Shown here piece by piece: positions 1-64,000 of a stretch of 64,000 nt of DNA. Each line of letters opens with the position of its first letter. Within the stretch, counting starts at the first letter, position 1. The stretch is from positions 124,001 to 188,000 of the forward strand of contig NZ_JNLQ01000001.1 of assembly GCF_000703165.1 (NCBI RefSeq), read 5' to 3'. Origin of the DNA: Butyrivibrio sp. AE3004 (GTDB lineage: Bacteria; Bacillota; Clostridia; Lachnospirales; Lachnospiraceae). The notes under the pieces were generated by a model. It was given only the letters and a program-made list of their open reading frames with translations. It ran no database searches and had not been told where the DNA came from. The translations under genes were made by a program, and so were the position numbers.

Positions 1-33
1 TGGTCAGACGTACAGTCTGATCCCGGCTTTTTT
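1..33 (+). terminator. Probable rho-independent terminator, cut by the window edge
   Basis: An inverted repeat TCAGAC/GTCTGA (4-9 with 15-20) is followed by CCCGG and a six-T run at 28-33. It probably ends a gene that lies left of the window; an outer stem may be cut off. The hairpin core resembles the loop of the terminator at 3767-3812 (both contain GTACAGTCTG). Confidence 0.5.
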
Positions 34-105
34 ACATTTACTAAATTATTGTTGCCTTAATTATTGCTATAATTGATTGGGGAACAATTATTAGGAGGAA
101 ACGGT

Positions 106-2112
106 ATGAAAAAGAAAAATATTTGTCGCACAAGGGGAACGTCTGCCCGATTGGCCGGGACTGTTTTAATCATGTCTATTGCAGTGCAGGCATCAGGATG
201 TGCTGCATCTGAACTAAGAGAGGCTGATCAGCCAAACGAAATCACTCAAAGTAAAATTGAAGAAAACACAGAAAGTGAAGCGAATATAGAAGAAACCGGT
301 AAGGAATACGTCTATGACTTTGATGCCCTGGTTAATGATAAATGGAAAGAAACTGCAAAGGCAAAAGCTGAAGAAAACGGGTATGACAGTTATTCACACG
401 TAACAGAAGAATCAAGACTTATTGATGAAAGAGTCCTATCCATATTCGATACAGATATATCTTCACTTTCAGAAGATAGTGATCTCTACAAATTTCTATA
501 TGTATATAATCAGATACGTGATGCAAAATGGCAGGATGGCAGCGCAAAGCATGCGATAAAGGAAAAGCTTGACTTAATTGACAGCATTGAAACAAGGGAT
601 GCTCTATATGCACTTTTTACAGAAAAATTCTGGGGACAGTTTAATTTTGGCATGTACAGAGTAGTCGATTTTAACATGGGAGATGTAATAAACAACATCG
701 CTCCCATGACCGTAAATCAAAAAGAGCGGATGTCAGATGAGCAGAAATCTGCCATACAAAGATATCTTGAGCAGCTTGGATATGATGAGGATAGGACTTC
801 GCAGATGGTAGAAAACGCAGATGAGATGGATGTTATTATTTCCTCTTATTTGGAGAAATTGTCAGAAGATACATACTTTGGATTTATAGATTCGAAAATA
901 CTTGAAGAGAAAAATGTGGAATTTCCGATTTTTGATATCCTTAGTAAGCAAAATGCTCTTGGAAAAGATAAAATGTTCTACTCCAGAATGGATTATATAG
1001 ATTTCCTGAGTGAGTATTATACAGAGAAAAATATTTCCAAAATAAGAGATCATCTACTTGTTTCAGCGGCTGTAAGCTTATCAAGACTTGATAAGGAGGA
1101 TGAGGGAATTACCTTCAACACTGTTTATCCGGACGTGACCCCGGCAGATTTTGAAATATGTCTAAGGAATGCAATGTTTGGCCCCGGAAAAAATATAATC
1201 GAAAAAACGTACAAGGATCAATATATTGATGATGAGACTATTAAAAGCATGGAAACGATACTTGAAGATGTAAAGACGACCATGCGGACTGTAATAGCTG
1301 ATTCCGACTGGCTTTCAGTGCATGGAAAGGAGCAGGCAGGACACAAGATTTTTTACCTGAAAAACTATATAGGTGAAAATGGTCATACCGATGACTTTTC
1401 AGAAGTGGAACTGGCAGAAAATCCGCTTGAAAATTACATAGCGCTTAAAGTAAGTATGTATGATTTTCTTGATAAACAGCTTGTAAATGATAAGACGGAT
1501 AAGGAAATGTTTTCAGCTTCATTTTTAGTTGATAATGCATTTTATTTTTCACAGAATAACAGCATAGTCATTGGTGATGGATATCTTGAGAATAAATTGG
1601 ACGATGATTCATATGAAGAAAAACTGGCATATTGGGGATGTATGCTGGCGCATGAATTGTCGCATGCTTACGATCCAAAGGGCAGCAACTACGACTATGA
1701 AGGCTATTATGATAAGTGGATGTCTGATGAAGAATATGCGGAGTATACAAAGCGAACTCAGAAAATAGAAGATTTTTTTGATGGAAAAGAGGTTGGAGAT
1801 GGCATAACTCTGGATGGTAAGCGTGTCTGTGGTGAAACCTTCTCCGATATTATGGGTATAGAATGCTGCCTCAGAATTCTTGAGAATATGGAAAATCCTG
1901 ATTACGATGCTTTTTTCAAAACTTATGCGAAAGTATATACATGCTATTATACGCAGGATGGCCTTAAGAAGGCAGTGGAGGATACACATCTTCCGGGTAA
2001 AGAGCGTGTAAACTATGTATTGGGTCAGTTTGATAAGTTCTATGAAATTTATGATGTGGATACAACAAGTCCCTATTATGTATCAGAAGAGGACAGACTA
2101 TCAGCATTTTGA
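106..2112 (+). CDS. M13 (neprilysin/PepO) family zinc metallopeptidase, lipoprotein
   Basis: Predicted membrane-anchored extracellular endopeptidase acting on peptides. The zinc motif HELSH is at residues 516-520. A downstream GETFSD, with Glu577 as the likely third zinc ligand, replaces the family's usual ENxxD. An upstream NAFYxxxxNSI segment matches the M13 motif before the zinc site. The N-terminus is a lipoprotein signal ending in a lipobox at Cys32, followed by an acidic linker. The 668-residue length fits the family (about 630-700). Start chosen at ATG 106 because AGGAGG lies at 93-98; an upstream TTG at 73 has no such site. It is monocistronic, with a terminator just after the stop. 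Zn-peptidase membership is secure; the substrate is unknown. Confidence 0.85.
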   Translation: MKKKNICRTRGTSARLAGTVLIMSIAVQASGCAASELREADQPNEITQSKIEENTESEANIEETGKEYVYDFDALVNDKWKETAKAKAEENGYDSYSHVTEESRLIDERVLSIFDTDISSLSEDSDLYKFLYVYNQIRDAKWQDGSAKHAIKEKLDLIDSIETRDALYALFTEKFWGQFNFGMYRVVDFNMGDVINNIAPMTVNQKERMSDEQKSAIQRYLEQLGYDEDRTSQMVENADEMDVIISSYLEKLSEDTYFGFIDSKILEEKNVEFPIFDILSKQNALGKDKMFYSRMDYIDFLSEYYTEKNISKIRDHLLVSAAVSLSRLDKEDEGITFNTVYPDVTPADFEICLRNAMFGPGKNIIEKTYKDQYIDDETIKSMETILEDVKTTMRTVIADSDWLSVHGKEQAGHKIFYLKNYIGENGHTDDFSEVELAENPLENYIALKVSMYDFLDKQLVNDKTDKEMFSASFLVDNAFYFSQNNSIVIGDGYLENKLDDDSYEEKLAYWGCMLAHELSHAYDPKGSNYDYEGYYDKWMSDEEYAEYTKRTQKIEDFFDGKEVGDGITLDGKRVCGETFSDIMGIECCLRILENMENPDYDAFFKTYAKVYTCYYTQDGLKKAVEDTHLPGKERVNYVLGQFDKFYEIYDVDTTSPYYVSEEDRLSAF

Positions 2113-2123
2113 TTTGTTGCAAA

Positions 2124-2158
2124 TAAAAAGCTAAGAGCTCTCTGCTCCTAGCTTTTTT
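2124..2158 (+). terminator. Rho-independent terminator of the M13 peptidase gene
   Basis: Stem AAAAGCTAaGAGC / GCTCcTAGCTTTT with one mismatch, followed by a T run. It starts 12 bp after the stop codon. Confidence 0.8.
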
Positions 2159-2199
2159 GTATAGGAACGCCGCAACTGGTATTCCTGCTTTTTTCCGCA

Positions 2200-2421
2200 C
2201 TAATCATCAAATTTGGTAACCAGAGGTTTTCCATTTTCATCTACGAGCACCGTCAAACCAGCTTTATCGGTTCCGCCCATAACAAACAAATAATTTACAC
2301 CGGTAGTTCTATCTATGATAATTTCACCACTAATCGTGTTTGAAAATGCACCGCTCTCGCATGAGTCAATAGATATAGAGTGATGCTCGAATCTTTTTTC
2401 GGAATTATTTGAGCCAAACAT
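2200..2421 (-). CDS. DUF6440-like small protein
   Basis: A 73-residue protein whose centre, with TTGVNYLFV, GGxDxAGLTVL and DENGKPLV, matches my recollection of the DUF6440 family, small Firmicute proteins of unknown function. There is no signal peptide or membrane segment, so it is probably cytosolic. ATG 2421 is chosen because GGAGG lies 8 nt upstream (2430-2434); a GTG nine bases earlier would overlap that site. It lies alone between two leftward genes, about 115 bp before the cysteine synthase gene. Confidence 0.7.
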   Translation of the reverse strand: MFGSNNSEKRFEHHSISIDSCESGAFSNTISGEIIIDRTTGVNYLFVMGGTDKAGLTVLVDENGKPLVTKFDD

Positions 2422-2536
2422 AATAAACACCTCCTTAATTGAAAAGGATATACTTATGATAATGCTAATTTGTCACATACATTGATTATATCATGAAACT
2501 TTTGCTTATCCTATTAAGATACCAAAAGCTACTTTC

Positions 2537-3466
2537 TTATTCTTCAAAAAGAGGCGTGGAAAAATACCTCTCGGCAGTATCGGGCAGAATTGTAACTACC
2601 GTTTTACCTTTTCCAAGCTTTTTGGCAAGTTTTACTGCAGCGGCAACGTTGGTTCCACTGGATATTCCGCACATTATTCCTTCTTCTCTGGCGAGTCGTT
2701 GCGCCATGGCTATAGCTTCTTCGTCCGATACAACACATATATCATCATATATATCACGATTAAGGATTTCCGGGATTATACCGTCACCTATTCCCATCTG
2801 AAGATGAGTTCCGATATTTCCTCCGGCAAGGATAGCAGCATTCTCAGGTTCTGCAGCCCATATTTCGATGGTTGGATATTGAGCTTTGAGTGCCTCGCCT
2901 ATACCCGTGATTGTTCCACCTGTTCCTATTCCCGAACAAAAACCATGGATGGGCTTTTCAACCTGTTCCATTATTTCCAGAGCAGTGTGATTTTTATGTG
3001 CCATGGTATTATTTGGATTTTCAAACTGCTGCGGAACAAATACTTTTGGATTCTCTTTTTGCATTCTGATGGCTGTATTTAAGCATTCCTCAATACATGC
3101 CCCTATATCTCCTTCATCATGGACAAGTATTACTTCTGCCCCGTAATGTCTGACTATCTTCCGGCGCTCTTCGCTGACTGAATCAGGCATTATTATTATC
3201 GTCTTGTAACCACGTACCGCTCCTACAAGGGCAAGGCCTATTCCCTGATTACCACTGGTAGGCTCTACTATTATGGTTTCTTTGTTTATAAGTCCCTGTT
3301 CTTCCGCAGCCAGAACCATATTAAGTGCTGTTCTTGTCTTAATAGAACCGCCAACATTTATACCTTCAAATTTCACAAGAATCTCAGCTCCCTCCGGATC
3401 TGCTATTCTGTTAAGTCGTATCATTGGAGTATGCCCTACTGCAGCAAGTACATTTTCGTAAATCAT
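2537..3466 (-). CDS. Cysteine synthase (O-acetylserine sulfhydrylase) family, copy 1
   Basis: PLP enzyme expected to make cysteine from O-acetylserine and sulfide in the cytosol. Visible motifs are GHTPMIRL at residues 11-18, the Schiff-base lysine K43 in GSIKTR (the usual form is GSVKDR), the substrate loop TSGNQG (usually TSGNTG), and the phosphate-binding GTGGT. The full length of 309 residues is normal. The changes SVKDR to SIKTR and TSGNTG to TSGNQG separate it from the more canonical copy at 26823-27755, so it may be a specialised or CysM-like paralogue. It stands alone, not in the sulfur cluster. Confidence is high for family, moderate for the exact substrate. Confidence 0.88.
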   Translation of the reverse strand: MIYENVLAAVGHTPMIRLNRIADPEGAEILVKFEGINVGGSIKTRTALNMVLAAEEQGLINKETIIVEPTSGNQGIGLALVGAVRGYKTIIIMPDSVSEERRKIVRHYGAEVILVHDEGDIGACIEECLNTAIRMQKENPKVFVPQQFENPNNTMAHKNHTALEIMEQVEKPIHGFCSGIGTGGTITGIGEALKAQYPTIEIWAAEPENAAILAGGNIGTHLQMGIGDGIIPEILNRDIYDDICVVSDEEAIAMAQRLAREEGIMCGISSGTNVAAAVKLAKKLGKGKTVVTILPDTAERYFSTPLFEE

Positions 3467-3606
3467 TAGTTTATTCGTATCCTTTCCATTTTCCTTAAAA
3501 ATATATACACTTGAGATTCCAGCCCTTTGAAAACATCATATATATCAAAGCTCATCCGTGTTTTGTCTAAATCAACAGATTAACTATCCTGAACATATGA
3601 CAACAG

Positions 3607-3765
3607 TCAGTTTTCCTTGGCTATGAAGGTGTGCGTTTTAATTGAAGACAGTTTTATATGTTCAAGCTCTGTGTAAGGTATATTATAAAACATAGAGTTT
3701 CCTGAATCATATACCGTAGCAAATATTTTTATTTCAAGAGTATCATCAGCAATATAGTGGATAAA
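3607..3765 (-). pseudogene. Unidentified C-terminal gene remnant
   Basis: An open frame of about 50 codons with coding character ends in TGA at 3607-3609. It contains DTLEIKIFATVYDSGNS and ends TFIAKEN. There is no start codon or ribosome binding site, and the upstream end runs into the terminator hairpin at 3767-3812, as if the 5' part had been deleted. I cannot identify the family. Confidence 0.35.
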
Positions 3766-3766
3766 T

Positions 3767-3812
3767 AAAAATACCGGTGGTCCGCTGTACAGTCTGGATC
3801 ACCGGTATTTTT
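3767..3812 (-). terminator. Strong terminator downstream of the tyrosine recombinase gene
   Basis: Perfect 13-bp stem AAAAATACCGGTG / CACCGGTATTTTT around a 20-nt loop, with T runs on both strands. It lies 33 bp past the recombinase stop and could work in both directions. Confidence 0.8.
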
Positions 3813-3844
3813 ACATTCAGTTCTGTAGACGCTTCTTTGTATCT

Positions 3845-4864
3845 TTAGCCTACAATAGCACTAAGCTTACTGTTGACAATATCATCAAGCTTATCATCAA
3901 CCTCATTAACATAGCGCTGAGTAGTGTTGATACTCTTATGCCCCAGTTTCTTTCTCGTGAAGTCGATATCTTTTGTCATACTGTAAACAGCAGTTCCATA
4001 GCTGTGTCTCATCTTATGGCATGAATATCCGTTTTTAATCCCAATCAGCTTGGTATAGGTTTTTACCACATTATTTAAGCCCCAGTACCCCAATCTTTCG
4101 CCGCATATTGTGACCAATAATGGTCCACTCTGCGCATTAACAGGTTGATCCATTATCTTTGCTCTAAGCTGCAGCCACTCATCTAAAGACTCCATAACTG
4201 AACCAATAAGCTCAAATTCTTTTATCTTATGTCCTTTATTAATGGTGGATACCGTCCGATGTTCAAAATCTATATCTTCTATATTTATTTCTATTAAAGG
4301 CTCAGCTCTCATACCGGTTGTAAGTAACAGCTTTATTATTGTTAAGTCTCTGGGTTTAAGCTTACTTCTTTGGTAACTTATTTTATTTTCTGTTTCAATT
4401 TTCTTAATGAGCTTTTTCATTTGCTCTTGAGAAAGATACTTCTGACACGGTGCATCAGTGTTCTTTGGTCTTCTGGTTTTAGCTACGGGATTCTCTTTTA
4501 TAAATTCATTTATGTATAAGAACTCATAAAAAGATTTCAAGGCACTCCATGCCTGAGCCTGTTTTGAAGAAGATGATTCTTTTATATTACCCTGCGTATC
4601 TGTTATGTATTTGATCTTTGCCATATAAGCATTAATATCCAAAGGCAGCTGAGTTGATAAGAATTCAACTGTTATATCTTTTACTCCTCTTTCATCCCGC
4701 AGCCAATCAAAATACATCTTAACGGCCTGTACATAGTCTTTCTTTGTAATCCATGTATTCTGTGACATATTGTCCAGATACTGTCTAAGAATAATCGGTT
4801 GTCCGACCAGTATCTTATCTATACTTCTCTTTATTTTTAGATCTGATTCAACTCTGCCATTCAT
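3845..4864 (-). CDS. Tyrosine recombinase / phage-type integrase
   Basis: Site-specific recombinase of the XerC/D-integrase superfamily, 339 residues. The N-terminal SAM-like core-binding domain spans about residues 20-125 and the catalytic domain about 145-335. All catalytic positions are present: R186 (TGMRAEP), K210 (NKGHK), H283 and R286 (HKMRHSYGT), H309 (LGHKS) and nucleophile Y318. AGGAG lies 10 nt before ATG 4864. The upstream region holds three phased TCCGT repeats and two tiny divergent ORFs. It may be the integrase of a small or decayed element; no matching attachment-site pair was found in the window. A chromosomal Xer role is less likely because an ordinary XerC/D has about 295-305 residues. 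Confidence 0.85.
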   Translation of the reverse strand: MNGRVESDLKIKRSIDKILVGQPIILRQYLDNMSQNTWITKKDYVQAVKMYFDWLRDERGVKDITVEFLSTQLPLDINAYMAKIKYITDTQGNIKESSSSKQAQAWSALKSFYEFLYINEFIKENPVAKTRRPKNTDAPCQKYLSQEQMKKLIKKIETENKISYQRSKLKPRDLTIIKLLLTTGMRAEPLIEINIEDIDFEHRTVSTINKGHKIKEFELIGSVMESLDEWLQLRAKIMDQPVNAQSGPLLVTICGERLGYWGLNNVVKTYTKLIGIKNGYSCHKMRHSYGTAVYSMTKDIDFTRKKLGHKSINTTQRYVNEVDDKLDDIVNSKLSAIVG

Positions 4865-4907
4865 AATCTGTTATCTCCTTTTTCGCTTAATTAGTATCCT
4901 GTTATGA

Positions 4908-4958
4908 ATCCGTACACTATTATATAATTCCGTGTAAAACTGAGTTAAATCCGTGTAA
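4908..4958. repeat. Three helically phased TCCGT repeats between recombinase and small ORFs
   Basis: ATCCGTACA (4908-4916), TTCCGTGTAA (4928-4937) and ATCCGTGTAA (4949-4958) share TCCGT at 20- and 21-bp spacing. They sit in the divergent promoter region of the recombinase, so they may be arm-type recombinase sites or an operator. Confidence 0.5.
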
Positions 4959-5000
4959 TCGGGGAGAACGAACTTTGATTGTGATAAATATTGGGTGTAC

Positions 5001-5069
5001 ATGGGAATTATGTTTGGAATGCCCTATGGGTTGTTTGATGAAGATACTGATAGAGGAGGTTTACCATGA
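5001..5069 (+). CDS. Putative 22-residue leader ORF, overlapping the next ORF
   Basis: ATG 5001 opens 22 codons (MGIMFGMPYGLFDEDTDRGG then LP) whose TGA overlaps the ATG of the following ORF in an ATGA junction. The AGGAGG serving the next ORF lies inside it, which is typical of translational coupling. The peptide is not recognised. It has no clear ribosome binding site of its own, so its expression is uncertain. Confidence 0.35.
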   Translation: MGIMFGMPYGLFDEDTDRGGLP

Positions 5070-5230
5070 AATTCAAAGATATTCAGAATTTAACAATAAA
5101 TAGAGAACGCAAAGAACACAAAGAACAGCATAGTCTGGCTATGAGCTATGACCAGTACAGAGAAAAGCTGTTTGAGATGCATAACAAAGAACCAAAGATT
5201 AACATATTCGGAGCAACCTTCACGATCTGA
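5066..5230 (+). CDS. Hypothetical 54-residue protein with a strong ribosome binding site
   Basis: Short ORF with GAGGAGG 7 nt before ATG 5066. It encodes a charged, soluble peptide rich in Lys, Glu and His (N-terminus MKFKDIQNLTINRERKEHKE) that ends NIFGATFTI. There is no signal peptide, transmembrane segment or recognised domain. It is divergent from the tyrosine recombinase and may belong to the same mobile unit, for example as a directionality or regulatory factor; that is only inference from position. Confidence 0.55.
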   Translation: MKFKDIQNLTINRERKEHKEQHSLAMSYDQYREKLFEMHNKEPKINIFGATFTI

Positions 5231-5257
5231 TTTCGCTAACAGATATTAGAAAAAAAC

Positions 5258-7654
5258 TTAAATATTAAGCGCAGCAATCAGATTTTTGTAATCCATGTAT
5301 TTTTTTATAAAGCTCTCGTGGTGTCTGTTGATATAAGCATAATCTCCGTTCTTGCCGGCAGCTTCAAGCCTATATGCATCTTCCCCGAGCTTGATTGCAC
5401 CGATTATTCTGGCAGATGTTTTAATAACATCTGCCTTTATTGAGTAATTCTCAAAGTCTTCATTGGAATAGAGCCAATCAAGTTCTTCAATATTTTCATC
5501 AGCCAGATTATAAAAAGCCTTTAGTAAGTCCAGATATACATCAGCCCGGCCACAGTAATTCAAGCCACTGTCTATGTCTATAAGCTTCTGATCAATTAAC
5601 AATGACAGCTTTTTATATACAAGTCGTGGACCGTGGACAAGCAAATTGGCATCATCTAAATCACTATGGACTATCTCAATAAGCTCTTCCGGAAGGTGTT
5701 TCATAAGCATCAGATCAAGACTATCCGTATCTATAGGTTTCGTAAGATAGTCAGAAAAACCTGCTGCAATGTATTCATCTCTGGCACCGGAGATAGCATT
5801 GGCAGTAAGACAGATTGTCGGTGTATTAAGATTAGGATTATCCTCTTCCTGTTTCATCTCCTGCAGTGTCATGATTCCATCTTTATCAGGCATCATGTGA
5901 TCAAGGAAAATGATATCATACTTTTTCACCCTCATCATTTCCAGGGCTTTGTCTCCACTATCAGCGGTATCGACCATAATAAGGGTCTGTTTGATCAGAT
6001 TTTTAAAAACCACCAGATTCATATCATTATCGTCAACTACAAGTACTATTGCTCCGGGGGCGGTGAATTTTTCTCTGTATTCTTCTGATTTATCATGATT
6101 TTCCCCATATGAGGATGCGTAATCTCCAAGCACCTCATTACCTACAATCTTCTGTTTTAATGAAAAATGGAAGTTGGACCCCTCTCCATAAATACTTTCC
6201 ACTTCAAGGGTAGCCCCCATCATTTCAAGAAGATTCTTGGTAATATTCATACCAAGACCTGTCCCCTCTATATTGCGATTTCTTTTTTCTTCAATTCTCT
6301 CAAACTCTGAGAACAGCTTTTTTACATCAGCTTCCCTGATGCCGATACCGGTATCCTTAACAGCTACATCAAGAAGCACATTTTCGGGATCATTATCTGT
6401 TTTTGAAAATCCCACATGGAAAACGATACTGCCCTGTTCAGTATACTTGGCAGCATTGGTAAGTATATTTGTAATAATCTGTTTGATACGAACTGCATCC
6501 CCATATAATTGCTTTGGTGTATCAGGATCAAAATCCAGAACAAGCTCCAATCCCTTGGCATCAACTCTTGGACTAACCATGTTCACTAAATCATTTAGAA
6601 CGGATGATAGGTCGTATTTTTCAGGGATAAGCTCTAGCTTACCTGCTTCAATTTTGGAAAAATCAAGAATATCATTGATAATGCCAAGTAGCGTTGAACC
6701 GGCTGTTTTGACATTTTCAGAGTATAATCTAATCTCAGGGTCTGCGGACTCTCTGAGTATCATCTCATTCATTCCCAGAACTGCATTAATTGGCGTACGA
6801 ATTTCGTGAGACATATTGGCAAGGAAATTACTCTTTGCACGGTTAGCCTCATCTGCCTCTCTTATCTGCTCCGTTAGAGCCGTCGCCATTGATTGCAGCG
6901 CTCTTGATAAAACGCCAAGCTCGTCCTCTCTGTCAATCTCAAGCTTTTTGCTGAAATCTCCATTCTGATAAAGCTGCGCGGTATCCGTAATCTGCTTCAT
7001 TGGCAATGTTATAGCCCTTATCAGTATATAACAAAGACTTCCTATCATCAGAAGCACAATTCCAAGTACTATAAGGAAAAGCAAAAGTGTACGACGCACC
7101 TGTTCCTTTAGCTGCCCTTCGTACCAATCTATACTAAAATCAACGGCCACAATACCAACTATCTCTCCTGATGAATTGTGCACGGGACTGTAGGCACTGT
7201 AAAAAGTTCCCCAACGATCTGTATATGGCACTAAATCCACGGCACTGATTCCCTTACTTGCTTTTACCAGAGCATCTGTCTTTATAACCTCTTCGCCAAA
7301 TTCTCCAGGTTCTTCCAGTGAAGGATCGATGGTAAAGGTAAAACGGCCGTCATCTTCCGCCTTAATTCCATACACAGAATCAGCTTCTATGTTATCACGA
7401 AAAACAGCAAGGGCATTATAAACTCTTCGGTAGCCGGGATTGTTCACACTGTCTTTTGTAAGACGCTCAAGCGTATCCCCGTCTATTGAACCGGCAGCGC
7501 AATTAACAATATCAAGCATTCTTTGTCTTGTGGATCTGATTATGGCGGTATTAGTCTGATAAAGAGCGACAACACAAAAAGAGCCGGTGGAAAGAATTAC
7601 CGCCAACAAAACAACAATCCATATTCTTGTTGCCAGACTTTTTTTGTGGTTCAT
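5258..7654 (-). CDS. Membrane-bound hybrid histidine kinase with degenerate Hpt-like C-terminus
   Basis: Sensor kinase of 798 residues. It has transmembrane segments near 10-33 and 188-212 around an extracytoplasmic Cache-like sensor, then HAMP (about 212-265) and HisKA with phospho-accepting H283 in NMSHEIRTP. The HATPase domain has N, G1 (DTGIGI) and G2 (GTGLGM) boxes. A receiver domain (about 537-655) has acceptor D585 in IIFLDHMMPD. The last ~110 residues look like an Hpt domain (KTSARIIGA, RLEAAGKNGD), but the phosphotransfer position is D742 (KADVIKTS) where related kinases have His (typically HALKSS). The phosphorelay is therefore probably broken or altered at the last step. No cognate regulator is adjacent. 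Confidence 0.9.
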   Translation of the reverse strand: MNHKKSLATRIWIVVLLAVILSTGSFCVVALYQTNTAIIRSTRQRMLDIVNCAAGSIDGDTLERLTKDSVNNPGYRRVYNALAVFRDNIEADSVYGIKAEDDGRFTFTIDPSLEEPGEFGEEVIKTDALVKASKGISAVDLVPYTDRWGTFYSAYSPVHNSSGEIVGIVAVDFSIDWYEGQLKEQVRRTLLLFLIVLGIVLLMIGSLCYILIRAITLPMKQITDTAQLYQNGDFSKKLEIDREDELGVLSRALQSMATALTEQIREADEANRAKSNFLANMSHEIRTPINAVLGMNEMILRESADPEIRLYSENVKTAGSTLLGIINDILDFSKIEAGKLELIPEKYDLSSVLNDLVNMVSPRVDAKGLELVLDFDPDTPKQLYGDAVRIKQIITNILTNAAKYTEQGSIVFHVGFSKTDNDPENVLLDVAVKDTGIGIREADVKKLFSEFERIEEKRNRNIEGTGLGMNITKNLLEMMGATLEVESIYGEGSNFHFSLKQKIVGNEVLGDYASSYGENHDKSEEYREKFTAPGAIVLVVDDNDMNLVVFKNLIKQTLIMVDTADSGDKALEMMRVKKYDIIFLDHMMPDKDGIMTLQEMKQEEDNPNLNTPTICLTANAISGARDEYIAAGFSDYLTKPIDTDSLDLMLMKHLPEELIEIVHSDLDDANLLVHGPRLVYKKLSLLIDQKLIDIDSGLNYCGRADVYLDLLKAFYNLADENIEELDWLYSNEDFENYSIKADVIKTSARIIGAIKLGEDAYRLEAAGKNGDYAYINRHHESFIKKYMDYKNLIAALNI

Positions 7655-8075
7655 AATCTGTGCTACCTATAATTCGAAACTATGACTTCTTTTGCGCAAA
7701 ATCGGAAATGCAAGCAAGAATCCTGCGTTACTAATACTCCTGCGAATAACCACAATTCGCCTTTATACATGTGATTATAATACGCAAAAATTGCATATTG
7801 TTCACATTTATAGATTCTTCATACTCTTTTAAAACCCATTTTATTTATACTGTTGAACCGGCAACATATCTTGAAACAGGACATCTACGAAGAGAACACT
7901 TCATTTTCCGGAAAGATATTAGAAATATTGAATCAATGAACGAGTTCACAAATAAAACACACTCCAGTCACTTTTTTTTACGAATTAGACAGTATTATAT
8001 AAATATCAAGAGAAATGACACACCTCTTGATTCCCCTCATAAGAAAATATAGAAACAATAAACTTTTCTTCAAAA
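7655..8075. other. Intergenic region upstream of the histidine kinase
   Basis: About 420 bp with no convincing gene. A TATAAT on the minus strand (complement near 7776-7781) is a possible -10 box for the kinase. A dyad ATCAAGAG / CTCTTGAT near 8006-8034 lacks a T run. Open frames here have no ribosome binding site or recognisable product. Confidence 0.4.
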
Positions 8076-8109
8076 AAAGCTGGCGTTCCCGTGACAAGAC
8101 GCCAGCTTT
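8076..8109 (-). terminator. Terminator after the LRR remnant
   Basis: Perfect 11-bp stem AAAGCTGGCGT / ACGCCAGCTTT with a T run on the minus strand, 11 bp beyond the stop of the remnant at 8120. Confidence 0.8.
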
Positions 8110-8119
8110 CCCTCATTTA

Positions 8120-8308
8120 TCAGCCTTTTTTGAATTTAAATTTGGCGTTCTTGGCGCCGGCTTTCTTAAGCATTTTCTTTACCTTGTTAAAGGTTTTCTT
8201 ATCCTTGCAAACAATCTTGATTGTAGCGTTCTTCTTAATTCCCTTGAAGCTATTCTTGCTTAAAACATCTTTTAGTATATTTTGATATTTATTAAAAACA
8301 TGCTTACC
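8120..8308 (-). pseudogene. C-terminal remnant of a BspA-type LRR surface protein
   Basis: About 62 codons without a start codon, ending in TGA at 8120-8122. The translation contains KNSFKGIKKNATIKIVCKD and ends in a Lys-rich KFKFKKG tail. This is the characteristic final leucine-rich-repeat module of BspA-like Lachnospiraceae surface proteins; compare KNAFKGINSKATFKLVG in the intact gene at 22149-23540. It retains its terminator but has lost the rest. The in-frame upstream stop (complement 8321-8323) lies inside the neighbouring transglutaminase gene. Confidence 0.65.
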
Positions 8309-8310
8309 AT

Positions 8311-10032
8311 TCAGAGTACTTTAACACTCTTTGCGCTGCTCCACTTGGAATAAATCTTGTTTTTTCCGGATTTCTTAAAGGTTCTGATGCGTATATAGTA
8401 CTTCTTCCCTGATTTGAGTTTTTTAATATTTTTCGATGTAACTTTCTCTGAATTAACAGAAATCGTCTTTACATTTTTCTTAAACTTTTTATCAAGACTA
8501 TATTGAATTTCATATCCTTTAATGTCTTTAGACTGCTTCTTCCATGAAATTTTAACGGATTTCTTACCGGAATCTAATTTAGTTATGCTGCTGCTCTTCT
8601 GTTTTTTATCTATCTGCTCAGTCTTTTCTTCGGATAATTCCTTTGATTCGCTCTCAGACTCGGATTTAGCAGAAGGATCTTCGCAAATAGTGAAATTTCG
8701 GGATATTGTACCGGTATAATTTCCGCAACCGGTCGCTATCACTGTTGCTGTTCCTACATCAACATTATTTGTATAGGATAACAAGTAATCCTTATCTAAC
8801 GATAGTAAGCAATTATTTGTATCTGTTAGTATTAGAATCGGTTCTATCGGTTTTCCATTACAAATAAATAATGTTTTTGGCATAGATACAATCACGTTGT
8901 CAAGTGATTTGGGTACTATCTTAAATTCTTTAGTAACAGAACCCGTATAATCATTTATTCCTGTAACTGTCACTAAAGCAAATCCGGCATTATAATTATT
9001 TGAATATGTTAAAGTATAGTCAGAATAAGCAGTAAGAGAATTACCATTCATAGTAACATTTACTTTAGGGTTTATCGGATCATCACAATATGTGTATTCT
9101 GTTTTTTCTAATGTAACCATGTCCTCGGTAATAGGTATACGTTCCTTAGGAAAAAAATCCTCTTTGGCAAATGTATATCCAGGCATATACTTATTTATAA
9201 GCTCTTTATGGGTACTGCTACTATTGATAGAATCCATTCCCTCGAGGAAATCATCAAAAGCATAGTCAATCACATACCATTTTTCATTCAGTTCAACCAC
9301 ATTAAATGCGTGGCTTACTTCGCCATACATATAAGCTCCGCCAATTATATATGAATTTATTCCGGTTAGTTCACAGAATCGTTGAATAGTGCAGGCATAG
9401 GTTGAACAGCAATAACCCGTTCCGTCGCCAAATAAACATCCGTATATTCCGTTACAATTTCTCGGATAACCTGTTTCAGAATCCTTTCCCTCAGGTACAT
9501 TTTGCTTCATCCACTGATAAAGGTATTTTAATTTTTCAGCATCTGTTGTGGCTTTGCTATCTGCCATAATCTGCTTTAATTTCTGATCTGCTTTGGCAAG
9601 CTCATCATCATTATCATGATAGGTAAACACTATTTTATAAAAATTGTAGCCTTCTGCAGATTTGTCCGCCTTTCTCCCCTCGCAGCCCGGACCACTGAAT
9701 ACATCATAATCCATAGCGTTAAACAAGCCACCGCAATATCCATAATGGAAATAGTTATAGATAGAACTGTCAAGATCAATCCACCCCTCTTTGGGGTTCT
9801 CTATTGTAACCTTGGATGGATTAGCACGGATAACAACAGTTTCTTGATGCGTTGCCCTTGCTTTCATTAGAATATCAATTACCTCTTTGGTAGTTTCAGC
9901 ACTGAAATATTTGTCTGTATCAAAATCCTCATCCGGATATGTTGAATACGCTCTACTATTTTGTACCGATAAAATGAGAATAAAAAAGAATAAAAGAACA
10001 ACACAGAATGATTTCTTCAGCCTTTTGAGCAT
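8311..10032 (-). CDS. Secreted transglutaminase-like protein with Ig-like and fibronectin III domains
   Basis: Extracellular or wall-associated protein of 573 residues. It has a signal peptide (MLKRLKKSFCVVLLFFFILI, then a cut after an Ala site). The transglutaminase/protease-like core spans about residues 100-265, with Cys208-Cys209 in GYCCSTYA, a downstream SHAFN His and a VIDYAFDD Asp forming the family's Cys-His-Asp triad. Two Ig-like repeats follow, each with a YTGS/YTGT...F(K)I ending, then a Ser/Glu linker and a C-terminal fibronectin type III domain (SVKISWKKQ...KYYIRIRTF). Start chosen at ATG 10032 with GGGAGGG upstream; ATG 10062 lacks a site. It may cleave or crosslink peptide or wall material; the substrate is unknown. 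Its upstream region carries the phased TTATAAA repeats. Confidence 0.8.
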   Translation of the reverse strand: MLKRLKKSFCVVLLFFFILILSVQNSRAYSTYPDEDFDTDKYFSAETTKEVIDILMKARATHQETVVIRANPSKVTIENPKEGWIDLDSSIYNYFHYGYCGGLFNAMDYDVFSGPGCEGRKADKSAEGYNFYKIVFTYHDNDDELAKADQKLKQIMADSKATTDAEKLKYLYQWMKQNVPEGKDSETGYPRNCNGIYGCLFGDGTGYCCSTYACTIQRFCELTGINSYIIGGAYMYGEVSHAFNVVELNEKWYVIDYAFDDFLEGMDSINSSSTHKELINKYMPGYTFAKEDFFPKERIPITEDMVTLEKTEYTYCDDPINPKVNVTMNGNSLTAYSDYTLTYSNNYNAGFALVTVTGINDYTGSVTKEFKIVPKSLDNVIVSMPKTLFICNGKPIEPILILTDTNNCLLSLDKDYLLSYTNNVDVGTATVIATGCGNYTGTISRNFTICEDPSAKSESESESKELSEEKTEQIDKKQKSSSITKLDSGKKSVKISWKKQSKDIKGYEIQYSLDKKFKKNVKTISVNSEKVTSKNIKKLKSGKKYYIRIRTFKKSGKNKIYSKWSSAKSVKVL

Positions 10033-10130
10033 ATATGACACCCTCCCCTTTGTTTTTTTCATACCATTTCCATTCTATAGCAACAAGACTGAAAAAAAAA
10101 GAATTGTATAAAAATAAATTGTTATTAGTT

Positions 10131-10215
10131 TTATAAATAGAAATTCTTTTTATAAATGATTATAAACAGTTATAAATGGTTATAAACAATTATAAATATA
10201 TCTTGATATTATAAA
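10131..10215. repeat. Seven phased TTATAAA boxes upstream of the transglutaminase gene
   Basis: TTATAAA starts at 10131, 10150, 10160, 10170, 10180, 10190 and 10209. There are five copies at exactly 10-bp spacing and one flanking copy 19 bp away on each side, so the array is symmetric. The consensus is TTATAAAYRR. It is about 100-180 bp upstream of the leftward gene start at 10032. It may be a cooperative regulator-binding array or intrinsically curved DNA. Confidence 0.7.
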
Positions 10216-10294
10216 TATGAAATAAAATGAGATGTTTTTTGCAAATTTAAAAATTTGAATTATATGTCTATGATTCTCTCAGTAGTGATAATCA

Positions 10295-10324
10295 AAAAGG
10301 AAGCTGTCAAAACTGACAGCTTCC
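10295..10324 (-). terminator. Terminator of the lipoprotein gene
   Basis: Perfect 11-bp stem GGAAGCTGTCA / TGACAGCTTCC with a 4-nt loop. A five-base T run follows on the minus strand. It ends transcription from 10458-12404. Confidence 0.85.
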
Positions 10325-10468
10325 TCAAATCTCACTTTTGCATTTACCAGGGAACAGCTCGCACAGTACATCTGCTCTGAGCGTTCCAGTGTCTGTCGTG
10401 AGCTTGGAAGAATGCAGGATGAAGGCCTGGTCAGAGTGAATGGTAATATTATTACCCTTATTCATTGA
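10325..10468 (+). pseudogene. Remnant of a Crp/Fnr-family regulator (C-terminal helix-turn-helix)
   Basis: A plus-strand open frame of 47 codons ends in TGA at 10466-10468. The translation FTREQLAQYICSERSSVCRE, followed by LGRMQDEGLVRV, is the classic winged-helix end of Crp/Fnr regulators, in which the recognition helix carries RSSVxREL. The cyclic-nucleotide-like sensor domain is missing, and the 5' end abuts the terminator at 10295-10324. The 3' end overlaps the tail of the convergent lipoprotein gene by 11 bp. Almost certainly non-functional. Confidence 0.7.
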
Positions 10469-12404
10469 CTCCTGTAATAAACTTACAGTGCTGATAGGTC
10501 TCGCCGCTAAATTCAACTACCGGCCACTCTGTTGTAGTTTCTTTTCCGTCAGCACCTGTTGTTACTTTGATGGTGTATAGTGGCATGGTCTCTGAAACCG
10601 TCATCTTGTACATACAATTTTTTCCTTTGTCCAAGTACCCGGTTGCAGTGCATTTTTCACCATCCTGATAAACATCAACGACAGAATTGTCGTAGAGAGC
10701 AGCGACCATGACATAGTTAACGGCATTCTGTTCAAGCATGTCGGACAGGTAGAACAAATCTCTGCTCCACACCTGGGGATCTGTAATTGCAAGAAACTTC
10801 GCATCATCAGGAACGAGCTTCATAAACTTTCTATAGTCACTTGCTCTTCCCGAATCTTCGTAAATGCAATATGCATTCATTGCGGCATCGAGACGATCAG
10901 GCATTTCGCATACTTCTTCTTTTACTTCATCTGAGCCGTTTATATATGAGGAGCATTTTACATTTTTTCCACCATCGACAAATTCAAGACTCGCAATCTC
11001 ATCACCATCTGCAACAAACATAAGATCCCCGCAAAGGTCTCTTACCTCATTACCCTGAGCGTAAATTGCAGTAGTAAAATCATCATCAAGCCAGATAAGA
11101 TTCGTGCCTTCTATAGCCTCAGAACAAAATTCTCCTCTGAATTTGTCAAATATGTAATATACGTTTGTATGAGGTGATACATGACAATCCACAATCTCTT
11201 TTCCGTATACAGGATAAACGTCCAGAATAGCAGTGCCCGCAGCCTTTTCGGACAGATCGTAGTCTACGCCGTTGTATGTAAATATCATCCCATTATCATA
11301 GGAAATTTCAGGTTCAAGGTCCCCCAAGTCATACATGCCGTAAAATGCATCATCGACTTCCTCGATATCATCCAGGCTACCGTCTGAGCCGATGGTCAGT
11401 TTACACATGTATCTTGGATATTCCATTCCAAGGCGTCGTCCGTTTAACAGAAGCTTACGGTCAACCTTGTCTGAGTATTTGTAATATGCAGATACCATGT
11501 TTTCAGGAGAAAAAGCTGCTGCAGTATAGCGGTTTAATGTGTACTCATTTTCGTCATCCCAGGTAAGGGGATTCATCTCCTGCGCCCAGATTCCGCCGTC
11601 ATCCGCTTTCCAGATCCATGCATAAAAACTGCCACTGTTAGCAGATACCGCCGTTTTAGAGCTGCTCTTTCTGTGCATTATGAAAGAATTTGATGAAAGA
11701 GAAAATGAGCCGTCTGCACTGCTCTGGTCCTGGAACAGTACGCTTCCTATGAAGGAATCTCCGTTGCCTGTCTCCTCCATGTACATAAAATCTTCGTCAT
11801 CGCAGCTTCCGTAATAAATCTTGGTATCCGATGTGTCTTTTCCATCATCAGGAACATAGTAGTCCGTATCGACAAAAGATATTTTATCTATTCCGGACAC
11901 ATTAATAGTAAATGAAAGGGGAACGTCCTTTTCTCCTTTATACAGATGGTTTGATATAAATTCTCCGCTGCAGGTCTCATCTTTTCCTGTGTATCCGTAA
12001 GTAAACGTACCATCTTCTGCGATTTCAATATGCCCATAATCGCTTAATGTGACGGGATTTACAAAATCCCATTCTCCCTCCATGAAAGAAAACAGCTCTT
12101 TCTCAGATGTGGGACAGTTTACCTCCTGCGCGTCAGCATAATCCTGAGATTCACCTTCGTCAGAGTTCTTGGCATCTTCAGCCTTGGCGTTTTCTTCCTG
12201 TGATTCCCCAGGCTGAGAACTATCTTCCTGTGCCTTATCCGTTTTAGAATTCTCTTCCGGAACATCATTCTCTTGGGCACTTTCGGTCTCAGAATTTTCA
12301 GCCTGCTGACCGGTCATGGCTTTACCCTCATTACTGTTTCCGCAGCCCGATAGCATACACCCTGTTATCATAAACGCTACTGCAAGTACTGTCCTTTTCT
12401 TCAT
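10458..12404 (-). CDS. Large lipoprotein of unknown function
   Basis: A 648-residue exported protein. The signal peptide ends at lipobox LSGC (Cys21), followed by an ~80-residue linker very rich in Glu, Ser, Asp and Gln. The body contains a FMEGEWDFVNPVTLSDYGHI segment of beta-rich character; no enzymatic motif was recognised. Start chosen at ATG 12404, which has AGGGGG 7 nt upstream; a GTG at 12419 overlaps that site. It is 84 bp downstream of the sugar-ABC permease gene and may be transcribed with it, which suggests a role at the cell surface in the same uptake process. Not recognised beyond being a lipoprotein. Confidence 0.75.
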   Translation of the reverse strand: MKKRTVLAVAFMITGCMLSGCGNSNEGKAMTGQQAENSETESAQENDVPEENSKTDKAQEDSSQPGESQEENAKAEDAKNSDEGESQDYADAQEVNCPTSEKELFSFMEGEWDFVNPVTLSDYGHIEIAEDGTFTYGYTGKDETCSGEFISNHLYKGEKDVPLSFTINVSGIDKISFVDTDYYVPDDGKDTSDTKIYYGSCDDEDFMYMEETGNGDSFIGSVLFQDQSSADGSFSLSSNSFIMHRKSSSKTAVSANSGSFYAWIWKADDGGIWAQEMNPLTWDDENEYTLNRYTAAAFSPENMVSAYYKYSDKVDRKLLLNGRRLGMEYPRYMCKLTIGSDGSLDDIEEVDDAFYGMYDLGDLEPEISYDNGMIFTYNGVDYDLSEKAAGTAILDVYPVYGKEIVDCHVSPHTNVYYIFDKFRGEFCSEAIEGTNLIWLDDDFTTAIYAQGNEVRDLCGDLMFVADGDEIASLEFVDGGKNVKCSSYINGSDEVKEEVCEMPDRLDAAMNAYCIYEDSGRASDYRKFMKLVPDDAKFLAITDPQVWSRDLFYLSDMLEQNAVNYVMVAALYDNSVVDVYQDGEKCTATGYLDKGKNCMYKMTVSETMPLYTIKVTTGADGKETTTEWPVVEFSGETYQHCKFITGVNE

Positions 12405-12488
12405 TTTTGTCCCCCTCACATGATTATAAAGAAATCTGTTTCATGGGAATATTATAACCGTATCCGGATGCTATTTCCCACACTTTTT

Positions 12489-13445
12489 TCAACCAAGACT
12501 ACTGTCTTTGTCAATCTTTTTTATTATGGTGTTCGCTATTAGCAAAAGTATGCATCCCACAGCGCTCTGGAGAAATGCAGCCGCTGATGAAAAGCTAAAG
12601 TTTGCCTGTTTCATGAGCGCTTTGTAAACGTAAACATCCAGAGTCTGAGTTACTGGTTGAAGGGAGTTTGAATCAAGGGGAACCTGGTAAAACAATCCAA
12701 AATCCGATGTCAGAAGGCTACCCATCCTTAGTATCAGGATTGTTGCGATGGTTGGCTTAAGTAGCGGCAAGGTTATGTATCTTACCCTGTCAAAAAAGCG
12801 AGCTCCGTCAAGCGATGCACTTTCGTACAGCGAACGGTCTATAGCTGTGATTGAGCAAAGATATATTATCATGGCGTAACCGGTTGATTTCCAAAGCTCG
12901 GTAATTATCAGGATGAAACGCCAGTAAACAGGCGACTGATACCATTGAATCGCTGTTACTCCAAACAATTTCAGGATATGATTCAGCTGTCCCTCATCAG
13001 TTGCAAGGAATCCGTAAACGCAGTAGCTTACGACTACCCATGACATAAAATAGGGAAGAACCGTAGTCATCTGAACAAATCCGGAAAATCTTTTACTGTG
13101 TATCTCTGACAGGCAGATTGCCAGCAGTACAGGAAGAGCAATTCCGACAATCAGGAAAATAACATTGTAAAACAATGTGTTAAAAATAATCTGCGGCATA
13201 TCCGAAGACCTGAGAAGGAATGAAAAATTCTTAAGTCCCACAAAGCGACTGTTTATAAACAGATTTTTAAACAGTGACTGTCCTGCTATAGGCGTAAAAT
13301 GTTTGAAGGCAAATACAACTCCAAACAAGGGTAGATATGCAAACAGAATGAACCATATGAATGCGGGAAGAGACATAAATAGCAGATCTAACGTATCCTT
13401 TTTTCTTTTTTGGGGCATTCCCATTCTTTTATCCTTTTTAGACAT
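12489..13445 (-). CDS. Sugar ABC transporter permease, LplB/YtcP type (CUT1)
   Basis: Inner component of a carbohydrate importer with about six transmembrane helices. The binding-protein-dependent permease signature is seen as YESASLDGARFFDRVRYITL, the EAA loop that contacts the ATPase. The N-terminus resembles LplB-type permeases (LPAFIWFILFAYLPLFGVVF). Start chosen at ATG 13445 with GAGG upstream, 10 bp after the solute-binding-protein gene; a longer in-frame start would overlap that gene by 59 bp. Three genes form one unit (15839 to 12489). No ATP-binding subunit is in the window, so a shared MsmK-type ATPase is presumed. Confidence 0.85.
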   Translation of the reverse strand: MSKKDKRMGMPQKRKKDTLDLLFMSLPAFIWFILFAYLPLFGVVFAFKHFTPIAGQSLFKNLFINSRFVGLKNFSFLLRSSDMPQIIFNTLFYNVIFLIVGIALPVLLAICLSEIHSKRFSGFVQMTTVLPYFMSWVVVSYCVYGFLATDEGQLNHILKLFGVTAIQWYQSPVYWRFILIITELWKSTGYAMIIYLCSITAIDRSLYESASLDGARFFDRVRYITLPLLKPTIATILILRMGSLLTSDFGLFYQVPLDSNSLQPVTQTLDVYVYKALMKQANFSFSSAAAFLQSAVGCILLLIANTIIKKIDKDSSLG

Positions 13446-13455
13446 ATTCGCAACC

Positions 13456-14925
13456 TCACTGATTCTTTGATTCCCAGATATCAAGCTGCCTGTTGACATC
13501 ATCAAGAAGCTCATTTATTCCGGCTGCTTCCATCCGCTTCTTCATCTGCGGTAGAACTACATCGGGGTCACTTGTTCCTGTACATAACTCGGTACTGTAA
13601 TCACTGTAAATGGCTCTTATAGCGGTTATGATATCCTCATTACTCCCCGGATTATAGGCAAAACCATTGGCTTTGCTGTAAATACCTTCCTCATCATAGC
13701 CTTTGTAAACCTGCGCCCATTGATCGGGGTCTGCCAAAAATGTCCGGCTTACAGACTCAACAGAGGCATTTACGGATGATCCCGTCTGATAAAGTCCTAA
13801 ATTATATCTGTCAGATCCTTCCTGTAATCTTAATACAGTCCCATTTTCAAGGTATTCAAAATGAGTACCTTCTATCCCATAGCCAAGGATATCCCTAAAC
13901 TTTTGGTCAGTGTTAAGAAGCTCCATATACTTAAGACATGCTACGGCTTTTTCTTCAGGACATGCAGCGCATATGGAAAACATGGCTCCCTGCTCACTTG
14001 ACCTGGACAGATACGGGCCCTCATAAATCGAAGTCTTTACATTAAATCCCCATTGTTCAGGATTTGAATATCCCTGATATCCTCTCCAGGCAACACCTCC
14101 TCTTACGGGTATTGATTTATCTGCCGATGTTGACTGGATTGTTGCTGCATCCGGATGTATATATCCTTTTGTATACCACCTATGCAAAGTTCTGTACTTA
14201 TTTGTGAGTTCATCACATTCCCAGAGAGGTACTGCTTTTACATCTCCATCCTCTGTGTCGTATGGAATTACTATTATTCCGTCTACTATTCTTTCCACAC
14301 AGTTCAGGTACCCCGGGAAGCCTGACTTGTCCATGGCCAATGGATATTTATCTGGAAAATCCTTCTTATAAGCCTCAAGATATGGCTCCAGCTCGCCAAA
14401 GGTCATCCTTTCGGGAATTATCATTCCCTTTTGCCCTTCAAAATAATCGGAATTCATTCTGAACATTTCTTCAGCGCCCATGTCCTTAAGCGTCGGAATT
14501 CCGTATATTCTATCGTTTATCTTTGCACACTCCCAGTATTTTCCGATGGTCTTATAAAGTTCGGGTGTTTCCTTTTCAACCAGATCGGTTATATCCAGAA
14601 AACAACCGGCTGACGCATTTTTATCGAAGTCATTCACCCATGAGCTGGTAAATACCATATCATAGTACTCACCTGAAGCCATCATCAGATTGATCTTATC
14701 ACTTGGCTGAAATTCGAGGTCTACAGTTACTCTGATTTTTTCCGCAGATACTTTATTGGCTGCAGCGATTACTTTTTTGGCATCCAGAGGAATACTTCCA
14801 CCACTGTAAGTAACCCAGCGCAGATTGACTATACCTTCCGATCCCGAATCTTGCTTTTTAGCGCAGCCTGCCAGAATCATCATAAGAAAAAGAAATAAAA
14901 ATATACGCAAATGAGCTCTTTTCAT
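13456..14925 (-). CDS. Sugar ABC transporter solute-binding lipoprotein
   Basis: A 489-residue extracellular ligand-binding protein for the flanking permeases. It has a lipoprotein signal with lipobox ILAGC (Cys21). The body resembles family 1 extracellular binding proteins of the LipO/YtcQ type, with a C-terminal DUF3502-like end (MKKRMEAAGINELLDDVNRQ). The TAA/ATG spacing to the upstream permease is 2 bp and to the downstream permease 10 bp, so the three are almost certainly one operon. The ligand is probably an oligosaccharide or a modified sugar; the sequence alone does not tell which. Confidence 0.85.
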   Translation of the reverse strand: MKRAHLRIFLFLFLMMILAGCAKKQDSGSEGIVNLRWVTYSGGSIPLDAKKVIAAANKVSAEKIRVTVDLEFQPSDKINLMMASGEYYDMVFTSSWVNDFDKNASAGCFLDITDLVEKETPELYKTIGKYWECAKINDRIYGIPTLKDMGAEEMFRMNSDYFEGQKGMIIPERMTFGELEPYLEAYKKDFPDKYPLAMDKSGFPGYLNCVERIVDGIIVIPYDTEDGDVKAVPLWECDELTNKYRTLHRWYTKGYIHPDAATIQSTSADKSIPVRGGVAWRGYQGYSNPEQWGFNVKTSIYEGPYLSRSSEQGAMFSICAACPEEKAVACLKYMELLNTDQKFRDILGYGIEGTHFEYLENGTVLRLQEGSDRYNLGLYQTGSSVNASVESVSRTFLADPDQWAQVYKGYDEEGIYSKANGFAYNPGSNEDIITAIRAIYSDYSTELCTGTSDPDVVLPQMKKRMEAAGINELLDDVNRQLDIWESKNQ

Positions 14926-14927
14926 AG

Positions 14928-15839
14928 TTATCCTTTCACAGCACCGACAGTCATTCCGGTAGTCAGAAATTTCTGGAAAAACGGAAACAGTATCATAACA
15001 GGCAATACAACTATGACAACCATTGCCATACGTATCGTAGCTGCCGGAGCGACATTTGCCTGCATTCCGGACATGTACTGAGCATCCTTTGTTATGGCAT
15101 CTATACTCCTCTCCATATTTACAAGAACATACTGAAGCGGATATAGCTCTGTGTGATTACTGTCTATGTACAAAAGTGCGGGATACCAGCTGTTCCAGAA
15201 TGTAAACATCTGAAGAACAGCGACGGTCATTATTACCGGCTTTGCCACAGGCGCTACAATTAATAGAAAAATCTGTGGATGGCGACAGCCATCAAGACTT
15301 GCAGATTCAATCAGCGAATCCGGAATTGCAGATTGGAAATAATTCCTAAGGATAAGTATGTACCAGGTAGAACACAGCCCGGGTAGTATCAGTGCAAAAT
15401 AGGTGTTACGCAGATGCAGAACCTGCGTGTTTATCATGTAGTTTGCGACCATTCCGCCTGAAAACAACATGGGAATCATGAGAAATATCAGAAAAAATCG
15501 TCTATAGCGAAAGTCTTTTCTTGATATGGCATATGCTATCGGACACATCAGAAAAAGTCCCATTATAGTTGCGGCTATAGTAATAAAGACTGAATTGAGA
15601 AAAGCTCTTGCCAGATAGAAGCCGGATCCCATAAGGTATCGATAAGCATCCAGTGACAGACCCTTAGGAAAAAAACTGTAACCCGTATTAGTAATGCTCT
15701 CCATTGTAGAGATGGAAACAATAAATACGAGTAAAATTGGTAAAAAAACCATAATTGATAGCACCAAAAAAAGTAGCGTTACAATAGCGTTTGTACGCTT
15801 AGAATACGCGCTGTCATCCGGACGAACAATATTTTCCAC
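14928..15839 (-). CDS. Sugar ABC transporter permease, LplC/YtcP type (CUT1)
   Basis: Second permease of the importer, 303 residues with six predicted helices. The EAA loop is ESASLDGCRHPQIFLLIVAP. The C-terminus (FPFFQKFLTTGMTVGAVKG) is typical of LplC-type permeases. It begins with GTG at 15839, supported by GAGGGG 8 nt upstream. First intact gene of the operon; a frameshifted remnant (15879-16255) lies directly upstream. Confidence 0.87.
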   Translation of the reverse strand: MENIVRPDDSAYSKRTNAIVTLLFLVLSIMVFLPILLVFIVSISTMESITNTGYSFFPKGLSLDAYRYLMGSGFYLARAFLNSVFITIAATIMGLFLMCPIAYAISRKDFRYRRFFLIFLMIPMLFSGGMVANYMINTQVLHLRNTYFALILPGLCSTWYILILRNYFQSAIPDSLIESASLDGCRHPQIFLLIVAPVAKPVIMTVAVLQMFTFWNSWYPALLYIDSNHTELYPLQYVLVNMERSIDAITKDAQYMSGMQANVAPAATIRMAMVVIVVLPVMILFPFFQKFLTTGMTVGAVKG

Positions 15840-15878
15840 GATAATATCCCCTCAAAATTATAAATCTTATATTATCTG

Positions 15879-16255
15879 TCAGATTTCTTTATAATCTGTT
15901 TCAATGTCACCAATTTCATATTTACCGTTATTGTAATTTAGGTTAAATCCAAGGCTTAACTGCCCTCTTGGGAAAGGTTCAAAATAGCATCGAATAACCG
16001 GAGTTTCTCCGCTTTTAATTTCAGCCCAGTAGATATTGCTGAATTGAGTAGTAGCTTCATCCATCCACCATGATGAAAGGTATTCCTCGTCTAATGCTTC
16101 GTCTTTTTCATCATATCTTCTTCCAACAACCTCAGGAATACCTCTTGCAGTACTTCCTTTTTCCTTTAATTTTGGTGAAAAAATCTTTCTTTATTTATAT
16201 CATATTTAGTTACGTCCAACAAATGTCCATCAACTGAATTAATGTTTGGATGAAG
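15879..16255 (-). pseudogene. Frameshifted unidentified gene remnant
   Basis: Two coding-like frames join at a six-A run (16178-16183, six T on the coding strand). The upstream frame reads LHPNINSVDGHLLDVTKYDI and on to NKERFF, then stops. The downstream frame reads SPKLKEKGSTARGIPEVVGR to the end ETDYKEI. Together they make about 125 residues, without a start codon. A one-base indel in the homopolymer explains the break. Product not recognised. It lies 39 bp upstream of the ABC operon and may once have been its first gene. Confidence 0.5.
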
Positions 16256-16258
16256 TCA

Positions 16259-16280
16259 GTGATAATTCTGTGACAATTCT
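16259..16280. repeat. Tandem 11-bp repeat, possible operator
   Basis: GTGATAATTCT and GTGACAATTCT follow each other directly. They lie about 75 bp before the small plus-strand ORF at 16358 and could be a regulator site for it. Confidence 0.35.
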
Positions 16281-16357
16281 CAGAGTAAGATTCTGTTTGT
16301 AAGCAAAACCACAAAATAAGTATCAATTATATTATGAAAGAAAGCAGGTATGAAAAA

Positions 16358-16510
16358 ATGATTTTGAACAGTTATGAAAAAGAAGCCGCACAGAAAAGAT
16401 CCGGGAAAAAAATTGAAAGAACAGACATGCTAGAAAAAACACTTAAGTCTATCGGTGCACTGGCAGCAATATCTATAGTAAGAAGAAATTATCCATCCAT
16501 GCTCAAGTAG
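16358..16510 (+). CDS. Hypothetical 50-residue basic peptide
   Basis: Short ORF (begins MILNSYEKEAAQKRSGKKIE; ends VRRNYPSMLK) followed by a strong terminator 17 bp on. The weak upstream site GCAGG lies about 10 nt before ATG 16358; an in-frame ATG also occurs at 16334. The centre (LKSIGALAAISIV) is mildly hydrophobic and may form one helix. No homologue recognised. The isolated position with its own terminator suggests a real transcript. Confidence 0.45.
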   Translation: MILNSYEKEAAQKRSGKKIERTDMLEKTLKSIGALAAISIVRRNYPSMLK

Positions 16511-16526
16511 CATTTTTAAATTTTTT

Positions 16527-16563
16527 AAAGGCGGAACCCGTTCCTTGCGCGGGTTCCGCCTTT
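16527..16563. terminator. Strong bidirectional terminator
   Basis: Perfect 14-bp stem AAAGGCGGAACCCG / CGGGTTCCGCCTTT between the convergent small ORF and PTS gene. A T-rich stretch on the PTS-exit side supports function for the leftward gene. Confidence 0.8.
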
Positions 16564-16586
16564 AAGCATTAAAATTAAGCAAACTA

Positions 16587-18218
16587 CTACATCTGGTTAC
16601 TCATTACCGTAATGACAATCGGAGAAAGGCCGGCATTATTTATTTTCTCAAGATCTGCCTCAAGTACTGCCTGTCCTGCAGTTACTTTTTCTCCTACATT
16701 AACCAGAGGACAAAGTCCCTCGCCGCTGAGAGTAAATGTGTCAATCCCAATGAGCAGGATGATTTCCATACCATCTTCGATCCTGAAAGTCATCGCATGG
16801 TTGGTATCGGCAATTTCAGCGATAACACCGTCGCAAGGTGCATAAATATGCCCATTTTCCGGCATGATACCGATGCATCTGCCAATGACTCCTGACGAAA
16901 AAATGATGTCCGGTATTTCTTTCATGGGAACTGTTTCTCCATCCGCTGCTGCTGTTATCGCAAGATTGGCCATACCATGTCCTCCGAGTTCCATCAAAGC
17001 ATCCCCTGCCCTGACGAGCTGGGGCTTTTTTTTGCATAGACGGGCAAATGTAGACGAGCGCCAAAAAGCAACCTGTTCTTCTGAAGGCGATATTTCAACA
17101 TTCAGTTCCTTATCTCCATAAAACAGATTTGTAATGACATAGCCTCCAACATAGCTGATGACAAGGGCTATCAGATAAAACAGCACGCTCCTTGCACGGC
17201 CGCCCTGTCCTGCAGTCATCAAAAACGCTCCAAGAAGACCTGACGGTCCCCAACCTGTTGAGGCTACCTGCGTAAGCATAATGAATGCTCCGCCGAAACC
17301 TGCGCCTAAACCGGCTGTAAGAAAAGGAATTCCAAGTGGCAGGGTAACTCCGTAAATAAGAGGTTCACCAACACCCATAAGTCCTGCCGGTAATGCACCT
17401 GCGATCACTGAGCAGAATTCCTTGTTTCCTGCTTTTCTTGCCTTTTTCCAAATGGCTAATGCTGCTCCGACCTGGCCCGCACCTGCCATGGCAAGAGCCG
17501 GATAGAGTGTGATATAGCCAAGCTCCTGCAGTTGAACGCTGTATAGAGCCACAAGTCCGTGATGCATACCCATAGCAACAAGCGGCAGGAAAAAAGCTGC
17601 TGCAAAATAACCGGATAAAGCTCTGACAAAAATATTACCGGAAAGACACGCTCTTCCAAACAGCCATATTATACCTTCGGAAACATATCCAAAAAGTGGC
17701 ATGATAAAAACAATATAGGGAACCAGACATACGAACATTGTAAGGATAGGCGTAAATATCACATCAACAGCACGTGGCATAACCGAACGTATAACCTTCT
17801 CCACATTTGCGATCAGAACCGCTCCGGCGATCACTGCCAGCACGCCTCCTTTTCCACTTCTCAGGATGGAATCCAACGGAACTTCACTATTATATAATCC
17901 GAGTACAGAAGAGATTACGTTAATCCCATCCATTGCTGTGATCATTCCAAGCATACCACCAAGAATAGGTGTGCCGCCGAACTGCTCAGTGGCACGATAA
18001 CCTGCCCAGGCAGTCAGATACGTCATCACTGAAGTGTTGATCAGTGTAAGAATCTGATATATAAACCGCCATGCTTCGTTTTTCTCATAACCCGGGACTG
18101 CTTGGGCTATGATGGATGCAACTCCGCCACAAAGTCCGGCACAGATGACGCCGGGAAGAAGCGGAATGAAAATATCCCCTATGGTTTTAAGATAAAGCTT
18201 AATCCCATGCTTTTTCAT
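16587..18218 (-). CDS. PTS-type EIIC-EIIA fusion (sucrose/MurNAc-like) lacking EIIB and the EIIA active His
   Basis: A 543-residue membrane protein. Residues 1-390 form an EIIC of the glucose superfamily, with the sucrose-class MHHGL motif and GEPLIYGVTLPLG (ITEP box). Residues about 415-543 are an EIIA-Glc-type domain (FSSGVIGRCIGI; YAPCDGVIAEI). The first EIIA His is kept (H474, NHAM), but the phosphorylated His, 15 residues on, is Leu489 in EIILLIGIDT; the canonical form is EILIHVGIDT. No EIIB domain is present or nearby. Start ATG 18218 has GGAGG upstream; an earlier ATG would overlap the phosphatase gene by 41 bp. Phosphotransfer through this protein is therefore unlikely; it may be a facilitator or sensor. 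Four bases separate it from the PP2C gene. Confidence 0.8.
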   Translation of the reverse strand: MKKHGIKLYLKTIGDIFIPLLPGVICAGLCGGVASIIAQAVPGYEKNEAWRFIYQILTLINTSVMTYLTAWAGYRATEQFGGTPILGGMLGMITAMDGINVISSVLGLYNSEVPLDSILRSGKGGVLAVIAGAVLIANVEKVIRSVMPRAVDVIFTPILTMFVCLVPYIVFIMPLFGYVSEGIIWLFGRACLSGNIFVRALSGYFAAAFFLPLVAMGMHHGLVALYSVQLQELGYITLYPALAMAGAGQVGAALAIWKKARKAGNKEFCSVIAGALPAGLMGVGEPLIYGVTLPLGIPFLTAGLGAGFGGAFIMLTQVASTGWGPSGLLGAFLMTAGQGGRARSVLFYLIALVISYVGGYVITNLFYGDKELNVEISPSEEQVAFWRSSTFARLCKKKPQLVRAGDALMELGGHGMANLAITAAADGETVPMKEIPDIIFSSGVIGRCIGIMPENGHIYAPCDGVIAEIADTNHAMTFRIEDGMEIILLIGIDTFTLSGEGLCPLVNVGEKVTAGQAVLEADLEKINNAGLSPIVITVMSNQM

Positions 18219-18222
18219 AAAC

Positions 18223-19512
18223 TTAGGCCTCCAGATTTCGATTGTTTTTTCCGTTCTCTCCATGATAAGTAAAGAGAAGCATGGTTATGTCGTCAAACTG
18301 CTCTGCCCCTGCCACAAATCGATTTATATCTTTACTGATATTTGATAGTGCCTCCTCAGGCTGTGCATCAGGATTTGTATTTAGTGCATTCAGCATTCGC
18401 TCAGTTCCGTAAAGCTCATCTTGTGAGTTGTTTGCTTCCGGGACACCATCTGTATATACAAACAGGCTGTCCCCGGGATTCATCTCAAATTCATGCTGCC
18501 TGAATTTAAGTCCCTCCATGGTGCCAACGGGCATTGCGTGCTTATATATTATAAGCTCATACTGTCCGTCTGCTCTGCGTAGTGCCGGATGTTCATGACC
18601 TGCGTTAACTGCAATTCCCTTTCCGGTTGAAATCTGAATTACGCCGACCCACATAGTTACGAAAAAGTCTTCATCATTACTCTCGCAGAGCTGATTATTA
18701 ACACTTTCAAGAGTCTCCTCCGGGCTACTTCCGCTTTGAAGTCGTGATTTTATCAGAACCCTCGTAACCATCATAAGTAATGCTGCCGGGACTCCCTTGC
18801 CTGAAACATCAGCCATTACAAGTCCCAGGTGATCATCGTCGATCATGAAAAAGTCATAAAAATCTCCTCCGACTTCCTTAGCCGGATCCATGCTTGCATA
18901 CAAACTGAATTCTTTTCTGTCAGGAAAAGGCGGAAAGAGCCTTGGTAACTGGCTTGCCTGAATTTTGCTTGCCATCTCCAGTTCGGCGCCTATTCTCTCT
19001 TTTTCTGCTGTAACTCTTTTTATTTTGTCAATGTAGAGCAGCGTTCTTTCAGACTGCTTGGCAAAAGCTTCTGCCAGAACCTCGATTTCATCCCCTGTCC
19101 TGTAAACATCCTCCATTTTAAACTTGCTGTGCCGGATCCCCAGAGATGCCACCCGCCTTGTTATGGTGTTTAGAGGATCTATGATTCTCCCTGAAATGGA
19201 ATATGCAGAAATTAGTCCTGCAACGACAATGATTACTATCAGTATCAGCAGAACATTTCGAGCATGGAACATCTGCGTTTTAAAGCTTTCCATTGCATAG
19301 CTTTGAATTGCCTGATATTGTGCCTGAAGACCTATCTCCTTATATGCCTGACGCTGCATTTCATAAGTATCGTTTACAAGCTTCTCAACCCTGCTTGTCT
19401 GATAAAAAAATACTATCGTATATGCCGTTATGATCAGAATGATGGTAATCAGCATCATACTGAATATTTTTTGACGGATACCGCCTCTAAGTATGCTTTT
19501 TTGTTTTTTCAT
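18223..19512 (-). CDS. Membrane HAMP-PP2C (SpoIIE/RsbU type) serine phosphatase
   Basis: Protein phosphatase of 429 residues. It has transmembrane helices at about 18-38 and 86-104 with a short extracytoplasmic loop, HAMP (105-160), a coiled linker, and a SpoIIE-type PP2C domain (195-415). The metal-binding motifs GGDFYDF (215-221), MADVSGKGVPAAL (233-245), NAGHEHP, YTDGVPEA and DDIT are all present. GGGAGG lies 6 nt before ATG 19512. Such phosphatases usually dephosphorylate anti-anti-sigma factors (RsbU, SpoIIE). No sigma-factor partner is here; instead it is co-transcribed with the degenerate PTS protein. Confidence 0.88.
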   Translation of the reverse strand: MKKQKSILRGGIRQKIFSMMLITIILIITAYTIVFFYQTSRVEKLVNDTYEMQRQAYKEIGLQAQYQAIQSYAMESFKTQMFHARNVLLILIVIIVVAGLISAYSISGRIIDPLNTITRRVASLGIRHSKFKMEDVYRTGDEIEVLAEAFAKQSERTLLYIDKIKRVTAEKERIGAELEMASKIQASQLPRLFPPFPDRKEFSLYASMDPAKEVGGDFYDFFMIDDDHLGLVMADVSGKGVPAALLMMVTRVLIKSRLQSGSSPEETLESVNNQLCESNDEDFFVTMWVGVIQISTGKGIAVNAGHEHPALRRADGQYELIIYKHAMPVGTMEGLKFRQHEFEMNPGDSLFVYTDGVPEANNSQDELYGTERMLNALNTNPDAQPEEALSNISKDINRFVAGAEQFDDITMLLFTYHGENGKNNRNLEA

Positions 19513-19816
19513 CAGTATCCTCCCGACTAAGTAATCACGCAGTTTTCATCAATTGTGATACACGCATTATATCTACTATTGTACCATTTTCCGTGATAAA
19601 GTTACCCTAATTATATATAAAAATGGAATTTCTCATCGCTTAAGCAATATTATAGAATCCTTTTTCAATGGTTAGTATCTGACCATATTCAGCAACTACC
19701 GCAAATATATCGGCAATAATTCGGTATTATCATTCTCTGAAATATTAGATAATAGGCTGTAACAATTTTGATGATACTTATGACATTCAGCGGTCATGAA
19801 AATATTAGGAGATAAC
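19513..19816. other. Divergent promoter region between phosphatase and xylanase genes
   Basis: AT-rich, about 300 bp, with no gene seen. It should carry divergent promoters; I could not pick convincing -35/-10 pairs or a catabolite-control site. Confidence 0.4.
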
Positions 19817-21883
19817 ATGAAATTAAAAACCGCCTTTCAACCATATTTTAAGATTGGAGCAGCAATATCACGATGGAATCTGCACACACAGGCTCATATG
19901 AAGCTTCTTACTGCGCAGTTCAACAGTTTTACATGTGAAAATGACATGAAGCCGATGTTCTATCTGGACAAGGATGAGAACAAGTCCAATCCCGAAAAAT
20001 ACAATCTTTCACCGGCTCTCACATTTAAGCATGCAATTCCCTATCTTGAATTTGCCAAAACGCAGGGGATTGCTATGCGCGGACACACTCTGGTGTGGCA
20101 CAATCAGACCCCCAAGTGGTTTTTCTGCGAAAAATATAATGAAAACTTTCCGCTTGCAGACAGAGAGACTATCCTTGCAAGACTTGAAAGTTACATTCAT
20201 GGCGTCCTGGATTTTGTTCAGACGAACTATCCCGGAATTATCTATGCGTGGGATGTTGTCAACGAGATAGTTGATGAGGGCGATTTCAGAAAGTCAATAT
20301 GGACAAAAACTGTCGGAAATGATTTCTTCATAAAAGCATTCGAATATGCCAGAAAATATGCGGCTCCGGGCGTTGATCTTTTTTACAATGACTATGAAAC
20401 AGCCGAGGTGTGGAAGCGAGACTTTATTATAAAAAATGTCCTCACACCTCTCATTGATAAGAAGTTGGTGGACGGAATGGGCATGCAGTCTCATCTTCTG
20501 ATGGACCACCCTGACCTTAACGATTACCGCACTGCGCTTGAGATGTACGGCACACTGGGGCTTAAGATCAACATCACTGAGCTCGACATGCATAACAATG
20601 ATCCCGGAGCGGAATCCCAGAAAGCACTGGCCCAGAGGTATGCTGAATTTTTCAGGATTTATCTTGATGCAAAAAAATCCGGTAAGGCAAACATTACCAG
20701 TGTCACTTTCTGGAATCTTCTTGATGAGGACAGCTGGCTTTCCGGCTTTAGAAGAGAGACAAGTTATCCTCTTCTTTTCCATGAAAAATGTGCAGCCAAG
20801 GAAGCGTATTATGCGGTTCTTAAGGAAGCTGTTTCCGAATCAGAGATTGATGAATGGGTACCGAATTATGCTGATGAAGACTTTCTTCTTAAGGATATGC
20901 CTAAGCCTACGATAAAAAAATTCCGTGAGAACATTTGGAATGAAGGTGAGTATGACTATGCTGCTTCCTATGGTTTTACACCGAACATTTTTGCATATCT
21001 TCATGATGATGACAAAAAGCGTGACTGCATGCTTGTAGTCCCCGGAGGCGGCTACTGTATGGTCGTATCTCATGAAGGTGAACTGCCTGCAATGGAGTTC
21101 TATAATCGCGGAATGAATGTGTTTGTCCTTTCCTACACGACTGACATTACTATGTCAGTGCCTCTTAAGAAGCAGCCATTAAACGACATCTCCCGTGCAG
21201 TTCGTTATATCAGAAAGAATGCAGAAAAGTTCTGCATCGATGGAAAAAAGCTTGTAATCTGCGGCTTTTCAGCAGGTGCTCATGTGTGTGGAAGTCTCGC
21301 AGTTCACTACAACGATGTTGCTGATACAAATCCGGAATTTTGTGATGTGTCCAATAAGCCGGACGGCGTGATACTCTCCTATCCTGTTATCACTACAGGC
21401 AAGTTTACACACAAGGATTCAGTAAAGGCTCTCCTTGGTGAGAATCCTTCAGAGAACGAACTTACATACTTCTCACTTGAGAAACAGGTCACCGAGAACA
21501 CTCCGCCCTGCTTCCTCTGGCAGACGCAAACTGATGACCTTGTTCCCGTTGAAAACAGCTACTTATTTGCAATGGCACTGCGCGAAAAGAAGGTTCCCTT
21601 CGCACATTATGTATTCCCTGCAGGTCACCATGGATTGTCTATCGCTAACGATGAGTATTTCAAAGGCTGGAGCGGTGGAGAATATACAATGGAGCAGACA
21701 ATGCGCGCCGCTTTTTCCGTAAAAGAAGGCAGGGGTGTAAATGTCTCTGACAAACGTCGAGATGAGCTGATCGAGCAATTCTTTAGCGGTAATGATTTCG
21801 AGGGTATGGGAATCGACGAGAGCCTTAAGGAAGATGTAGGCATGGTGTCAGACCTGATTTTTGCCTGGATTAACAGATTATAA
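19817..21883 (+). CDS. Intracellular GH10 xylanase fused to a carbohydrate esterase
   Basis: Bifunctional hemicellulase of 688 residues. The GH10 (beta/alpha)8 domain spans about 8-345, with acid/base Glu150 in WDVVNEIVDE and nucleophile Glu255 in INITELDMH. Residues about 370-640 form an alpha/beta-hydrolase esterase with a VVPGGGYC oxyanion loop, nucleophile Ser485 in GFSAG, an Asp in TDDLVP and a His in AGHHGLS. It probably removes acetyl or similar esters from xylo-oligosaccharides while GH10 cleaves the backbone. There is no signal peptide, so it works in the cytosol on imported oligomers. ATG 19817 is preceded by AGGAG; an ATG at 19796 is not. It is followed by a 16-bp-stem terminator. 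Confidence 0.9.
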   Translation: MKLKTAFQPYFKIGAAISRWNLHTQAHMKLLTAQFNSFTCENDMKPMFYLDKDENKSNPEKYNLSPALTFKHAIPYLEFAKTQGIAMRGHTLVWHNQTPKWFFCEKYNENFPLADRETILARLESYIHGVLDFVQTNYPGIIYAWDVVNEIVDEGDFRKSIWTKTVGNDFFIKAFEYARKYAAPGVDLFYNDYETAEVWKRDFIIKNVLTPLIDKKLVDGMGMQSHLLMDHPDLNDYRTALEMYGTLGLKINITELDMHNNDPGAESQKALAQRYAEFFRIYLDAKKSGKANITSVTFWNLLDEDSWLSGFRRETSYPLLFHEKCAAKEAYYAVLKEAVSESEIDEWVPNYADEDFLLKDMPKPTIKKFRENIWNEGEYDYAASYGFTPNIFAYLHDDDKKRDCMLVVPGGGYCMVVSHEGELPAMEFYNRGMNVFVLSYTTDITMSVPLKKQPLNDISRAVRYIRKNAEKFCIDGKKLVICGFSAGAHVCGSLAVHYNDVADTNPEFCDVSNKPDGVILSYPVITTGKFTHKDSVKALLGENPSENELTYFSLEKQVTENTPPCFLWQTQTDDLVPVENSYLFAMALREKKVPFAHYVFPAGHHGLSIANDEYFKGWSGGEYTMEQTMRAAFSVKEGRGVNVSDKRRDELIEQFFSGNDFEGMGIDESLKEDVGMVSDLIFAWINRL

Positions 21884-21899
21884 AAAAAGACTTCATAAT

Positions 21900-21949
21900 A
21901 AACAGCCATAAAAACAATCGTTATTTCACGAAAGTTTTTATGGCTGTTT
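21900..21949 (+). terminator. Terminator of the xylanase-esterase gene
   Basis: Perfect 16-bp stem AAACAGCCATAAAAAC / GTTTTTATGGCTGTTT followed by T-rich sequence. Confidence 0.85.
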
Positions 21950-21951
21950 TT

Positions 21952-22059
21952 TTAGCTTACAATGGTTTTAACAATCGGTATTTTCTTCATCAGGACTGCA
22001 AAAGCACTTATAACCCTAAGGTATTCCATTTAGATGTAGTCAGTTTTTCTGTCTTTCAT
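21952..22059 (-). pseudogene. N-terminal scrap of an acyltransferase-3 family membrane protein
   Basis: ATG 22057-22059, behind GGGGGAG, opens nine codons (MKDRKTDYI) then TAA. The same frame continues MEYLRVISAFAVLMKK for 25 residues. Read together, YI-x-EYLRVISAFAV matches the N-terminal helix of acyltransferase-3 (OafA-like) proteins. The frame then diverges and ends before the terminator at 21900-21949. It is probably a decayed remnant rather than two peptides. Confidence 0.4.
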
Positions 22060-22081
22060 AAATCTCCCCCTCAAAAATATC

Positions 22082-22111
22082 AGATACCCTCGTGCCTACA
22101 CGAGGGTATCT
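22082..22111 (-). terminator. Hairpin terminator after the LRR surface protein gene
   Basis: Perfect 13-bp stem AGATACCCTCGTG / CACGAGGGTATCT with a 4-nt loop, 38 bp past the stop; a short T-rich stretch follows. Confidence 0.7.
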
Positions 22112-22148
22112 ACTGAAATATGAACGAATAACCTATTATTCTAAAGTC

Positions 22149-23540
22149 TTATTTTTTAATCTTCATTGTTTTCTTGTAACCTGTTCCGCTCTTCTTAATA
22201 AGCTTCGCAGCTGCAGCCTTCTCTTTCTTAGTACCGACTAGTTTAAAGGTTGCCTTGGAGTTTATTCCCTTAAATGCATTCTTGCCAATAGATTTAAGGT
22301 TTTTGGCATAAATTTTAATTGTCTTAAGGTTCTTGTCGCCCTTAAATGCATTACTTCTTATAGTTGTAACAGATGCAGGCAGTGTTACGGATTTCAATTT
22401 CGGGCATCCGCTAAATGCATTTTCTCCGATTTCGTTGACATTGCTGCCTATTTTAACGCTTGTAAGATTCTTGTTTCCCTTACATGCATTATTATCAACT
22501 TTCGTTACCTTAGCTTCAGAACCATTCTTAAGTTTAATTGTATCGGGAATAGTAACACTCTTATCCTTTTTAGAATTGTCACCTGTAAAGGTAGCTTCCA
22601 CACCATCTGGAGTATCTGTAGCTGCAGTCTTGTAATTGGCTGCATTCTCATCTGTGGGTTCAAGAGTCTTAGGTGTTATCTCAAATGTAAGATCAAAGGA
22701 ACCTTCATATTTTCCCATTCCGGTAACGGTTATCTTACCGGTACCAATCTGTACATTATTGGCATATGCAACTGTAAAATCAGTACCTTCCTTAAGCCCT
22801 TCTATTGTAACGGTAGGTTTAAGCTCGGCACCTGTATATTCCATACTGTTAGAACTCAGTTTAGCCGAAGCCTTTAGAGGGGCTATATCTAAATTTCTTC
22901 TGAATGTATATTCCTCATAATAATATGTCCAGTCCTCAGATTCTGTTTTTGAATACTTCTTTACCTCTTTCTTTACACCCTCTCCAAGCACCAGTTTATC
23001 TTCAATACTCTTAAGCGCGGAATCCTGATAATATTGATAAGTAAACTTCAGACTTGCTCCGGGATCCAGATATATAGTCAGGTTATTTGTATAGCCGTTG
23101 AAACAATTAAAATCAATATCTGTAATCGCCGAATTGATCTCTGATACACCCTTACCATAGATACCCTTGATATTAAAGAATCTTGGCATATTTGCATAAA
23201 TGTATTTGGAATCTGTATGCTCCTCTCTTATCTTTACATTTTCCATTACAAGAGTATCCTTGTCCTTATCATAGCTCAAGCCTTTAAAGTCAGCCGTGTC
23301 TGCGTGGTGCAGGCTAAATACTGCATCTGCGCTGTTTGCATACTCACTATCAAGTTTATAATCCGTATAGAAATTAATAGTGTCTGTTTTTCCGGTCTTA
23401 AGCAGCCAGCATGCATTCGGTGAAGGCTCAGGCTCATCAGCCCTGGCAGTAATGCCTCCCATTCCGGCAGTCAGAGCCAGAACAGACGCACAACATACGG
23501 CAAGTAATCTGTTTACGTTTTTTTCTACTTTGTTTTTCAT
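22149..23540 (-). CDS. BspA-like leucine-rich-repeat surface protein
   Basis: Secreted protein of 463 residues. The signal peptide ends near ITARA. A unique region follows to about 205, then an Ig-like repeat (KPTVTIEGLKEGTDFTVAYA). LRR_5 repeats follow, with NACKGNKNLTSVKIGSNV, NAFSGCPKLKSVTLPASV and NAFKGDKNLKTIKIYAKN in series. It ends in a Lys-rich tail (GYKKTMKIKK). These repeats usually mediate binding to host, plant or other cells. ATG 23540 is chosen because GGAGGG lies 8 nt upstream; the upstream in-frame ATG has none. It shares its C-terminal module with the remnant at 8120-8308. Confidence 0.85.
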   Translation of the reverse strand: MKNKVEKNVNRLLAVCCASVLALTAGMGGITARADEPEPSPNACWLLKTGKTDTINFYTDYKLDSEYANSADAVFSLHHADTADFKGLSYDKDKDTLVMENVKIREEHTDSKYIYANMPRFFNIKGIYGKGVSEINSAITDIDFNCFNGYTNNLTIYLDPGASLKFTYQYYQDSALKSIEDKLVLGEGVKKEVKKYSKTESEDWTYYYEEYTFRRNLDIAPLKASAKLSSNSMEYTGAELKPTVTIEGLKEGTDFTVAYANNVQIGTGKITVTGMGKYEGSFDLTFEITPKTLEPTDENAANYKTAATDTPDGVEATFTGDNSKKDKSVTIPDTIKLKNGSEAKVTKVDNNACKGNKNLTSVKIGSNVNEIGENAFSGCPKLKSVTLPASVTTIRSNAFKGDKNLKTIKIYAKNLKSIGKNAFKGINSKATFKLVGTKKEKAAAAKLIKKSGTGYKKTMKIKK

Positions 23541-23724
23541 ATCTATCACCCTCCATAAGATATAGATTCCTGAACACAATTTTGTGTTCAAGAAGTCATT
23601 CATTTTTCCAAGACCATATCATTTTTGTATCTTGGAAACAATTACTACACTTACATGGCAATTTTCTCATATTTTGGGGTGAAATTATACAAAATACCGA
23701 ATATTTAATAAAATTTTCATAAGC

Positions 23725-24846
23725 TCATTCTGTCATTAGAAGCTTTATGAGTTCTTTCGTTTCAATTAACTCCGAAACAGTTGTATACTCTGAAGTCGTA
23801 TGTATATCATGCATCGGATTATAGATGCATAGGGCATCGATGCCATGCCTGACAAGTACATTCACATCGCTTCCACCGAAGGATTTTTTTGCTGTTGCAA
23901 CTACTCCGCGCTTTAAAAGTGCCGCCTTATACTTGCCAAGTGCTGTGGATGTATCTTCACTGTCCTCTTTATTGTACGCCCGTAACCGTATATCTTCCGA
24001 GAACAGTACATCCGCTCCTATTTGTTCTGCCTCCTCCTCAAAAATATTTTTAATTTCTTCCCAGGTACCAAGAGCATCTTCATGGATAGCACTTCTGATT
24101 TCGCCCTTGATAACACACTCTGCGGGAACAGCATTACTTACGGTTCCACCATTAATGCTTCCGATATTGAGGGTCGTATGTTCGTTATACCAGCCCTGTT
24201 TAAGCTTACTTATTGCAGAAGCTGCCACAGCTATACTGTTTATTCCGTTCTCAGGCTCAAAACCTGCATGTGCCGCCTTGCCTTTAACGTTTATTTCAAA
24301 ATATATAAGGGTTGGCTCCTGCGAAGAATAGACACCGTATGTACCGCTGCAATCCGGAACAAAAGCCATTTTCGATTTTAGTTTCGAATGATCAAAAGCT
24401 GCTGCTCCGACTGTATACACTTCCTCACAAGGTGTAAAAAGCAATTCCAAAGGTGGATGCCCCAAATGTTTCTCTGAAATCTCACAAAAAGCTTCATATA
24501 TTACCGCAAGTGCGGCTCTATCATCTGCACCAAGTACTGTTGTACCATCACCGGTAATTTTACCGTCTGTTCCTATTATTACTTTTTTGCGAAGTCCGGG
24601 AGAGACTGTATCCATATGTGCACAAAAGAGGACCGGTGGCTCTTTTGCCTTTGATCCCGTCCCCTCTATGTATCCATACAGATTTCCGGTGTCACCGCCT
24701 ATCTTCACAGCCGTACCGTCTTCGGAAAGCATTACACCAATCTCTGACCATCTTTGTATGAGATAATCCGCAACCTTCCGCTCCTGATACGATACTCCGT
24801 CTATTTCTGCAAGATTAACAAATTCTTCCGTCAGTCTGTCTGCCAT
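23725..24846 (-). CDS. M20 family metallopeptidase, PepT-like
   Basis: A 373-residue cytosolic zinc exopeptidase or deacylase. Metal-site motifs are seen in order: [16 protein letters not shown], the catalytic CEEVYTVGA, a VPDCSG Asp, and the final His in [10 protein letters not shown] dimerisation insert with [11 protein letters not shown] lies in the middle. It resembles tripeptidase-like M20 enzymes; related M20 enzymes also remove N-acyl groups. It is the last gene of the leftward sulfur-linked cluster, 71 bp after the reductase gene. A role in cleaving an imported Cys-containing peptide or N-acetyl-Cys conjugate is inferred from position. Confidence 0.82.
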
Positions 24847-24917
24847 AATTTATTGACCTGCCTCTCTTCAAAATATTGTTATTTAAGGAAACAATGTACT
24901 GACATAACAGATAAATT

Positions 24918-26183
24918 TCAATTGTTCTTCAGAAGACCCTTGAGAGGGTTGACACTTGCATCTACTCTCAGGATGCTGTTATTTGGATTGCTGGGATCTC
25001 TGTCAGCCTGTTTTGAACTGTTCCAGTGGGATACAGATATCTCACTTTGATATTCTTCAACAGTTTCCCCTTTTGGATGTCTTAGATAAATATCTCCGGT
25101 TGGATCAGATGAAAGCTTTGCTCTCTTGCCATCGTCTGCCCACAGTTCATCATAATTGATCTGGCTTGCAATCCTTGTATTCCAGTCAGCAAACAGATCC
25201 TTATCGGGATCCGATTCACTTTTACCCAGCACAAGATCATGAACAAAAGTTGCATTTTTAAATGCGGGTATATTGTACAGTTCCTTCATATATGCATAGA
25301 TATTTGGATAATCTGCAATTCTTCGGCGGATTGGTCCCACATTTCTAAAGTAACTTGTATCCCAGCGCACAATTGTAACAAAGAATCTGATATCGGAATC
25401 TGTAATATAGTCACCAAATAAAAATCTGTTTTCCGAAAGCCTTTTTTCAAGCTTATCCATAGATGAATAGAAATCCTCAAAGGCTTCGTTGTATGCTTCC
25501 AGCGATTGGCAAAATGCCATTCTGTAATGACCGTTGTTTATATGCGGAAAAAGCCAATCATTAAATTCATCGATCACATCTCTGTATTTTACGGGATAAA
25601 GATCAGGAGCATCCTCCGGTTGAAACGCTCTGAAATTCACCTCCAAATAGTTAGTCATTCTGTGATAGTCATTGTTAACTGCCTTTTTTTCCTTAATGTC
25701 TACGATTGTCGGTGTTGTAGCTCTGCCCTTAAAATTCGGATTGGCATTTTTATAAAATTCTGACAGGAAGTATGCACCGGTCCTGGGATCCTTGAATCCA
25801 TCCTGCTCCCCAAAACCATGTCCGTATTTGTTTGTCTGTCCACTGTGTGAAGTTCTGATATCATAGATAACATCGGTTAGTCCCAGGATATCTCTGACTA
25901 TAACCGGTCTGTTTGACCAGTTACACCCCTTCATCCAGTAAATCTGATACCTTCCGGCCTCAGGCTTCCACTCCCCTTCTCCTTCTCCGGCTTTTCCAAT
26001 AAAGGCATTTGGCTGTCTGACAAATGCCCCTCTTTCGTCTATCTCATTTTTCGTTTCCATTGGACGGGGTGAAGCTCCAACCTCAGCTGCGAATTTCTCT
26101 GCAAGCTCATCCGTATATCCGTCAAGCAAAGCTCCGCTTGCTGTTTTCTTTCTGTGTTCAGCTATGCTGCATGCATTTCCCAT
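24918..26183 (-). CDS. Glutathionyl-hydroquinone-reductase-like (GST omega/Xi family) protein
   Basis: A 421-residue thioredoxin-fold/GST protein. The catalytic Cys87 sits in YWMKGCNWSNRP, matching the YxxxxCPWAHR motif of Xi-class reductases (YqjG, EcM4) with Pro changed to Asn. The GST C-terminal helical domain follows (FPHINNGHYRMAF; RFLFGDYITDSDIRFF), then an ~80-residue extra tail. These enzymes remove glutathione from glutathionyl-hydroquinones. ATG 26183 has GAGG upstream. The gene has its own copy of the CTTATA-N6-TATAAG site (26258-26275), shared with the first gene of the cluster. Glutathione-linked enzymes are uncommon in Lachnospiraceae, so another thiol conjugate may be the substrate. 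Confidence 0.8.
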   Translation of the reverse strand: MGNACSIAEHRKKTASGALLDGYTDELAEKFAAEVGASPRPMETKNEIDERGAFVRQPNAFIGKAGEGEGEWKPEAGRYQIYWMKGCNWSNRPVIVRDILGLTDVIYDIRTSHSGQTNKYGHGFGEQDGFKDPRTGAYFLSEFYKNANPNFKGRATTPTIVDIKEKKAVNNDYHRMTNYLEVNFRAFQPEDAPDLYPVKYRDVIDEFNDWLFPHINNGHYRMAFCQSLEAYNEAFEDFYSSMDKLEKRLSENRFLFGDYITDSDIRFFVTIVRWDTSYFRNVGPIRRRIADYPNIYAYMKELYNIPAFKNATFVHDLVLGKSESDPDKDLFADWNTRIASQINYDELWADDGKRAKLSSDPTGDIYLRHPKGETVEEYQSEISVSHWNSSKQADRDPSNPNNSILRVDASVNPLKGLLKNN

Positions 26184-26239
26184 GATCAATACCTCTTTTC
26201 CTGTTAGATTTTATTGAAATTATGCTTTAGAGCGTATGA

Positions 26240-26275
26240 TTTGTAAAAGACACTGTTCTTATAGGCCCATATAAG
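26240..26275 (-). promoter_or_regulatory. Putative operator before the reductase gene
   Basis: The perfect dyad CTTATA-GGCCCA-TATAAG (26258-26275) is preceded 18 bp earlier by TTTGTAAAA (26240-26248). The same arrangement with the same spacing occurs at 35255-35290. It lies about 75 bp before ATG 26183. The dyad has the T-N11-A shape of LysR-type sites; the regulator is not in the window. Confidence 0.65.
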
Positions 26276-26277
26276 TT

Positions 26278-26796
26278 TTAGTTATTATGTTTTGAATATT
26301 TCCAGGCAGGTCCCTTCATATCAGACCTTTTATATTCATCGCAGAATCTGTAATTTTCCGGAAGAAAAAATCCGGTATCTTCCAACCATTCCAGCTTTTG
26401 GGCACTTGTGTCAAACAATTCCATAGCGGTTTTTGCTCTTCTAAATCCCAGTTTTTCGTATAGAAGTACTGTTTGTGGATGTGTATAGAGTATGATATTC
26501 TGCCCCTTCAATTGACTTGTAAGTCTTTTCATCATTTCTCTTCCTATGCCCTTTCCCTGATATTTTTCATCCAACGCAACGTTGTATATAGCTGCCTGAA
26601 ATAATCCGTCAGAAAGAGCTCTGGCAACTCCTACTATGGAATCGCCGTCGTAAACAAATACGACGGCGTAGCTATTTTCAAAAACTGTCTGCTGTTCCTT
26701 TGCAGTATGATCTGACAAATGAGCCTTTCTTAGCACCCCTGCGACCTCTTCCCAGTTAATATTGTCCTTTGTGATTTTATATTTTATATTCATCAT
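26278..26796 (-). CDS. GNAT family N-acetyltransferase
   Basis: A 172-residue acetyl-CoA-dependent acetyltransferase. Motif A is visible as YQGKGIGREMM, and the C-terminal LLYEKLGFRRA matches motif B. The substrate is unknown. It lies 26 bp downstream of the cysteine synthase gene in the leftward cluster and is followed by the second operator. In Bacillus, sulfur-salvage operons combine N-acetyltransferases with M20 deacetylases acting on cysteine S-conjugates; that comparison suggests, but does not show, a similar role. Confidence 0.85.
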   Translation of the reverse strand: MMNIKYKITKDNINWEEVAGVLRKAHLSDHTAKEQQTVFENSYAVVFVYDGDSIVGVARALSDGLFQAAIYNVALDEKYQGKGIGREMMKRLTSQLKGQNIILYTHPQTVLLYEKLGFRRAKTAMELFDTSAQKLEWLEDTGFFLPENYRFCDEYKRSDMKGPAWKYSKHNN

Positions 26797-26822
26797 GCTT
26801 ACCCTCAGTTTATTCCCGTATA

Positions 26823-27755
26823 TCAGTAATCGTATAAATCCCCCGTAAGATAGTGATCTCCGCTGTCCGGTACTATAACGACTATTTTTTTTCCTGCATT
26901 CTCAGGCCTTTTGGCAACCTCTCCTGCAGCCCAGATCGCTGCGCCGGCTGATATTCCTATAGTAAAGCCTTCAGTTCTGGGGATAAGTCTTGCTATCTCG
27001 TACGCATCTTCATCAGTAACATCTATTACTTCGTCGAACAGTTCAACATCCGTAACAGGCGGTGTTGTACCTCCACCGATTCCCTGTATCTTGTGTAATC
27101 CTGGATCGCCTCCGTTAAGAATAGCGCTGCCCTTTGGTTCCACAGCTATTATTTTGATATCCGGATTTTTTTCTTTGAGGAATCTGCCGGTACCGCTTAT
27201 TGTTCCGCCTGTTCCGCAGGCTGCGACAAAAATATCAACATTTCCGTCTGTGTCTTCCCATATCTCAGGTCCTGTTGTTTTATAGTGCGCCCCGGGATTA
27301 TTGGCATTGCACCCCTGCCCCATTATGGCTCCGTCATCCAGTTGCTCATTTATCTCAGCAACCTTTGCACCGGCTCCTGCCATGTTTTCCTTTGCCGGTG
27401 TCAGAATAACCTCTCCTCCATAAGCATGAATAAGGCGTATCCTTTCCTCAGAGAGATTATCGGGCATTGCTATTTTTACCTTGTAGCCCCGTGCAGCGCC
27501 AATAGCAGCAAGAGCAATCCCTGTATTTCCTGAAGTTCCTTCCAGTATCGTACCGCCTTCCTTAAGTTCTCCCGACCTCTCTTTTCCCTCTATCATATTC
27601 AGGGCAATACGATCTTTAACGCTCCCTATAGGATTGAAAAATTCCAACTTTGCCAGAATGTGTGCATCCGTCCCAATTTTATTTTCATATCTTGATAGTT
27701 CCAGGATTGGTGTTTTTCCGATAAGTTCTGTGATATTTCCGTATATTTTTCCCAT
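26823..27755 (-). CDS. cysK: Cysteine synthase A (O-acetylserine sulfhydrylase)
   Basis: Canonical 310-residue CysK-type PLP enzyme. K47 in GSVKDRIAL is the Schiff-base lysine, TSGNTGIALA the substrate loop, GTGGTISG the phosphate cradle, and GISAGAAIWA the C-terminal motif. It condenses O-acetylserine with sulfide to give cysteine. It lies 45 bp after the ABC ATPase gene oppF-like, and GAGG precedes ATG 27755. Presence of this gene at the end of the transport genes is the clearest sign that the cluster deals with sulfur. It differs from copy 1 at 2537-3466 in both signature loops. Confidence 0.93.
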   Translation of the reverse strand: MGKIYGNITELIGKTPILELSRYENKIGTDAHILAKLEFFNPIGSVKDRIALNMIEGKERSGELKEGGTILEGTSGNTGIALAAIGAARGYKVKIAMPDNLSEERIRLIHAYGGEVILTPAKENMAGAGAKVAEINEQLDDGAIMGQGCNANNPGAHYKTTGPEIWEDTDGNVDIFVAACGTGGTISGTGRFLKEKNPDIKIIAVEPKGSAILNGGDPGLHKIQGIGGGTTPPVTDVELFDEVIDVTDEDAYEIARLIPRTEGFTIGISAGAAIWAAGEVAKRPENAGKKIVVIVPDSGDHYLTGDLYDY

Positions 27756-27800
27756 ACTTTTTTCCTCACCTGTATACGTTTTTTACTGATTCATATGTCT

Positions 27801-28814
27801 TTATATGATATATTCCGGTTTCTCGGTTCTTACTATATGTTTTTTAAAGTCGTATTTTTGTATGCTTTCCAGGTTATGGCAGGCAACAAAATGATTTTTT
27901 TCCACCTCTTCAAAATACGGTATGCGCTCCCTGCAGGAAGCTGTGGCAAATCTGCATCTTTCTGCAAAGGGACACCCTTTAGGAGGATTAAGATGTGATG
28001 GCGCTTCGGATGTATCCGATTCAACCTCATCAAGATTCTTGGCGCCATTTGATTCAAGAAGCATAGCAGTATATGGATGCAGATGTCTGTTCAAAATGGT
28101 ATCCGTTGAGGCATACTCAACTATATGCCCGAAATACATTACTGCTATCATGTCGCTGAGAAAGCCTACAGTTATAATGTCATGAGATATAAAAAGATAA
28201 GACACCTTATGGTTTGACTGAAAGGATTTCAGAAGATTCATGATCTGTCCTCTGACAGATACGTCCAGTGCAGATACAGGTTCATCAAGTATAAGGAGGC
28301 GCGGAGACTGTACCAGAGCCCTCGCAATCGTTATTCTCTGCTGCTGACCGCCACTGAATTGACCCGGATACCTGTCCAGATAATCCTCCGCAAGTCCTAC
28401 ATATGACATCATTTTCCTGACACGATCTGATTTCTCTTCCTTAGTTAATTCAGAAGATATCTCCAAGGGTTCCGCTATTATATCCTTTATCTTCATTTTG
28501 GGATCAAGGGAGCTGACAGGATCCTGAAATACCACCTGGACGGCCCTTCTGTATTCCTTCTCGTCCTCAGAAGTAAAATCCGCTGTATTTTTCCCTTTAT
28601 AATAAATCTCACCTGATGAGACTGCTTCCTGTCTTAAGATCATTCTCGTAAGTGTTGTTTTACCGGATCCGGATTCACCGACAAGACCTAATGTCTGCCC
28701 CTCTTTGATAGACAGGGTGATGTCCTTAAGAATATGAGCCTTTTTAGTTTTTCCAAATAATGACTTATCAGTATAAATCTTATTTACGCCTTTAAGTTCT
28801 ACAATATTTTTCAT
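27801..28814 (-). CDS. Oligopeptide/dipeptide-type ABC transporter ATPase (OppF/DppF-like)
   Basis: A 337-residue ATPase with Walker A GESGSGKTT, signature FSGGQQQRI, Walker B LLILDEPVSALD and the oligopeptide-specific C-terminal Cys motif (GCPFAERCRFAT). Start chosen at ATG 28814, which has GGAGAC upstream and follows the neighbouring stop by one base; a longer frame would run 100 bp into that gene. Energises the PepT-family importer encoded by the next four genes. Confidence 0.92.
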   Translation of the reverse strand: MKNIVELKGVNKIYTDKSLFGKTKKAHILKDITLSIKEGQTLGLVGESGSGKTTLTRMILRQEAVSSGEIYYKGKNTADFTSEDEKEYRRAVQVVFQDPVSSLDPKMKIKDIIAEPLEISSELTKEEKSDRVRKMMSYVGLAEDYLDRYPGQFSGGQQQRITIARALVQSPRLLILDEPVSALDVSVRGQIMNLLKSFQSNHKVSYLFISHDIITVGFLSDMIAVMYFGHIVEYASTDTILNRHLHPYTAMLLESNGAKNLDEVESDTSEAPSHLNPPKGCPFAERCRFATASCRERIPYFEEVEKNHFVACHNLESIQKYDFKKHIVRTEKPEYII

Positions 28815-28815
28815 A

Positions 28816-29778
28816 CTACTGTCTCCAGCAACATACTTTATGATCAGTTCCGGAGATTTTGAACTCCGGCATTTTATTTTGACAATTAGCCGTGCAGTGA
28901 ATACATCTGTCGGCAAAACGACATCCTGAAGGAAGATTCCTAAGATCAGGTGGAGTTCCTTCTATTGTGTCATATAATTCGTCAGGTATTCTTCCAAGGC
29001 TGGCAACATTAAAGAGTGCCTTTGTATAAGGATGTCCAGGTTCTGCCATGATTTCTTCTTTTGTTCCCATCTCAACTATTTGCCCTGCATACATTACAGC
29101 TATCCTGTCGCAGATCATGGATATGACATGTATATCGTGTGAGATGAAAATTATTGCCGTATGATAGATTCTTTGTATCTCTTTTAACAGCTTCATATAC
29201 TGTATCTGTATTGTCACATCCAATGCGGTTGTGGGCTCATCTGCGATAATGAGCCTTGGTCTGGTACTGACAACCATGGCTCCAACGATTCTCTGCAGCA
29301 TTCCACCGCTTAACTGGTGTGGGTAACAATCCAGCTTCTCTCTCGGGATAGATAATTGCGAAGTAATCTCATACATCTGTCTTATGGCTTCTCTTCGGGA
29401 TACCTTTCTATGTCTTCGTATTATTTCGATCATCTGACTTTTTATCTTATATAAGGGGTCCAGAGCCTGCATCGGATCCTGCAGGATTATGGCCACTTCC
29501 CCGCCGTTATATGAGAGTGTTCTTTTTTTGTTAAAATTCAGGATATTCTCACCATTAAAAAGGATTTCGCCATGGTCAACATTTAATCCCAGCCGGGCGG
29601 CATATTTCATTATCAGCATAGAGGTCATTGTCTTGCCGCACCCGGATTCACCTATTATCCCGAAGGTCTCCTCGGGCATCACCTCAAAGCTTACACCATT
29701 TATGATATGAACATCACCATCCTTAGCCTTAAGAGTGGCACTCAGCTCTCTGACCTCCAATAGCGGTTTATGCTCCAT
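28816..29778 (-). CDS. Oligopeptide/dipeptide-type ABC transporter ATPase (OppD/DppD-like)
   Basis: A 320-residue ATPase with Walker A GESGCGKT, signature LSGGMLQRI, Walker B LIIADEPTTALD and the C-terminal oligopeptide motif (GCRFADRCIHCT). AGGAG precedes ATG 29778; 4 bp separate it from the permease gene. Paired with the OppF-like ATPase it makes the heterodimeric motor of the importer. Confidence 0.92.
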   Translation of the reverse strand: MEHKPLLEVRELSATLKAKDGDVHIINGVSFEVMPEETFGIIGESGCGKTMTSMLIMKYAARLGLNVDHGEILFNGENILNFNKKRTLSYNGGEVAIILQDPMQALDPLYKIKSQMIEIIRRHRKVSRREAIRQMYEITSQLSIPREKLDCYPHQLSGGMLQRIVGAMVVSTRPRLIIADEPTTALDVTIQIQYMKLLKEIQRIYHTAIIFISHDIHVISMICDRIAVMYAGQIVEMGTKEEIMAEPGHPYTKALFNVASLGRIPDELYDTIEGTPPDLRNLPSGCRFADRCIHCTANCQNKMPEFKISGTDHKVCCWRQ

Positions 29779-29782
29779 ATTA

Positions 29783-30595
29783 CTATCTCCTGTTTTTGAT
29801 ATATTCTCCTATCCGCTGGAAGGAAATAACGGTAATCACAGTGGCTATAGCCGGAAAAATCGATACCCAGGCTGCCCGTGCAAAGTAGTCTTTACCATCT
29901 GCTATCATAAGGCCCCATGAAGGTGTGGGTGGTATAACCGAAAGTCCCAAGAATGACAAGGATGCTTCCGATATGATTGCCATTCCCACGTCCATTGTCA
30001 GCATTGAAATAACAAGACTGCTGATGTTCGGCAGAATGTGCTTAAAGATGACTCTTAGGTTTGTAGCCCCCATTATCTTCGATTGTCTTACATAGTTTTT
30101 CAGTTTTAATATCCGGATATCAGTTTTCACAGTCCTTGTGTATTTAGCCCACATTGAAAAAGCAATTGAGATGATCGCACTTTTTATTCCCGGTCCTATG
30201 CTAAGTGATAATAAAAGTGCGAGCAATATAGCCGGAAATGCAAGCGAGGCGTCTGTCAGCCTCATTATGATTGTTTCTGCATATTTTCCGTAATACCCTG
30301 CCGCAATTCCAAGTGCTGTTCCAAAAACACATCCCGTTACTATCGCTGCAAGTGCTACAATAAGCGATATTCTTCCTCCTATTATGATGCGACTAAGGAC
30401 ATCTCTTCCAAGCTCATCTGTTCCAAGAAGATGCTTGAAACTCCCACCCTCCATGAAAAAAGGTGGTATAAATTTATCCGATAGGCTCATGCTTGTTGGA
30501 TCATAGGGTGTGATCAGTGGTCCTGCCACACCCAATAACACAAATATTAAAATTATTAATCCGGAAATCCACGGAAATCTTTTTGCTCTTTTCAT
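29783..30595 (-). CDS. Peptide-type ABC transporter permease (DppC/OppC-like)
   Basis: A 270-residue permease with an N-terminal helix and about five more. GTDELGRDVLSRIIIGGR is the characteristic OppC N-terminal motif. The ATPase-contact loop is IMGATNLRVIFKHILPN. It ends SFQRIGEYIKNR. Spaced 4 bp from both neighbours, so co-translation is likely. Confidence 0.92.
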   Translation of the reverse strand: MKRAKRFPWISGLIILIFVLLGVAGPLITPYDPTSMSLSDKFIPPFFMEGGSFKHLLGTDELGRDVLSRIIIGGRISLIVALAAIVTGCVFGTALGIAAGYYGKYAETIIMRLTDASLAFPAILLALLLSLSIGPGIKSAIISIAFSMWAKYTRTVKTDIRILKLKNYVRQSKIMGATNLRVIFKHILPNISSLVISMLTMDVGMAIISEASLSFLGLSVIPPTPSWGLMIADGKDYFARAAWVSIFPAIATVITVISFQRIGEYIKNRR

Positions 30596-30599
30596 CAGG

Positions 30600-31517
30600 T
30601 TACCTGCCAGTTCTAAGTCTTGGATCTATAAGACCTGAGATAACATCCATCAACAGTGAAAGCAGAATGGTAAATGTAGAAAGGATAATAACTATACCCT
30701 GAACCAGAGGAAAATCTCTCCCCGTTACTGCCGTATAAGACAAGGTTCCAAGTCCCGGCCATGCAAATACCGTTTCTATCGCTATACTTCCTGCGATAAG
30801 ATGTGCAAATATGAATGAACTCATGGAGAGCAGCGATGCAAAGGAATTTCTAAGTGCGTGTCGTAGTATTACACTCAATTCCCTAAGACCGTTCAGTCTC
30901 TCAAATTTAATGAAATCACTTTTTAACGCATGTATCATATTATTTCTCAAAAGATTGGTCATACCGGAGGATACTGCAATGCCAAGTACTCCTCCGGGCA
31001 TTATCAGATGTTTTACTGAACTGGCACCTGAAAAGGGAAGGAGCTTTAGCTTAACTCCGATAAACTGTATAAGTATGATAGCAATGAAGAAGGTTGGAAC
31101 TGCCTGGAGCAATGCACATGTGCCACATACCAGTCTGTCAAAAAAGGTCCCCTCATAAACCGCAGACAAACTTCCAAATATTATGCTTATTACAAATGCA
31201 ACCAGTATCGCACATATCGCAAGCTCCATTGTGTATGGCAGTTTCTCCATTATCATCTCAATGACGCTTCTCTTACTCGTATACGAGGTTCCAAAGTCCC
31301 CTCGAAGCAGATCCCTTACATATATCAGATACTGCTGTGCGACAGGTTTATCCAATCCCAGTTTGGCAGTATAGAATGCTATCTGTTCCTCAGATGCATT
31401 CGTCGGCAGCAAATTCAGCACACCGTCACCTGTCGCACGAAGTGCAGTAAAGACTACTATCGATATAAGAAATAATGTTATAAGTGATTGCAGTATCTTA
31501 CTTAAAAAATATTTCAT
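30600..31517 (-). CDS. Peptide-type ABC transporter permease (DppB/OppB-like)
   Basis: A 305-residue permease. The LGLDKPVAQQYLIYVRDLLR segment and GDFGTSY are hallmarks of DppB/OppB proteins, with about six helices after them. The ATPase-contact loop is ERLNGLRELSVILRHALRN. It ends with a DVISGLIDPRLRTG tail typical of the family. It lies 9 bp downstream of the binding-protein gene. Confidence 0.92.
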   Translation of the reverse strand: MKYFLSKILQSLITLFLISIVVFTALRATGDGVLNLLPTNASEEQIAFYTAKLGLDKPVAQQYLIYVRDLLRGDFGTSYTSKRSVIEMIMEKLPYTMELAICAILVAFVISIIFGSLSAVYEGTFFDRLVCGTCALLQAVPTFFIAIILIQFIGVKLKLLPFSGASSVKHLIMPGGVLGIAVSSGMTNLLRNNMIHALKSDFIKFERLNGLRELSVILRHALRNSFASLLSMSSFIFAHLIAGSIAIETVFAWPGLGTLSYTAVTGRDFPLVQGIVIILSTFTILLSLLMDVISGLIDPRLRTGR

Positions 31518-31526
31518 AGCTATATC

Positions 31527-33170
31527 CTAGTTAAGTTCAAATGTTTGGAACCAATATCCCAGATGTCCCGATGCATTCTTATCAAAACTCTTTATCCTGG
31601 AGCTTACCGCATAATACTCACCAGGATACACAACCGGTACTGATACCTTCTCCTGTTCAATGATATCAAGTACTTCATCTACCTTCTTTACACGATCTTC
31701 ACCATAAAGAGCTATAATATCATCAACTGCCTTATCGAGAGTTTCGTTTCCCTGGATCAGACCAATTCTTGAAGTTGAAGGATAGAAAGGTGCAAATGCA
31801 TCATAAGCACTGTATTTTTTCGGGGGATTGAAGAAATAAACCGCACCTTCAAATTCTTCCGGTATTGGCTTTGTTTTTCTAAGAGTTCCGAGTTCTGTAG
31901 GATCGATCGGTATCAGATTTACCTGAAGTCCTATCTCCTCCCAATATGCTATAAGTGCCTGCGCAACATCATCTGCATAAACAGTTGCAAGTCCGAAATA
32001 GAACGGAATAACAGGATCAGCAAAGTTATCGGGATAACCTGCTTCTGTCAGAAGTTCCTTAGCTTTCTCAGGATTATATTCTGCAGCTTCCTTTCTGGAG
32101 TCATCATAGCCATAGGTGAAAGGATAAAGTCCCCACACACCTGCTGCAACAGCGTTACCTTCAAATACCGCACTTACAAGTTCTTCCCTGTTTATTGCAA
32201 GACTCAGTGCTTCACGAACCTTCGCATCCTGAAGTGCTTCACCTGTGTTATCATAGGCTCCCGCTATAAAGAGTCCGAGTGTTGATGCATATGGTGATTC
32301 CTCGACGCTTATACCGTCAGTGCCTTCTATGGTAGCAACACTGTTTGCACCTATTGGAGCAAAATCAATCTCTCCGGCCTGAAGAGCTGCGACTCTGGTA
32401 CTCTCCTCGGCGTATTGCCTGATGACCAGCCTGTCATAGCCGGGCTTTGTTCCCCAATAATTCTCATTGACTGTATATATTGCACTGTCTCCTGCTGTAA
32501 AGCTCTCAAGAACGAAAGGTCCGGTTCCTACAGGTTTTTTTCCAAACTCCTCTTCTCCAACCTGTTCGAAATAATCGCTTGGTAAAATGAGTCCGGTTCC
32601 TGTTCCGTTTGAAGAAAGGAGATACTCAAATTCTGCTACGGGTTCATTGAAATTAAGCACAACCGTATAATCATCCGGTGTCTCTATATCCTTTATATAT
32701 TTTCTGATCAGATTGCTATCAGCCTGGGTTGATTCCTCTTTTCCGTAATATTCAAGTGTGAACTTTACATCTTCACTGGTAAAGTCGCTTCCGTCACTGA
32801 ACTTCACATCATCACGAAGCTTAAGGGTGAATGAGAGCGAGTCATCAGCAAGCTCCCAGCTCGTTGCAAGATTAGGACTATACTCACCATTTCCATCCAT
32901 CTTTATAAGCGCTTCAAAGATTGGAGCTTCAATGTCATTCCAGGTATTTGTTATCTGTCCGGGGTTAAACGGCTGATCCGGAACCTGCTGTAAGCCTACA
33001 TTAAGTACTTTTTCTCCATCAGCTGTTCTTTCTGCTCCGAGTACATCCGCTTCTTCCTGTTCTGCAGACGCTCCCTGCACCGTGCTATCTGCCGATGCTG
33101 AGCCGCATCCTGAAAGTGCCAGGATTGTTGTTAATAGTATTGATGTGATTGATAAACTTCTCTTCTTCAT
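31527..33170 (-). CDS. Family 5 solute-binding lipoprotein of the peptide-type ABC importer
   Basis: A 547-residue extracellular binding protein of the peptide/nickel family. The lipobox is LSGC (Cys22). Family features are SWELADDSLSFTLKLRDDVK, VKFSDGSDFTSEDVKFTLEY and GTGPFVLESF. AGGAGG precedes ATG 33170. Ligands of this family include peptides, glutathione, nickel complexes and opines. Together with the flavoprotein, CysK and the GST-like gene, an organosulfur or Cys-peptide ligand is plausible but not shown. Confidence 0.9.
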   Translation of the reverse strand: MKKRSLSITSILLTTILALSGCGSASADSTVQGASAEQEEADVLGAERTADGEKVLNVGLQQVPDQPFNPGQITNTWNDIEAPIFEALIKMDGNGEYSPNLATSWELADDSLSFTLKLRDDVKFSDGSDFTSEDVKFTLEYYGKEESTQADSNLIRKYIKDIETPDDYTVVLNFNEPVAEFEYLLSSNGTGTGLILPSDYFEQVGEEEFGKKPVGTGPFVLESFTAGDSAIYTVNENYWGTKPGYDRLVIRQYAEESTRVAALQAGEIDFAPIGANSVATIEGTDGISVEESPYASTLGLFIAGAYDNTGEALQDAKVREALSLAINREELVSAVFEGNAVAAGVWGLYPFTYGYDDSRKEAAEYNPEKAKELLTEAGYPDNFADPVIPFYFGLATVYADDVAQALIAYWEEIGLQVNLIPIDPTELGTLRKTKPIPEEFEGAVYFFNPPKKYSAYDAFAPFYPSTSRIGLIQGNETLDKAVDDIIALYGEDRVKKVDEVLDIIEQEKVSVPVVYPGEYYAVSSRIKSFDKNASGHLGYWFQTFELN

Positions 33171-33200
33171 AATATTGCTCCTCCTTTTTGATAAACTGAG

Positions 33201-33419
33201 TTATTTTAACTTTACAAATACCGGTTTGCTGTTCAAATCGTATGTAACCCTAAGGGCACCTGAATGGCAGTCCATCTGACAAGCCCCGCATAACCAACAC
33301 TCATCGGGTCTTGCCACATATACATTTCCATCTCCATCCAGCTCGAATAACCCTTCCGGACAGCGTTCGTAGCAAACCTTGCAATTTGTGCATTTTTTGT
33401 AATCAATAATTGTAGCCAT
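33201..33419 (-). CDS. Two-[4Fe-4S] ferredoxin, likely partner of the flavoprotein
   Basis: A 72-residue ferredoxin with eight cluster ligands: C10, C13, C16, C20 (CTNCKVCYERCP) and C41, C44, C47, C51 (CWLCGACQMDCH). AAGGAG precedes ATG 33419, 18 bp after the flavoprotein gene. The pair resembles the AprA-AprB arrangement of adenylylsulfate reductase and related flavoprotein-ferredoxin reductases; it probably feeds electrons to the FAD subunit. Confidence 0.9.
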   Translation of the reverse strand: MATIIDYKKCTNCKVCYERCPEGLFELDGDGNVYVARPDECWLCGACQMDCHSGALRVTYDLNSKPVFVKLK

Positions 33420-33437
33420 TTGAATCTCCTTCCGGTT

Positions 33438-35186
33438 TTATTTAATTCCTGTCGCATGTACTTTATAATCAAGTTTCCCCTCCTTGTTATAAAACAAACC
33501 ATATAATTCCCGTTTCTGACTAGGCTTTATATCTCCTGTATGCTTTCTTACGTATCCCCCAAAGCTTTCGGTCCTTATTGAGGCTGCGGTAAAAATCGCC
33601 TCTGCAGAATCAAGAAGGGTCAGTACTTCAAAGGCCTTTGCAACATCATGGGGATTATCCGCGGATAATTCCAATTTGTCTCTTATCTCTGAAAGGGCAT
33701 CCAGAGCATTTTCTATCTTTGCATCGCTTATCGGAAATCTTCCGTACAATCCGACTATGCTCTGAAGAGTACTCTCAAGTTGCTTCCATGTTGTGCCTTC
33801 CGAACCCTTGGACCTAATCTTTTCAGCAAGTTCTCTTATTTCTTCAACCTGTGATTCATCAAATTCAGGATATTCTTCATCCCTGGTTTTTATCGATGCC
33901 TGAAGTCCTGCCTCATATCCGTATACGACCGCTCCGGGTGCACAGGTACATCCAACAGCTCCCATAACATCTCCTGCCGCATACAGATTTTCAACAGTTG
34001 ACTCGCAGTGTCCATCTACAAGGACACCAGTGTCTGTTCCTCCGACACTAACATGTCGTACTTCCTTGTAAGGGATCCTTACTGATTTCAGATCAAGGTT
34101 CTCTGCATCGAAATTCTTAAGCCACAGCCACATTCTTCCTTCATTTGCAAGTGCATGTCTGATTTCCTCTATTTCTTCATCCGTGGCCTCCGAAAAATCC
34201 ACATAAAGCTGTTCACCCTCCGACAAAAGCTTTTTCATATTCTTTTTCTGTCTGTTGTACTTAGCGTATAGTTCCCTGTTTTTCTCTACATAATCCGGAT
34301 CATCAATATCCAGCTCATAAGTCCTCTCGACTACAACATTACCCTGTTCATCAATAAGGCGACCTGCTGGCCACCAGCTTCCACCGGGTGCTCCTACCGG
34401 GAAATTAAACCCTTCAAAAGAAAGAGAACTGTCATGAAGCGCAAATTCAAGATTTGTTACCTCTGCCCCTGCCCTGAGTGATAGGGATATTCCTGAGCCA
34501 GATGTACTGGCACTGGGTCTTTCAAGATGTGTGTAGGTTGTGACTGCTTTCTCACCCAGCCTTCCTCCGATTCCGTTTGTTGTAAGAATTACTGCTTTTG
34601 ACGAAATAACGTATAGCTTCTCTTCTCTTGTTGAGATTGCTATAGCTCCTGCTGCTTTACCTTCCCTGGACGTCAGAATCCTTACTCCCTGTGCACGATT
34701 GATTATCTGAACTCCGGCTTTTTTCATTGCCTCAGTGAGCTTTACCTTTATATCTCTTCCCTCGAAATGAAAACTCGTCGGGATGCTCTGCCACTGTGGA
34801 ACAAGTCTATAGCCTTTTACAAGGTGTTTCCCACCGAAGTCAAAATTGATTCCATATTTCTCAAGACCTATAATTCTGTCAAAGCTTTTTTCCACGAACA
34901 GGTCACCTAACTCTGTAAATCCCAGACCCTTTTCAAGATTACTGAACATGACCATGTCCTTTTTCATATCTTCTTTGGTATATCCAACTTTTTCATGTAC
35001 CGGTGGTACATAGCTGAAGATGTGATCTACTCCGGTTCCTGCACAGCCACTTCTGTAGGTATTACCGGTTTCAAGAACTATTACCGACTGCCCCTCTTCC
35101 CTGGCTTGAAGTGCTGCGGTTGAACCGGCCAATCCTCCGCCTATGACTACGATATCTGCCTTGTATCTCTCTACCTCGTATGACAT
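33438..35186 (-). CDS. FAD-dependent oxidoreductase, AprA/fumarate-reductase-flavoprotein-like
   Basis: A 582-residue flavoprotein. The Rossmann FAD motif is VVIGGGLAGSTAALQAREEG. A TYRSGCAGTGVDHIFSY segment resembles AprA (RSGCLAAGVNAIN). The second FAD motif is NLYAAGDVMGAVGCTCAPG, and a helical C-terminal domain follows. GGAGGAG precedes ATG 35186. First gene of the leftward cluster, about 90 bp downstream of a CTTATA-N6-TATAAG site. With the adjacent ferredoxin it should reduce or oxidise a small acid or sulfur compound; AprA-like APS reduction, fumarate-type reduction or thioether chemistry cannot be separated by eye. Confidence 0.82.
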   Translation of the reverse strand: MSYEVERYKADIVVIGGGLAGSTAALQAREEGQSVIVLETGNTYRSGCAGTGVDHIFSYVPPVHEKVGYTKEDMKKDMVMFSNLEKGLGFTELGDLFVEKSFDRIIGLEKYGINFDFGGKHLVKGYRLVPQWQSIPTSFHFEGRDIKVKLTEAMKKAGVQIINRAQGVRILTSREGKAAGAIAISTREEKLYVISSKAVILTTNGIGGRLGEKAVTTYTHLERPSASTSGSGISLSLRAGAEVTNLEFALHDSSLSFEGFNFPVGAPGGSWWPAGRLIDEQGNVVVERTYELDIDDPDYVEKNRELYAKYNRQKKNMKKLLSEGEQLYVDFSEATDEEIEEIRHALANEGRMWLWLKNFDAENLDLKSVRIPYKEVRHVSVGGTDTGVLVDGHCESTVENLYAAGDVMGAVGCTCAPGAVVYGYEAGLQASIKTRDEEYPEFDESQVEEIRELAEKIRSKGSEGTTWKQLESTLQSIVGLYGRFPISDAKIENALDALSEIRDKLELSADNPHDVAKAFEVLTLLDSAEAIFTAASIRTESFGGYVRKHTGDIKPSQKRELYGLFYNKEGKLDYKVHATGIK

Positions 35187-35254
35187 TGTTCTCCTCCGCT
35201 TGTTATCATTTTTCCGTTCATCTGTTGTAGGTCATTATGCTTCACTACAGCACC

Positions 35255-35290
35255 TTTGTAAAACATACTAATCTTATAGGCAGATATAAG
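35255..35290 (-). promoter_or_regulatory. Putative operator before the flavoprotein/ABC/CysK cluster
   Basis: The perfect dyad CTTATA-GGCAGA-TATAAG (35273-35290), with TTTGTAAAA at 35255-35263, has the same 18-bp spacing as at 26240-26275. A further half-site lies in ATAAGAATTCCTTAT (35286-35300). It is 87 bp upstream of ATG 35186. It suggests shared control of the cluster and the reductase gene. Confidence 0.65.
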
Positions 35291-35397
35291 AATTCCTTAT
35301 TTCTAAAAATGGGCAATGGCATTTACCAAAATAGATTGAAAAGGCTGACTGTTTCACTTATCATTTTCATTGGAATCATGCGTTGTATCGATAATGT

Positions 35398-36231
35398 ATG
35401 ATAAATAATGGTATGCATGTTTACGATGTAAAAGATGGAAAAGTTTGTCTGCTTACTTTTGGTGACGGAACAGCCGCTTTCTGCTCCATTTATGAAGGTA
35501 ATGGCCATACATATATAGGCCACAGCGACTTTTCTCATATGGGAAGACAGTATCTTGATCTGTCCAGATATGATGCTGATGGAAGAATTGTCGAACAGGC
35601 AAGCATCTACGCTGAGTATTTTGACGCTGAAGTTGATCAGTATGATGAGAACAGTACTTTCACATATAATGGCAAGAAAATAACAATGCAGGAATATGAA
35701 GCATACATGGATACATACAAGTACATTGATCCCGATACTATGGAAAAAGCCGAAATTGAAGAACTTCCTGCATGGAATCCAAACTTAAGAAGCAGGACAG
35801 CTATCAGAACGAAAGGAACAAGACATTTTACAGATCCATCAATCGGAGCAGCTGCTTTGGGAATCACTCCAGAAGGCATATTTAAAGACATTACAACATT
35901 TGGGCTGTTATTTGAGTCATTGGTTGTACATGATCTTAGAGTTTATGCAGATACTATGGGGGCAAGAGTATATAAGTACCGTGACTCAAAAAGACGAGAG
36001 GCAGATGCTGTAATACAGTTTAACGACGGATCATGGGCTCTTATAGAGGTTAAACTTGGCGGAGAAGAGGATATTAAGCAGGCTGCTGAAAACCTGATTA
36101 AGATAGCAAATGATATAGATTATGAAAAATCCGGCAAACCAGCATTTCTCATGGTTGTCACAAAAAATAAGATTGCGTACCAGATGGAAAACGGTGTTTA
36201 TGTAGTTCCATTGGGGTGCTTGAAAAATTAA
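35398..36231 (+). pseudogene. Chimeric ORF: lipoprotein-like fragment fused to an AAA/DUF4143 C-terminus
   Basis: The 277-residue frame has two unrelated parts. Residues 1 to about 117 are a beta-rich piece (YDVKDGKVCLLTFGDGTAAF; Tyr/Asp-rich), like the middle of Lachnospiraceae lipoproteins. Residues from about 120 are the DUF4143 end of an AAA-type ATPase (ELPAWNPNLRSRTAIRTKG; FESLVVHDLRVYA; ALIEVKLGGEE; VYVVPLGCLKN), with the whole ATPase domain missing. No good ribosome binding site precedes ATG 35398. Most likely a deletion joined two genes in frame and the product is not functional as either. Confidence 0.55.
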
Positions 36232-36342
36232 TGTGTGTATCTTACACCTTGATTATTTAGTTGTCGCTAAACCGGTACCTTATTAGGTTTATCTTCTTTT
36301 TTGCCCCGGCACCGGAGGCAAGCGTGGGACTTTAGAAGCTAC

Positions 36343-36936
36343 TTACAAATTGAGCAGGAAATAGAATCCAACACATACAACTGCTGTTCCTACCAGCATC
36401 ATCAAATATGATATCCACCATTTTCCGTCCCTGTTGAATGCGTAAAAATCCTCCCATCTCTTTTCTTTAGGTGCCAATACCACATTATATAAATAAAGTG
36501 GGGCGTATAGAGCAACGGGAATCATTCCGATAAATGAAGCTACAAAGGAAATACCCCTTTTCTCGAATGCACAAAGGGAAATGAGAGCAAGCAGCGGTGT
36601 TATTAAATGCATAAATAAATCAGATCCTTTAAGAAGCACAGCATAACCATAGATCCGTCCCAGAAACAAAAATACTGTCAACATCGTGACCGTAACACCG
36701 GCTGTTCCGATTATCTTGAGATAATATGCACACATCGCATTCGGATAGAAACACATACACAATGAAGTCAACGCACATAGCACGTTGCTAAGCGTAGTGA
36801 AGTATCTGAAAGCTTTTTTTCCTCTGGATGGGCTCCATTTCCCATCCTCTCTAAAGAACCTTATCGTCAAGATTAACGTAAGTACGAATATTATTAAGTT
36901 AATAACAAAAGAGATAATAGAATCAACATTTTCCAT
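36343..36936 (-). CDS. Six-helix membrane protein, AIG1/FAR-17a (Pr6Pr) like
   Basis: A 197-residue integral membrane protein with about six helices. FRYFTTLSN (Thr47/Thr48) and DLFMHLITP (His110) match the two conserved blocks of the AIG1/ADTRP family, in which Thr and His are the catalytic pair for hydrolysis of branched fatty-acid esters in the human members. Bacterial members are uncharacterised. No strong ribosome binding site is visible. It stands alone. Confidence is moderate for family, low for activity. Confidence 0.6.
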   Translation of the reverse strand: MENVDSIISFVINLIIFVLTLILTIRFFREDGKWSPSRGKKAFRYFTTLSNVLCALTSLCMCFYPNAMCAYYLKIIGTAGVTVTMLTVFLFLGRIYGYAVLLKGSDLFMHLITPLLALISLCAFEKRGISFVASFIGMIPVALYAPLYLYNVVLAPKEKRWEDFYAFNRDGKWWISYLMMLVGTAVVCVGFYFLLNL

Positions 36937-36962
36937 ATGATAATTCTACCATTATTTCGTAC

Positions 36963-37085
36963 TTATTCCACAATATAGATGTAGTTGTCTTTTCTTTGAG
37001 CAGCATCTGGTAAGTGTTGACGAATTCCAGCACGAGGTTTATGCACATCACACGTGACAAATAAACTTTCAAATCGGGATATGGA
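36963..37085 (-). pseudogene. Unidentified C-terminal gene remnant
   Basis: An open frame of about 40 codons without start codon. It reads RFESLFVTCDVHKPRAGIRQ and ends KDNYIYIVE before TAA (36963-36965). It looks like coding sequence in composition but the family is not recognised. Confidence 0.3.
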
Positions 37086-37128
37086 TTAAAAGCTACAGGA
37101 ATTCATAAAATATAAGGATTATTAAAAA

Positions 37129-37165
37129 AAGCAAGGTTGTATCCCAATGTTGTACAGCCTTGCTT
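37129..37165 (-). terminator. Terminator-like hairpin
   Basis: Stem AAGCAAGGTTGTA / TACAGCCTTGCTT (13 bp with one G-T pair); on the minus strand it is followed by seven T. It lies 160 bp beyond the DUF3737 gene. The rest of 37086-37324 shows no gene. Confidence 0.65.
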
Positions 37166-37324
37166 CTAAAATATTGAAAAGTTTTACTAAAATTCATCTA
37201 TAAAGATACATGTTATACTTGCCAAAATATTCAATATACTCTATGAAAAGGTATTTGATATAAAAAAGCAGTAATGCCACTTTTTTAATTCATCATTCTG
37301 AAAAGCTTTCACACAGAGTTCCCT

Positions 37325-38164
37325 TCAGCTAACAATAATCTCACCTTTCGCATTTTCGTCATCCATTATGATCTCAGACACTTCGGGAACTGTAATTTTG
37401 CCGCTCAGAGGGTTCTTGATACTAATAACGGGAGTAGTAATAACTGCTTCAACATCTGATTTTTCAAATGCGAGGTCTGTATCTAGCATTTTGCAGTTGA
37501 TAAGCTTTAATCCTTTACAATAGCAAAGAGGCTGCGTCCCAATTATTGTACAATTCTCAAAAGTCACATTTTCACAATACCATGCAAGATACTCTCCCTT
37601 GACTATGCAATTTTTTACAACAACGTTCTTAGCATGCCAGAAAGCATCCTTTGTATCAAAATCACAATTTTCAAACGCAGAGTCAGTAATATACTGGAAT
37701 GAATACTTACCCTTAAGTTTTACGTTCTCGAAAGTTAACCTGTCAGAGCGCATCATGAAGTATTCACCTTCCACGGAGGTGTCTTTCATTTCAATATTGT
37801 TAACAGACCATCCAAACTCAGGAGAAATGATGTCACTATTCTCTATTCGGATATCTGAGCACTCGCGGAGGGCTTTAATGCCATGAAGTTTGGAATTTGT
37901 TATGGTAACATTTGTTGTATACCATAGTGCTGCCCTGCACTTGTCTGTCATTTCACTTCTGTCAATCCTAAGATTGTCATCATGCCAGAAGGGATATCTA
38001 AGGTTAAAAAAGCTGTTCCTGACCTCGATATTTTTACTCTCCTTAAAGGCACTCTCTCCATCAGCCGGTCCATCAAAGCTGCAATTTTCTACAATAATTC
38101 CATCGCTTCCGTAAAGGGCTCTTTCCTCATCAAATTTCTTATCCTTTATAATTGTAGCACTCAT
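37325..38164 (-). CDS. DUF3737 right-handed beta-helix protein
   Basis: A 279-residue cytosolic protein. The opening KKFDEERALYGSDGIIVENC, the NCSFDGPADGESAFKESKNI block and the FFNLRYPFWH motif are diagnostic of DUF3737. It then runs in ~20-residue rungs (xVKNCxxKGEY...), typical of a parallel beta helix. Function unknown; such proteins are common in Firmicutes and Bacteroidetes and resemble pectate-lyase folds without a known active site. AGGTG precedes ATG 38164. Monocistronic. Confidence 0.85.
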   Translation of the reverse strand: MSATIIKDKKFDEERALYGSDGIIVENCSFDGPADGESAFKESKNIEVRNSFFNLRYPFWHDDNLRIDRSEMTDKCRAALWYTTNVTITNSKLHGIKALRECSDIRIENSDIISPEFGWSVNNIEMKDTSVEGEYFMMRSDRLTFENVKLKGKYSFQYITDSAFENCDFDTKDAFWHAKNVVVKNCIVKGEYLAWYCENVTFENCTIIGTQPLCYCKGLKLINCKMLDTDLAFEKSDVEAVITTPVISIKNPLSGKITVPEVSEIIMDDENAKGEIIVS

Positions 38165-38243
38165 CCAATCACCTTTTTTTCAAAACCTTCCAATGATAAT
38201 AAGTATTTTTTTATTATTATAACGATAATGCATATATAGCTAA

Positions 38244-38678
38244 TCAGTCAATCCTGATAGCTTTCATCTGGCGCTTTCTCACATACATTGCTTTGTCTGC
38301 GCGTTTGAAAACATTTTCATACCCGTTATCAATCGACGGGTCAAATCTGGCAAAGCCGATTGCGGCTGATATTCGCTCCCATGGTTCAAGGCTCTCATCG
38401 TTTGAAATCCGGTCCAGCTGATTATTGCATTCCGCCACCAGGTCTTCCATGGATTTATAATCATCATTTTCCAGGATTACAACAAATTCATCACCATCTG
38501 CTATCATGAGTTTTTCAAGATATTCAGCAATATCCTGAATACGTTCTTCACATTGTTTGTGATAAATACTATTCTGACTGGCATAGGTAATAATCGTACT
38601 AAGAGCTATGGTGATCATTGTGAAGATCACAAAGATTATTGCAAATTTAAACAGTAAACTGTCAGTTTTTTTTCTCAT
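38244..38678 (-). pseudogene. Internally deleted diguanylate cyclase
   Basis: A 144-residue frame. Residues 1-60 are the start of a membrane sensor (one helix, then EERIQDIAEYLEKLMIADG). Residues 62-144 are the end of a GGDEF domain (GDEFVVILEND; AAIGFARFDP; FKRADKAMYVRKRQMKAIR). The sensor body, second helix and first half of the GGDEF domain are gone. The join falls at ADGDEF, where the upstream ADGE(D)F-like and downstream GGDEF codons look alike, so recombination at microhomology is likely. It cannot make c-di-GMP. Confidence 0.7.
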
Positions 38679-38793
38679 ACAGACCGGCTCTTAAATCAAA
38701 TTACATTACACAATAAACTTATTCCATGTATGCCTTTTTCGTAATACCCTAAAAAAGGGCGTACTATAGCAAAAAAGGCTCCATTTAATTGTA

Positions 38794-38828
38794 AAAAACA
38801 GGGAATATACAAACAATGTATATTCCCT
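38794..38828 (-). terminator. Terminator of the small peptide gene
   Basis: Perfect 12-bp stem AGGGAATATACA / TGTATATTCCCT with a 5-nt loop; on the minus strand a six-T run follows. Confidence 0.75.
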
Positions 38829-38845
38829 AAAGAGTTTATTAACTT

Positions 38846-38911
38846 TTACTTATAGTCTACATGTATGCCATACCCTTTGGAGCGAATTTGACTATTTTTT
38901 ACTTTTTTCAT
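38846..38911 (-). CDS. Putative 21-residue peptide gene
   Basis: ATG 38909-38911 is preceded by AGGGGA at 8-nt spacing and opens a basic peptide MKKVKNSQIRSKGYGIHVDY plus a final Lys. A TATAAT box lies about 50 bp upstream and a strong terminator starts 18 bp after the stop, so a complete tiny transcription unit is visible. The peptide has no signal sequence or Cys. It is not recognised; a signalling or regulatory peptide, or the fossil start of a lost gene, are both possible. Confidence 0.45.
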   Translation of the reverse strand: MKKVKNSQIRSKGYGIHVDYK

Positions 38912-38960
38912 TTTCGATTTCCCCTTTTAAACTTTTTTCTTAATAATTCCCCAAATAGCT

Positions 38961-38966
38961 ATTATA
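38961..38966 (-). promoter_or_regulatory. Candidate -10 box of the small peptide gene
   Basis: TATAAT on the minus strand inside ACTGTATAATAGC, about 50 bp before the ATG. The -35 region is poor. The remaining stretch 38967-39139 holds no gene that I can see. Confidence 0.4.
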
Positions 38967-39139
38967 CAGTAAAAACAGCTGTAAGAAAATAATTATGACT
39001 AATTGAGTTTCCAAGATTTTTCAAATTTGTTCAAGCATTGAATGACATATAAGCGAGTGCTAGAATTTAAGAGTATTACGGTACTGGCAACCGAACGGAC
39101 TTAAATCAGATATAAAAAGAGTTTATAGAGGAGGCGATT

Positions 39140-39670
39140 ATGAAAAAGTTATTTTCAGAAATTCCATATATTAAGGGAGACCGTCTTACTCTCAAAAAAA
39201 TAACCCGGGAAGATGCTCCCGCCCTTGGCAGAATGGTTGCATCTGAAGCTGTTTACAGATATGAACCCACTTTTTTATTTGAAAAAAAATACCCTGATAT
39301 AAATTATGTGATTGATCACCTCTATACTGAATGCTTTGAAGAATCAATCATTCTTGGTATTTTTCAGGAGGATGAATTTTGTGGTTTGGCAGAATTCTAT
39401 GGCTATAAGGATAATATTCACAAGGTCAGTATCGGAGTAAGACTTATGGAGGAATATTGGGGTCAGGGTATCGGTGCGGAAACCGTGAAAATGATGGTTG
39501 AATATCTTAATAATGAAACAGATATTGAGATTATTGCCGCAAGTGTTCTTCCGGCAAATAAGGGTTCTGATAATATCGTGAGGAAGCTCGGATTTTCTCT
39601 CGTGGTTCAGGATTCTGATGAGGACTGGGGCTATGGAGGTATGACGCCCACAGACAAGTGGATAATTTAA
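39140..39670 (+). CDS. GNAT acetyltransferase, RimJ/RimL type
   Basis: A 176-residue acetyltransferase of the RimL/RimJ subfamily. It opens IKGDRLTLKKITREDAPAL, the usual beta1-alpha1 region. The acetyl-CoA motif is LMEEYWGQGIGAETVK, with ASVLPANKGSDNIVRKLGF near the C-terminus. GAGGAGG lies 7 nt before ATG 39140. Substrate unknown. Nothing in the neighbourhood points to a role. Confidence 0.85.
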   Translation: MKKLFSEIPYIKGDRLTLKKITREDAPALGRMVASEAVYRYEPTFLFEKKYPDINYVIDHLYTECFEESIILGIFQEDEFCGLAEFYGYKDNIHKVSIGVRLMEEYWGQGIGAETVKMMVEYLNNETDIEIIAASVLPANKGSDNIVRKLGFSLVVQDSDEDWGYGGMTPTDKWII

Positions 39671-39794
39671 TTTATACTTGCATGTTAACGTATAACAATG
39701 TATAATTTTTCTTCGCAAGAAACGACAGTTCATTTGTACCTTCCTGTCGATAAACAAAACCGGGACTACATGGAATAATTCTGTATTTTATGTA

Positions 39795-39825
39795 GCTCTG
39801 CGTATTTGCAGGGCTTTTATTTTTT
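39795..39825 (+). terminator. Terminator or attenuator before the nucleoside hydrolase gene
   Basis: GCTCTGC / GCAGGGC stem (one G-T pair), then TTTTATTTTTT. It lies only 46 bp before ATG 39871, with a possible competing stem CTACAT / ATGTAG just upstream (about 39765-39795), so it could be an attenuator rather than the end of the GNAT gene. Confidence 0.5.
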
Positions 39826-39870
39826 CGAAAATTTCTATGTAATTCCCATTTTCCGTCGGAGTTTTAATTT

Positions 39871-40851
39871 ATGAATAAGGTAATAATTGATTGTGATCCG
39901 GGAATAGATGATTCCCTGGCAATTATGCTCTCTCTTAACAGTCCGGAGATTGAAGTTATCGGAATCACAATTGTTGCGGGTAATTCTCCCGTCGAATTGG
40001 GTTTTAAAAATGCAAAACGTATTCTTAATTTTCTTGGAAGGCTTGATATACCGGTATTTGCAGGTGCTGATAGACCACGAAAAAGAGACTATGTAAATGC
40101 TCTTGATACCCACGGCGCAGATGGTCTTGGGGAGAGTTTCTTACCTGAGATTGAAGGGCAGGAAATTCCCGAAAAAACTGCAGTTCAGTTCATGAAAGAG
40201 GCTCTTATGACAGAGGATATTTCTGTGATAGCACTCGGCCCTCTGACAAATCTGGCTGCCCTTATTGATGAAGCACCCGAAGCGTTCATGTCCATAAAAA
40301 GACTTGTATCGATGGGTGGAAACTTTAGAAGTCACGGCAACTGCTCTCCTGTTGCGGAGTACAATTACTGGGAGGACCCCGACAGTGCAAGGCTTGTTTT
40401 CCAAACTCTCTATGAAAATCATGGAAAGATTGAAATGGTCGGACTGGATGTGACAAGAGAGATTGTTCTTACCCCTGAAATTCTGGATGAGATCAAAAAG
40501 GTTAATCCTTCAACAGGAGATTTCATTGAGAAAATTACGAACTTTTATTTTAAGTTTCATTGGGAGTGGGAGCATATCCGCGGATGTGTAATAAATGATC
40601 CCCTTGCCGTTGCTCAGTTCCTTGATCCTGATATTCTCTCAGGATTCGAAGCTTTTACGGATGTAGAAACCGGTGGTATAAGTATGGGGCAGACGGTTGT
40701 GGATTCTATGGGCTTTTACCGAAAGGACAGCAATTCTGTTATATACACGAGTGTTGATAAGCCCAAATTCTGGGAAATGTTTTTGACAAGAGTACTGAAT
40801 ATTGAACCGGACGTTTACAAAAATAGTTTTGGTAATTTGATTCTGAGGTGA
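39871..40851 (+). CDS. Inosine-uridine-type nucleoside hydrolase
   Basis: A 326-residue enzyme that splits ribonucleosides into base and ribose. The calcium-binding DCDPGIDD motif is at residues 7-14 (D7, D9, D13, D14). Further family motifs are GAD(G)LGES, LGPLTNLAAL, MGGNFRSHGN, EYNYWEDPDSA, and INDPLAVAQFLDPD with the catalytic Asp. A weak GGAG precedes ATG 39871. It is 49 bp upstream of an ECF S-component gene, suggesting uptake and breakdown of a nucleoside in one operon. Confidence 0.9.
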   Translation: MNKVIIDCDPGIDDSLAIMLSLNSPEIEVIGITIVAGNSPVELGFKNAKRILNFLGRLDIPVFAGADRPRKRDYVNALDTHGADGLGESFLPEIEGQEIPEKTAVQFMKEALMTEDISVIALGPLTNLAALIDEAPEAFMSIKRLVSMGGNFRSHGNCSPVAEYNYWEDPDSARLVFQTLYENHGKIEMVGLDVTREIVLTPEILDEIKKVNPSTGDFIEKITNFYFKFHWEWEHIRGCVINDPLAVAQFLDPDILSGFEAFTDVETGGISMGQTVVDSMGFYRKDSNSVIYTSVDKPKFWEMFLTRVLNIEPDVYKNSFGNLILR

Positions 40852-40900
40852 CATTAGGAATCGCAAGAGACGAAATTAAAAAAGAGTTAGGAGAATTATT

Positions 40901-41491
40901 ATGAAAATCAATGCTAAAAAAATAACTTTAGTCGCTTTTGCGGTGGCCATTAATATTGTTGGAAGTAAGATTTCTTTGCTTCTGAGTCTTCCGATCTTCC
41001 TTGACAGTATCGGAACAATGCTTGCAGGAATAGCACTTGGACCTGTTGCAGGTGGACTTACCGCTCTTGTAGGCGGCCTGATAAACGGTGTTCTTGGCGA
41101 TGTATACGCAATTTATTTTTCACTTAGCGGTGTGCTTATGGGCGTGATCGCAGGTCTTCTTTTCTATAATAAGAAGCTTTCAATGCCCTCCATATTATGG
41201 AAATGTCTTATTGTAACACTTCCTGCTTCTGCTCTTTCAGCATGCATAGAGACTTTCCTGTTTGGAGGAATCACATCCGCAGCATTTACAACTTTTGTTG
41301 TTCAGGCACTTTCACAGACAGCACTTAAGCTTTTTGGAGGAGCTTTCGTAACTCAGGCTGTAACAGACTATATTGATAAGCTGATTGCTATCATTCTTGT
41401 AGCTGTTTGTATGAATCGTATGCCTTATGAGCTTACTCATTTTGAGGATGCTTCACCGAAAGTAAATTCAGATAAAATTGTTAATAACTGA
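40901..41491 (+). CDS. ECF transporter S component, substrate unknown (nucleoside suggested)
   Basis: A 196-residue membrane protein with about six helices and the small-residue-rich pattern of ECF substrate-binding subunits (LDSIGTMLAGIALGPVAGGL; GGLINGVLGD). The energy module (EcfA, EcfA', EcfT) is not in the window and is usually shared. AGGAG precedes ATG 40901. Co-location with the nucleoside hydrolase suggests it brings in a nucleoside or related compound; that is inference. Confidence 0.75.
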   Translation: MKINAKKITLVAFAVAINIVGSKISLLLSLPIFLDSIGTMLAGIALGPVAGGLTALVGGLINGVLGDVYAIYFSLSGVLMGVIAGLLFYNKKLSMPSILWKCLIVTLPASALSACIETFLFGGITSAAFTTFVVQALSQTALKLFGGAFVTQAVTDYIDKLIAIILVAVCMNRMPYELTHFEDASPKVNSDKIVNN

Positions 41492-41519
41492 TAGTTTAGA
41501 ATTTATAGAAGAAATAATT

Positions 41520-41570
41520 AAAGCCTTCGTACCGATTGATATCAATTGAAAAATCGGTATGAGGGCTTTT
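41520..41570. terminator. Bidirectional terminator between the ECF and SDR genes
   Basis: 18-bp stem AAAGCCTTCGTACCGATT / AATCGGTATGAGGGCTTT with two G-T pairs, followed by T; it serves both convergent genes. Confidence 0.8.
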
Positions 41571-41572
41571 GT

Positions 41573-42217
41573 TTACCATATAAAGTTGCTTTTTAACTGT
41601 TCTCCGTTATCAATAAGAAGGTCTTGCCCCGTCATACTTCTGTTGACGTTTGTGAGGAAATATGAAAAATCAGCAATCTCCTCTGCCGCTGCCCATCTGT
41701 GAAGAAGTGTCTCATTAAGGCACTGCTCCATGAGCTCCGGGCTATCGATTATATGCGCATTGAGTGGTGTGTAAACACCGCCTGCTGAGATACTGTTTGA
41801 GGTTGCACCGTATTTTGCAAGGCGGAGCGCAGTATTTTTCATGTAGGTCACTACACCGCCTTTACTTGCTGCATACTCAGGGAACTCAGCCCCGTTGGAA
41901 GCACTTGAAGATGCCATGAACAGCACCGAGTGTATTTTGTCCTGAAATGCATACTTCTCAGTAACTGCTATAGTGGCATTTAAATTGGTTGCGATAACAT
42001 TCGGGCCATCCTGAATTCCTGCGTTGTTAATAAGAACCTCTATTCCTTCTATTTCAGGGAGTTTTCCTGTAATATCCACAAGCATGTGCTTATATAACGG
42101 TGCATTAAAGTCGCTCTCCGATATGTCAAAGCCTATGACCTCATGTCCCATATCTACATATTTTTTTGCAAGTGCAAGACCGATTCCACGGCTTGTTCCG
42201 GTAATAAGTGTTTTCAT
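41573..42217 (-). CDS. Short-chain dehydrogenase/reductase (SDR)
   Basis: A 214-residue NAD(P)-dependent oxidoreductase. TGTSRGIG is the cofactor motif, NNAG the structural motif, and the catalytic Ser and YAASK lie in SSSASNGAEFPEYAASKGG. Start chosen at ATG 42217, since the Rossmann beta strand begins right there and a longer frame would run 56 bp into the next gene. Probably translated with the PrsW-like gene upstream (17-bp gap). Substrate unknown. Confidence 0.85.
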   Translation of the reverse strand: MKTLITGTSRGIGLALAKKYVDMGHEVIGFDISESDFNAPLYKHMLVDITGKLPEIEGIEVLINNAGIQDGPNVIATNLNATIAVTEKYAFQDKIHSVLFMASSSASNGAEFPEYAASKGGVVTYMKNTALRLAKYGATSNSISAGGVYTPLNAHIIDSPELMEQCLNETLLHRWAAAEEIADFSYFLTNVNRSMTGQDLLIDNGEQLKSNFIW

Positions 42218-42233
42218 TTTTGCTATTCTCAAA

Positions 42234-43133
42234 TCAAACCTGTTTATCTTCGTGTGCAAATTTCTTGATGTTTTTATAAGCATTAACATTCAAGACACAC
42301 ATTATAACCACCATTGACAGCATGCATGTAAAAATGAGCATCTCATTTTCGCTTCCGCTGCATACCATGACAACGGAATCATAAATTCCGTGAATCAGAA
42401 TGGCTGTGAGCAGACCTTTGCGTCTCATTTTTGCGGAACCGGTAACATCGCCCATGTTCTCAAGGCTCTTTGCCTGCCCATAATAATATCCCATATATAT
42501 TCCAAATATACAGTGCCCCGGAAATGCTGCTCTCAGGTATGCAGTGCTGGCATCTGACCCGATCAGGTAAAGAAGATTCTCTACCACTTCAAATCCTATA
42601 GCGACTGTAGTTGAATAGACTACTCCGTCAAATCGGAAATTAAATGCCGGATGACGCCATGTAAGCTTTTTCAATACAGCGTACTTACAGATTTCTTCTG
42701 TGAAAGCTGCGACAAAAAATGCATCCAGAATACTGTGCAGTATTGTTCCTTCCGAGGACACAACATTTACTGCGATTTCAAATACCGATTCTATTATCAT
42801 TGCCGCAATCGGTAAAAGCAGTGCTCCAAGCAAAAACAGCTTCACAAGCAGAGAGACCGGCTCGGGCTCTATCCTGTCAAGCCTGTAGATGAGAAATATC
42901 AGGACGATTCCCTGGATACAGGAAATTCCCATTGCAAAGACCATGCTTCCCGCACCCATGGTAAAGGAAGTAAGGAGAAGTCCCAATGTCAAAAGAACAA
43001 TCATTACCATTGGAAGCTTTTTTACGTAAAATGTTTCCTTCTGTACAATTGATTCTCCGGGAACCATTGTTCCGCAATTACCGCAAAATTTCTGCCCCGG
43101 TTTTATTTCTTTACCGCAATTGGAACAAATCAT
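42234..43133 (-). CDS. Zinc-ribbon PrsW-family intramembrane protease-like protein
   Basis: A 299-residue protein. The N-terminal zinc ribbon has C3, C6, C17 and C20 (CSNCGKE...FCGNCG). About eight transmembrane helices follow, with the PrsW motifs FTEEICKYAVLK (EExxK), FDGVVYSTTVAIGFEVVENL and IHGIYDSVVM. PrsW cleaves anti-sigma factors in Bacillus; zinc-ribbon versions are common in Clostridia and uncharacterised. ATG 43133 has AGGAGG 7 nt upstream. Third member of a possible three-gene unit with the monophosphatase (17-bp gap) and SDR. Confidence 0.8.
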   Translation of the reverse strand: MICSNCGKEIKPGQKFCGNCGTMVPGESIVQKETFYVKKLPMVMIVLLTLGLLLTSFTMGAGSMVFAMGISCIQGIVLIFLIYRLDRIEPEPVSLLVKLFLLGALLLPIAAMIIESVFEIAVNVVSSEGTILHSILDAFFVAAFTEEICKYAVLKKLTWRHPAFNFRFDGVVYSTTVAIGFEVVENLLYLIGSDASTAYLRAAFPGHCIFGIYMGYYYGQAKSLENMGDVTGSAKMRRKGLLTAILIHGIYDSVVMVCSGSENEMLIFTCMLSMVVIMCVLNVNAYKNIKKFAHEDKQV

Positions 43134-43150
43134 GATCAATACCTCCTCTT

Positions 43151-43924
43151 TTATTTAAAGCATTCCGGTATTTCTTTTACACCACGAGACATGCACAAGG
43201 CGGATGAAGCACCTGTATATGAAAGCGGATTGCCATCAATATCAGTTACTTTGCATCCGGCTTCAGTGGCTATGAGTGCTGCAGCAGCATAGTCCCAGAT
43301 CTGGAGCTTCATCTCAAAATACAGACCGCATCTGCCTATTGCGACACAACACAGATCCCACGCTGCCGTTCCGGATCTCCTCAGATCAACGCACAAAGGA
43401 AGGAGTTTTTTTGCAATATCAAAAGACCTGTCTCTGTATTCTGTGTAGTAAGGCGCAGTCCCAAAACAGGCAAGCTGATTAGACAGCGGAGCTTCTGATG
43501 ACATTATCCTTTCACCGTTCATGTAAGCTCCCTGCCCTTCAACTGCAGAAAAAAGCATATCATCATAAGGGTTATAAACAACCCCCATATAGGGTTTACC
43601 CTCTTTAAGAAGTCCCACGGATATAACGGAGGGTCTGTATTCATAAATAAAATTTGATGTTCCGTCTATCGGATCTATGACAAAACAGTATCCGTTTGCC
43701 ATTTTGGATGAAAATACATCCTGTCCGTCTTCTTCTCCAAGAAATTTTGCTTCAGGAAGAGCCTTACCAAGTCTTTCCATGAGGAATCTTTGAACCTTCT
43801 CGTCTGTTTCGGTTACAAAGTTGGCATGTCCCGATTTTTCCATTATCTTAGGACGCTTCGCACTAAGTAAAAGCTCTCCTGCTTCTTTGGTTATTGCAAT
43901 TATTGAATCAATAGTTATAGTCAC
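43151..43924 (-). CDS. Inositol monophosphatase family phosphatase
   Basis: A 257-residue Mg-dependent phosphatase of the SuhB/IMPase family. Motifs are GEEDGQD, DPIDGTSNFIYEYRP and WDYAAAALIATEAGCKVTD, which contain the three metal-binding acidic sites. It starts with GTG at 43924, preceded by AGAGG. The substrate could be inositol-phosphate or another sugar-alcohol phosphate. Confidence 0.9.
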   Translation of the reverse strand: MTITIDSIIAITKEAGELLLSAKRPKIMEKSGHANFVTETDEKVQRFLMERLGKALPEAKFLGEEDGQDVFSSKMANGYCFVIDPIDGTSNFIYEYRPSVISVGLLKEGKPYMGVVYNPYDDMLFSAVEGQGAYMNGERIMSSEAPLSNQLACFGTAPYYTEYRDRSFDIAKKLLPLCVDLRRSGTAAWDLCCVAIGRCGLYFEMKLQIWDYAAAALIATEAGCKVTDIDGNPLSYTGASSALCMSRGVKEIPECFK

Positions 43925-44028
43925 TGTTTTTACCTCTTATAATGAAATTCCCGTAAATTCATTATAGAGTCAAGTCTTTTTATATACAATCAACAGATTC
44001 AAAAAAATATCATTGTAAATAATATGTT

Positions 44029-44432
44029 TTATAACTCTTCAATTATTATTAAATTCCAGGCAGGAACTACGATTTTTTCACCCGTACCTACAGCTTTATT
44101 TGAAAAAAGCTCTGTGCCGGCATTTTTAATAACCGCAGTAATCTCTTCGTCAGAAAAATTCAAGTAATATGTAAGTTCCTTGCCACTTTGATTTATCCCC
44201 TTCCTTATAATAAGAGGGAAAATTGCGGTACAATCTAATTCCATGCCTGCCAGTGAAGCTGTGTTATATATAAGATCACATAAAAGGTCATGAGTATGTG
44301 TCCGCCTCCGTCCACATACTTCTCAATCTCGCTGATAGTATCATTACTTGCACTATACATCGCAGGGATAATAACAAGCTTATAATCAGTCAGCTTCTCA
44401 ATTTGCTGTGGCCAGATGAAGGATTTTATGGA
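44029..44432 (-). pseudogene. Remnant of a GH42 beta-galactosidase
   Basis: Two frames of one decayed gene. The upstream part reads IEKLTDYKLVIIPAMYSASN then EIEKYVDGGGHILMTF, the GH42 trimerisation domain. The downstream part (44029-44244) reads RKGINQSGKELTYYLNFSDE and PAWNLIIIEEL, the GH42 C-terminal beta domain. About 50-100 residues between them, and the whole catalytic barrel, are lost. It ends next to the intact lipoprotein gene. Confidence 0.7.
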
Positions 44433-44450
44433 CTACTAGTGCGAATGATG

Positions 44451-45947
44451 TTATTTTTCAAAATGAATGATTTCCTTTGCAAGCCCTTGTTCATCAAGAT
44501 GATCGGGAGCAAACGGAATGGCACAAATATGCCAGCCTGTCATTCGGTAGCCGGTACGCCATCCAAGGTCATATTCACTGTCTGCTTCGGCATCGGCATA
44601 AATGATAAACGCAGTTTTATCTATAGATTCCATATCCTGTATGATCGAGCATTTTTCATAATCGCTACTGTCTATGAAATTCTTTACCAGCGGGCATTCT
44701 TCAAAAAGATCATTATAATATAGAAGGTCATTTCCGCTATCACCGGTTCCCATATATAACTTATACGGTACATGCTCGGAGCAATTAATTGTGTCATCCT
44801 TATCAAAGTAGAAAATTTGAACATCGGGATCCGGGCCTTCGCCTTCATATGTGCTTGGGACATCGTCACCATTAATAGCAATTTCAAGACTTCCTTTTTC
44901 TCCGGGTTTTGCTTTGACAACTTCCCATCTGCTAAGGAAATGTCCGGTTCCTTCATAATATCCCAGGCAAAGATATACATATCCGTTATGGTATTCAAAC
45001 TGCTTGATTACGCCATAGCCATGGTCCGAATTACCGATCATTCCAAGCTCAGTAATTTCTCCGGATTCATCAACCGAACATAAGATGTATTCCTCATTTG
45101 CGTTGTGCAATACAGTGATCAGTGTTTCTCCGGCGAATCCTGCATAATCATAATAAATATTTTCGCCACCTATTCTTGCGCACTCTTTGCCGTTTTTATA
45201 TAACACTGTAAGAATGACGCCTCCGCCACTATCGTCCACGGCGAGTATTTTGCCACTTTCAGAAACGCCTCGGGGTAATCCTGAACAGAAATAGGATTTC
45301 TCTTTCGTTACCGGATCATAGAGGTTTGTACAGCTGGCATCAAACATGTCAGGAACTGTTTCTCCGATATAAAAACCCTCAGGGCAGGCATACAACTCTC
45401 CTGTCCCCGCAACAGTACCGATTTCTTCATAATCACAGGTATTAACGTCATAAGATATAATAGGACAGTTCATTGTATAAAACTCAGTGTTAAGAAATTC
45501 TCCGAAGGTTGCTCCTTTCTCCATTGATTCAGGCACAATATTCCTGAAATACACCTTATCCCTGATTTTTACAAAGTAGCCTCCGTTGTTGTATACCTGC
45601 CCTTCTGCAAAAGCACCGGCAAAATCGAAAGCAGATGATGAAGGCGTGGTCTCTTCTGTCTCTTCAGCTGAACTGTCAGAAATATTTTCATTTGAACTGT
45701 CAGAGAGTTCCTCAGAAATATCTTCATTTGAACTATCGGAGATTCCCTCTGATACTTCCTCGTCTTTATTTTCTTCGGACGCGTCAGAATTTATGTTATC
45801 TTCTGCTTCTCCGATATCTGTGCTCTCTTTGACGGCTTCCTGTTCGGTTTTAGAGTCACTTTCAACTGACTGAGTTTGAACACAGCCTGCTAAAAGCAAT
45901 ACGTTCATAAGAAAGATAAAAATTGTCCCAAATGATTTTTTCATCAT
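44451..45947 (-). CDS. Lipoprotein with Ser/Glu-rich repeat linker, unknown function
   Basis: A 498-residue exported protein with lipobox LLAGC (Cys22). A linker of about 75 residues follows, with an imperfect SDSSNEDISEE / SDSSNENIS repeat, useful as a surface spacer. The remainder looks like beta-propeller blades (YNNGGYFVKIRDKVYFRN; YACPEGFYIGE; EYHNGYVYLCLGY) of the kind in DUF5050-like proteins. No catalytic motif recognised. The 3' end abuts the GH42 remnant. Confidence 0.7.
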   Translation of the reverse strand: MMKKSFGTIFIFLMNVLLLAGCVQTQSVESDSKTEQEAVKESTDIGEAEDNINSDASEENKDEEVSEGISDSSNEDISEELSDSSNENISDSSAEETEETTPSSSAFDFAGAFAEGQVYNNGGYFVKIRDKVYFRNIVPESMEKGATFGEFLNTEFYTMNCPIISYDVNTCDYEEIGTVAGTGELYACPEGFYIGETVPDMFDASCTNLYDPVTKEKSYFCSGLPRGVSESGKILAVDDSGGGVILTVLYKNGKECARIGGENIYYDYAGFAGETLITVLHNANEEYILCSVDESGEITELGMIGNSDHGYGVIKQFEYHNGYVYLCLGYYEGTGHFLSRWEVVKAKPGEKGSLEIAINGDDVPSTYEGEGPDPDVQIFYFDKDDTINCSEHVPYKLYMGTGDSGNDLLYYNDLFEECPLVKNFIDSSDYEKCSIIQDMESIDKTAFIIYADAEADSEYDLGWRTGYRMTGWHICAIPFAPDHLDEQGLAKEIIHFEK

Positions 45948-45966
45948 AATTCTTTATATGCTCCAT

Positions 45967-46932
45967 TTATGAAGACGAATCGATAATCCCCAGTACCTGT
46001 CTGTAATATTCGTTACGTGTTTCTTCAGTCGCATTGAATATTTCATGTCTTGAACTTTCAAAAGTAATAATCTTCGCGTGGGGGACTTTCTTAGCAAATT
46101 TCCTATAGCCATCGGAATCAATCAGATGGTCCTGTCCCGCCGTGAATACAGTTATTGGCAGCGAGAGATTTGAAGTGTTTTTGAAAATCCTATTATAAAC
46201 TTTATAGCTTGCCAGTGCCCAGCCAATGGATGCACCATAGGTATGGTAATGCTCGTCTTTTAAACGTTTTTCAAACATATAGTCATAACGGGCCCTGGAT
46301 GCGGCACTGCTTGTCTCAAACACGGGGATTCCATCAAAGTGCTTTTGACCGGGGGCCATTGATTTGTACTTTCTAAATAAAAATGCATAGATACTTATCG
46401 CGATAATCGCAAATTTTGAAGGAACCGACTTCATCTTAAGCATAGGAGAGCTTAGGATAGCCCTGTCGAAATAACCCGGATATTTCTCAAGGAAAAGAGT
46501 ACCTACGGCACCTCCCATAGAGTGGGCAATAAGAATTCTTTTCTTTTCAGAAGTAGCAGGCATTACCACCTTATCCATAAAAGTATGGAAATCCTCCACA
46601 TATGTATTGTAATCATCTATATAGACTACATCCGGATCCTTTGCCTTACCTTCAGAGTAGCCGTGTCCGCGCTGCTCCATGAAGAAAAAGCCAAATCCTG
46701 CCTGATACAGATACCAGGTGTACTCATGATATTTTCCGAAGAATTCACAAAAGCCATGAACTAAAACAACAATCCTGGTTGCGTTTTCAGGTAAGGCAAA
46801 GTAGTAATTGAGAGTGGTATTGTCAAAAGACTTGAATTTGCCCTGTTTTACATGGGCTTTTCGAAAATCGTGGTTTTCAGTTTTCATTATTTGGATGAAA
46901 TTGTCTTCACCTAAGAAATTAACCTTGTTCAT
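45967..46932 (-). CDS. Alpha/beta hydrolase, monoacylglycerol-lipase-like
   Basis: A 321-residue serine hydrolase of the S33-like/lysophospholipase group. LVHGFCEFFGKYHEY is the oxyanion region, RGHGYSEG a typical loop, AHSMGGAVG the nucleophile elbow, GQDHLIDSDGYRKF the Asp region, and SSRHEIFNATEETR the His. No signal peptide. It overlaps the GDPD gene by 14 bp, indicating translational coupling. With GDPD and the GPH transporter it suggests use of glycerolipid breakdown products. Confidence 0.85.
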   Translation of the reverse strand: MNKVNFLGEDNFIQIMKTENHDFRKAHVKQGKFKSFDNTTLNYYFALPENATRIVVLVHGFCEFFGKYHEYTWYLYQAGFGFFFMEQRGHGYSEGKAKDPDVVYIDDYNTYVEDFHTFMDKVVMPATSEKKRILIAHSMGGAVGTLFLEKYPGYFDRAILSSPMLKMKSVPSKFAIIAISIYAFLFRKYKSMAPGQKHFDGIPVFETSSAASRARYDYMFEKRLKDEHYHTYGASIGWALASYKVYNRIFKNTSNLSLPITVFTAGQDHLIDSDGYRKFAKKVPHAKIITFESSRHEIFNATEETRNEYYRQVLGIIDSSS

Positions 46933-47650
46933 AGATTTCCCTTGCCTTATCCGGATAGTTGGTGATTACAGCATTTACGCCCATATCCCGGCATTTGATC
47001 ATATCTGCCGCTCTGTTTACTGTCCATACATTTACGTCAAGTTCAAACATATTGCAGTCATCCATAAAATCAGGGTACTGCAGGTTATAGAATGCGGGAT
47101 GCAGTGCATCTGCTCCGTTTTCTGCAGCGTAACCGGGCATGTTGAGATGACCGTCTGCGTATAAGAAACCGACCTTTGCCTCCGGGCGTAAATCCTTAAT
47201 CTTCATAATCGAGTAATGGTTGAAAGAAGAATAGATGACTCTGTCCGAAAAGCCTTTTTTCTCTGTAAGTTCAACAATCTTATTCTCAATATCAGGATAG
47301 AATATCTCTCCGGTCTTGAGTTCGATATTTATGGTTAGGCCTGTCGGATCAAGTAAATCAAATACTTCCTCCATGGTAGGGATTTTTACACCTTCGTAAG
47401 CCTGATTACCATTGCAAAAATCAAATTTAAGCAGCTCTTCATAGGTATAATCCTTGATGAAACCTGCACCGTTTCCGGTTCTGTTTATGGTCTCATCATG
47501 GCAGACCACAATCACATTATCTTTTGTAAGCTGAATGTCAAGCTCAACTCCATCAGCCTTCATATCTGCAGCCATTTTTAATGCAGGAAGTGTGTTTTCA
47601 GGCGCATAACCACTGGCTCCGCGGTGGGCCCAAATCAATGGATAGCTCAT
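46919..47650 (-). CDS. Glycerophosphodiester phosphodiesterase (GDPD)
   Basis: A 243-residue cytosolic enzyme that hydrolyses glycerophosphodiesters to glycerol-3-phosphate and an alcohol. It opens with the catalytic HRGASGYAPENT (His9). The metal ligands lie in GVELDIQLTKDNVIVVCHDE (Glu, Asp, second His), and INIELKTG and VNVWTVN are present. It is 17 bp after the transporter gene and overlaps the hydrolase gene. Confidence 0.92.
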   Translation of the reverse strand: MSYPLIWAHRGASGYAPENTLPALKMAADMKADGVELDIQLTKDNVIVVCHDETINRTGNGAGFIKDYTYEELLKFDFCNGNQAYEGVKIPTMEEVFDLLDPTGLTINIELKTGEIFYPDIENKIVELTEKKGFSDRVIYSSFNHYSIMKIKDLRPEAKVGFLYADGHLNMPGYAAENGADALHPAFYNLQYPDFMDDCNMFELDVNVWTVNRAADMIKCRDMGVNAVITNYPDKAREIYEQG

Positions 47651-47667
47651 AATTTAACCTTCTTTCT

Positions 47668-49149
47668 TCAATATTTTTTATTTGAATTTCTAATATCCCA
47701 AAGTTTATCATAAGCAAAGCCTGTGACCTTTTTACAGATTTGCTTCTCTTCTTCTGTAGCTATGGATGAATCCTCACCTTTTCTTCGGGCTATTTCCTTC
47801 TGAATTACTGTAAATTCTTTACCGGTAATAGGGAAAATTATTGCTACAACAAATAAAAATGTTATCAATATTGCAGGACAGATAATGAAAATCAGGGATA
47901 TACCATGCTGGGTTTCCAACGCCTGGCGCCCGCCACTATTGGCGATTACTTCATCGTAACCTGCTGCAGATAACAGAATTCCGATAACGGATGCAGATAC
48001 ACCTGCGGAGATTTTTCTTATAAAGGTGGCCATACCTGAGACAATCCCGGGTCTTCTGATAGAGGTAATGAGCTCGTCAACTTCAGCCATATCAGCCATT
48101 ATTGCAAAGATACCGGTGAGAGTTGCAGCATTACCCAAGCCTATAAGCGCTGTCAAAATCAGTATAAAAACAATATTTGCCCCTTCGTAGGAAAAAGCCA
48201 GAAGTCCCAGAGTGCCAAGAAGTCTTATGGGTGCGCCGATAAGTATTATTGTTCTCTTGGATGTTTTACTCATCACAGGTCCAAAGATAAGCATACCGAC
48301 AAGCTGCGATATCAGAAGAACCGCCATGAGATAGGTAAAGTAACCATTTCCATAGCCGTTTAGAACATCGTCCACATAATAAACAGCCATACCGGAAACA
48401 AAGTCCATTCCACACTGCCCAAAGAGATAAAGGCCAAGGAAAAGCCTGAAGGATCTACTCTTTAATACACTTACGGATTGAGGGAAGCTTTCTGCAAGAG
48501 TTGTGTTAATTGGTTCCTTTTTCTTTTCCCAGGTTCCAAAGAAAGTAATAAGCGATGTACACAGGAAAAGAATGCTGAAAATTAGCGCACATTTCATATA
48601 TAATGCCTTGTTCAGCGTATCTGTTATTATGAAAGTGGGTATGAGGCCGCATACCATGGAACCAAGGGTTGACATGATCATGCGGCAGTTGGAGAATTTT
48701 GCACGCATTGCATAGTCATCCATCATGTCAGGAAGCAGCCCGTAATAAGGAACAAAAAGTATGGTAAAGCCCGTTGAAAACAGGCAATACATAAACAGAT
48801 AAAAGATATAAAGAACCACAGGTGATGTGCTTGGAATGCTCACCCATAATAGAAGAAAAGTTATCGCCGAAGCAAATGCACCTATAAGAATATAAAACCT
48901 CTTAGGCCCGAATTTTGATGTGGTTCTGTCAGTAATATTGCCCATTATGGGATCGGTTACAGCATCCCACACCTTTCCCACAAGAGGAATCGTACCTGCA
49001 AGAGCAGCAGGCATGCCAAGAGCCTTGGTCATAAATACCGCAAAAAACGTGTTGATGATAACAAAAGCACCCCCATTGTAAAACTCTGCCATGCCGAACA
49101 TCATTCTGTGGAGAACATTATAATTGGGTTTCCTTCCGTAAAATTCCAT
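47668..49149 (-). CDS. GPH/MelB-type sodium:solute symporter (MFS superfamily)
   Basis: A 493-residue transporter with twelve predicted helices. DAVTDPIMGNITDRTTSKFG is the family's cation-site and loop motif. AGGGA precedes ATG 49149. It is the first gene of a three-gene operon with GDPD and a lipase-like hydrolase, so a glycerophosphodiester or glycoside of that type is a possible substrate, though most GPH members carry sugars. Confidence 0.87.
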   Translation of the reverse strand: MEFYGRKPNYNVLHRMMFGMAEFYNGGAFVIINTFFAVFMTKALGMPAALAGTIPLVGKVWDAVTDPIMGNITDRTTSKFGPKRFYILIGAFASAITFLLLWVSIPSTSPVVLYIFYLFMYCLFSTGFTILFVPYYGLLPDMMDDYAMRAKFSNCRMIMSTLGSMVCGLIPTFIITDTLNKALYMKCALIFSILFLCTSLITFFGTWEKKKEPINTTLAESFPQSVSVLKSRSFRLFLGLYLFGQCGMDFVSGMAVYYVDDVLNGYGNGYFTYLMAVLLISQLVGMLIFGPVMSKTSKRTIILIGAPIRLLGTLGLLAFSYEGANIVFILILTALIGLGNAATLTGIFAIMADMAEVDELITSIRRPGIVSGMATFIRKISAGVSASVIGILLSAAGYDEVIANSGGRQALETQHGISLIFIICPAILITFLFVVAIIFPITGKEFTVIQKEIARRKGEDSSIATEEEKQICKKVTGFAYDKLWDIRNSNKKY

Positions 49150-49334
49150 AAGTTTTCCCTAAACCTTTCCCTGTTTGCTATTGTTATCCTTCATTTATCA
49201 TATCATTATTTTGGTGCAAAAATATGCGATTTATAGTATTTTTATAAATGCGAAGATAACACCCTAAAGGGCATAGAAAAAGCCGCCTTTAAACTACATT
49301 GCAGTCCAAGGCAGCTTCAACGTATCATGAATTC

Positions 49335-49505
49335 TTAATATCTATATACTCCGGAAACAAAATGATTTTTTCCGTCAACGTTTATTCCGCACATAGTCTT
49401 GAACAGCCATTCACAAACAGCTCCTTTTGAATAATGATTTAGTGAACCAAGGCCTGCGCCCTGAGTGTTAAATGGTCCTGACCAGTTTTCCCAGACAAAT
49501 GCGGA
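49335..49505 (-). pseudogene. Remnant of a GH78 alpha-L-rhamnosidase
   Basis: A frame of about 56 codons with no start. It reads FVWENWSGPFNTQGAGLGSL, then NHYSKGAVCEWLFKTMCGI. This matches the SLNHYxxGAVxxWL segment of the GH78 (alpha/alpha)6 catalytic domain. It ends in TAA at 49335-49337. Upstream and downstream parts of the enzyme are absent. The rest of 49150-49547 shows no gene. Confidence 0.6.
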
Positions 49506-49547
49506 TTACCTGTACCTTTTCTGCCCTTTTGTCAGCACATTCACATT

Positions 49548-49949
49548 TTACAAAATAATCTTTTCAAGTACTCTTTGCAAAATCTGAGCCGCCGCAAACA
49601 TAACTAAAATACCAATTACACTCATTCCCCAGAATTCGGCTACGCTATACTTAAAACTCTTCCAGCATTTTGCTATCCTGAGGAGTCCAATTATATAGAA
49701 TGCCAGAAACGGTATCGTGATAAGCGCAAACACCTGATATGAAAACAGGAAAAATATAAACATTCCTGTCATGGTTCCTGCCCATAGCTTAAACAGAGAA
49801 TCCTTTGGATGTTTATCTGTTACTTCAAGTGTTTTTTGCGATATCTCATCCACATCCATGTATATTTTTTTGAAATTGATGGTAAAGCGCCCTTCGTACT
49901 CCTTAAGAGCCTGCGCTTCATAGTCAAGATTTTCACCCCAATTACCCAT
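49548..49949 (-). CDS. Small membrane protein of unknown function
   Basis: A 133-residue protein. A soluble N-terminus (residues 1-55, ENLDYEAQALKEYEGRFTIN) is followed by three helices (about 56-75, 72-92, 105-128). GAGAGG precedes ATG 49949. Not recognised. The neighbour upstream is the HAD phosphatase gene, separated by a terminator, so it is probably monocistronic. Confidence 0.6.
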   Translation of the reverse strand: MGNWGENLDYEAQALKEYEGRFTINFKKIYMDVDEISQKTLEVTDKHPKDSLFKLWAGTMTGMFIFFLFSYQVFALITIPFLAFYIIGLLRIAKCWKSFKYSVAEFWGMSVIGILVMFAAAQILQRVLEKIIL

Positions 49950-50036
49950 ATCAGTCCTCTCAAAATGTTAATGTTGTTACGGATTGTGCATCTCCTGTTT
50001 TCTATTTATGCCTATGTTCAATTATACATAGAAAAA

Positions 50037-50073
50037 GAGCAGTGTTCTTTTCACATAAGAATAATCACTGCTC
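50037..50073 (-). terminator. Terminator of the HAD phosphatase gene
   Basis: Stem GAGCAGTG / CACTGCTC with inner TTCTT/AAGAA pairing; a five-T run follows on the minus strand. Confidence 0.75.
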
Positions 50074-50087
50074 AAATAGTGCTATAT

Positions 50088-50741
50088 TTATTTATCGAAA
50101 TACTTTACCACTTCATCAAGGCTGGTAAGAACCGCCTCTGTAAGCTTCTTCATCTCCTCGTTGGCAGGAAGAAGATCCGGTACCATGATAGGACGAAGTC
50201 CTCCGGCATTTGCTGCTCTTATTCCATTGTAGGAGTCCTCGATAGCATAAGCATTTTCAGGCTTTATGCCAATCTTCTCGCAGGCAAGGAGAAAAATCTC
50301 CGGATGTGGCTTACTGTGAGTGACCATGTCTCCGGTAATTATTTCATCAAAATAATCGATAAGACCTGCATCCTTAAGCTCATTAACTACGGTCTGCTTT
50401 CTGGTTGATGACGCAAGAGCAATTTTCTTACCCTGATATTTAAGATAGTCAAGAATTACATGCACTCCGCTCTTTATTGGAAGCTTACCACCATCATATT
50501 TTTCGTGAAACATTACGGATGCTTCCTTGGCAAAGGCATCATAATGAAAATCCTCGCCATAAGCTTCCATCATTATTTCCCGTGTTCTCTGATTAGTTGT
50601 CCCGGTGCAGGCAAGAAAGTTCTTTTCAAGATTCTCAATGTAATACTTCTTTGCAAGTTCCAGCCAGCAATACATGGTTGCCCTCTCGGAATCGAAAATA
50701 ACTCCGTCCATATCAAAAACTACCGCATCAAATTTTTTCAT
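50088..50741 (-). CDS. HAD superfamily phosphatase, beta-phosphoglucomutase-like
   Basis: A 217-residue HAD hydrolase. Nucleophile Asp10 and Asp12 lie in VVFDMDGVIFDSE, motif II Ser in LASSTRKQT, motif III Lys in HSKPHPEIFLLAC, and motif IV in AIEDSYNGIRAA. The cap domain is helical as in PgmB and other sugar-phosphate phosphatases. AAGGAGG precedes ATG 50741. A broad sugar-phosphate phosphatase or mutase role is likely. Confidence 0.87.
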   Translation of the reverse strand: MKKFDAVVFDMDGVIFDSERATMYCWLELAKKYYIENLEKNFLACTGTTNQRTREIMMEAYGEDFHYDAFAKEASVMFHEKYDGGKLPIKSGVHVILDYLKYQGKKIALASSTRKQTVVNELKDAGLIDYFDEIITGDMVTHSKPHPEIFLLACEKIGIKPENAYAIEDSYNGIRAANAGGLRPIMVPDLLPANEEMKKLTEAVLTSLDEVVKYFDK

Positions 50742-50837
50742 GTTTCCTCCTTATCGCTCCATATATGAGCCTTGAGTACCGCTCAGGATTATAAATCAGC
50801 AACCACTTTTTTATGGCTAGTATTATAATGGTCGGTA

Positions 50838-51056
50838 TCATTTTCTGATCACTTGCACTATATGATCTGAGTACCCCATCAGATCTGCTCGTTCTGCTGT
50901 TGCAATAAGATAATTAATCCACTCCGAATAAGATTCCTCAGACATAGAATTAACATATTTGCTTATTATCTGTGATATTCCATCCTGCGCAAATCTGCAT
51001 ACTTTACTGGCGCCATTTTCTTTGCATACTGCTTCTATCAATTCATCAATAAACAT
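50838..51056 (-). CDS. Small hypothetical protein (72 residues)
   Basis: A 72-residue all-helical soluble protein (MFIDELIEAVCKENGASKVC at the N-terminus). GGGAGG lies directly upstream of ATG 51056, which supports a real gene. No domain recognised. It lies 44 bp after the azoreductase-like gene, so possibly co-transcribed. Confidence 0.55.
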   Translation of the reverse strand: MFIDELIEAVCKENGASKVCRFAQDGISQIISKYVNSMSEESYSEWINYLIATAERADLMGYSDHIVQVIRK

Positions 51057-51100
51057 ATATCCTCCCGTTATTTACAAGATAGATATTTATCACAAAAAAC

Positions 51101-51661
51101 TTAAGATATTCCACTGATGGTACTAATCGCCTCATTCAAAATAGCTTCTTCATCTGCTCCAATGATGTCAAGTCCGGTTGCTTTGATCAGTTCTACAGTT
51201 TTTATTCCGTAGAAATTCTGAGCAAGGGTTTCTATATAGCCAAATCCATAGTCCGTCGGAACATAGTTTCCCCCTGCTGTCATGACATAATAAAGCTTGT
51301 TTGCCATGCAAAGGCCCTTTGGAAATCCCTCCGGTGTATACTCAAAAGTAATTCCGAGGACGTTTATAGCTTCAATATACTGTTTTAGCATAGCCGGAAA
51401 AGACAAATCCCAGTAGGGAGCCGCTATCACGATGGTATCTGCCTCTGCAAATTGCCTGGCCAAAGCAAACATGTCATCATCAAAAGCACCTTGAGAAATA
51501 AGGTTATCTCTCTTCTGCAAATAAGTTTCATCCGTCACACTAAAGGAAATCTCTTTAAGAGCGACACGAAAAACCTCTTCATTAAGCTTTTTCAAGAGAG
51601 CTTGTGCAAGCCTCTTTGTCCTTGAATTTTCTCTAACACAAGCATCAATAAATAAAATCAT
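51101..51661 (-). CDS. FMN-dependent NAD(P)H oxidoreductase, azoreductase-like
   Basis: A 186-residue flavodoxin-fold protein. The phosphate-binding loop is at the start (FIDACVRENSRTKRLAQAL), and ADTIVIAAPYWDLSFPAMLK contains the PxxNFxxP-like FMN region of AzoR/NADPH quinone reductases. YYVMTAGGNY is the second FMN motif. Probably reduces quinones or azo or nitro compounds. It lies 29 bp downstream of the GyrI-like gene, probably in one unit. Confidence 0.82.
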   Translation of the reverse strand: MILFIDACVRENSRTKRLAQALLKKLNEEVFRVALKEISFSVTDETYLQKRDNLISQGAFDDDMFALARQFAEADTIVIAAPYWDLSFPAMLKQYIEAINVLGITFEYTPEGFPKGLCMANKLYYVMTAGGNYVPTDYGFGYIETLAQNFYGIKTVELIKATGLDIIGADEEAILNEAISTISGIS

Positions 51662-51690
51662 ATTATTTAGTATTCTCCCTCACACCCTGA

Positions 51691-52197
51691 TCACTTCTTT
51701 ACTACAGGAATCCAAATTGCGCTGTGATAATCCGGAGAACTTGGATCTCCGTCTCCGTACCACTCAATGTTCGCACGACCCGGAAATTCAAAATCAGGAT
51801 TTCCCGGCATCCACTCCTTAAAAATCTTCGTGTTCACATCCTGAAGTGCTTTAGGACACGGTCCATAACAGTCGAAGATAGCCCAGTCAAAATCCGGAAA
51901 TTCATAAACAATCATACCTTCAGGGACTTCGCCGCCCTTGTAAACGCCTGCAACGATATAGGTGAACTTACCCTCGCCAACATCATCAACACAAACGCCG
52001 TATTCACCGATGTTGTTATCTACAATTGCTTTCTCATAAGGGGTTGTAGGCGCGATTCCCTTCCAGACATTGCTCGCATATTTTTCACTAATCTCATCCC
52101 AAAACTTTGGAATTTCTATATAAGCAGTTTCTCCATCAAATACCCTTGCAAAACCAATTACCTTAAATCCTACCATAGTTTTAATTTTGTAATCCAT
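51691..52197 (-). CDS. GyrI-like / AraC effector-binding domain protein
   Basis: A 168-residue stand-alone small-molecule-binding domain of the SOUL/GyrI fold. It opens MDYKIKTMVGFKVIGFARVF, with the WDEISEKYAS helix and the repeated beta-alpha-beta-beta layout. YTYIVAGVY and YEFPDFDWAIFDCYGPCP are seen in the second half. These proteins bind or hydrolyse small cationic molecules and often sit next to oxidoreductases or drug pumps. No DNA-binding part. Confidence 0.8.
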   Translation of the reverse strand: MDYKIKTMVGFKVIGFARVFDGETAYIEIPKFWDEISEKYASNVWKGIAPTTPYEKAIVDNNIGEYGVCVDDVGEGKFTYIVAGVYKGGEVPEGMIVYEFPDFDWAIFDCYGPCPKALQDVNTKIFKEWMPGNPDFEFPGRANIEWYGDGDPSSPDYHSAIWIPVVKK

Positions 52198-52328
52198 CTT
52201 GTCCGTACCCTGTCATTACCGAAAATCCCTTCTGAAAAAAGAACGATGACATAAACACCTCATTGGCAACATCCTACGCACGGAAATTGGCACGAGGTAT
52301 AAACTTCAGTATTTATAAGGGGCGTGAG

Positions 52329-52366
52329 AATTATTGTAAGATTTTACAATGATTTTTACAATAATT
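52329..52366. repeat. Nested inverted repeats downstream of the excisionase-like gene
   Basis: AATTATTGTAA (52329-52339) pairs perfectly with TTACAATAATT (52356-52366), and an inner dyad TTGTAA-GATT-TTACAA lies inside. TTTACAAT occurs twice, 12 bp apart. It could be a recombination or regulator site of the decayed element next to it. Confidence 0.45.
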
Positions 52367-52380
52367 GCATCCAATCTTGT

Positions 52381-52581
52381 TTACACATTTATTTGCGAAC
52401 CTTTATGCTTATCCAGGTATGTAAATAAATCCTTTTCTTCTATCAGGTATACACCACCTAATTTAATAGAAGGAAATCCTGCAAGATGAAACAACTTTCT
52501 AGTTTTATTATACCCCAGATGCAATACTTCTGATACATCTTTAATTGTTAAAAATTTCTTTTCTTCCATATTAATGTCACT
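52381..52581 (-). CDS. Excisionase-like MerR/HTH_17 DNA-binding protein
   Basis: A 66-residue protein. LTIKDVSEVLHLGYNKTRKL is the helix-turn-helix, and FPSIKLGGVYLIEEKDLFTY the wing, as in Xis/HTH_17 proteins that bind element ends. Start chosen at ATG 52581, overlapping the stop of the upstream acidic-tail gene; the longer open frame is a Met/Lys-rich shadow of the acidic gene. Suggests remains of an integrative element whose integrase may be elsewhere. Confidence 0.75.
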   Translation of the reverse strand, partial: SDINMEEKKFLTIKDVSEVLHLGYNKTRKLFHLAGFPSIKLGGVYLIEEKDLFTYLDKHKGSQINV

Positions 52582-52897
52582 CATCTTCATCTTCATCGAT
52601 ATCTTCATCATCAATATCTTCATCGTCATCATCTTCGTCTTCTGTATGGACTTCTCCGGTCTCCATATCAGCAACACCGATTCTTCCATTCTTAATTGTC
52701 TCTGCCATAGCAAGTGCATTACCTAAGATATCCATAAGTTCATCCTTTTCAAGCTTGACCCACTCTTCAGGACTTTTAAGACACTCAGCTACATAATTAG
52801 CTCCAAGCTTTAGCCCTGTGACAACACCTCTTGTATATGATGCGGTAAGCTGCTTTCTGTATTCTTTCATAATTGCGTCGTGCTGTTCGTTATTCAT
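52577..52897 (-). CDS. Small protein with a poly-acidic tail
   Basis: A 106-residue soluble protein. Residues 1-80 are helical (MNNEQHDAIMKEYRKQLTAS; ELMDILGNALAMAETIKNG). The last 25 are almost only Asp and Glu, like DNA-mimic or nucleic-acid-displacing tails. ATG 52897 overlaps the TGA of the upstream fragment (ATGA), and GAGGAG lies 11 nt upstream. Middle gene of a coupled trio in the mobile region. Function unknown. Confidence 0.6.
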   Translation of the reverse strand: MNNEQHDAIMKEYRKQLTASYTRGVVTGLKLGANYVAECLKSPEEWVKLEKDELMDILGNALAMAETIKNGRIGVADMETGEVHTEDEDDDDEDIDDEDIDEDEDE

Positions 52898-53088
52898 TCT
52901 TCATTACACTCCTCTTTTGAATTATTATTAAGCTCTTCAGCTTTATCTTTTAATCTAGTTGACAGTTGCATCAGATCCACATAATGTACGGACCATTTAT
53001 ACATGCCATTAGTTACGAGAACGAATGTGTCATACTTAGCTACGACAGTTGCCAATGTTGATTTGGTAGTAACACCTGTTGCTACTTG
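52894..53088 (-). pseudogene. 5'-truncated gene in the excisionase-like trio
   Basis: An open frame of 64 codons ends in TGA overlapping the next ATG. It reads VVAKYDTFVLVTNGMYKWSV and ends in an acidic NNNSKEECNEE. There is no good start codon (ATG at 53004 or TTG at 53055 would leave a short product) and an in-frame stop lies at 53089-53091. Likely the end of a longer gene cut off by rearrangement next to the ORF6N gene. Confidence 0.45.
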
Positions 53089-53259
53089 TCAATAGTATCC
53101 TGTACTTTTTCTTGTGGGAATTCTGAAAAACCGCTCAAAATCTAGGCTGGTGCAACATGCCTTTTTATGAAAAAAATGTAGAGAATTTCTTTGATATATG
53201 GTATTCTATCCACAGGCTGTTTGATGTCGCAGCCATATAACATTTCGAGGATAACAACA

Positions 53260-54186
53260 GTGGCAAAAGAAAAAGATACAGAAAAAAATGAAATCACTCC
53301 AGTATCCGAAACCGTGATACGGAGCCTAATTTACACAGTCCGTGGGCAACAGGTTATGTTGGACAGTGACTTGGCTATGCTATATCAAGTCGAGACCAGA
53401 AGGCTTAACGAAAGTGTGAAGCGTAATATCGGTCGTTTCCCAGAGTCTTTTTGCTTTCAAATGACCAAAGAAGAATATAATTCTTTGAAGTCGCAAATTG
53501 CGACATCAAACAATGAAGGTCGTGGTGGACGCAGAAAGCTCCCTTACTGCTTTACAGAGCCAGGTATAGCCATGCTATCCGCTGTTCTCCACAGTGATAC
53601 TGCTGTAAATGTCAGCGTCCGTATAATGAATACTTTCGTTGAAATGCGTAGATTTATATCTAACAACGCTTTGCTATTTGAAAAAATCAGCAATGTCGAA
53701 TTGAAGCAGTTGGAGTTCCAAAAGGAGACCGATGCAAAATTCGATAAAGTATTCGATTACATTTCAGATCATGCTGAGTCAGAACAAAAAATATTCTACG
53801 ATGGTCAGATTTACGACGCTTTCAGCCTTATAGCTTCTCTTATCCAAAAAGCAAAGAAAAGCCTGTCACTGATTGATGGATACGTTGATATTAAGACGCT
53901 GAATCTTCTTGCCAAGAAAAAGAAGGGTGTAGCCGTAACAATATACACTCACCCAAAAACGACTTTGAGCCAGACTGATATCAGTAATTTTAACCGCCAA
54001 TACCCCAGTCTTACAGTCAAAGGAACAACCATATTCCATGACCGTTTTTTGGTAATCGATGATACTGATGTGTATCATATTGGTGCCTCTATCAAGGACG
54101 CTGGCACTAAATGCTTCGGAATAACATTGATCCAGGATAAACAAATGGCTAGCGACCTAATCAAGAGACTAAAAACAATAAAATAA
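53260..54186 (+). CDS. ORF6N-domain protein with PLD-like C-terminus
   Basis: A 308-residue protein. The N-terminal ORF6N (KilA-N-like) DNA-binding domain has VMLDSDLAMLYQVETRRLNE, VKRNIGRFPESFCFQMT and GGRRKLPYCFTEPGIAMLS. A coiled linker follows, then a phospholipase-D-like domain with FHDRFLVIDD and HIGASIKDAGTKCFGI. Start chosen at GTG 53260, with GAGG 9 nt upstream; an ATG at 53191 lacks a site. Found widely on prophages and in Firmicute genomes; function unknown. A palindrome inside the gene recurs just after its stop. Confidence 0.82.
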   Translation: MAKEKDTEKNEITPVSETVIRSLIYTVRGQQVMLDSDLAMLYQVETRRLNESVKRNIGRFPESFCFQMTKEEYNSLKSQIATSNNEGRGGRRKLPYCFTEPGIAMLSAVLHSDTAVNVSVRIMNTFVEMRRFISNNALLFEKISNVELKQLEFQKETDAKFDKVFDYISDHAESEQKIFYDGQIYDAFSLIASLIQKAKKSLSLIDGYVDIKTLNLLAKKKKGVAVTIYTHPKTTLSQTDISNFNRQYPSLTVKGTTIFHDRFLVIDDTDVYHIGASIKDAGTKCFGITLIQDKQMASDLIKRLKTIK

Positions 54187-54189
54187 TTT

Positions 54190-54216
54190 TTGATGTCGCA
54201 TTTTGCGATATCAAAC
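54190..54216. repeat. Palindrome shared with the ORF6N coding sequence
   Basis: TTGATGTCGCA-TTT-TGCGATATCAA lies directly after the ORF6N stop. Inside the gene (53493-53517) TTGAAGTCGCA-AAT-TGCGACATCAA is nearly the same; over 30 bases only four differ. A half copy TTTGATGTCGCA stands before the start (53220-53231). Confidence 0.6.
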
Positions 54217-54230
54217 AAATACAGTATTCA

Positions 54231-54261
54231 AAAGAGCCGGAACAAAAATCGGCTCTTTTTG
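54231..54261 (+). terminator. Terminator of the ORF6N gene
   Basis: AAAGAGCCG / CGGCTCTTT stem followed by five T, 45 bp after the stop. Confidence 0.8.
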
Positions 54262-54375
54262 TTATGCGCAATCTGCCTTCAGCACCCTTTTCAGCTTCTG
54301 TGAAAAGGTCTGTCCCTGCTCCTTGAAATGAAGATTGGCACTATAGGTTGTCTTGCCTATAGTGCGTGATATCGT
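54262..54375 (-). pseudogene. Remnant of a TnpW-like transposon protein
   Basis: The open frame ends TISRTIGKTTYSANLHFKEQ then SQKLKRVLKADCA. It resembles the TnpW family of small proteins encoded by Lachnospiraceae conjugative transposons (RxIGxTxYxVNxxF...KI.RLI). The N-terminal part of the frame runs antisense to the phage fragment, so the true gene is cut. Start lost. Confidence 0.45.
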
Positions 54376-54389
54376 GCTTGTGGGCAAAG

Positions 54390-54620
54390 ATGAAGCGCAT
54401 GTATGATCCCACTCGTGAATACATCCCCCGCTCTTCTCGTCCTGAATGGTCTGCAGTAGGTCTACTCGGTAAACTTGTCTGCATAGACGATGGTACAGCA
54501 CAGGTAAATTCCTATGTTAAAGTTAACGACAATTCCATTGCCACAGCTTCAACAGAACGTACAAAATATCGTGTAATGGAACGTCTTGACGAGTCACACA
54601 TCAAAATCATGATCCTGTAA
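54390..54620 (+). pseudogene. Phage tail-fibre remnant (peptidase G2 autoproteolytic domain end)
   Basis: A plus-strand frame of 76 codons reads YDPTREYIPRSSRPEWSAVG, then LLGKLVCIDDGTAQVNSYV and YRVMERLDESHIKIMIL. It matches the C-terminus of phage tail proteins with the peptidase G2 (IMC) domain. The rest of the tail gene is absent. Evidence of a former prophage here. Confidence 0.6.
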
Positions 54621-54702
54621 TTTTCATTGAATCACATTACTTAAACATGTTATATTATTAATCGAGGATTACCTCATAGTCCTCATAAGTTTTTTGTTTC
54701 TT

Positions 54703-54728
54703 GGAGCACGAGTGGCCACTCGTGCTCC
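54703..54728. repeat. Perfect 26-bp palindrome before the resolvase-like gene
   Basis: GGAGCACGAGTGG is followed at once by its exact reverse complement CCACTCGTGCTCC, with no loop and no T run. It ends 29 bp before ATG 54758. The absence of a loop argues against a terminator and for a dimer-binding site. Confidence 0.7.
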
Positions 54729-54757
54729 TATAACATGTAACAAAAGGAATCTCAAAC

Positions 54758-55381
54758 ATGGAAAAAATCTTTGGCTATATCCGTTATTATAAAAACGATA
54801 CAGAAAAAGACTTACAACAGTTAGATTCACAGCTCCGTTCCCTTGGAGTAACTAACGATAAGCTTATTTTCCATGAATTTGATAAGGGTACCAACAAGTA
54901 CAATACAATGTACAAAGAAATCCTACATCGGTCCACACCCGGTGACACAATCATCACCACAGACTACACACGTATCTCCTATTCTCCCGTTAGCTTATAT
55001 AACCTTTTCAACACAATCAAAGAATATAAACTCCGTTTAATCATAGGAAATATCACTTTTGACTGTCGTGATGACACACTCTCCGACCATACAAAAGGTA
55101 TGCTTGATATGTTATCCATCATAAATGATATGGTATCTGATGCTTCTGAGAAACGGTCAAGTATAGCTGAAAGTAAAGGGAATAAACTCGGAAGAAATGC
55201 TCTGCAATATGATGATTTACCTGAGGATTTCAGGAAGCTTTACCCAGCTATAAAGAATAAAGATGTCAGTACTACTGATGTCGCAAAGAAGTTAAACGTA
55301 TCAAGGAGAACTGTTTATCACTACATTTACATAGCTAAGGATTACGAGAAAGAAAATCATATAGACCTTTGTATTTCATAG
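54758..55381 (+). CDS. Serine-recombinase (resolvase) homologue without catalytic residues
   Basis: A 207-residue protein aligned with resolvase/invertase enzymes. GYIRYYKNDTEKDLQQLDSQ is at the start, where GYARVSTxDQ is expected; the catalytic Ser is Tyr. The FDRPxxxxL Arg is lost (KYNTMYKEIL), and DRLxR reads YTRISYS. The long helix (EKRSSIAESKGNKLGR) and C-terminal HTH (STTDVAKKLNVSRRTVYHYI) are intact. It should still bind DNA and dimerise but not cut. AGGA lies about 10 nt before ATG 54758. Preceded by a 26-bp palindrome and followed by an 18-bp-stem terminator, so a self-contained unit; a transcription regulator made from a recombinase is plausible. Confidence 0.75.
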   Translation: MEKIFGYIRYYKNDTEKDLQQLDSQLRSLGVTNDKLIFHEFDKGTNKYNTMYKEILHRSTPGDTIITTDYTRISYSPVSLYNLFNTIKEYKLRLIIGNITFDCRDDTLSDHTKGMLDMLSIINDMVSDASEKRSSIAESKGNKLGRNALQYDDLPEDFRKLYPAIKNKDVSTTDVAKKLNVSRRTVYHYIYIAKDYEKENHIDLCIS

Positions 55382-55395
55382 AAATATCACAGATC

Positions 55396-55442
55396 AAAAC
55401 AGCAGTATGAATGGACCAATCAATCATTCATACTGCTGTTTT
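55396..55442 (+). terminator. Terminator of the resolvase-like gene
   Basis: Perfect 18-bp stem AAAACAGCAGTATGAATG / CATTCATACTGCTGTTTT, starting 15 bp after the stop. Confidence 0.85.
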
Positions 55443-55490
55443 AGTTTGCGATTAACACAAGCATTCACGTGACAGGAGGAAACAGAATTC

Positions 55491-56633
55491 ATGAATAAAA
55501 CCGATAAACAATTCATCTACCTAGATAACTCAGCCACTACCCCACTCTATCCTGAAGTATTAGATGCAATGCTACCCTACCTTACAGCATCCTACGGTAA
55601 TCCATCATCCCTTTACCCATTAGGTCGTAAAGCACACGCAGCAATAGAACATACCCGTTCCATAATAGCATCACTTATAAACGCTTCCCCTGAAGAAATC
55701 TATTTCACATCAGGTGCCACAGAGTCAAACAACTGGGTATTCTATATGAATGCAGATAAAAAATGTCTCTGTACGGCGATAGAACACGCTTCAGTGATAA
55801 ATCAGCCGAATATATTCACTTTTAACGTCACACAGGAAGGATTTGTTGATACTTCTATGCTGGATTACACGCTTATGGATAATCCGTTTGAGCTTGTATC
55901 AACTATGCTTGCGAACAATGAAATAGGATCAATACAAGACATACAGACCATAGGTGAAATATGTCATAAGCATAACGTCAAATATCATGTGGATGCTACT
56001 CAGGGGTTATGCTATCTTCCCATAGATGTAAAGAAGTCACATATAGATTATCTTTCCGCTTCTGCGCATAAGATTCATGGACCAAAAGGTGTTGGATTCC
56101 TATACATAAATAAAGATGAAAACAAGGACATATCTTCTGACATCACACCTCTCATGTACGGTGGAGGACAAGAGCAAGGTCTCAGACCAGGCACAGAAAA
56201 TGTCGCTGGAATTGTAGGCTTTGGTAAAGCTATTGAAGTAATGATGCAAAGACGTGAAGATGATTTGCAAAAGCTGACTAAACTTAGAAACTATATGCAT
56301 TACCAGATTATGAATACCATAGATGATGTAGAGATAAATGGCACATATGATTTTGACAGAAGGCTTCCCGGAAATCTTAATTACTGTTTTGCTGATATAA
56401 AATCTGATGAACTTGTTGAAATGCTTTCAGAGAAAGGAATCTACTGTTCAACCGGTTCAGCATGCCATAATGGAAGTGGTAAACCGAGTCATGTTCTTAA
56501 GGCTATCGGTTTAACTGACAAACAAGCCATGAGCAGTGTAAGGTTTAGCTTAGGTCCTGATCTGGATAAAACAGATATAGATGTGGTTGTACAGACAGTG
56601 ATCAACTGTGTATATACACTCAGAAAGTACTAA
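55491..56633 (+). CDS. Cysteine desulfurase (NifS/IscS/DndA-like)
   Basis: A 380-residue PLP enzyme that takes sulfur from cysteine. LDNSATTPLYPEVLDAM opens it. TSGATESNN, VDATQGLCYLPID and SASAHKIHGPKGVGF with Schiff-base K194 follow. The active-site Cys325 lies in CSTGSACHNGSGKPSHVL. Length and order are normal. AGGAGG precedes ATG 55491. It has its own terminator and no scaffold (IscU), thiI/mnmA or dnd genes next to it, so the sulfur acceptor is unknown. It sits among mobile-element genes and between the two catalytically changed proteins. Confidence 0.9.
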   Translation: MNKTDKQFIYLDNSATTPLYPEVLDAMLPYLTASYGNPSSLYPLGRKAHAAIEHTRSIIASLINASPEEIYFTSGATESNNWVFYMNADKKCLCTAIEHASVINQPNIFTFNVTQEGFVDTSMLDYTLMDNPFELVSTMLANNEIGSIQDIQTIGEICHKHNVKYHVDATQGLCYLPIDVKKSHIDYLSASAHKIHGPKGVGFLYINKDENKDISSDITPLMYGGGQEQGLRPGTENVAGIVGFGKAIEVMMQRREDDLQKLTKLRNYMHYQIMNTIDDVEINGTYDFDRRLPGNLNYCFADIKSDELVEMLSEKGIYCSTGSACHNGSGKPSHVLKAIGLTDKQAMSSVRFSLGPDLDKTDIDVVVQTVINCVYTLRKY

Positions 56634-56651
56634 TTTTCAATGTAACTTATA

Positions 56652-56696
56652 AGCCCTATAGGATTAGTAATTAAAATCCTATAGGGCTATTTTTTT
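56652..56696 (+). terminator. Terminator of the cysteine desulfurase gene
   Basis: Perfect 14-bp stem AGCCCTATAGGATT / AATCCTATAGGGCT followed by ATTTTTTT. Confidence 0.85.
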
Positions 56697-56710
56697 CGAC
56701 ACATGATTCA

Positions 56711-56719
56711 TGCTATAAT
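56711..56719 (+). promoter_or_regulatory. Extended -10 promoter of the structured RNA
   Basis: TGCTATAAT is a perfect extended -10 (TGnTATAAT). The -35 region is only T-rich. A start near 56725 is expected, reading right, toward and against the 3' end of the TnpB-like gene. Confidence 0.6.
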
Positions 56720-56724
56720 ATCCA

Positions 56725-56898
56725 CAGGTTGAATTAGCACCCTTCCGCAAGGAGAAAGGTTTATGGAAATCAGCCAGTGTCTGTTATGCTCTTGTTGACA
56801 GAAGAAACTGACGTACATAGCCACTGTTTTACAGTCTAAAGGATTGACAACTAAATATAAAAAAGTCAAAAAGTCAGTGCCCAGGCATTGATTTTTTT
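56725..56898 (+). ncRNA. Structured ~170-nt RNA, guide-RNA-like, convergent with the TnpB-like gene
   Basis: Between an extended -10 promoter and a terminator lie three local hairpins: CCTTCC-GCAA-GG..AAGG (56741-56759, GNRA loop); CAGTGTCTGT with ACAGAAGAAACTG (56775-56810); ACTGT-TTT-ACAGT (56823-56835). Then AAAGGATTGACAAC (56838-56851), an A-rich 20-mer, and the terminator TCAGTGC-CCAG-GCATTGA plus seven T (56874-56898). The terminator pairs better as RNA of this strand (G-U pairs that become A-C mismatches on the other). Scaffold first, unstructured spacer-like stretch last, is the layout of TnpB omega-RNAs and Cas12f guides. An 11-codon ORF (MEISQCLLCSC at 56763) with AGGAG upstream is an alternative: a leader peptide. 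Confidence 0.5.
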
Positions 56899-56903
56899 GT
56901 TGC

Positions 56904-58298
56904 CTATTTCATCTCAAAAAGTTCCTTTGCATAAAAATCCCTATAATCCTCTATCTTCGAATCAATATGCAGTTTACATTTTTTTAAACCATCATATCCC
57001 CTCTGCTGAAGCTTCATATCCATAAGACTAACGATCATAGCTGGGGCATTTTCCATTATAGCTTTACCAGCTTTCTTTTTGCTCTTAGCTGTTCCCCTTT
57101 TCGTCAGTTCTTCACCTTCAGAAAACGTCTGTCTTGCAGCAGCTCTTGAAAATGAATAATCATTGATATTGATATCATGTCCCATTTCCAAAATCTCATT
57201 TGCGATCATGTTTGCTCGTATCTTACGTTTCTCACCTTGGATACGTCTGATATCCGCCAGTCGAGCTTTAGCTTTCATGTAGTTATTAGAATAATTCCAC
57301 TTTAGGGAAATACGATGTTTATTTTCATAAACACCCTTTTTAATGGTCCCGTCTTCATTAAAATTTTCCGCATTGCTGATACGTTTGGATCTGTCCATGA
57401 ACTGCTGCAGTTCACCAATATCCTTTTCCCTGTCATCATGCAGTCGGATATTTATTTTTTCGATATTCTCCCCATCAAAAACAGTAATGGATGTAGTATC
57501 TATGTATACCCCAAGCTTTTTATCTCCTATTGGATGCAGAGTTTTCCCATCATTATCCTTCTTTATATATGGAGCACCATCGACAACAAGCTGAACGGCA
57601 TAGCGGCTTCTGCCCTTTATGTTCTTTCTAATAAGACGGACAACCTTTATGTCATGCTCTATCATCTTCATAAGATATATATCTTTACGGTCTAATATAA
57701 GAGGCATCATCAGATTCTTCCCAGCTTTAGACCTATATGAACACCAATACTCCTCATCAGGACTCATGTTTTTAACGGATTTGCCCTTCTTATTTGCAAT
57801 GACCATACCGCTTAGATTGTTGGTTATCAGGGTATGCAATTCTCCGGGCTTTTTGAAATAAACCTTTTTAGCATTTCCGTAGATTTTCTTCTGAAAAGCA
57901 GCCCACATAGGAATTCCAATAGAACGTATTACTACATTTGATGGGATAACATCTGCAAAATGCTTGGCATGTATAGAAGCTATGCTACGAAAATGGAAAT
58001 CTGTAAAACCATTATCCATCATGAGTTGTTTTTCCTGTTGCACAGCCTGCTTGTATTCAAGAGAATTCTTGAGTTCTTTCTTCTTTTCTTTGTCAGTTTC
58101 TCTGTAAGCTTGATAAATGGTGTCGATACACTTCTTATATTCAACAGAATTAAGCATCTTCTCATATGTCTTGATACGTTCAGAAAGCATAGCATTATAA
58201 ATACTGCGACATATCTCCATACGTTTCTCAAGTAAATCTTCCTGCCACTTTTCAGTTTTAAGGGGAATTGTAATTGTTGTGACTTTAGAGTTTGGCAT
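56904..58298 (-). CDS. TnpB/Cas12-like RuvC protein, probably nuclease-compromised
   Basis: A 464-residue protein of the TnpB (IS200/IS605 OrfB)/Cas12 group. The RuvC-I Asp is kept (D267, KLGVYIDTTSITVF). The family's NFNEDGTIKKG and the following helical SNNYMKAKARLADIRRIQGE are present. At the RuvC-II position, where relatives have Glu before xMxF, there is Asn379 (HDININDYSF). The CxxC zinc ribbon before RuvC-III is missing; a YRDFYAK near the end may hold the third Asp. DNA cutting is therefore doubtful, while RNA-guided binding could remain. Start ATG 58298 has GGGAGG 7 nt upstream. A structured RNA unit converges on its 3' end. Could also be simply a decaying transposase. Confidence 0.7.
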   Translation of the reverse strand: MPNSKVTTITIPLKTEKWQEDLLEKRMEICRSIYNAMLSERIKTYEKMLNSVEYKKCIDTIYQAYRETDKEKKKELKNSLEYKQAVQQEKQLMMDNGFTDFHFRSIASIHAKHFADVIPSNVVIRSIGIPMWAAFQKKIYGNAKKVYFKKPGELHTLITNNLSGMVIANKKGKSVKNMSPDEEYWCSYRSKAGKNLMMPLILDRKDIYLMKMIEHDIKVVRLIRKNIKGRSRYAVQLVVDGAPYIKKDNDGKTLHPIGDKKLGVYIDTTSITVFDGENIEKINIRLHDDREKDIGELQQFMDRSKRISNAENFNEDGTIKKGVYENKHRISLKWNYSNNYMKAKARLADIRRIQGEKRKIRANMIANEILEMGHDININDYSFSRAAARQTFSEGEELTKRGTAKSKKKAGKAIMENAPAMIVSLMDMKLQQRGYDGLKKCKLHIDSKIEDYRDFYAKELFEMK

Positions 58299-58357
58299 TG
58301 TGAGTCCTCCCATAAGAATATTTATAGTTTAGCACGGCTGGAAGAATGACGCAAAAA

Positions 58358-58389
58358 GGAGAGCCGGTACCATAAGATACCGACTCTCC
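58358..58389 (-). terminator. Terminator of the large surface protein gene
   Basis: GGAGAGCCGGTA / TACCGACTCTCC stem with one mismatch and a five-T run on the minus strand, about 65 bp past the stop. Confidence 0.8.
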
Positions 58390-58452
58390 GAACAAATATT
58401 AGATAATGCTTATACTAAATTTTTTTCGATAGTCCGTTTAAGACCTTAAATA

Positions 58453-61400
58453 TTACTTTTTCTTACTTGTCTTCTTGTTGAACTTCTTAACAAGTTTAAC
58501 TCTACCCTTCTTGTAAGCCTTTGACTTCTTGAGGTTCTTGATGTTGGTCTTCTTGTTCTTACCGGTAATCTTGATCTGTGTTCCCTTCTTAGCCTTCAGG
58601 AGTGACTTGAATGCGCTCTTTGAAAGCTTAGCATCCTTAACAGAGATGTACTTAACCTTACTGTTTGCGAATGCCTTAGGATCGATGCTTGTGATGTTTC
58701 CGGTAATGTTGATCTGAGTAACATCAGAATCTGCAAACGCATTAGCTGCGATAGAAGTTACCTTGTACTCGTTACCAGCAGAATCCTTAACGGTTGCAGG
58801 AATTGCGCATGTTCCAGACATGTCGGCTGTTCCCTTGAAGGATACTTCGAACTTCTCAGGATTTGTTACTACATAACCGGTTTCTTTACCTGTTGTAGCA
58901 TCCTTAAGTTCTGTGCCAGCTGCGGGAGCCTTACCTGTTGTAGAACCATCAGACTTCTTGTCAGCGTCAGCCTTAGCTGCCTTAGCTGCTGCGGTTGCAT
59001 CTGTAGCTGCCTTGAGGTCTTCATCAGTTGCGCCAGCTGCCTTTGCTGCTGCGATTGCATCGTCAGCTGCCTTGATGTTAGCTTCTGTAGGAGCTGCCTT
59101 TGCTGCCTCAGCTGCCTTGTTAGCTGCTGTGATTGCATCTGCCTTTGCTGCATCCTTATCATCAGCTGCCTTCTTAGCTGTCTCTGCGCTTGCTACCTTA
59201 GTAGAAGCATCTGCAAGATCTTCATCAGAAGCTCCTGCTGTCTTAGCATCTTCGATTGCCTTCTTAGCTGCTGCAATATTATCTGCTGTAGGCTCTGATT
59301 CTGCCTTCTTAGCTGCATCGTTAGCTGCTGTGATTGCATCTGCCTTAGCCTTTGCCTTATCAGCTGCGTCCTTAGCTGCCTTAGCTGCCTTAGCTGCAGT
59401 TGCTGCTGCTTCATTAGTTGCTTTTGCTTCAGTTACGAGTGCTTCAGCATCAGTTGTATCAAGACCAAGATCCTTTGCTGACTTAATAGCATCATCAGCT
59501 GCCTTAGCTGCTGCATCTGCCTTTGCGATTGCTTCATCAGCTGCCTTGATGTTCTCAGCTGTAGGAGCTTTTTCTGCTGCATCAGCTGCCTTCTTAGCTG
59601 CTTCTGCTGCTGCTTTTGCTGCATCTGCTGCATCATTTGCTGCGTTGATAGCATCTGCCTGCTCCTCGGTTTCAGAAACACTTACTTTGCATGTTGCGCT
59701 GTAGTTTCCAGATGTTGCAGTAATTATTACATCTGCGGTTGTAGCTGCAACGGGCTCTATAGTAGCCGTTCCATCACCATTATCAGTGAGTTTAACATAT
59801 TTTCCATTTGTATCACTTGAAGTCCAGATAAGCTCATCTGCTGTGTATGAAGGTGTTCTTGTTGCAGTGATTGTTGCACTGTCACCACCTACTGCAAGAG
59901 CAATTGCTGACTCATCAATGTCAATTGATGTTGTCGGAGCAGTAGCAATAACATTTACATTAACAATCTTAGAAAGTGTCTTATAAGTAGCTGTTACAGC
60001 AACTGCAGCTGTTGTAACCTTAAGACCACTTATCTTGTTACCATCAATCTTTACAAATTCTTCATCTGCAGAATTGATTTTCAAAGTAATATCATCAGTT
60101 ACATCTTCGATACCATTCATGGCTGTTAATTCAAGAGCACCATTTACAGCTACATTCTGTGCTGTTGTGTATGTTCCACCATTTGCAGGTTCTGCTCCTG
60201 CTCCGGCGAGTTTTGATCCTTCACTGTAAAGGACAAGATTTGCTGCGTTTACAGTAAGAGTAATTGTTGCATCCTTAATGTCCTTATCTGTTGCATCAAA
60301 CTTGATTGTAGCAGTACCAACAGCCTTAGCAGTTACAAGACCGGATGTATTTACTGTTGCAACGGATGAGTTACTTGAAGTCCACTCACCTTCAACATCC
60401 TTACCACCTGCAAGTGCATAGTATGCTCTAACATTTCCTACAGAAAGAGCATCTTTCTTGACATCTGATACTCTAGATCCGGTAGAATCATCATAGAAAA
60501 GTTCTGTTTCTTTCGTAGACTTAACTGTTACAATGTAAGCAGTTGAATTCTTCCATGTCTTTCCATCGATTGTACCAGTTACTGTAATGTTAGATGTACC
60601 CGGAGCAATGCCCTTAAGTGTTCCAGTTGCAGAATCAATTGTTACTCTTGAAGGTGTATTACTTGTAAATGTGAATTCTCCCTCAAGCTGTTCGCCATCA
60701 ACAAATACACCAAGGGTTCTTTCTTCACCTTCATAGATAGTAAGTTTGTTTGCAGATGTGTTATCGTAATCATCAACTGCTGCAATTGTAGGAGTAGCTT
60801 TAGCAGGTTCTGAAACAGAAACCACGATTGTTTTTGAAAGTTTTCCGTACTTCGCAGTTACATTAGCGGTACCTTTACCAACCGCTGTAATAACACCACC
60901 ATCGAATGTCGCAACATTCTCATCGTCAGATGTAAATGTTGTTTCTTCGTTTGAGGTCATATCTACAGTATCAACTTTAACAGCAATGTTTACATAGTCA
61001 CCAACTGTGAGTGTTGCGGTTGTTACAGGTGATTTACTATCAAGTGCACCAGCAACGCCCTTACCACTTGCTGTCTTACCATTTTTGGACTCCAACGTCA
61101 TGGATGCAGCTGCAACATTAACTGTAATCTGTGCGCTCTTAACAGCTGTTCCTTCACTTGGTGTATACTTAGCTTCTACTTTATATGTTCCGCTTGCAGT
61201 AGCCTTGAAAGCACCGCCTACAGCAGTTGCTGTATCTGCTACAGTTGTGCCGTCTGCTTTATATACAGTCCATTCTACATCACTGTCACCTGATATATCC
61301 TTTGTTCCGGCGCCAAGTCTTGTTGCTTTGAGCTGTTTAGCGATATTGAGATAAGCAGTTCCTGTAGCTGCACCATCAATTGAAGCAGTTACAGTATCAT

Positions 61401-63423
61401 TTACAGCATTAACAAATCTGAATGTATTTGTCTTTGCAGCAGGCTCAGCTCCATTAATACTTTCTGGCTGATATGAAACAGTTACATCAATATTGCCTGT
61501 ATATGTTCTCTTTACATGAACCAAACCATCAGAAGTAATTTCAGCTGCTGACGAAGGCTTTACTGACCATGTGATCTTGCTAGCATCAGCTTCTGTAAGT
61601 TTTGTTGAATTAGCAGGATCGGTAATATATGCATGCAATTGCACATCAGAACCTAAGTATATGGGGCCTGCTGTAGGACCTGTTGTAGGAGATGAAACGC
61701 TTACAGCTGTCTTAGCAGAATTAAGACCTGTGCTGATAACAAGGCCTGCACCTTCTTCAGCACCAACCGTAAACTCATATGCTTCATATATAAGATCCTT
61801 ATTTGGTATGGAATCTGTATATACAGCCGTTGCTGTTCCAAGTTGATAGTTAGCTGCAACAAGGTAGTATTTACCTTTTGTTGTAACCGCGGCGTCATTA
61901 AACTGTACCTGAGCAGATCCACTAAGATTACCTGAAGCCATACTGAATGGTTTTGTACCTGCAGCAACAGTTGCAAAGTTAGTATTATCAAGTAAATTAG
62001 TTAACGGTGATGAATCAAATTCTTTACCATTACCTACAGTCTTTTCAGCCGCATCTTCAATTGCATAAACAAGTTTGTTATAATCTGCTTCTGAGAATAT
62101 TGCCCAATAAAAATCTTTATTTCCTGAATTATATGTTGGATCAGCAATATTCAAATCTGTAGTTGCCTTAACAGTAATTGAACCCTGTCCAGCTGCAATG
62201 TTATTTGATGTATCATTACTGCTCATGGTCATGGACTTTGCATTATCCATGTAAACAGTGATTGCTTTGGAGGTATTACCAGATGCAGTCTTAATAAGCT
62301 TCGAGTCTGTTATATTATTTGTAGAAAGTTTTACGCCCCAAGCCTGGAGATAATAAGTTCCACTTTCATCAACATCTTTACAGGTGCTTAAATTTACATT
62401 AACTGTTCCTGTTGTTCCTGTAGTTACACCACTATCGAATTTATTTGTGTCATCTGTCCAATCTGTATCACCACTTACAAGTGTAGTAAGCTCTTCTTTA
62501 CTGACAGATATAAGCACTTTATCATAAATACTATTTTTTGTAAGACTAGTACCAACAGAGTATGCAGTATTGGATTTTAGTGCCTCATCTGCTGTGACTG
62601 TCAAATCAGTTGTTAAAGTATTTGATGATATGTTTGCATCACTTGTTGTTATAGTTGCCATGGCAACATCTTCCCAAACAGGAGTTGCTGCAAATTTATT
62701 TCTTGTAACCTGTGCTGTTACTGTTACAACGTCAGTAGTTGAAGGAAGATTCCATACGGATGAAAACATTGATGACTCATCTGCTGTACTTCCCGTAACA
62801 CTATCAGTACCACTAGCAGCGGTCAATTTACCACTATTTGCTCCAGTAGCTACAACTCTCCATGCTTCGCAATTAAGAATGTCTCTTTCAGGTGTAACTG
62901 TTAACGTCAATGCTGTGCCTACAGGCGCTGTATAAGAACCTGCGGAACCTTGAACATCATCGCCTGCTACTGCAATTGTTGTTGCATCCTGAACTGATTC
63001 GCCAACACTGAAAACATACGAATGGCCAGAAATATCAGCATAGTTAGAACTGTCCCCCTGAGCCTTAATAGTCGTATCCCCAGCTGCTAAGGTTGCAACT
63101 GTACTAAGAGCATCCTTTGAAGCGTCGGTTTTCCACTCAGATGGATCAAAACTCGCTCCATTGTCGCCATCTAACTTCCTATGTGTTGATGTTGTGTTCT
63201 CAGCAACATCAGCTGAAGAAGTATAAGCCAAATTTATAGTACCAGCCTGATTGACTTTCCATGTTTTTGTATTAACTTCTGTTGGTGTGGCAGTACCAGC
63301 CGTAGCCACTAAATCGCCTGCATTCGCTGCAAACGCAGTCATAGGCATAGCCACCGCACTCAAGTTACTTACAGCCAACGCACCGGCCAGTGCATATGAC
63401 CATAACTTTTTGTTTTTCTTCAT
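58453..63423 (-). CDS. Giant Ig-like/alanine-rich repeat surface protein
   Basis: A 1656-residue secreted protein. A signal peptide ends near MTAFA-AN. A Thr/Ser/Asn-rich beta region runs to about 640, then at least four Big_2-type Ig-like domains to about 1240 (for example VTAKAVGTATIKF; SVATVNTSGLVTA). An alanine-rich helical stalk follows (about 1250-1495), built from units opening ADAI(N/T)AAN and containing PTxxNIxAA. The C-terminus is an LRR-like module (ITSIDPKAFANSKVKYISVK) with a basic Lys-rich tail (KKFNKKTSKKK), perhaps for wall or envelope binding. AAGGGG precedes ATG 63423. Its size and structured 5' region suggest a major surface or S-layer-like protein. No LPxTG motif or S-layer-homology domain is seen. 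Confidence 0.8.
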   Translation of the reverse strand: MKKNKKLWSYALAGALAVSNLSAVAMPMTAFAANAGDLVATAGTATPTEVNTKTWKVNQAGTINLAYTSSADVAENTTSTHRKLDGDNGASFDPSEWKTDASKDALSTVATLAAGDTTIKAQGDSSNYADISGHSYVFSVGESVQDATTIAVAGDDVQGSAGSYTAPVGTALTLTVTPERDILNCEAWRVVATGANSGKLTAASGTDSVTGSTADESSMFSSVWNLPSTTDVVTVTAQVTRNKFAATPVWEDVAMATITTSDANISSNTLTTDLTVTADEALKSNTAYSVGTSLTKNSIYDKVLISVSKEELTTLVSGDTDWTDDTNKFDSGVTTGTTGTVNVNLSTCKDVDESGTYYLQAWGVKLSTNNITDSKLIKTASGNTSKAITVYMDNAKSMTMSSNDTSNNIAAGQGSITVKATTDLNIADPTYNSGNKDFYWAIFSEADYNKLVYAIEDAAEKTVGNGKEFDSSPLTNLLDNTNFATVAAGTKPFSMASGNLSGSAQVQFNDAAVTTKGKYYLVAANYQLGTATAVYTDSIPNKDLIYEAYEFTVGAEEGAGLVISTGLNSAKTAVSVSSPTTGPTAGPIYLGSDVQLHAYITDPANSTKLTEADASKITWSVKPSSAAEITSDGLVHVKRTYTGNIDVTVSYQPESINGAEPAAKTNTFRFVNAVNDTVTASIDGAATGTAYLNIAKQLKATRLGAGTKDISGDSDVEWTVYKADGTTVADTATAVGGAFKATASGTYKVEAKYTPSEGTAVKSAQITVNVAAASMTLESKNGKTASGKGVAGALDSKSPVTTATLTVGDYVNIAVKVDTVDMTSNEETTFTSDDENVATFDGGVITAVGKGTANVTAKYGKLSKTIVVSVSEPAKATPTIAAVDDYDNTSANKLTIYEGEERTLGVFVDGEQLEGEFTFTSNTPSRVTIDSATGTLKGIAPGTSNITVTGTIDGKTWKNSTAYIVTVKSTKETELFYDDSTGSRVSDVKKDALSVGNVRAYYALAGGKDVEGEWTSSNSSVATVNTSGLVTAKAVGTATIKFDATDKDIKDATITLTVNAANLVLYSEGSKLAGAGAEPANGGTYTTAQNVAVNGALELTAMNGIEDVTDDITLKINSADEEFVKIDGNKISGLKVTTAAVAVTATYKTLSKIVNVNVIATAPTTSIDIDESAIALAVGGDSATITATRTPSYTADELIWTSSDTNGKYVKLTDNGDGTATIEPVAATTADVIITATSGNYSATCKVSVSETEEQADAINAANDAADAAKAAAEAAKKAADAAEKAPTAENIKAADEAIAKADAAAKAADDAIKSAKDLGLDTTDAEALVTEAKATNEAAATAAKAAKAAKDAADKAKAKADAITAANDAAKKAESEPTADNIAAAKKAIEDAKTAGASDEDLADASTKVASAETAKKAADDKDAAKADAITAANKAAEAAKAAPTEANIKAADDAIAAAKAAGATDEDLKAATDATAAAKAAKADADKKSDGSTTGKAPAAGTELKDATTGKETGYVVTNPEKFEVSFKGTADMSGTCAIPATVKDSAGNEYKVTSIAANAFADSDVTQINITGNITSIDPKAFANSKVKYISVKDAKLSKSAFKSLLKAKKGTQIKITGKNKKTNIKNLKKSKAYKKGRVKLVKKFNKKTSKKK

Positions 63424-63710
63424 ATAGTGTTTTCCCCTTTCATAAAAAATATTTTTTATGTCAGACGTTAATGTCTGGGAAAACCAATTTCTTATTAACC
63501 CAAAATTGGCTTAACCAGACACTAAAGTCTATGAAAACTTTCTTTTGGGTCATAAACGAAATATCATACACGACATATCATCTATTGTATGAGATGTCGA
63601 AAAACAAAAAGTATAAGCAATTATCTTTATTCATTTGTCAAAGTGCGCATCCTTACTCTGGGATTTTAAAAGAGAGTATAAAGAACAAAGTTAAAAGAAT
63701 GTAGAAATTC
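63424..63710 (-). other. Structured upstream region of the surface protein gene
   Basis: Dyads ATAAAAAATATTTTTTAT (about 63442-63459), AGAC-N6-GTCT and CCAATTT / AAAATTGG follow each other just upstream of the ribosome binding site. They could form a stable 5' leader in the mRNA. No gene seen. Confidence 0.4.
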
Positions 63711-63809
63711 TCAAAACTGATTTGGATCTATGGATCCGTTCACCCAGCATTGGTCAAAATGCTTTAATGGTGCAACTCTTTGTTCTTTTTTAACTAACTT
63801 TGATGGTTG
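63711..63809 (-). pseudogene. Unidentified short C-terminal remnant
   Basis: A minus-strand frame of 32 codons reads KHFDQCWVNGSIDPNQF before TGA (63711-63713). It has no start codon. The composition is coding-like; I suspect a transposon-linked protein end but cannot name it. The rest up to 64000 holds small dyads (TGATGGT/ACCATCA; ATAACAC/GTGTTAT) and no gene. Confidence 0.3.
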
Positions 63810-64000
63810 TTAGACCATCACCCCTTCATAAGAACTGTGTTAGTGAAAATCACCAATCACATTAATGATTATAACACCTATGTAAGTGTTATGGGCTGAT
63901 TAAATTATTAAAAAACTATAAACATATTATCGTCATTTAGTTTAGCAATAATCTTTCAGCATCATACTAAGTTATTCGGCGGGTGCATTTTCAAAATGGG

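Follow-up and report, generated by a model that had tools for sequence, protein, structure and literature searches.

An array-less Butyrivibrio locus with a nuclease-dead TnpB/Cas12-like protein and a putative natural single guide RNA

Organisation of the locus

The window analysed here is a stretch of 64,000 nucleotides (G000:C1:124001-188000) from the 4.47-Mb genome of Butyrivibrio sp. AE3004. It holds a gene for a TnpB/Cas12-like protein and, on the opposite strand, a compact RNA unit. A second locus of this kind, L024, was found in Butyrivibrio sp. AE2015 (same-genus genome G306) and serves as reference in the following description.

56711..56719, plus: extended -10 TGCTATAAT of the guide-RNA unit (from sequence; similar element in L024)
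56726..56829, plus: tracrRNA-like scaffold (covariance model R1, 68.1 bits, E 7.8e-13; the scaffold is one of the R1 training sequences, so this is a match to its own model)
56743..56754, plus: GNRA-capped hairpin, TTCC GCAA GGAG (sequence and folding)
56762..56819, plus: nested stems P1 (56762-56765/56816-56819), P2 (56770-56773/56808-56811) and P3 (56780-56784/56798-56802)
56823..56835, plus: proposed fused anti-repeat:repeat hairpin, ACTGT-TTT-ACAGT (our proposal)
56838..56851, plus: repeat-like 3' end AAAGGATTGACAAC, taking the place of the ...AAGGGTRTCRRAC end in phage CRISPR repeats
56852..56871, plus: putative guide, A-rich (by comparison with L024; last 4 nt inside the terminator stem)
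56868..56897, plus: hairpin and U tract resembling a terminator, located between guide and gene end (folding)
56904..58298, minus: gene of the dead TnpB/Cas12-like protein (open reading frame, 464 aa, P0001)
58453..63423, minus: Big_2/LRR_5 surface-type protein gene, upstream of the dead gene on the same strand (association only)

An earlier note on this DNA had described an extended -10, hairpins (one with a GNRA loop), AAAGGATTGACAAC, an A-rich stretch and a terminator, and all of these are present in sequence or folding. Its guide-like unit, convergent with the gene and with a promoter-like element of its own, is likewise borne out. At the position equivalent to the extended -10, L024 carries TGATATAAT. 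The order of scaffold followed by guide holds in the window RNA as well. The extended -10 was missing from the output of a two-hexamer promoter scan, and the hairpin at 56868-56897 was not listed by a terminator scan, probably because its stem continues into the U tract. In the case of L024, no terminator was seen by reading between guide and protein gene, and the guide part of the RNA (L024:7395-7340) overlaps the final codons of that gene in antisense. In the array-less loci the putative guide after the repeat-like end measures 16-20 nt and the RNA runs opposite to the gene.

The minimum-energy fold of the window RNA favours a different pairing slightly downstream of the proposed fused hairpin, whose counterpart in L024 would be GGGG-ATTT-CCCT. 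Folding energy is modest (z -1.88, with 6 of 200 shuffles folding equally well or better). The window RNA stands beyond chance because it is homologous to RNAs of other loci, not through folding energy alone.

Loss of the catalytic residues

A TnpB-type fold (WED/REC plus RuvC) was found for the 464-aa protein, which places it in the TnpB/Cas12 superfamily; an HTH_OrfB match was the sole IS-type domain signal noted for the window. At the RuvC-II Glu column (residue 379) all 105 listed family proteins carry Asn, including the Asn379 that the earlier note had pointed out, versus Glu in 10/10 longer relatives. The same note had taken Asp267 for the catalytic Asp, and here it was wrong. With GVYIDTTS of the window protein aligned over GLDIGPQT of a longer relative, the RuvC-I column is residue 265, which is Tyr in the window protein, Tyr in 86, Phe in 17, His in one and Val in one of the 105 family members (Tyr or Phe in 103), and Asp in all ten longer relatives. 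Residue 267, two positions further, is Asp in 94/105 members and Gly in 10/10 longer relatives. At the RuvC-III column, residue 454, the window protein has Asp, yet just 6 of the 105 members do. No zinc ribbon was seen on reading, as had been claimed, and the chain stops at residue 464.

None of the 105 members has Asp at 265 or Glu at 379, and the D-E-D triad of an active RuvC nuclease is thus absent. Computation on the aligned sequences shows loss of the active site to be a trait of the whole family, and together with the fold this upholds the description of a nuclease-dead TnpB/Cas12-like protein. An active TnpB/Cas12 nuclease was considered as well and does not fit Tyr265 and Asn379, the triad being absent family-wide. 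The window and L024 proteins are 58% identical, both with intact frames.

Relatives of 507-530 aa (L025, L026, L028, L029, L030, L035, L036, L038, L040 and L042) keep the D-E-D motifs and adjoin CRISPR-like repeats in MAGs, including Prevotella; we read them as compact type V systems. PADLOC models gave no match for three dead-family members and weak Cas12u4/Cas12f matches for two longer relatives, the L025 protein being the sole one of the 507-530 aa set scored (weak Cas12f/Cas12u4). NCBIfam matches lay far below cut-off, and the family profile found no match among PDB chains by sequence at E 1. Three further relatives occur in one same-genus genome (G337; L016, L021 and L023). Two of them run into a stop codon past the WED part and ahead of RuvC-I, leaving the N-terminal lobe alone, and the contig ends within the third; nearby, several copies of a palindromic stretch were noted (by reading).

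Related loci, arrays and distribution

Scans of genomes and viral contigs gave five distinct dead-gene loci besides the window: L024, L027, L065, L066/L077 and L067 (partial gene). Three of the six sit in viral contigs, a side of the family that the earlier note had missed, and L077 is phage, since it carries endolysin, anti-repressor, RecT and FtsK-like genes. CRISPR arrays accompany the dead gene in four of the six loci, with 14 copies in L027 (a longer-running repeat family), 4 in L065, 3 ahead of and 5 behind the gene in L077, and 4 and 4 in L067; the repeat spacing is mostly 61-67. No array was found in the window (64 kb) or in L024 (13 kb) by an exact-word 14-mer test that also misses the degenerate L077 array. 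By this same test, the array beside the effector that marks type V CRISPR is lacking in both Butyrivibrio loci.

The full-length dead protein occurs in 2 of 79 same-genus genomes at 1e-20 (the window's own and G306); in the five other matching genomes the proteins are truncated relatives (G337) or active. At 1e-40, 397 family genomes gave three matches, dead in the window alone, and 392 order genomes gave nine, dead in G000 and G306 alone. Among plasmids 28 records matched, the best listed at 33%, and among phage records eight, the best also at 33%.

A tracrRNA-like RNA in the dead-protein family

The plus-strand window RNA is homologous to tracrRNA-like RNAs that adjoin the CRISPR arrays of dead-family members; the loci concerned are three viral contigs and a bacterial MAG. 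In these relatives the conserved RNA lies ahead of the arrays and on the same strand as they do. Nine RNA copies from six loci were aligned, and an unguided RNAalifold run over them returned 20 pairs, 16 of which show at least one both-sided change; such changes are present in each consensus helix. Four helices with hand-chosen arms (P1 scored in 7/9 copies) pair at 30/30, 43/43, 36/37 and 58/59, falling to 0.45-0.58 with arms swapped between loci. Between the window and L024, 5 of 12 listed stem pairs have changed on both sides with pairing kept. The covariance check proposed earlier thus came out in its favour, with an RNA that is conserved and covaries alongside protein homologues.

The covariance model R1, built on the nine aligned copies, was run over 50 sources. 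It matches a third tracrRNA-like cassette in L065 (82.8 bits; L065:3821-4030), where the repeats are degenerate and anti-repeat and repeat are altered together. In the active relatives L026 (33.1 bits) and L025 (32.6) it matches the segment that separates gene from array, and it also finds L069 (29.5) and another place in L066/L077 (26.6); matches in L021 (22.2, E 0.05) and L075 (17.6, E 0.6) are weak. On 46 of 77 repeat-end-pattern stretches, unrelated by protein, the best score was 14.2 bits. In 11 cassettes picked by hand, representing 10 different arm pairs and scored without a swap control, 71 of 72 positions pair between the anti-repeat and its own repeat. Because it precedes the arrays and its anti-repeat pairs with the repeat, the RNA of the relatives is taken as tracrRNA by position and pairing. 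By homology to it, the window RNA appears to be a tracrRNA with anti-repeat; in the window and L024 the scaffold passes into the repeat-like end without a gap. The IS605 omega-RNA frame of the earlier note does not fit, as the RNA instead resembles the tracrRNA-repeat fusion of a CRISPR-type locus.

Rfam gave nothing over the guide RNA and three sub-threshold matches elsewhere, and BLASTN with the window RNA found itself alone among the 79 same-genus genomes. An R1 search of these genomes, run with stricter filters, gave three with a match at 1e-6 or better, namely the window's genome and G306 (both of which trained R1) and G303; four further matches had E 0.16-0.6. In G303 an orphan tracrRNA-like RNA lies at about L315:8600-8702 (G303:C3:106577-106678, minus; 48 bits) on a 361-kb contig. 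The dead protein is absent from frames within about 8 kb of it, and the genome holds no protein match at 1e-20. An ordinary zinc-ribbon TnpB gene lies nearby, at L315:4878-6029.

Guide conservation and target searches

After the repeat end the window reads TAAATATAAAAAAGTC and L024 TGAATATGAAAATCAC. In the first 12 guide nt, ten are equal and two are A/G transitions (10/14 aligned columns); later columns agree at 6/12 and then 12/30, compared with 74/108 in the scaffold and 11/25 in the promoter region. This hints at a shared seed, seen here in two loci of AT-rich DNA. If the terminator is bidirectional, some of the guide's A-richness could stem from complementarity to a U tract.

The earlier note had looked to a genome match for the guide (56852-56871) outside the locus, and no target emerged: the first 16 guide nt at up to two mismatches gave 20 sites in the window's genome, own locus included, versus 36 for the reversed control. 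Contexts were inspected for 18 of the 20, leaving out the own locus and one site near the low-numbered end of the window. The L024 guide gave 11 sites in G306, one being its own locus, versus 4 in the control, a small excess. For the pattern TRAATATRAAAA there are 53 sites in G000 against 30 for the control, and in G306 27 against 20. Outside open frames of at least 70 aa lie 14/53 of these in G000, own locus included, and 6 of the 26 inspected in G306, own locus left out, with no orthologous neighbour pair. Among 12-nt sites common to both genomes there was no shared promoter, and the best match of the guide start to upstream regions of surface genes had 3 mismatches in 12.

From the phage and MAG arrays, 34 spacer stretches were taken, some past the last repeat. 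Against six sequences they gave nothing under 7 mismatches. A 16-nt exact scan against the loci, within-phage-group pairs left out, gave one match, an L065 spacer in L027, which we take as chance. For three of the 34, an exact 20- or 23-nt part searched in viral contigs found their own contigs alone and no protospacer. The repeat-end pattern gave 77 stretches in viral contigs, with multiple copies confined to known contigs.

Neighbouring genes

A surface gene related to that of the window also lies upstream of the dead gene in L024, on the same strand and with a 122-aa gene in between. The two surface proteins align over their first 50 residues (58%) and 130 C-terminal residues (38%); the remaining L024 neighbours have no match to frames near the window locus. 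No close paralogue was found in G000, and in G306 just the gene beside the dead gene matched. The L024 surface protein matches 30 of 79 same-genus genomes at 1e-8, chiefly via its C-terminal part, the best being G322 (46% over residues 571-1154), a genome without a dead-protein match. The pairing of surface gene and dead gene is thus weak evidence, since C-terminal parts of this sort are common, including where the dead gene is missing.

Elsewhere in the window, 54758-55381 encodes a resolvase-domain protein. Active resolvases carry a catalytic Ser at the N-terminus; this one reads GYIRYYKND at that place and is, on its sequence, probably inactive. At 53191-54186 an ORF6N domain is followed by a weak PLD-like match, a phage-type gene near the locus.

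Comparison with known systems

The TldR guide, like TnpB omega-RNA, lies on the gene's strand at the gene's 3' end. The window and L024 RNAs lie on the strand opposite to the gene and differ from TldR in this respect. They differ also in that the window RNA looks derived from tracrRNA plus repeat and the phage relatives have CRISPR arrays (TldR being compared by description). LaTranC, a TnpB-Cas12 intermediate, comprises nucleases, whereas the window family is dead (again compared by description).

TldRs are nuclease-dead TnpB-like proteins; one clade, from phages, represses the fliC of the host, and another, linked to csrA, uses a dual guide split by RNase III (PMC13418256). The likeness lies in a TnpB-type protein with inactive RuvC, as the window protein also is, joined to a guide RNA and linked to phage or host genes other than transposon genes (PMC13418256); neither fliC nor csrA was recognised among the few neighbours scanned. 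Cas12m (V-M) is a compact Cas12 that binds without cutting, with an array in the locus and a single crRNA without tracrRNA (PMC11013384). The window family resembles it in a compact effector predicted to bind rather than cut, with arrays in relatives of the window locus, and differs from Cas12m as described there in its tracrRNA-like RNA (PMC11013384). Assignment to subtype V-M was rejected on the presence of this RNA. The tracr-L of S. pyogenes is, like the window RNA would be, a natural single guide built from tracrRNA, with 11 nt complementary to a promoter, but it belongs to type II with an active Cas9 and is produced alongside normal crRNAs (PMC11417352). Inactivated type V systems comprise V-C, V-M, V-O, V-P, V-K and variant Cas12b3, with independent RuvC losses (PMC12669027, PMC11656645); target binding has been shown for V-C and V-M and predicted for V-O and V-P (PMC12669027). 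The portions consulted name no array-less form among them (PMC12669027, PMC11656645). TldR, Cas12m and tracr-L are known in kind; an array-less dead type V protein with a fused guide was not found in the literature searched (mostly open-access, by titles and abstract starts).

Interpretation

The computed protein family with its fold and catalytic-residue loss, the RNA homology and covariation, the arrays in relatives and the finding of none here lead us to read the locus, with a probability of about 0.72, as a CRISPR-derived DNA binder that is guided by RNA, nuclease-dead and without an array, and that has a natural single guide RNA; it probably binds and does not cut. Its ancestor would be a compact type V CRISPR system of the TnpB/Cas12-like kind, nuclease-dead and with relatives in phages. 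The tracrRNA-like scaffold and one repeat of that system would have merged into one short RNA with a promoter of its own, directed at the 3' end of the protein gene. We infer that this RNA is transcribed and forms a complex with the protein; most likely the complex would bind DNA complementary to the first 12-16 guide nt (from 56852) and block transcription or replication there. By analogy, the unit may work like the known dead effectors and guides (Cas12m, TldR, tracr-L). The targetless searches, the A-rich guide, the lack of a visible terminator behind the L024 guide, the three spacers without a protospacer, the count of two known array-less loci and the G303 RNA without a protein are counterpoints to this reading.

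A rival reading is decay of the window and L024 systems after array loss, with the stretch after the repeat an arbitrary flank that has no target. The missing arrays (by the exact-word test), the empty target searches, the A-rich guide and the lack of a visible terminator behind the L024 guide would agree with it. We hold it unlikely, as both frames are intact at 58% identity, 5/12 stem pairs changed on both sides still pair, the extended -10 is kept in both loci and the guide start is about as conserved as the scaffold (10/14 versus 74/108 columns). The convergence of RNA and gene, with the L024 RNA reading into the gene's 3' end, might instead suggest self-regulation, in which the RNA directs the protein to the system's own promoter, as tracr-L does, or, in L024, acts antisense to the gene's 3' end. 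This we rate somewhat lower, as quite improbable: the best 12-nt guide-start matches in the own upstream regions mismatch at 3 positions in the window and at 2 in L024 (the latter inside the 122-aa gene), taken as chance without a control, and a terminator-like hairpin separates the window RNA from the gene. That the protein still cuts through a shifted site around Asp267 and Asp454 seems very improbable. Asp267, two residues from the RuvC-I column, is indeed Asp in 94/105 members and Asp454 is present in the window protein, but the RuvC-II Glu is Asn in 105/105 and Asp454 is kept in 6/105 alone.

Within the preferred reading of a single-guide DNA binder, a more specific scenario is put forward tentatively, as a doubtful but possible one: a phage-type dead effector may have been domesticated in Butyrivibrio as an RNA-guided transcription factor, its array lost and tracrRNA and repeat joined into a natural single guide RNA. 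Carried along with a large surface-protein gene, the system might silence rival surface genes in the way TldR silences flagellin. The surface-gene neighbourhood weakly supports this FliC-TldR analogy.

If the single-guide reading is true, the locus is a natural counterpart to the engineered sgRNA-dCas12 pair and shows how a CRISPR locus can revert to a regulator with one guide. Splitting of RNA has been proposed for type V origins, and a fused guide would be the reverse. The phage members raise the question of what phages silence with it, and the family, whose proteins measure about 460 aa, offers compact candidates for programmable DNA binding.
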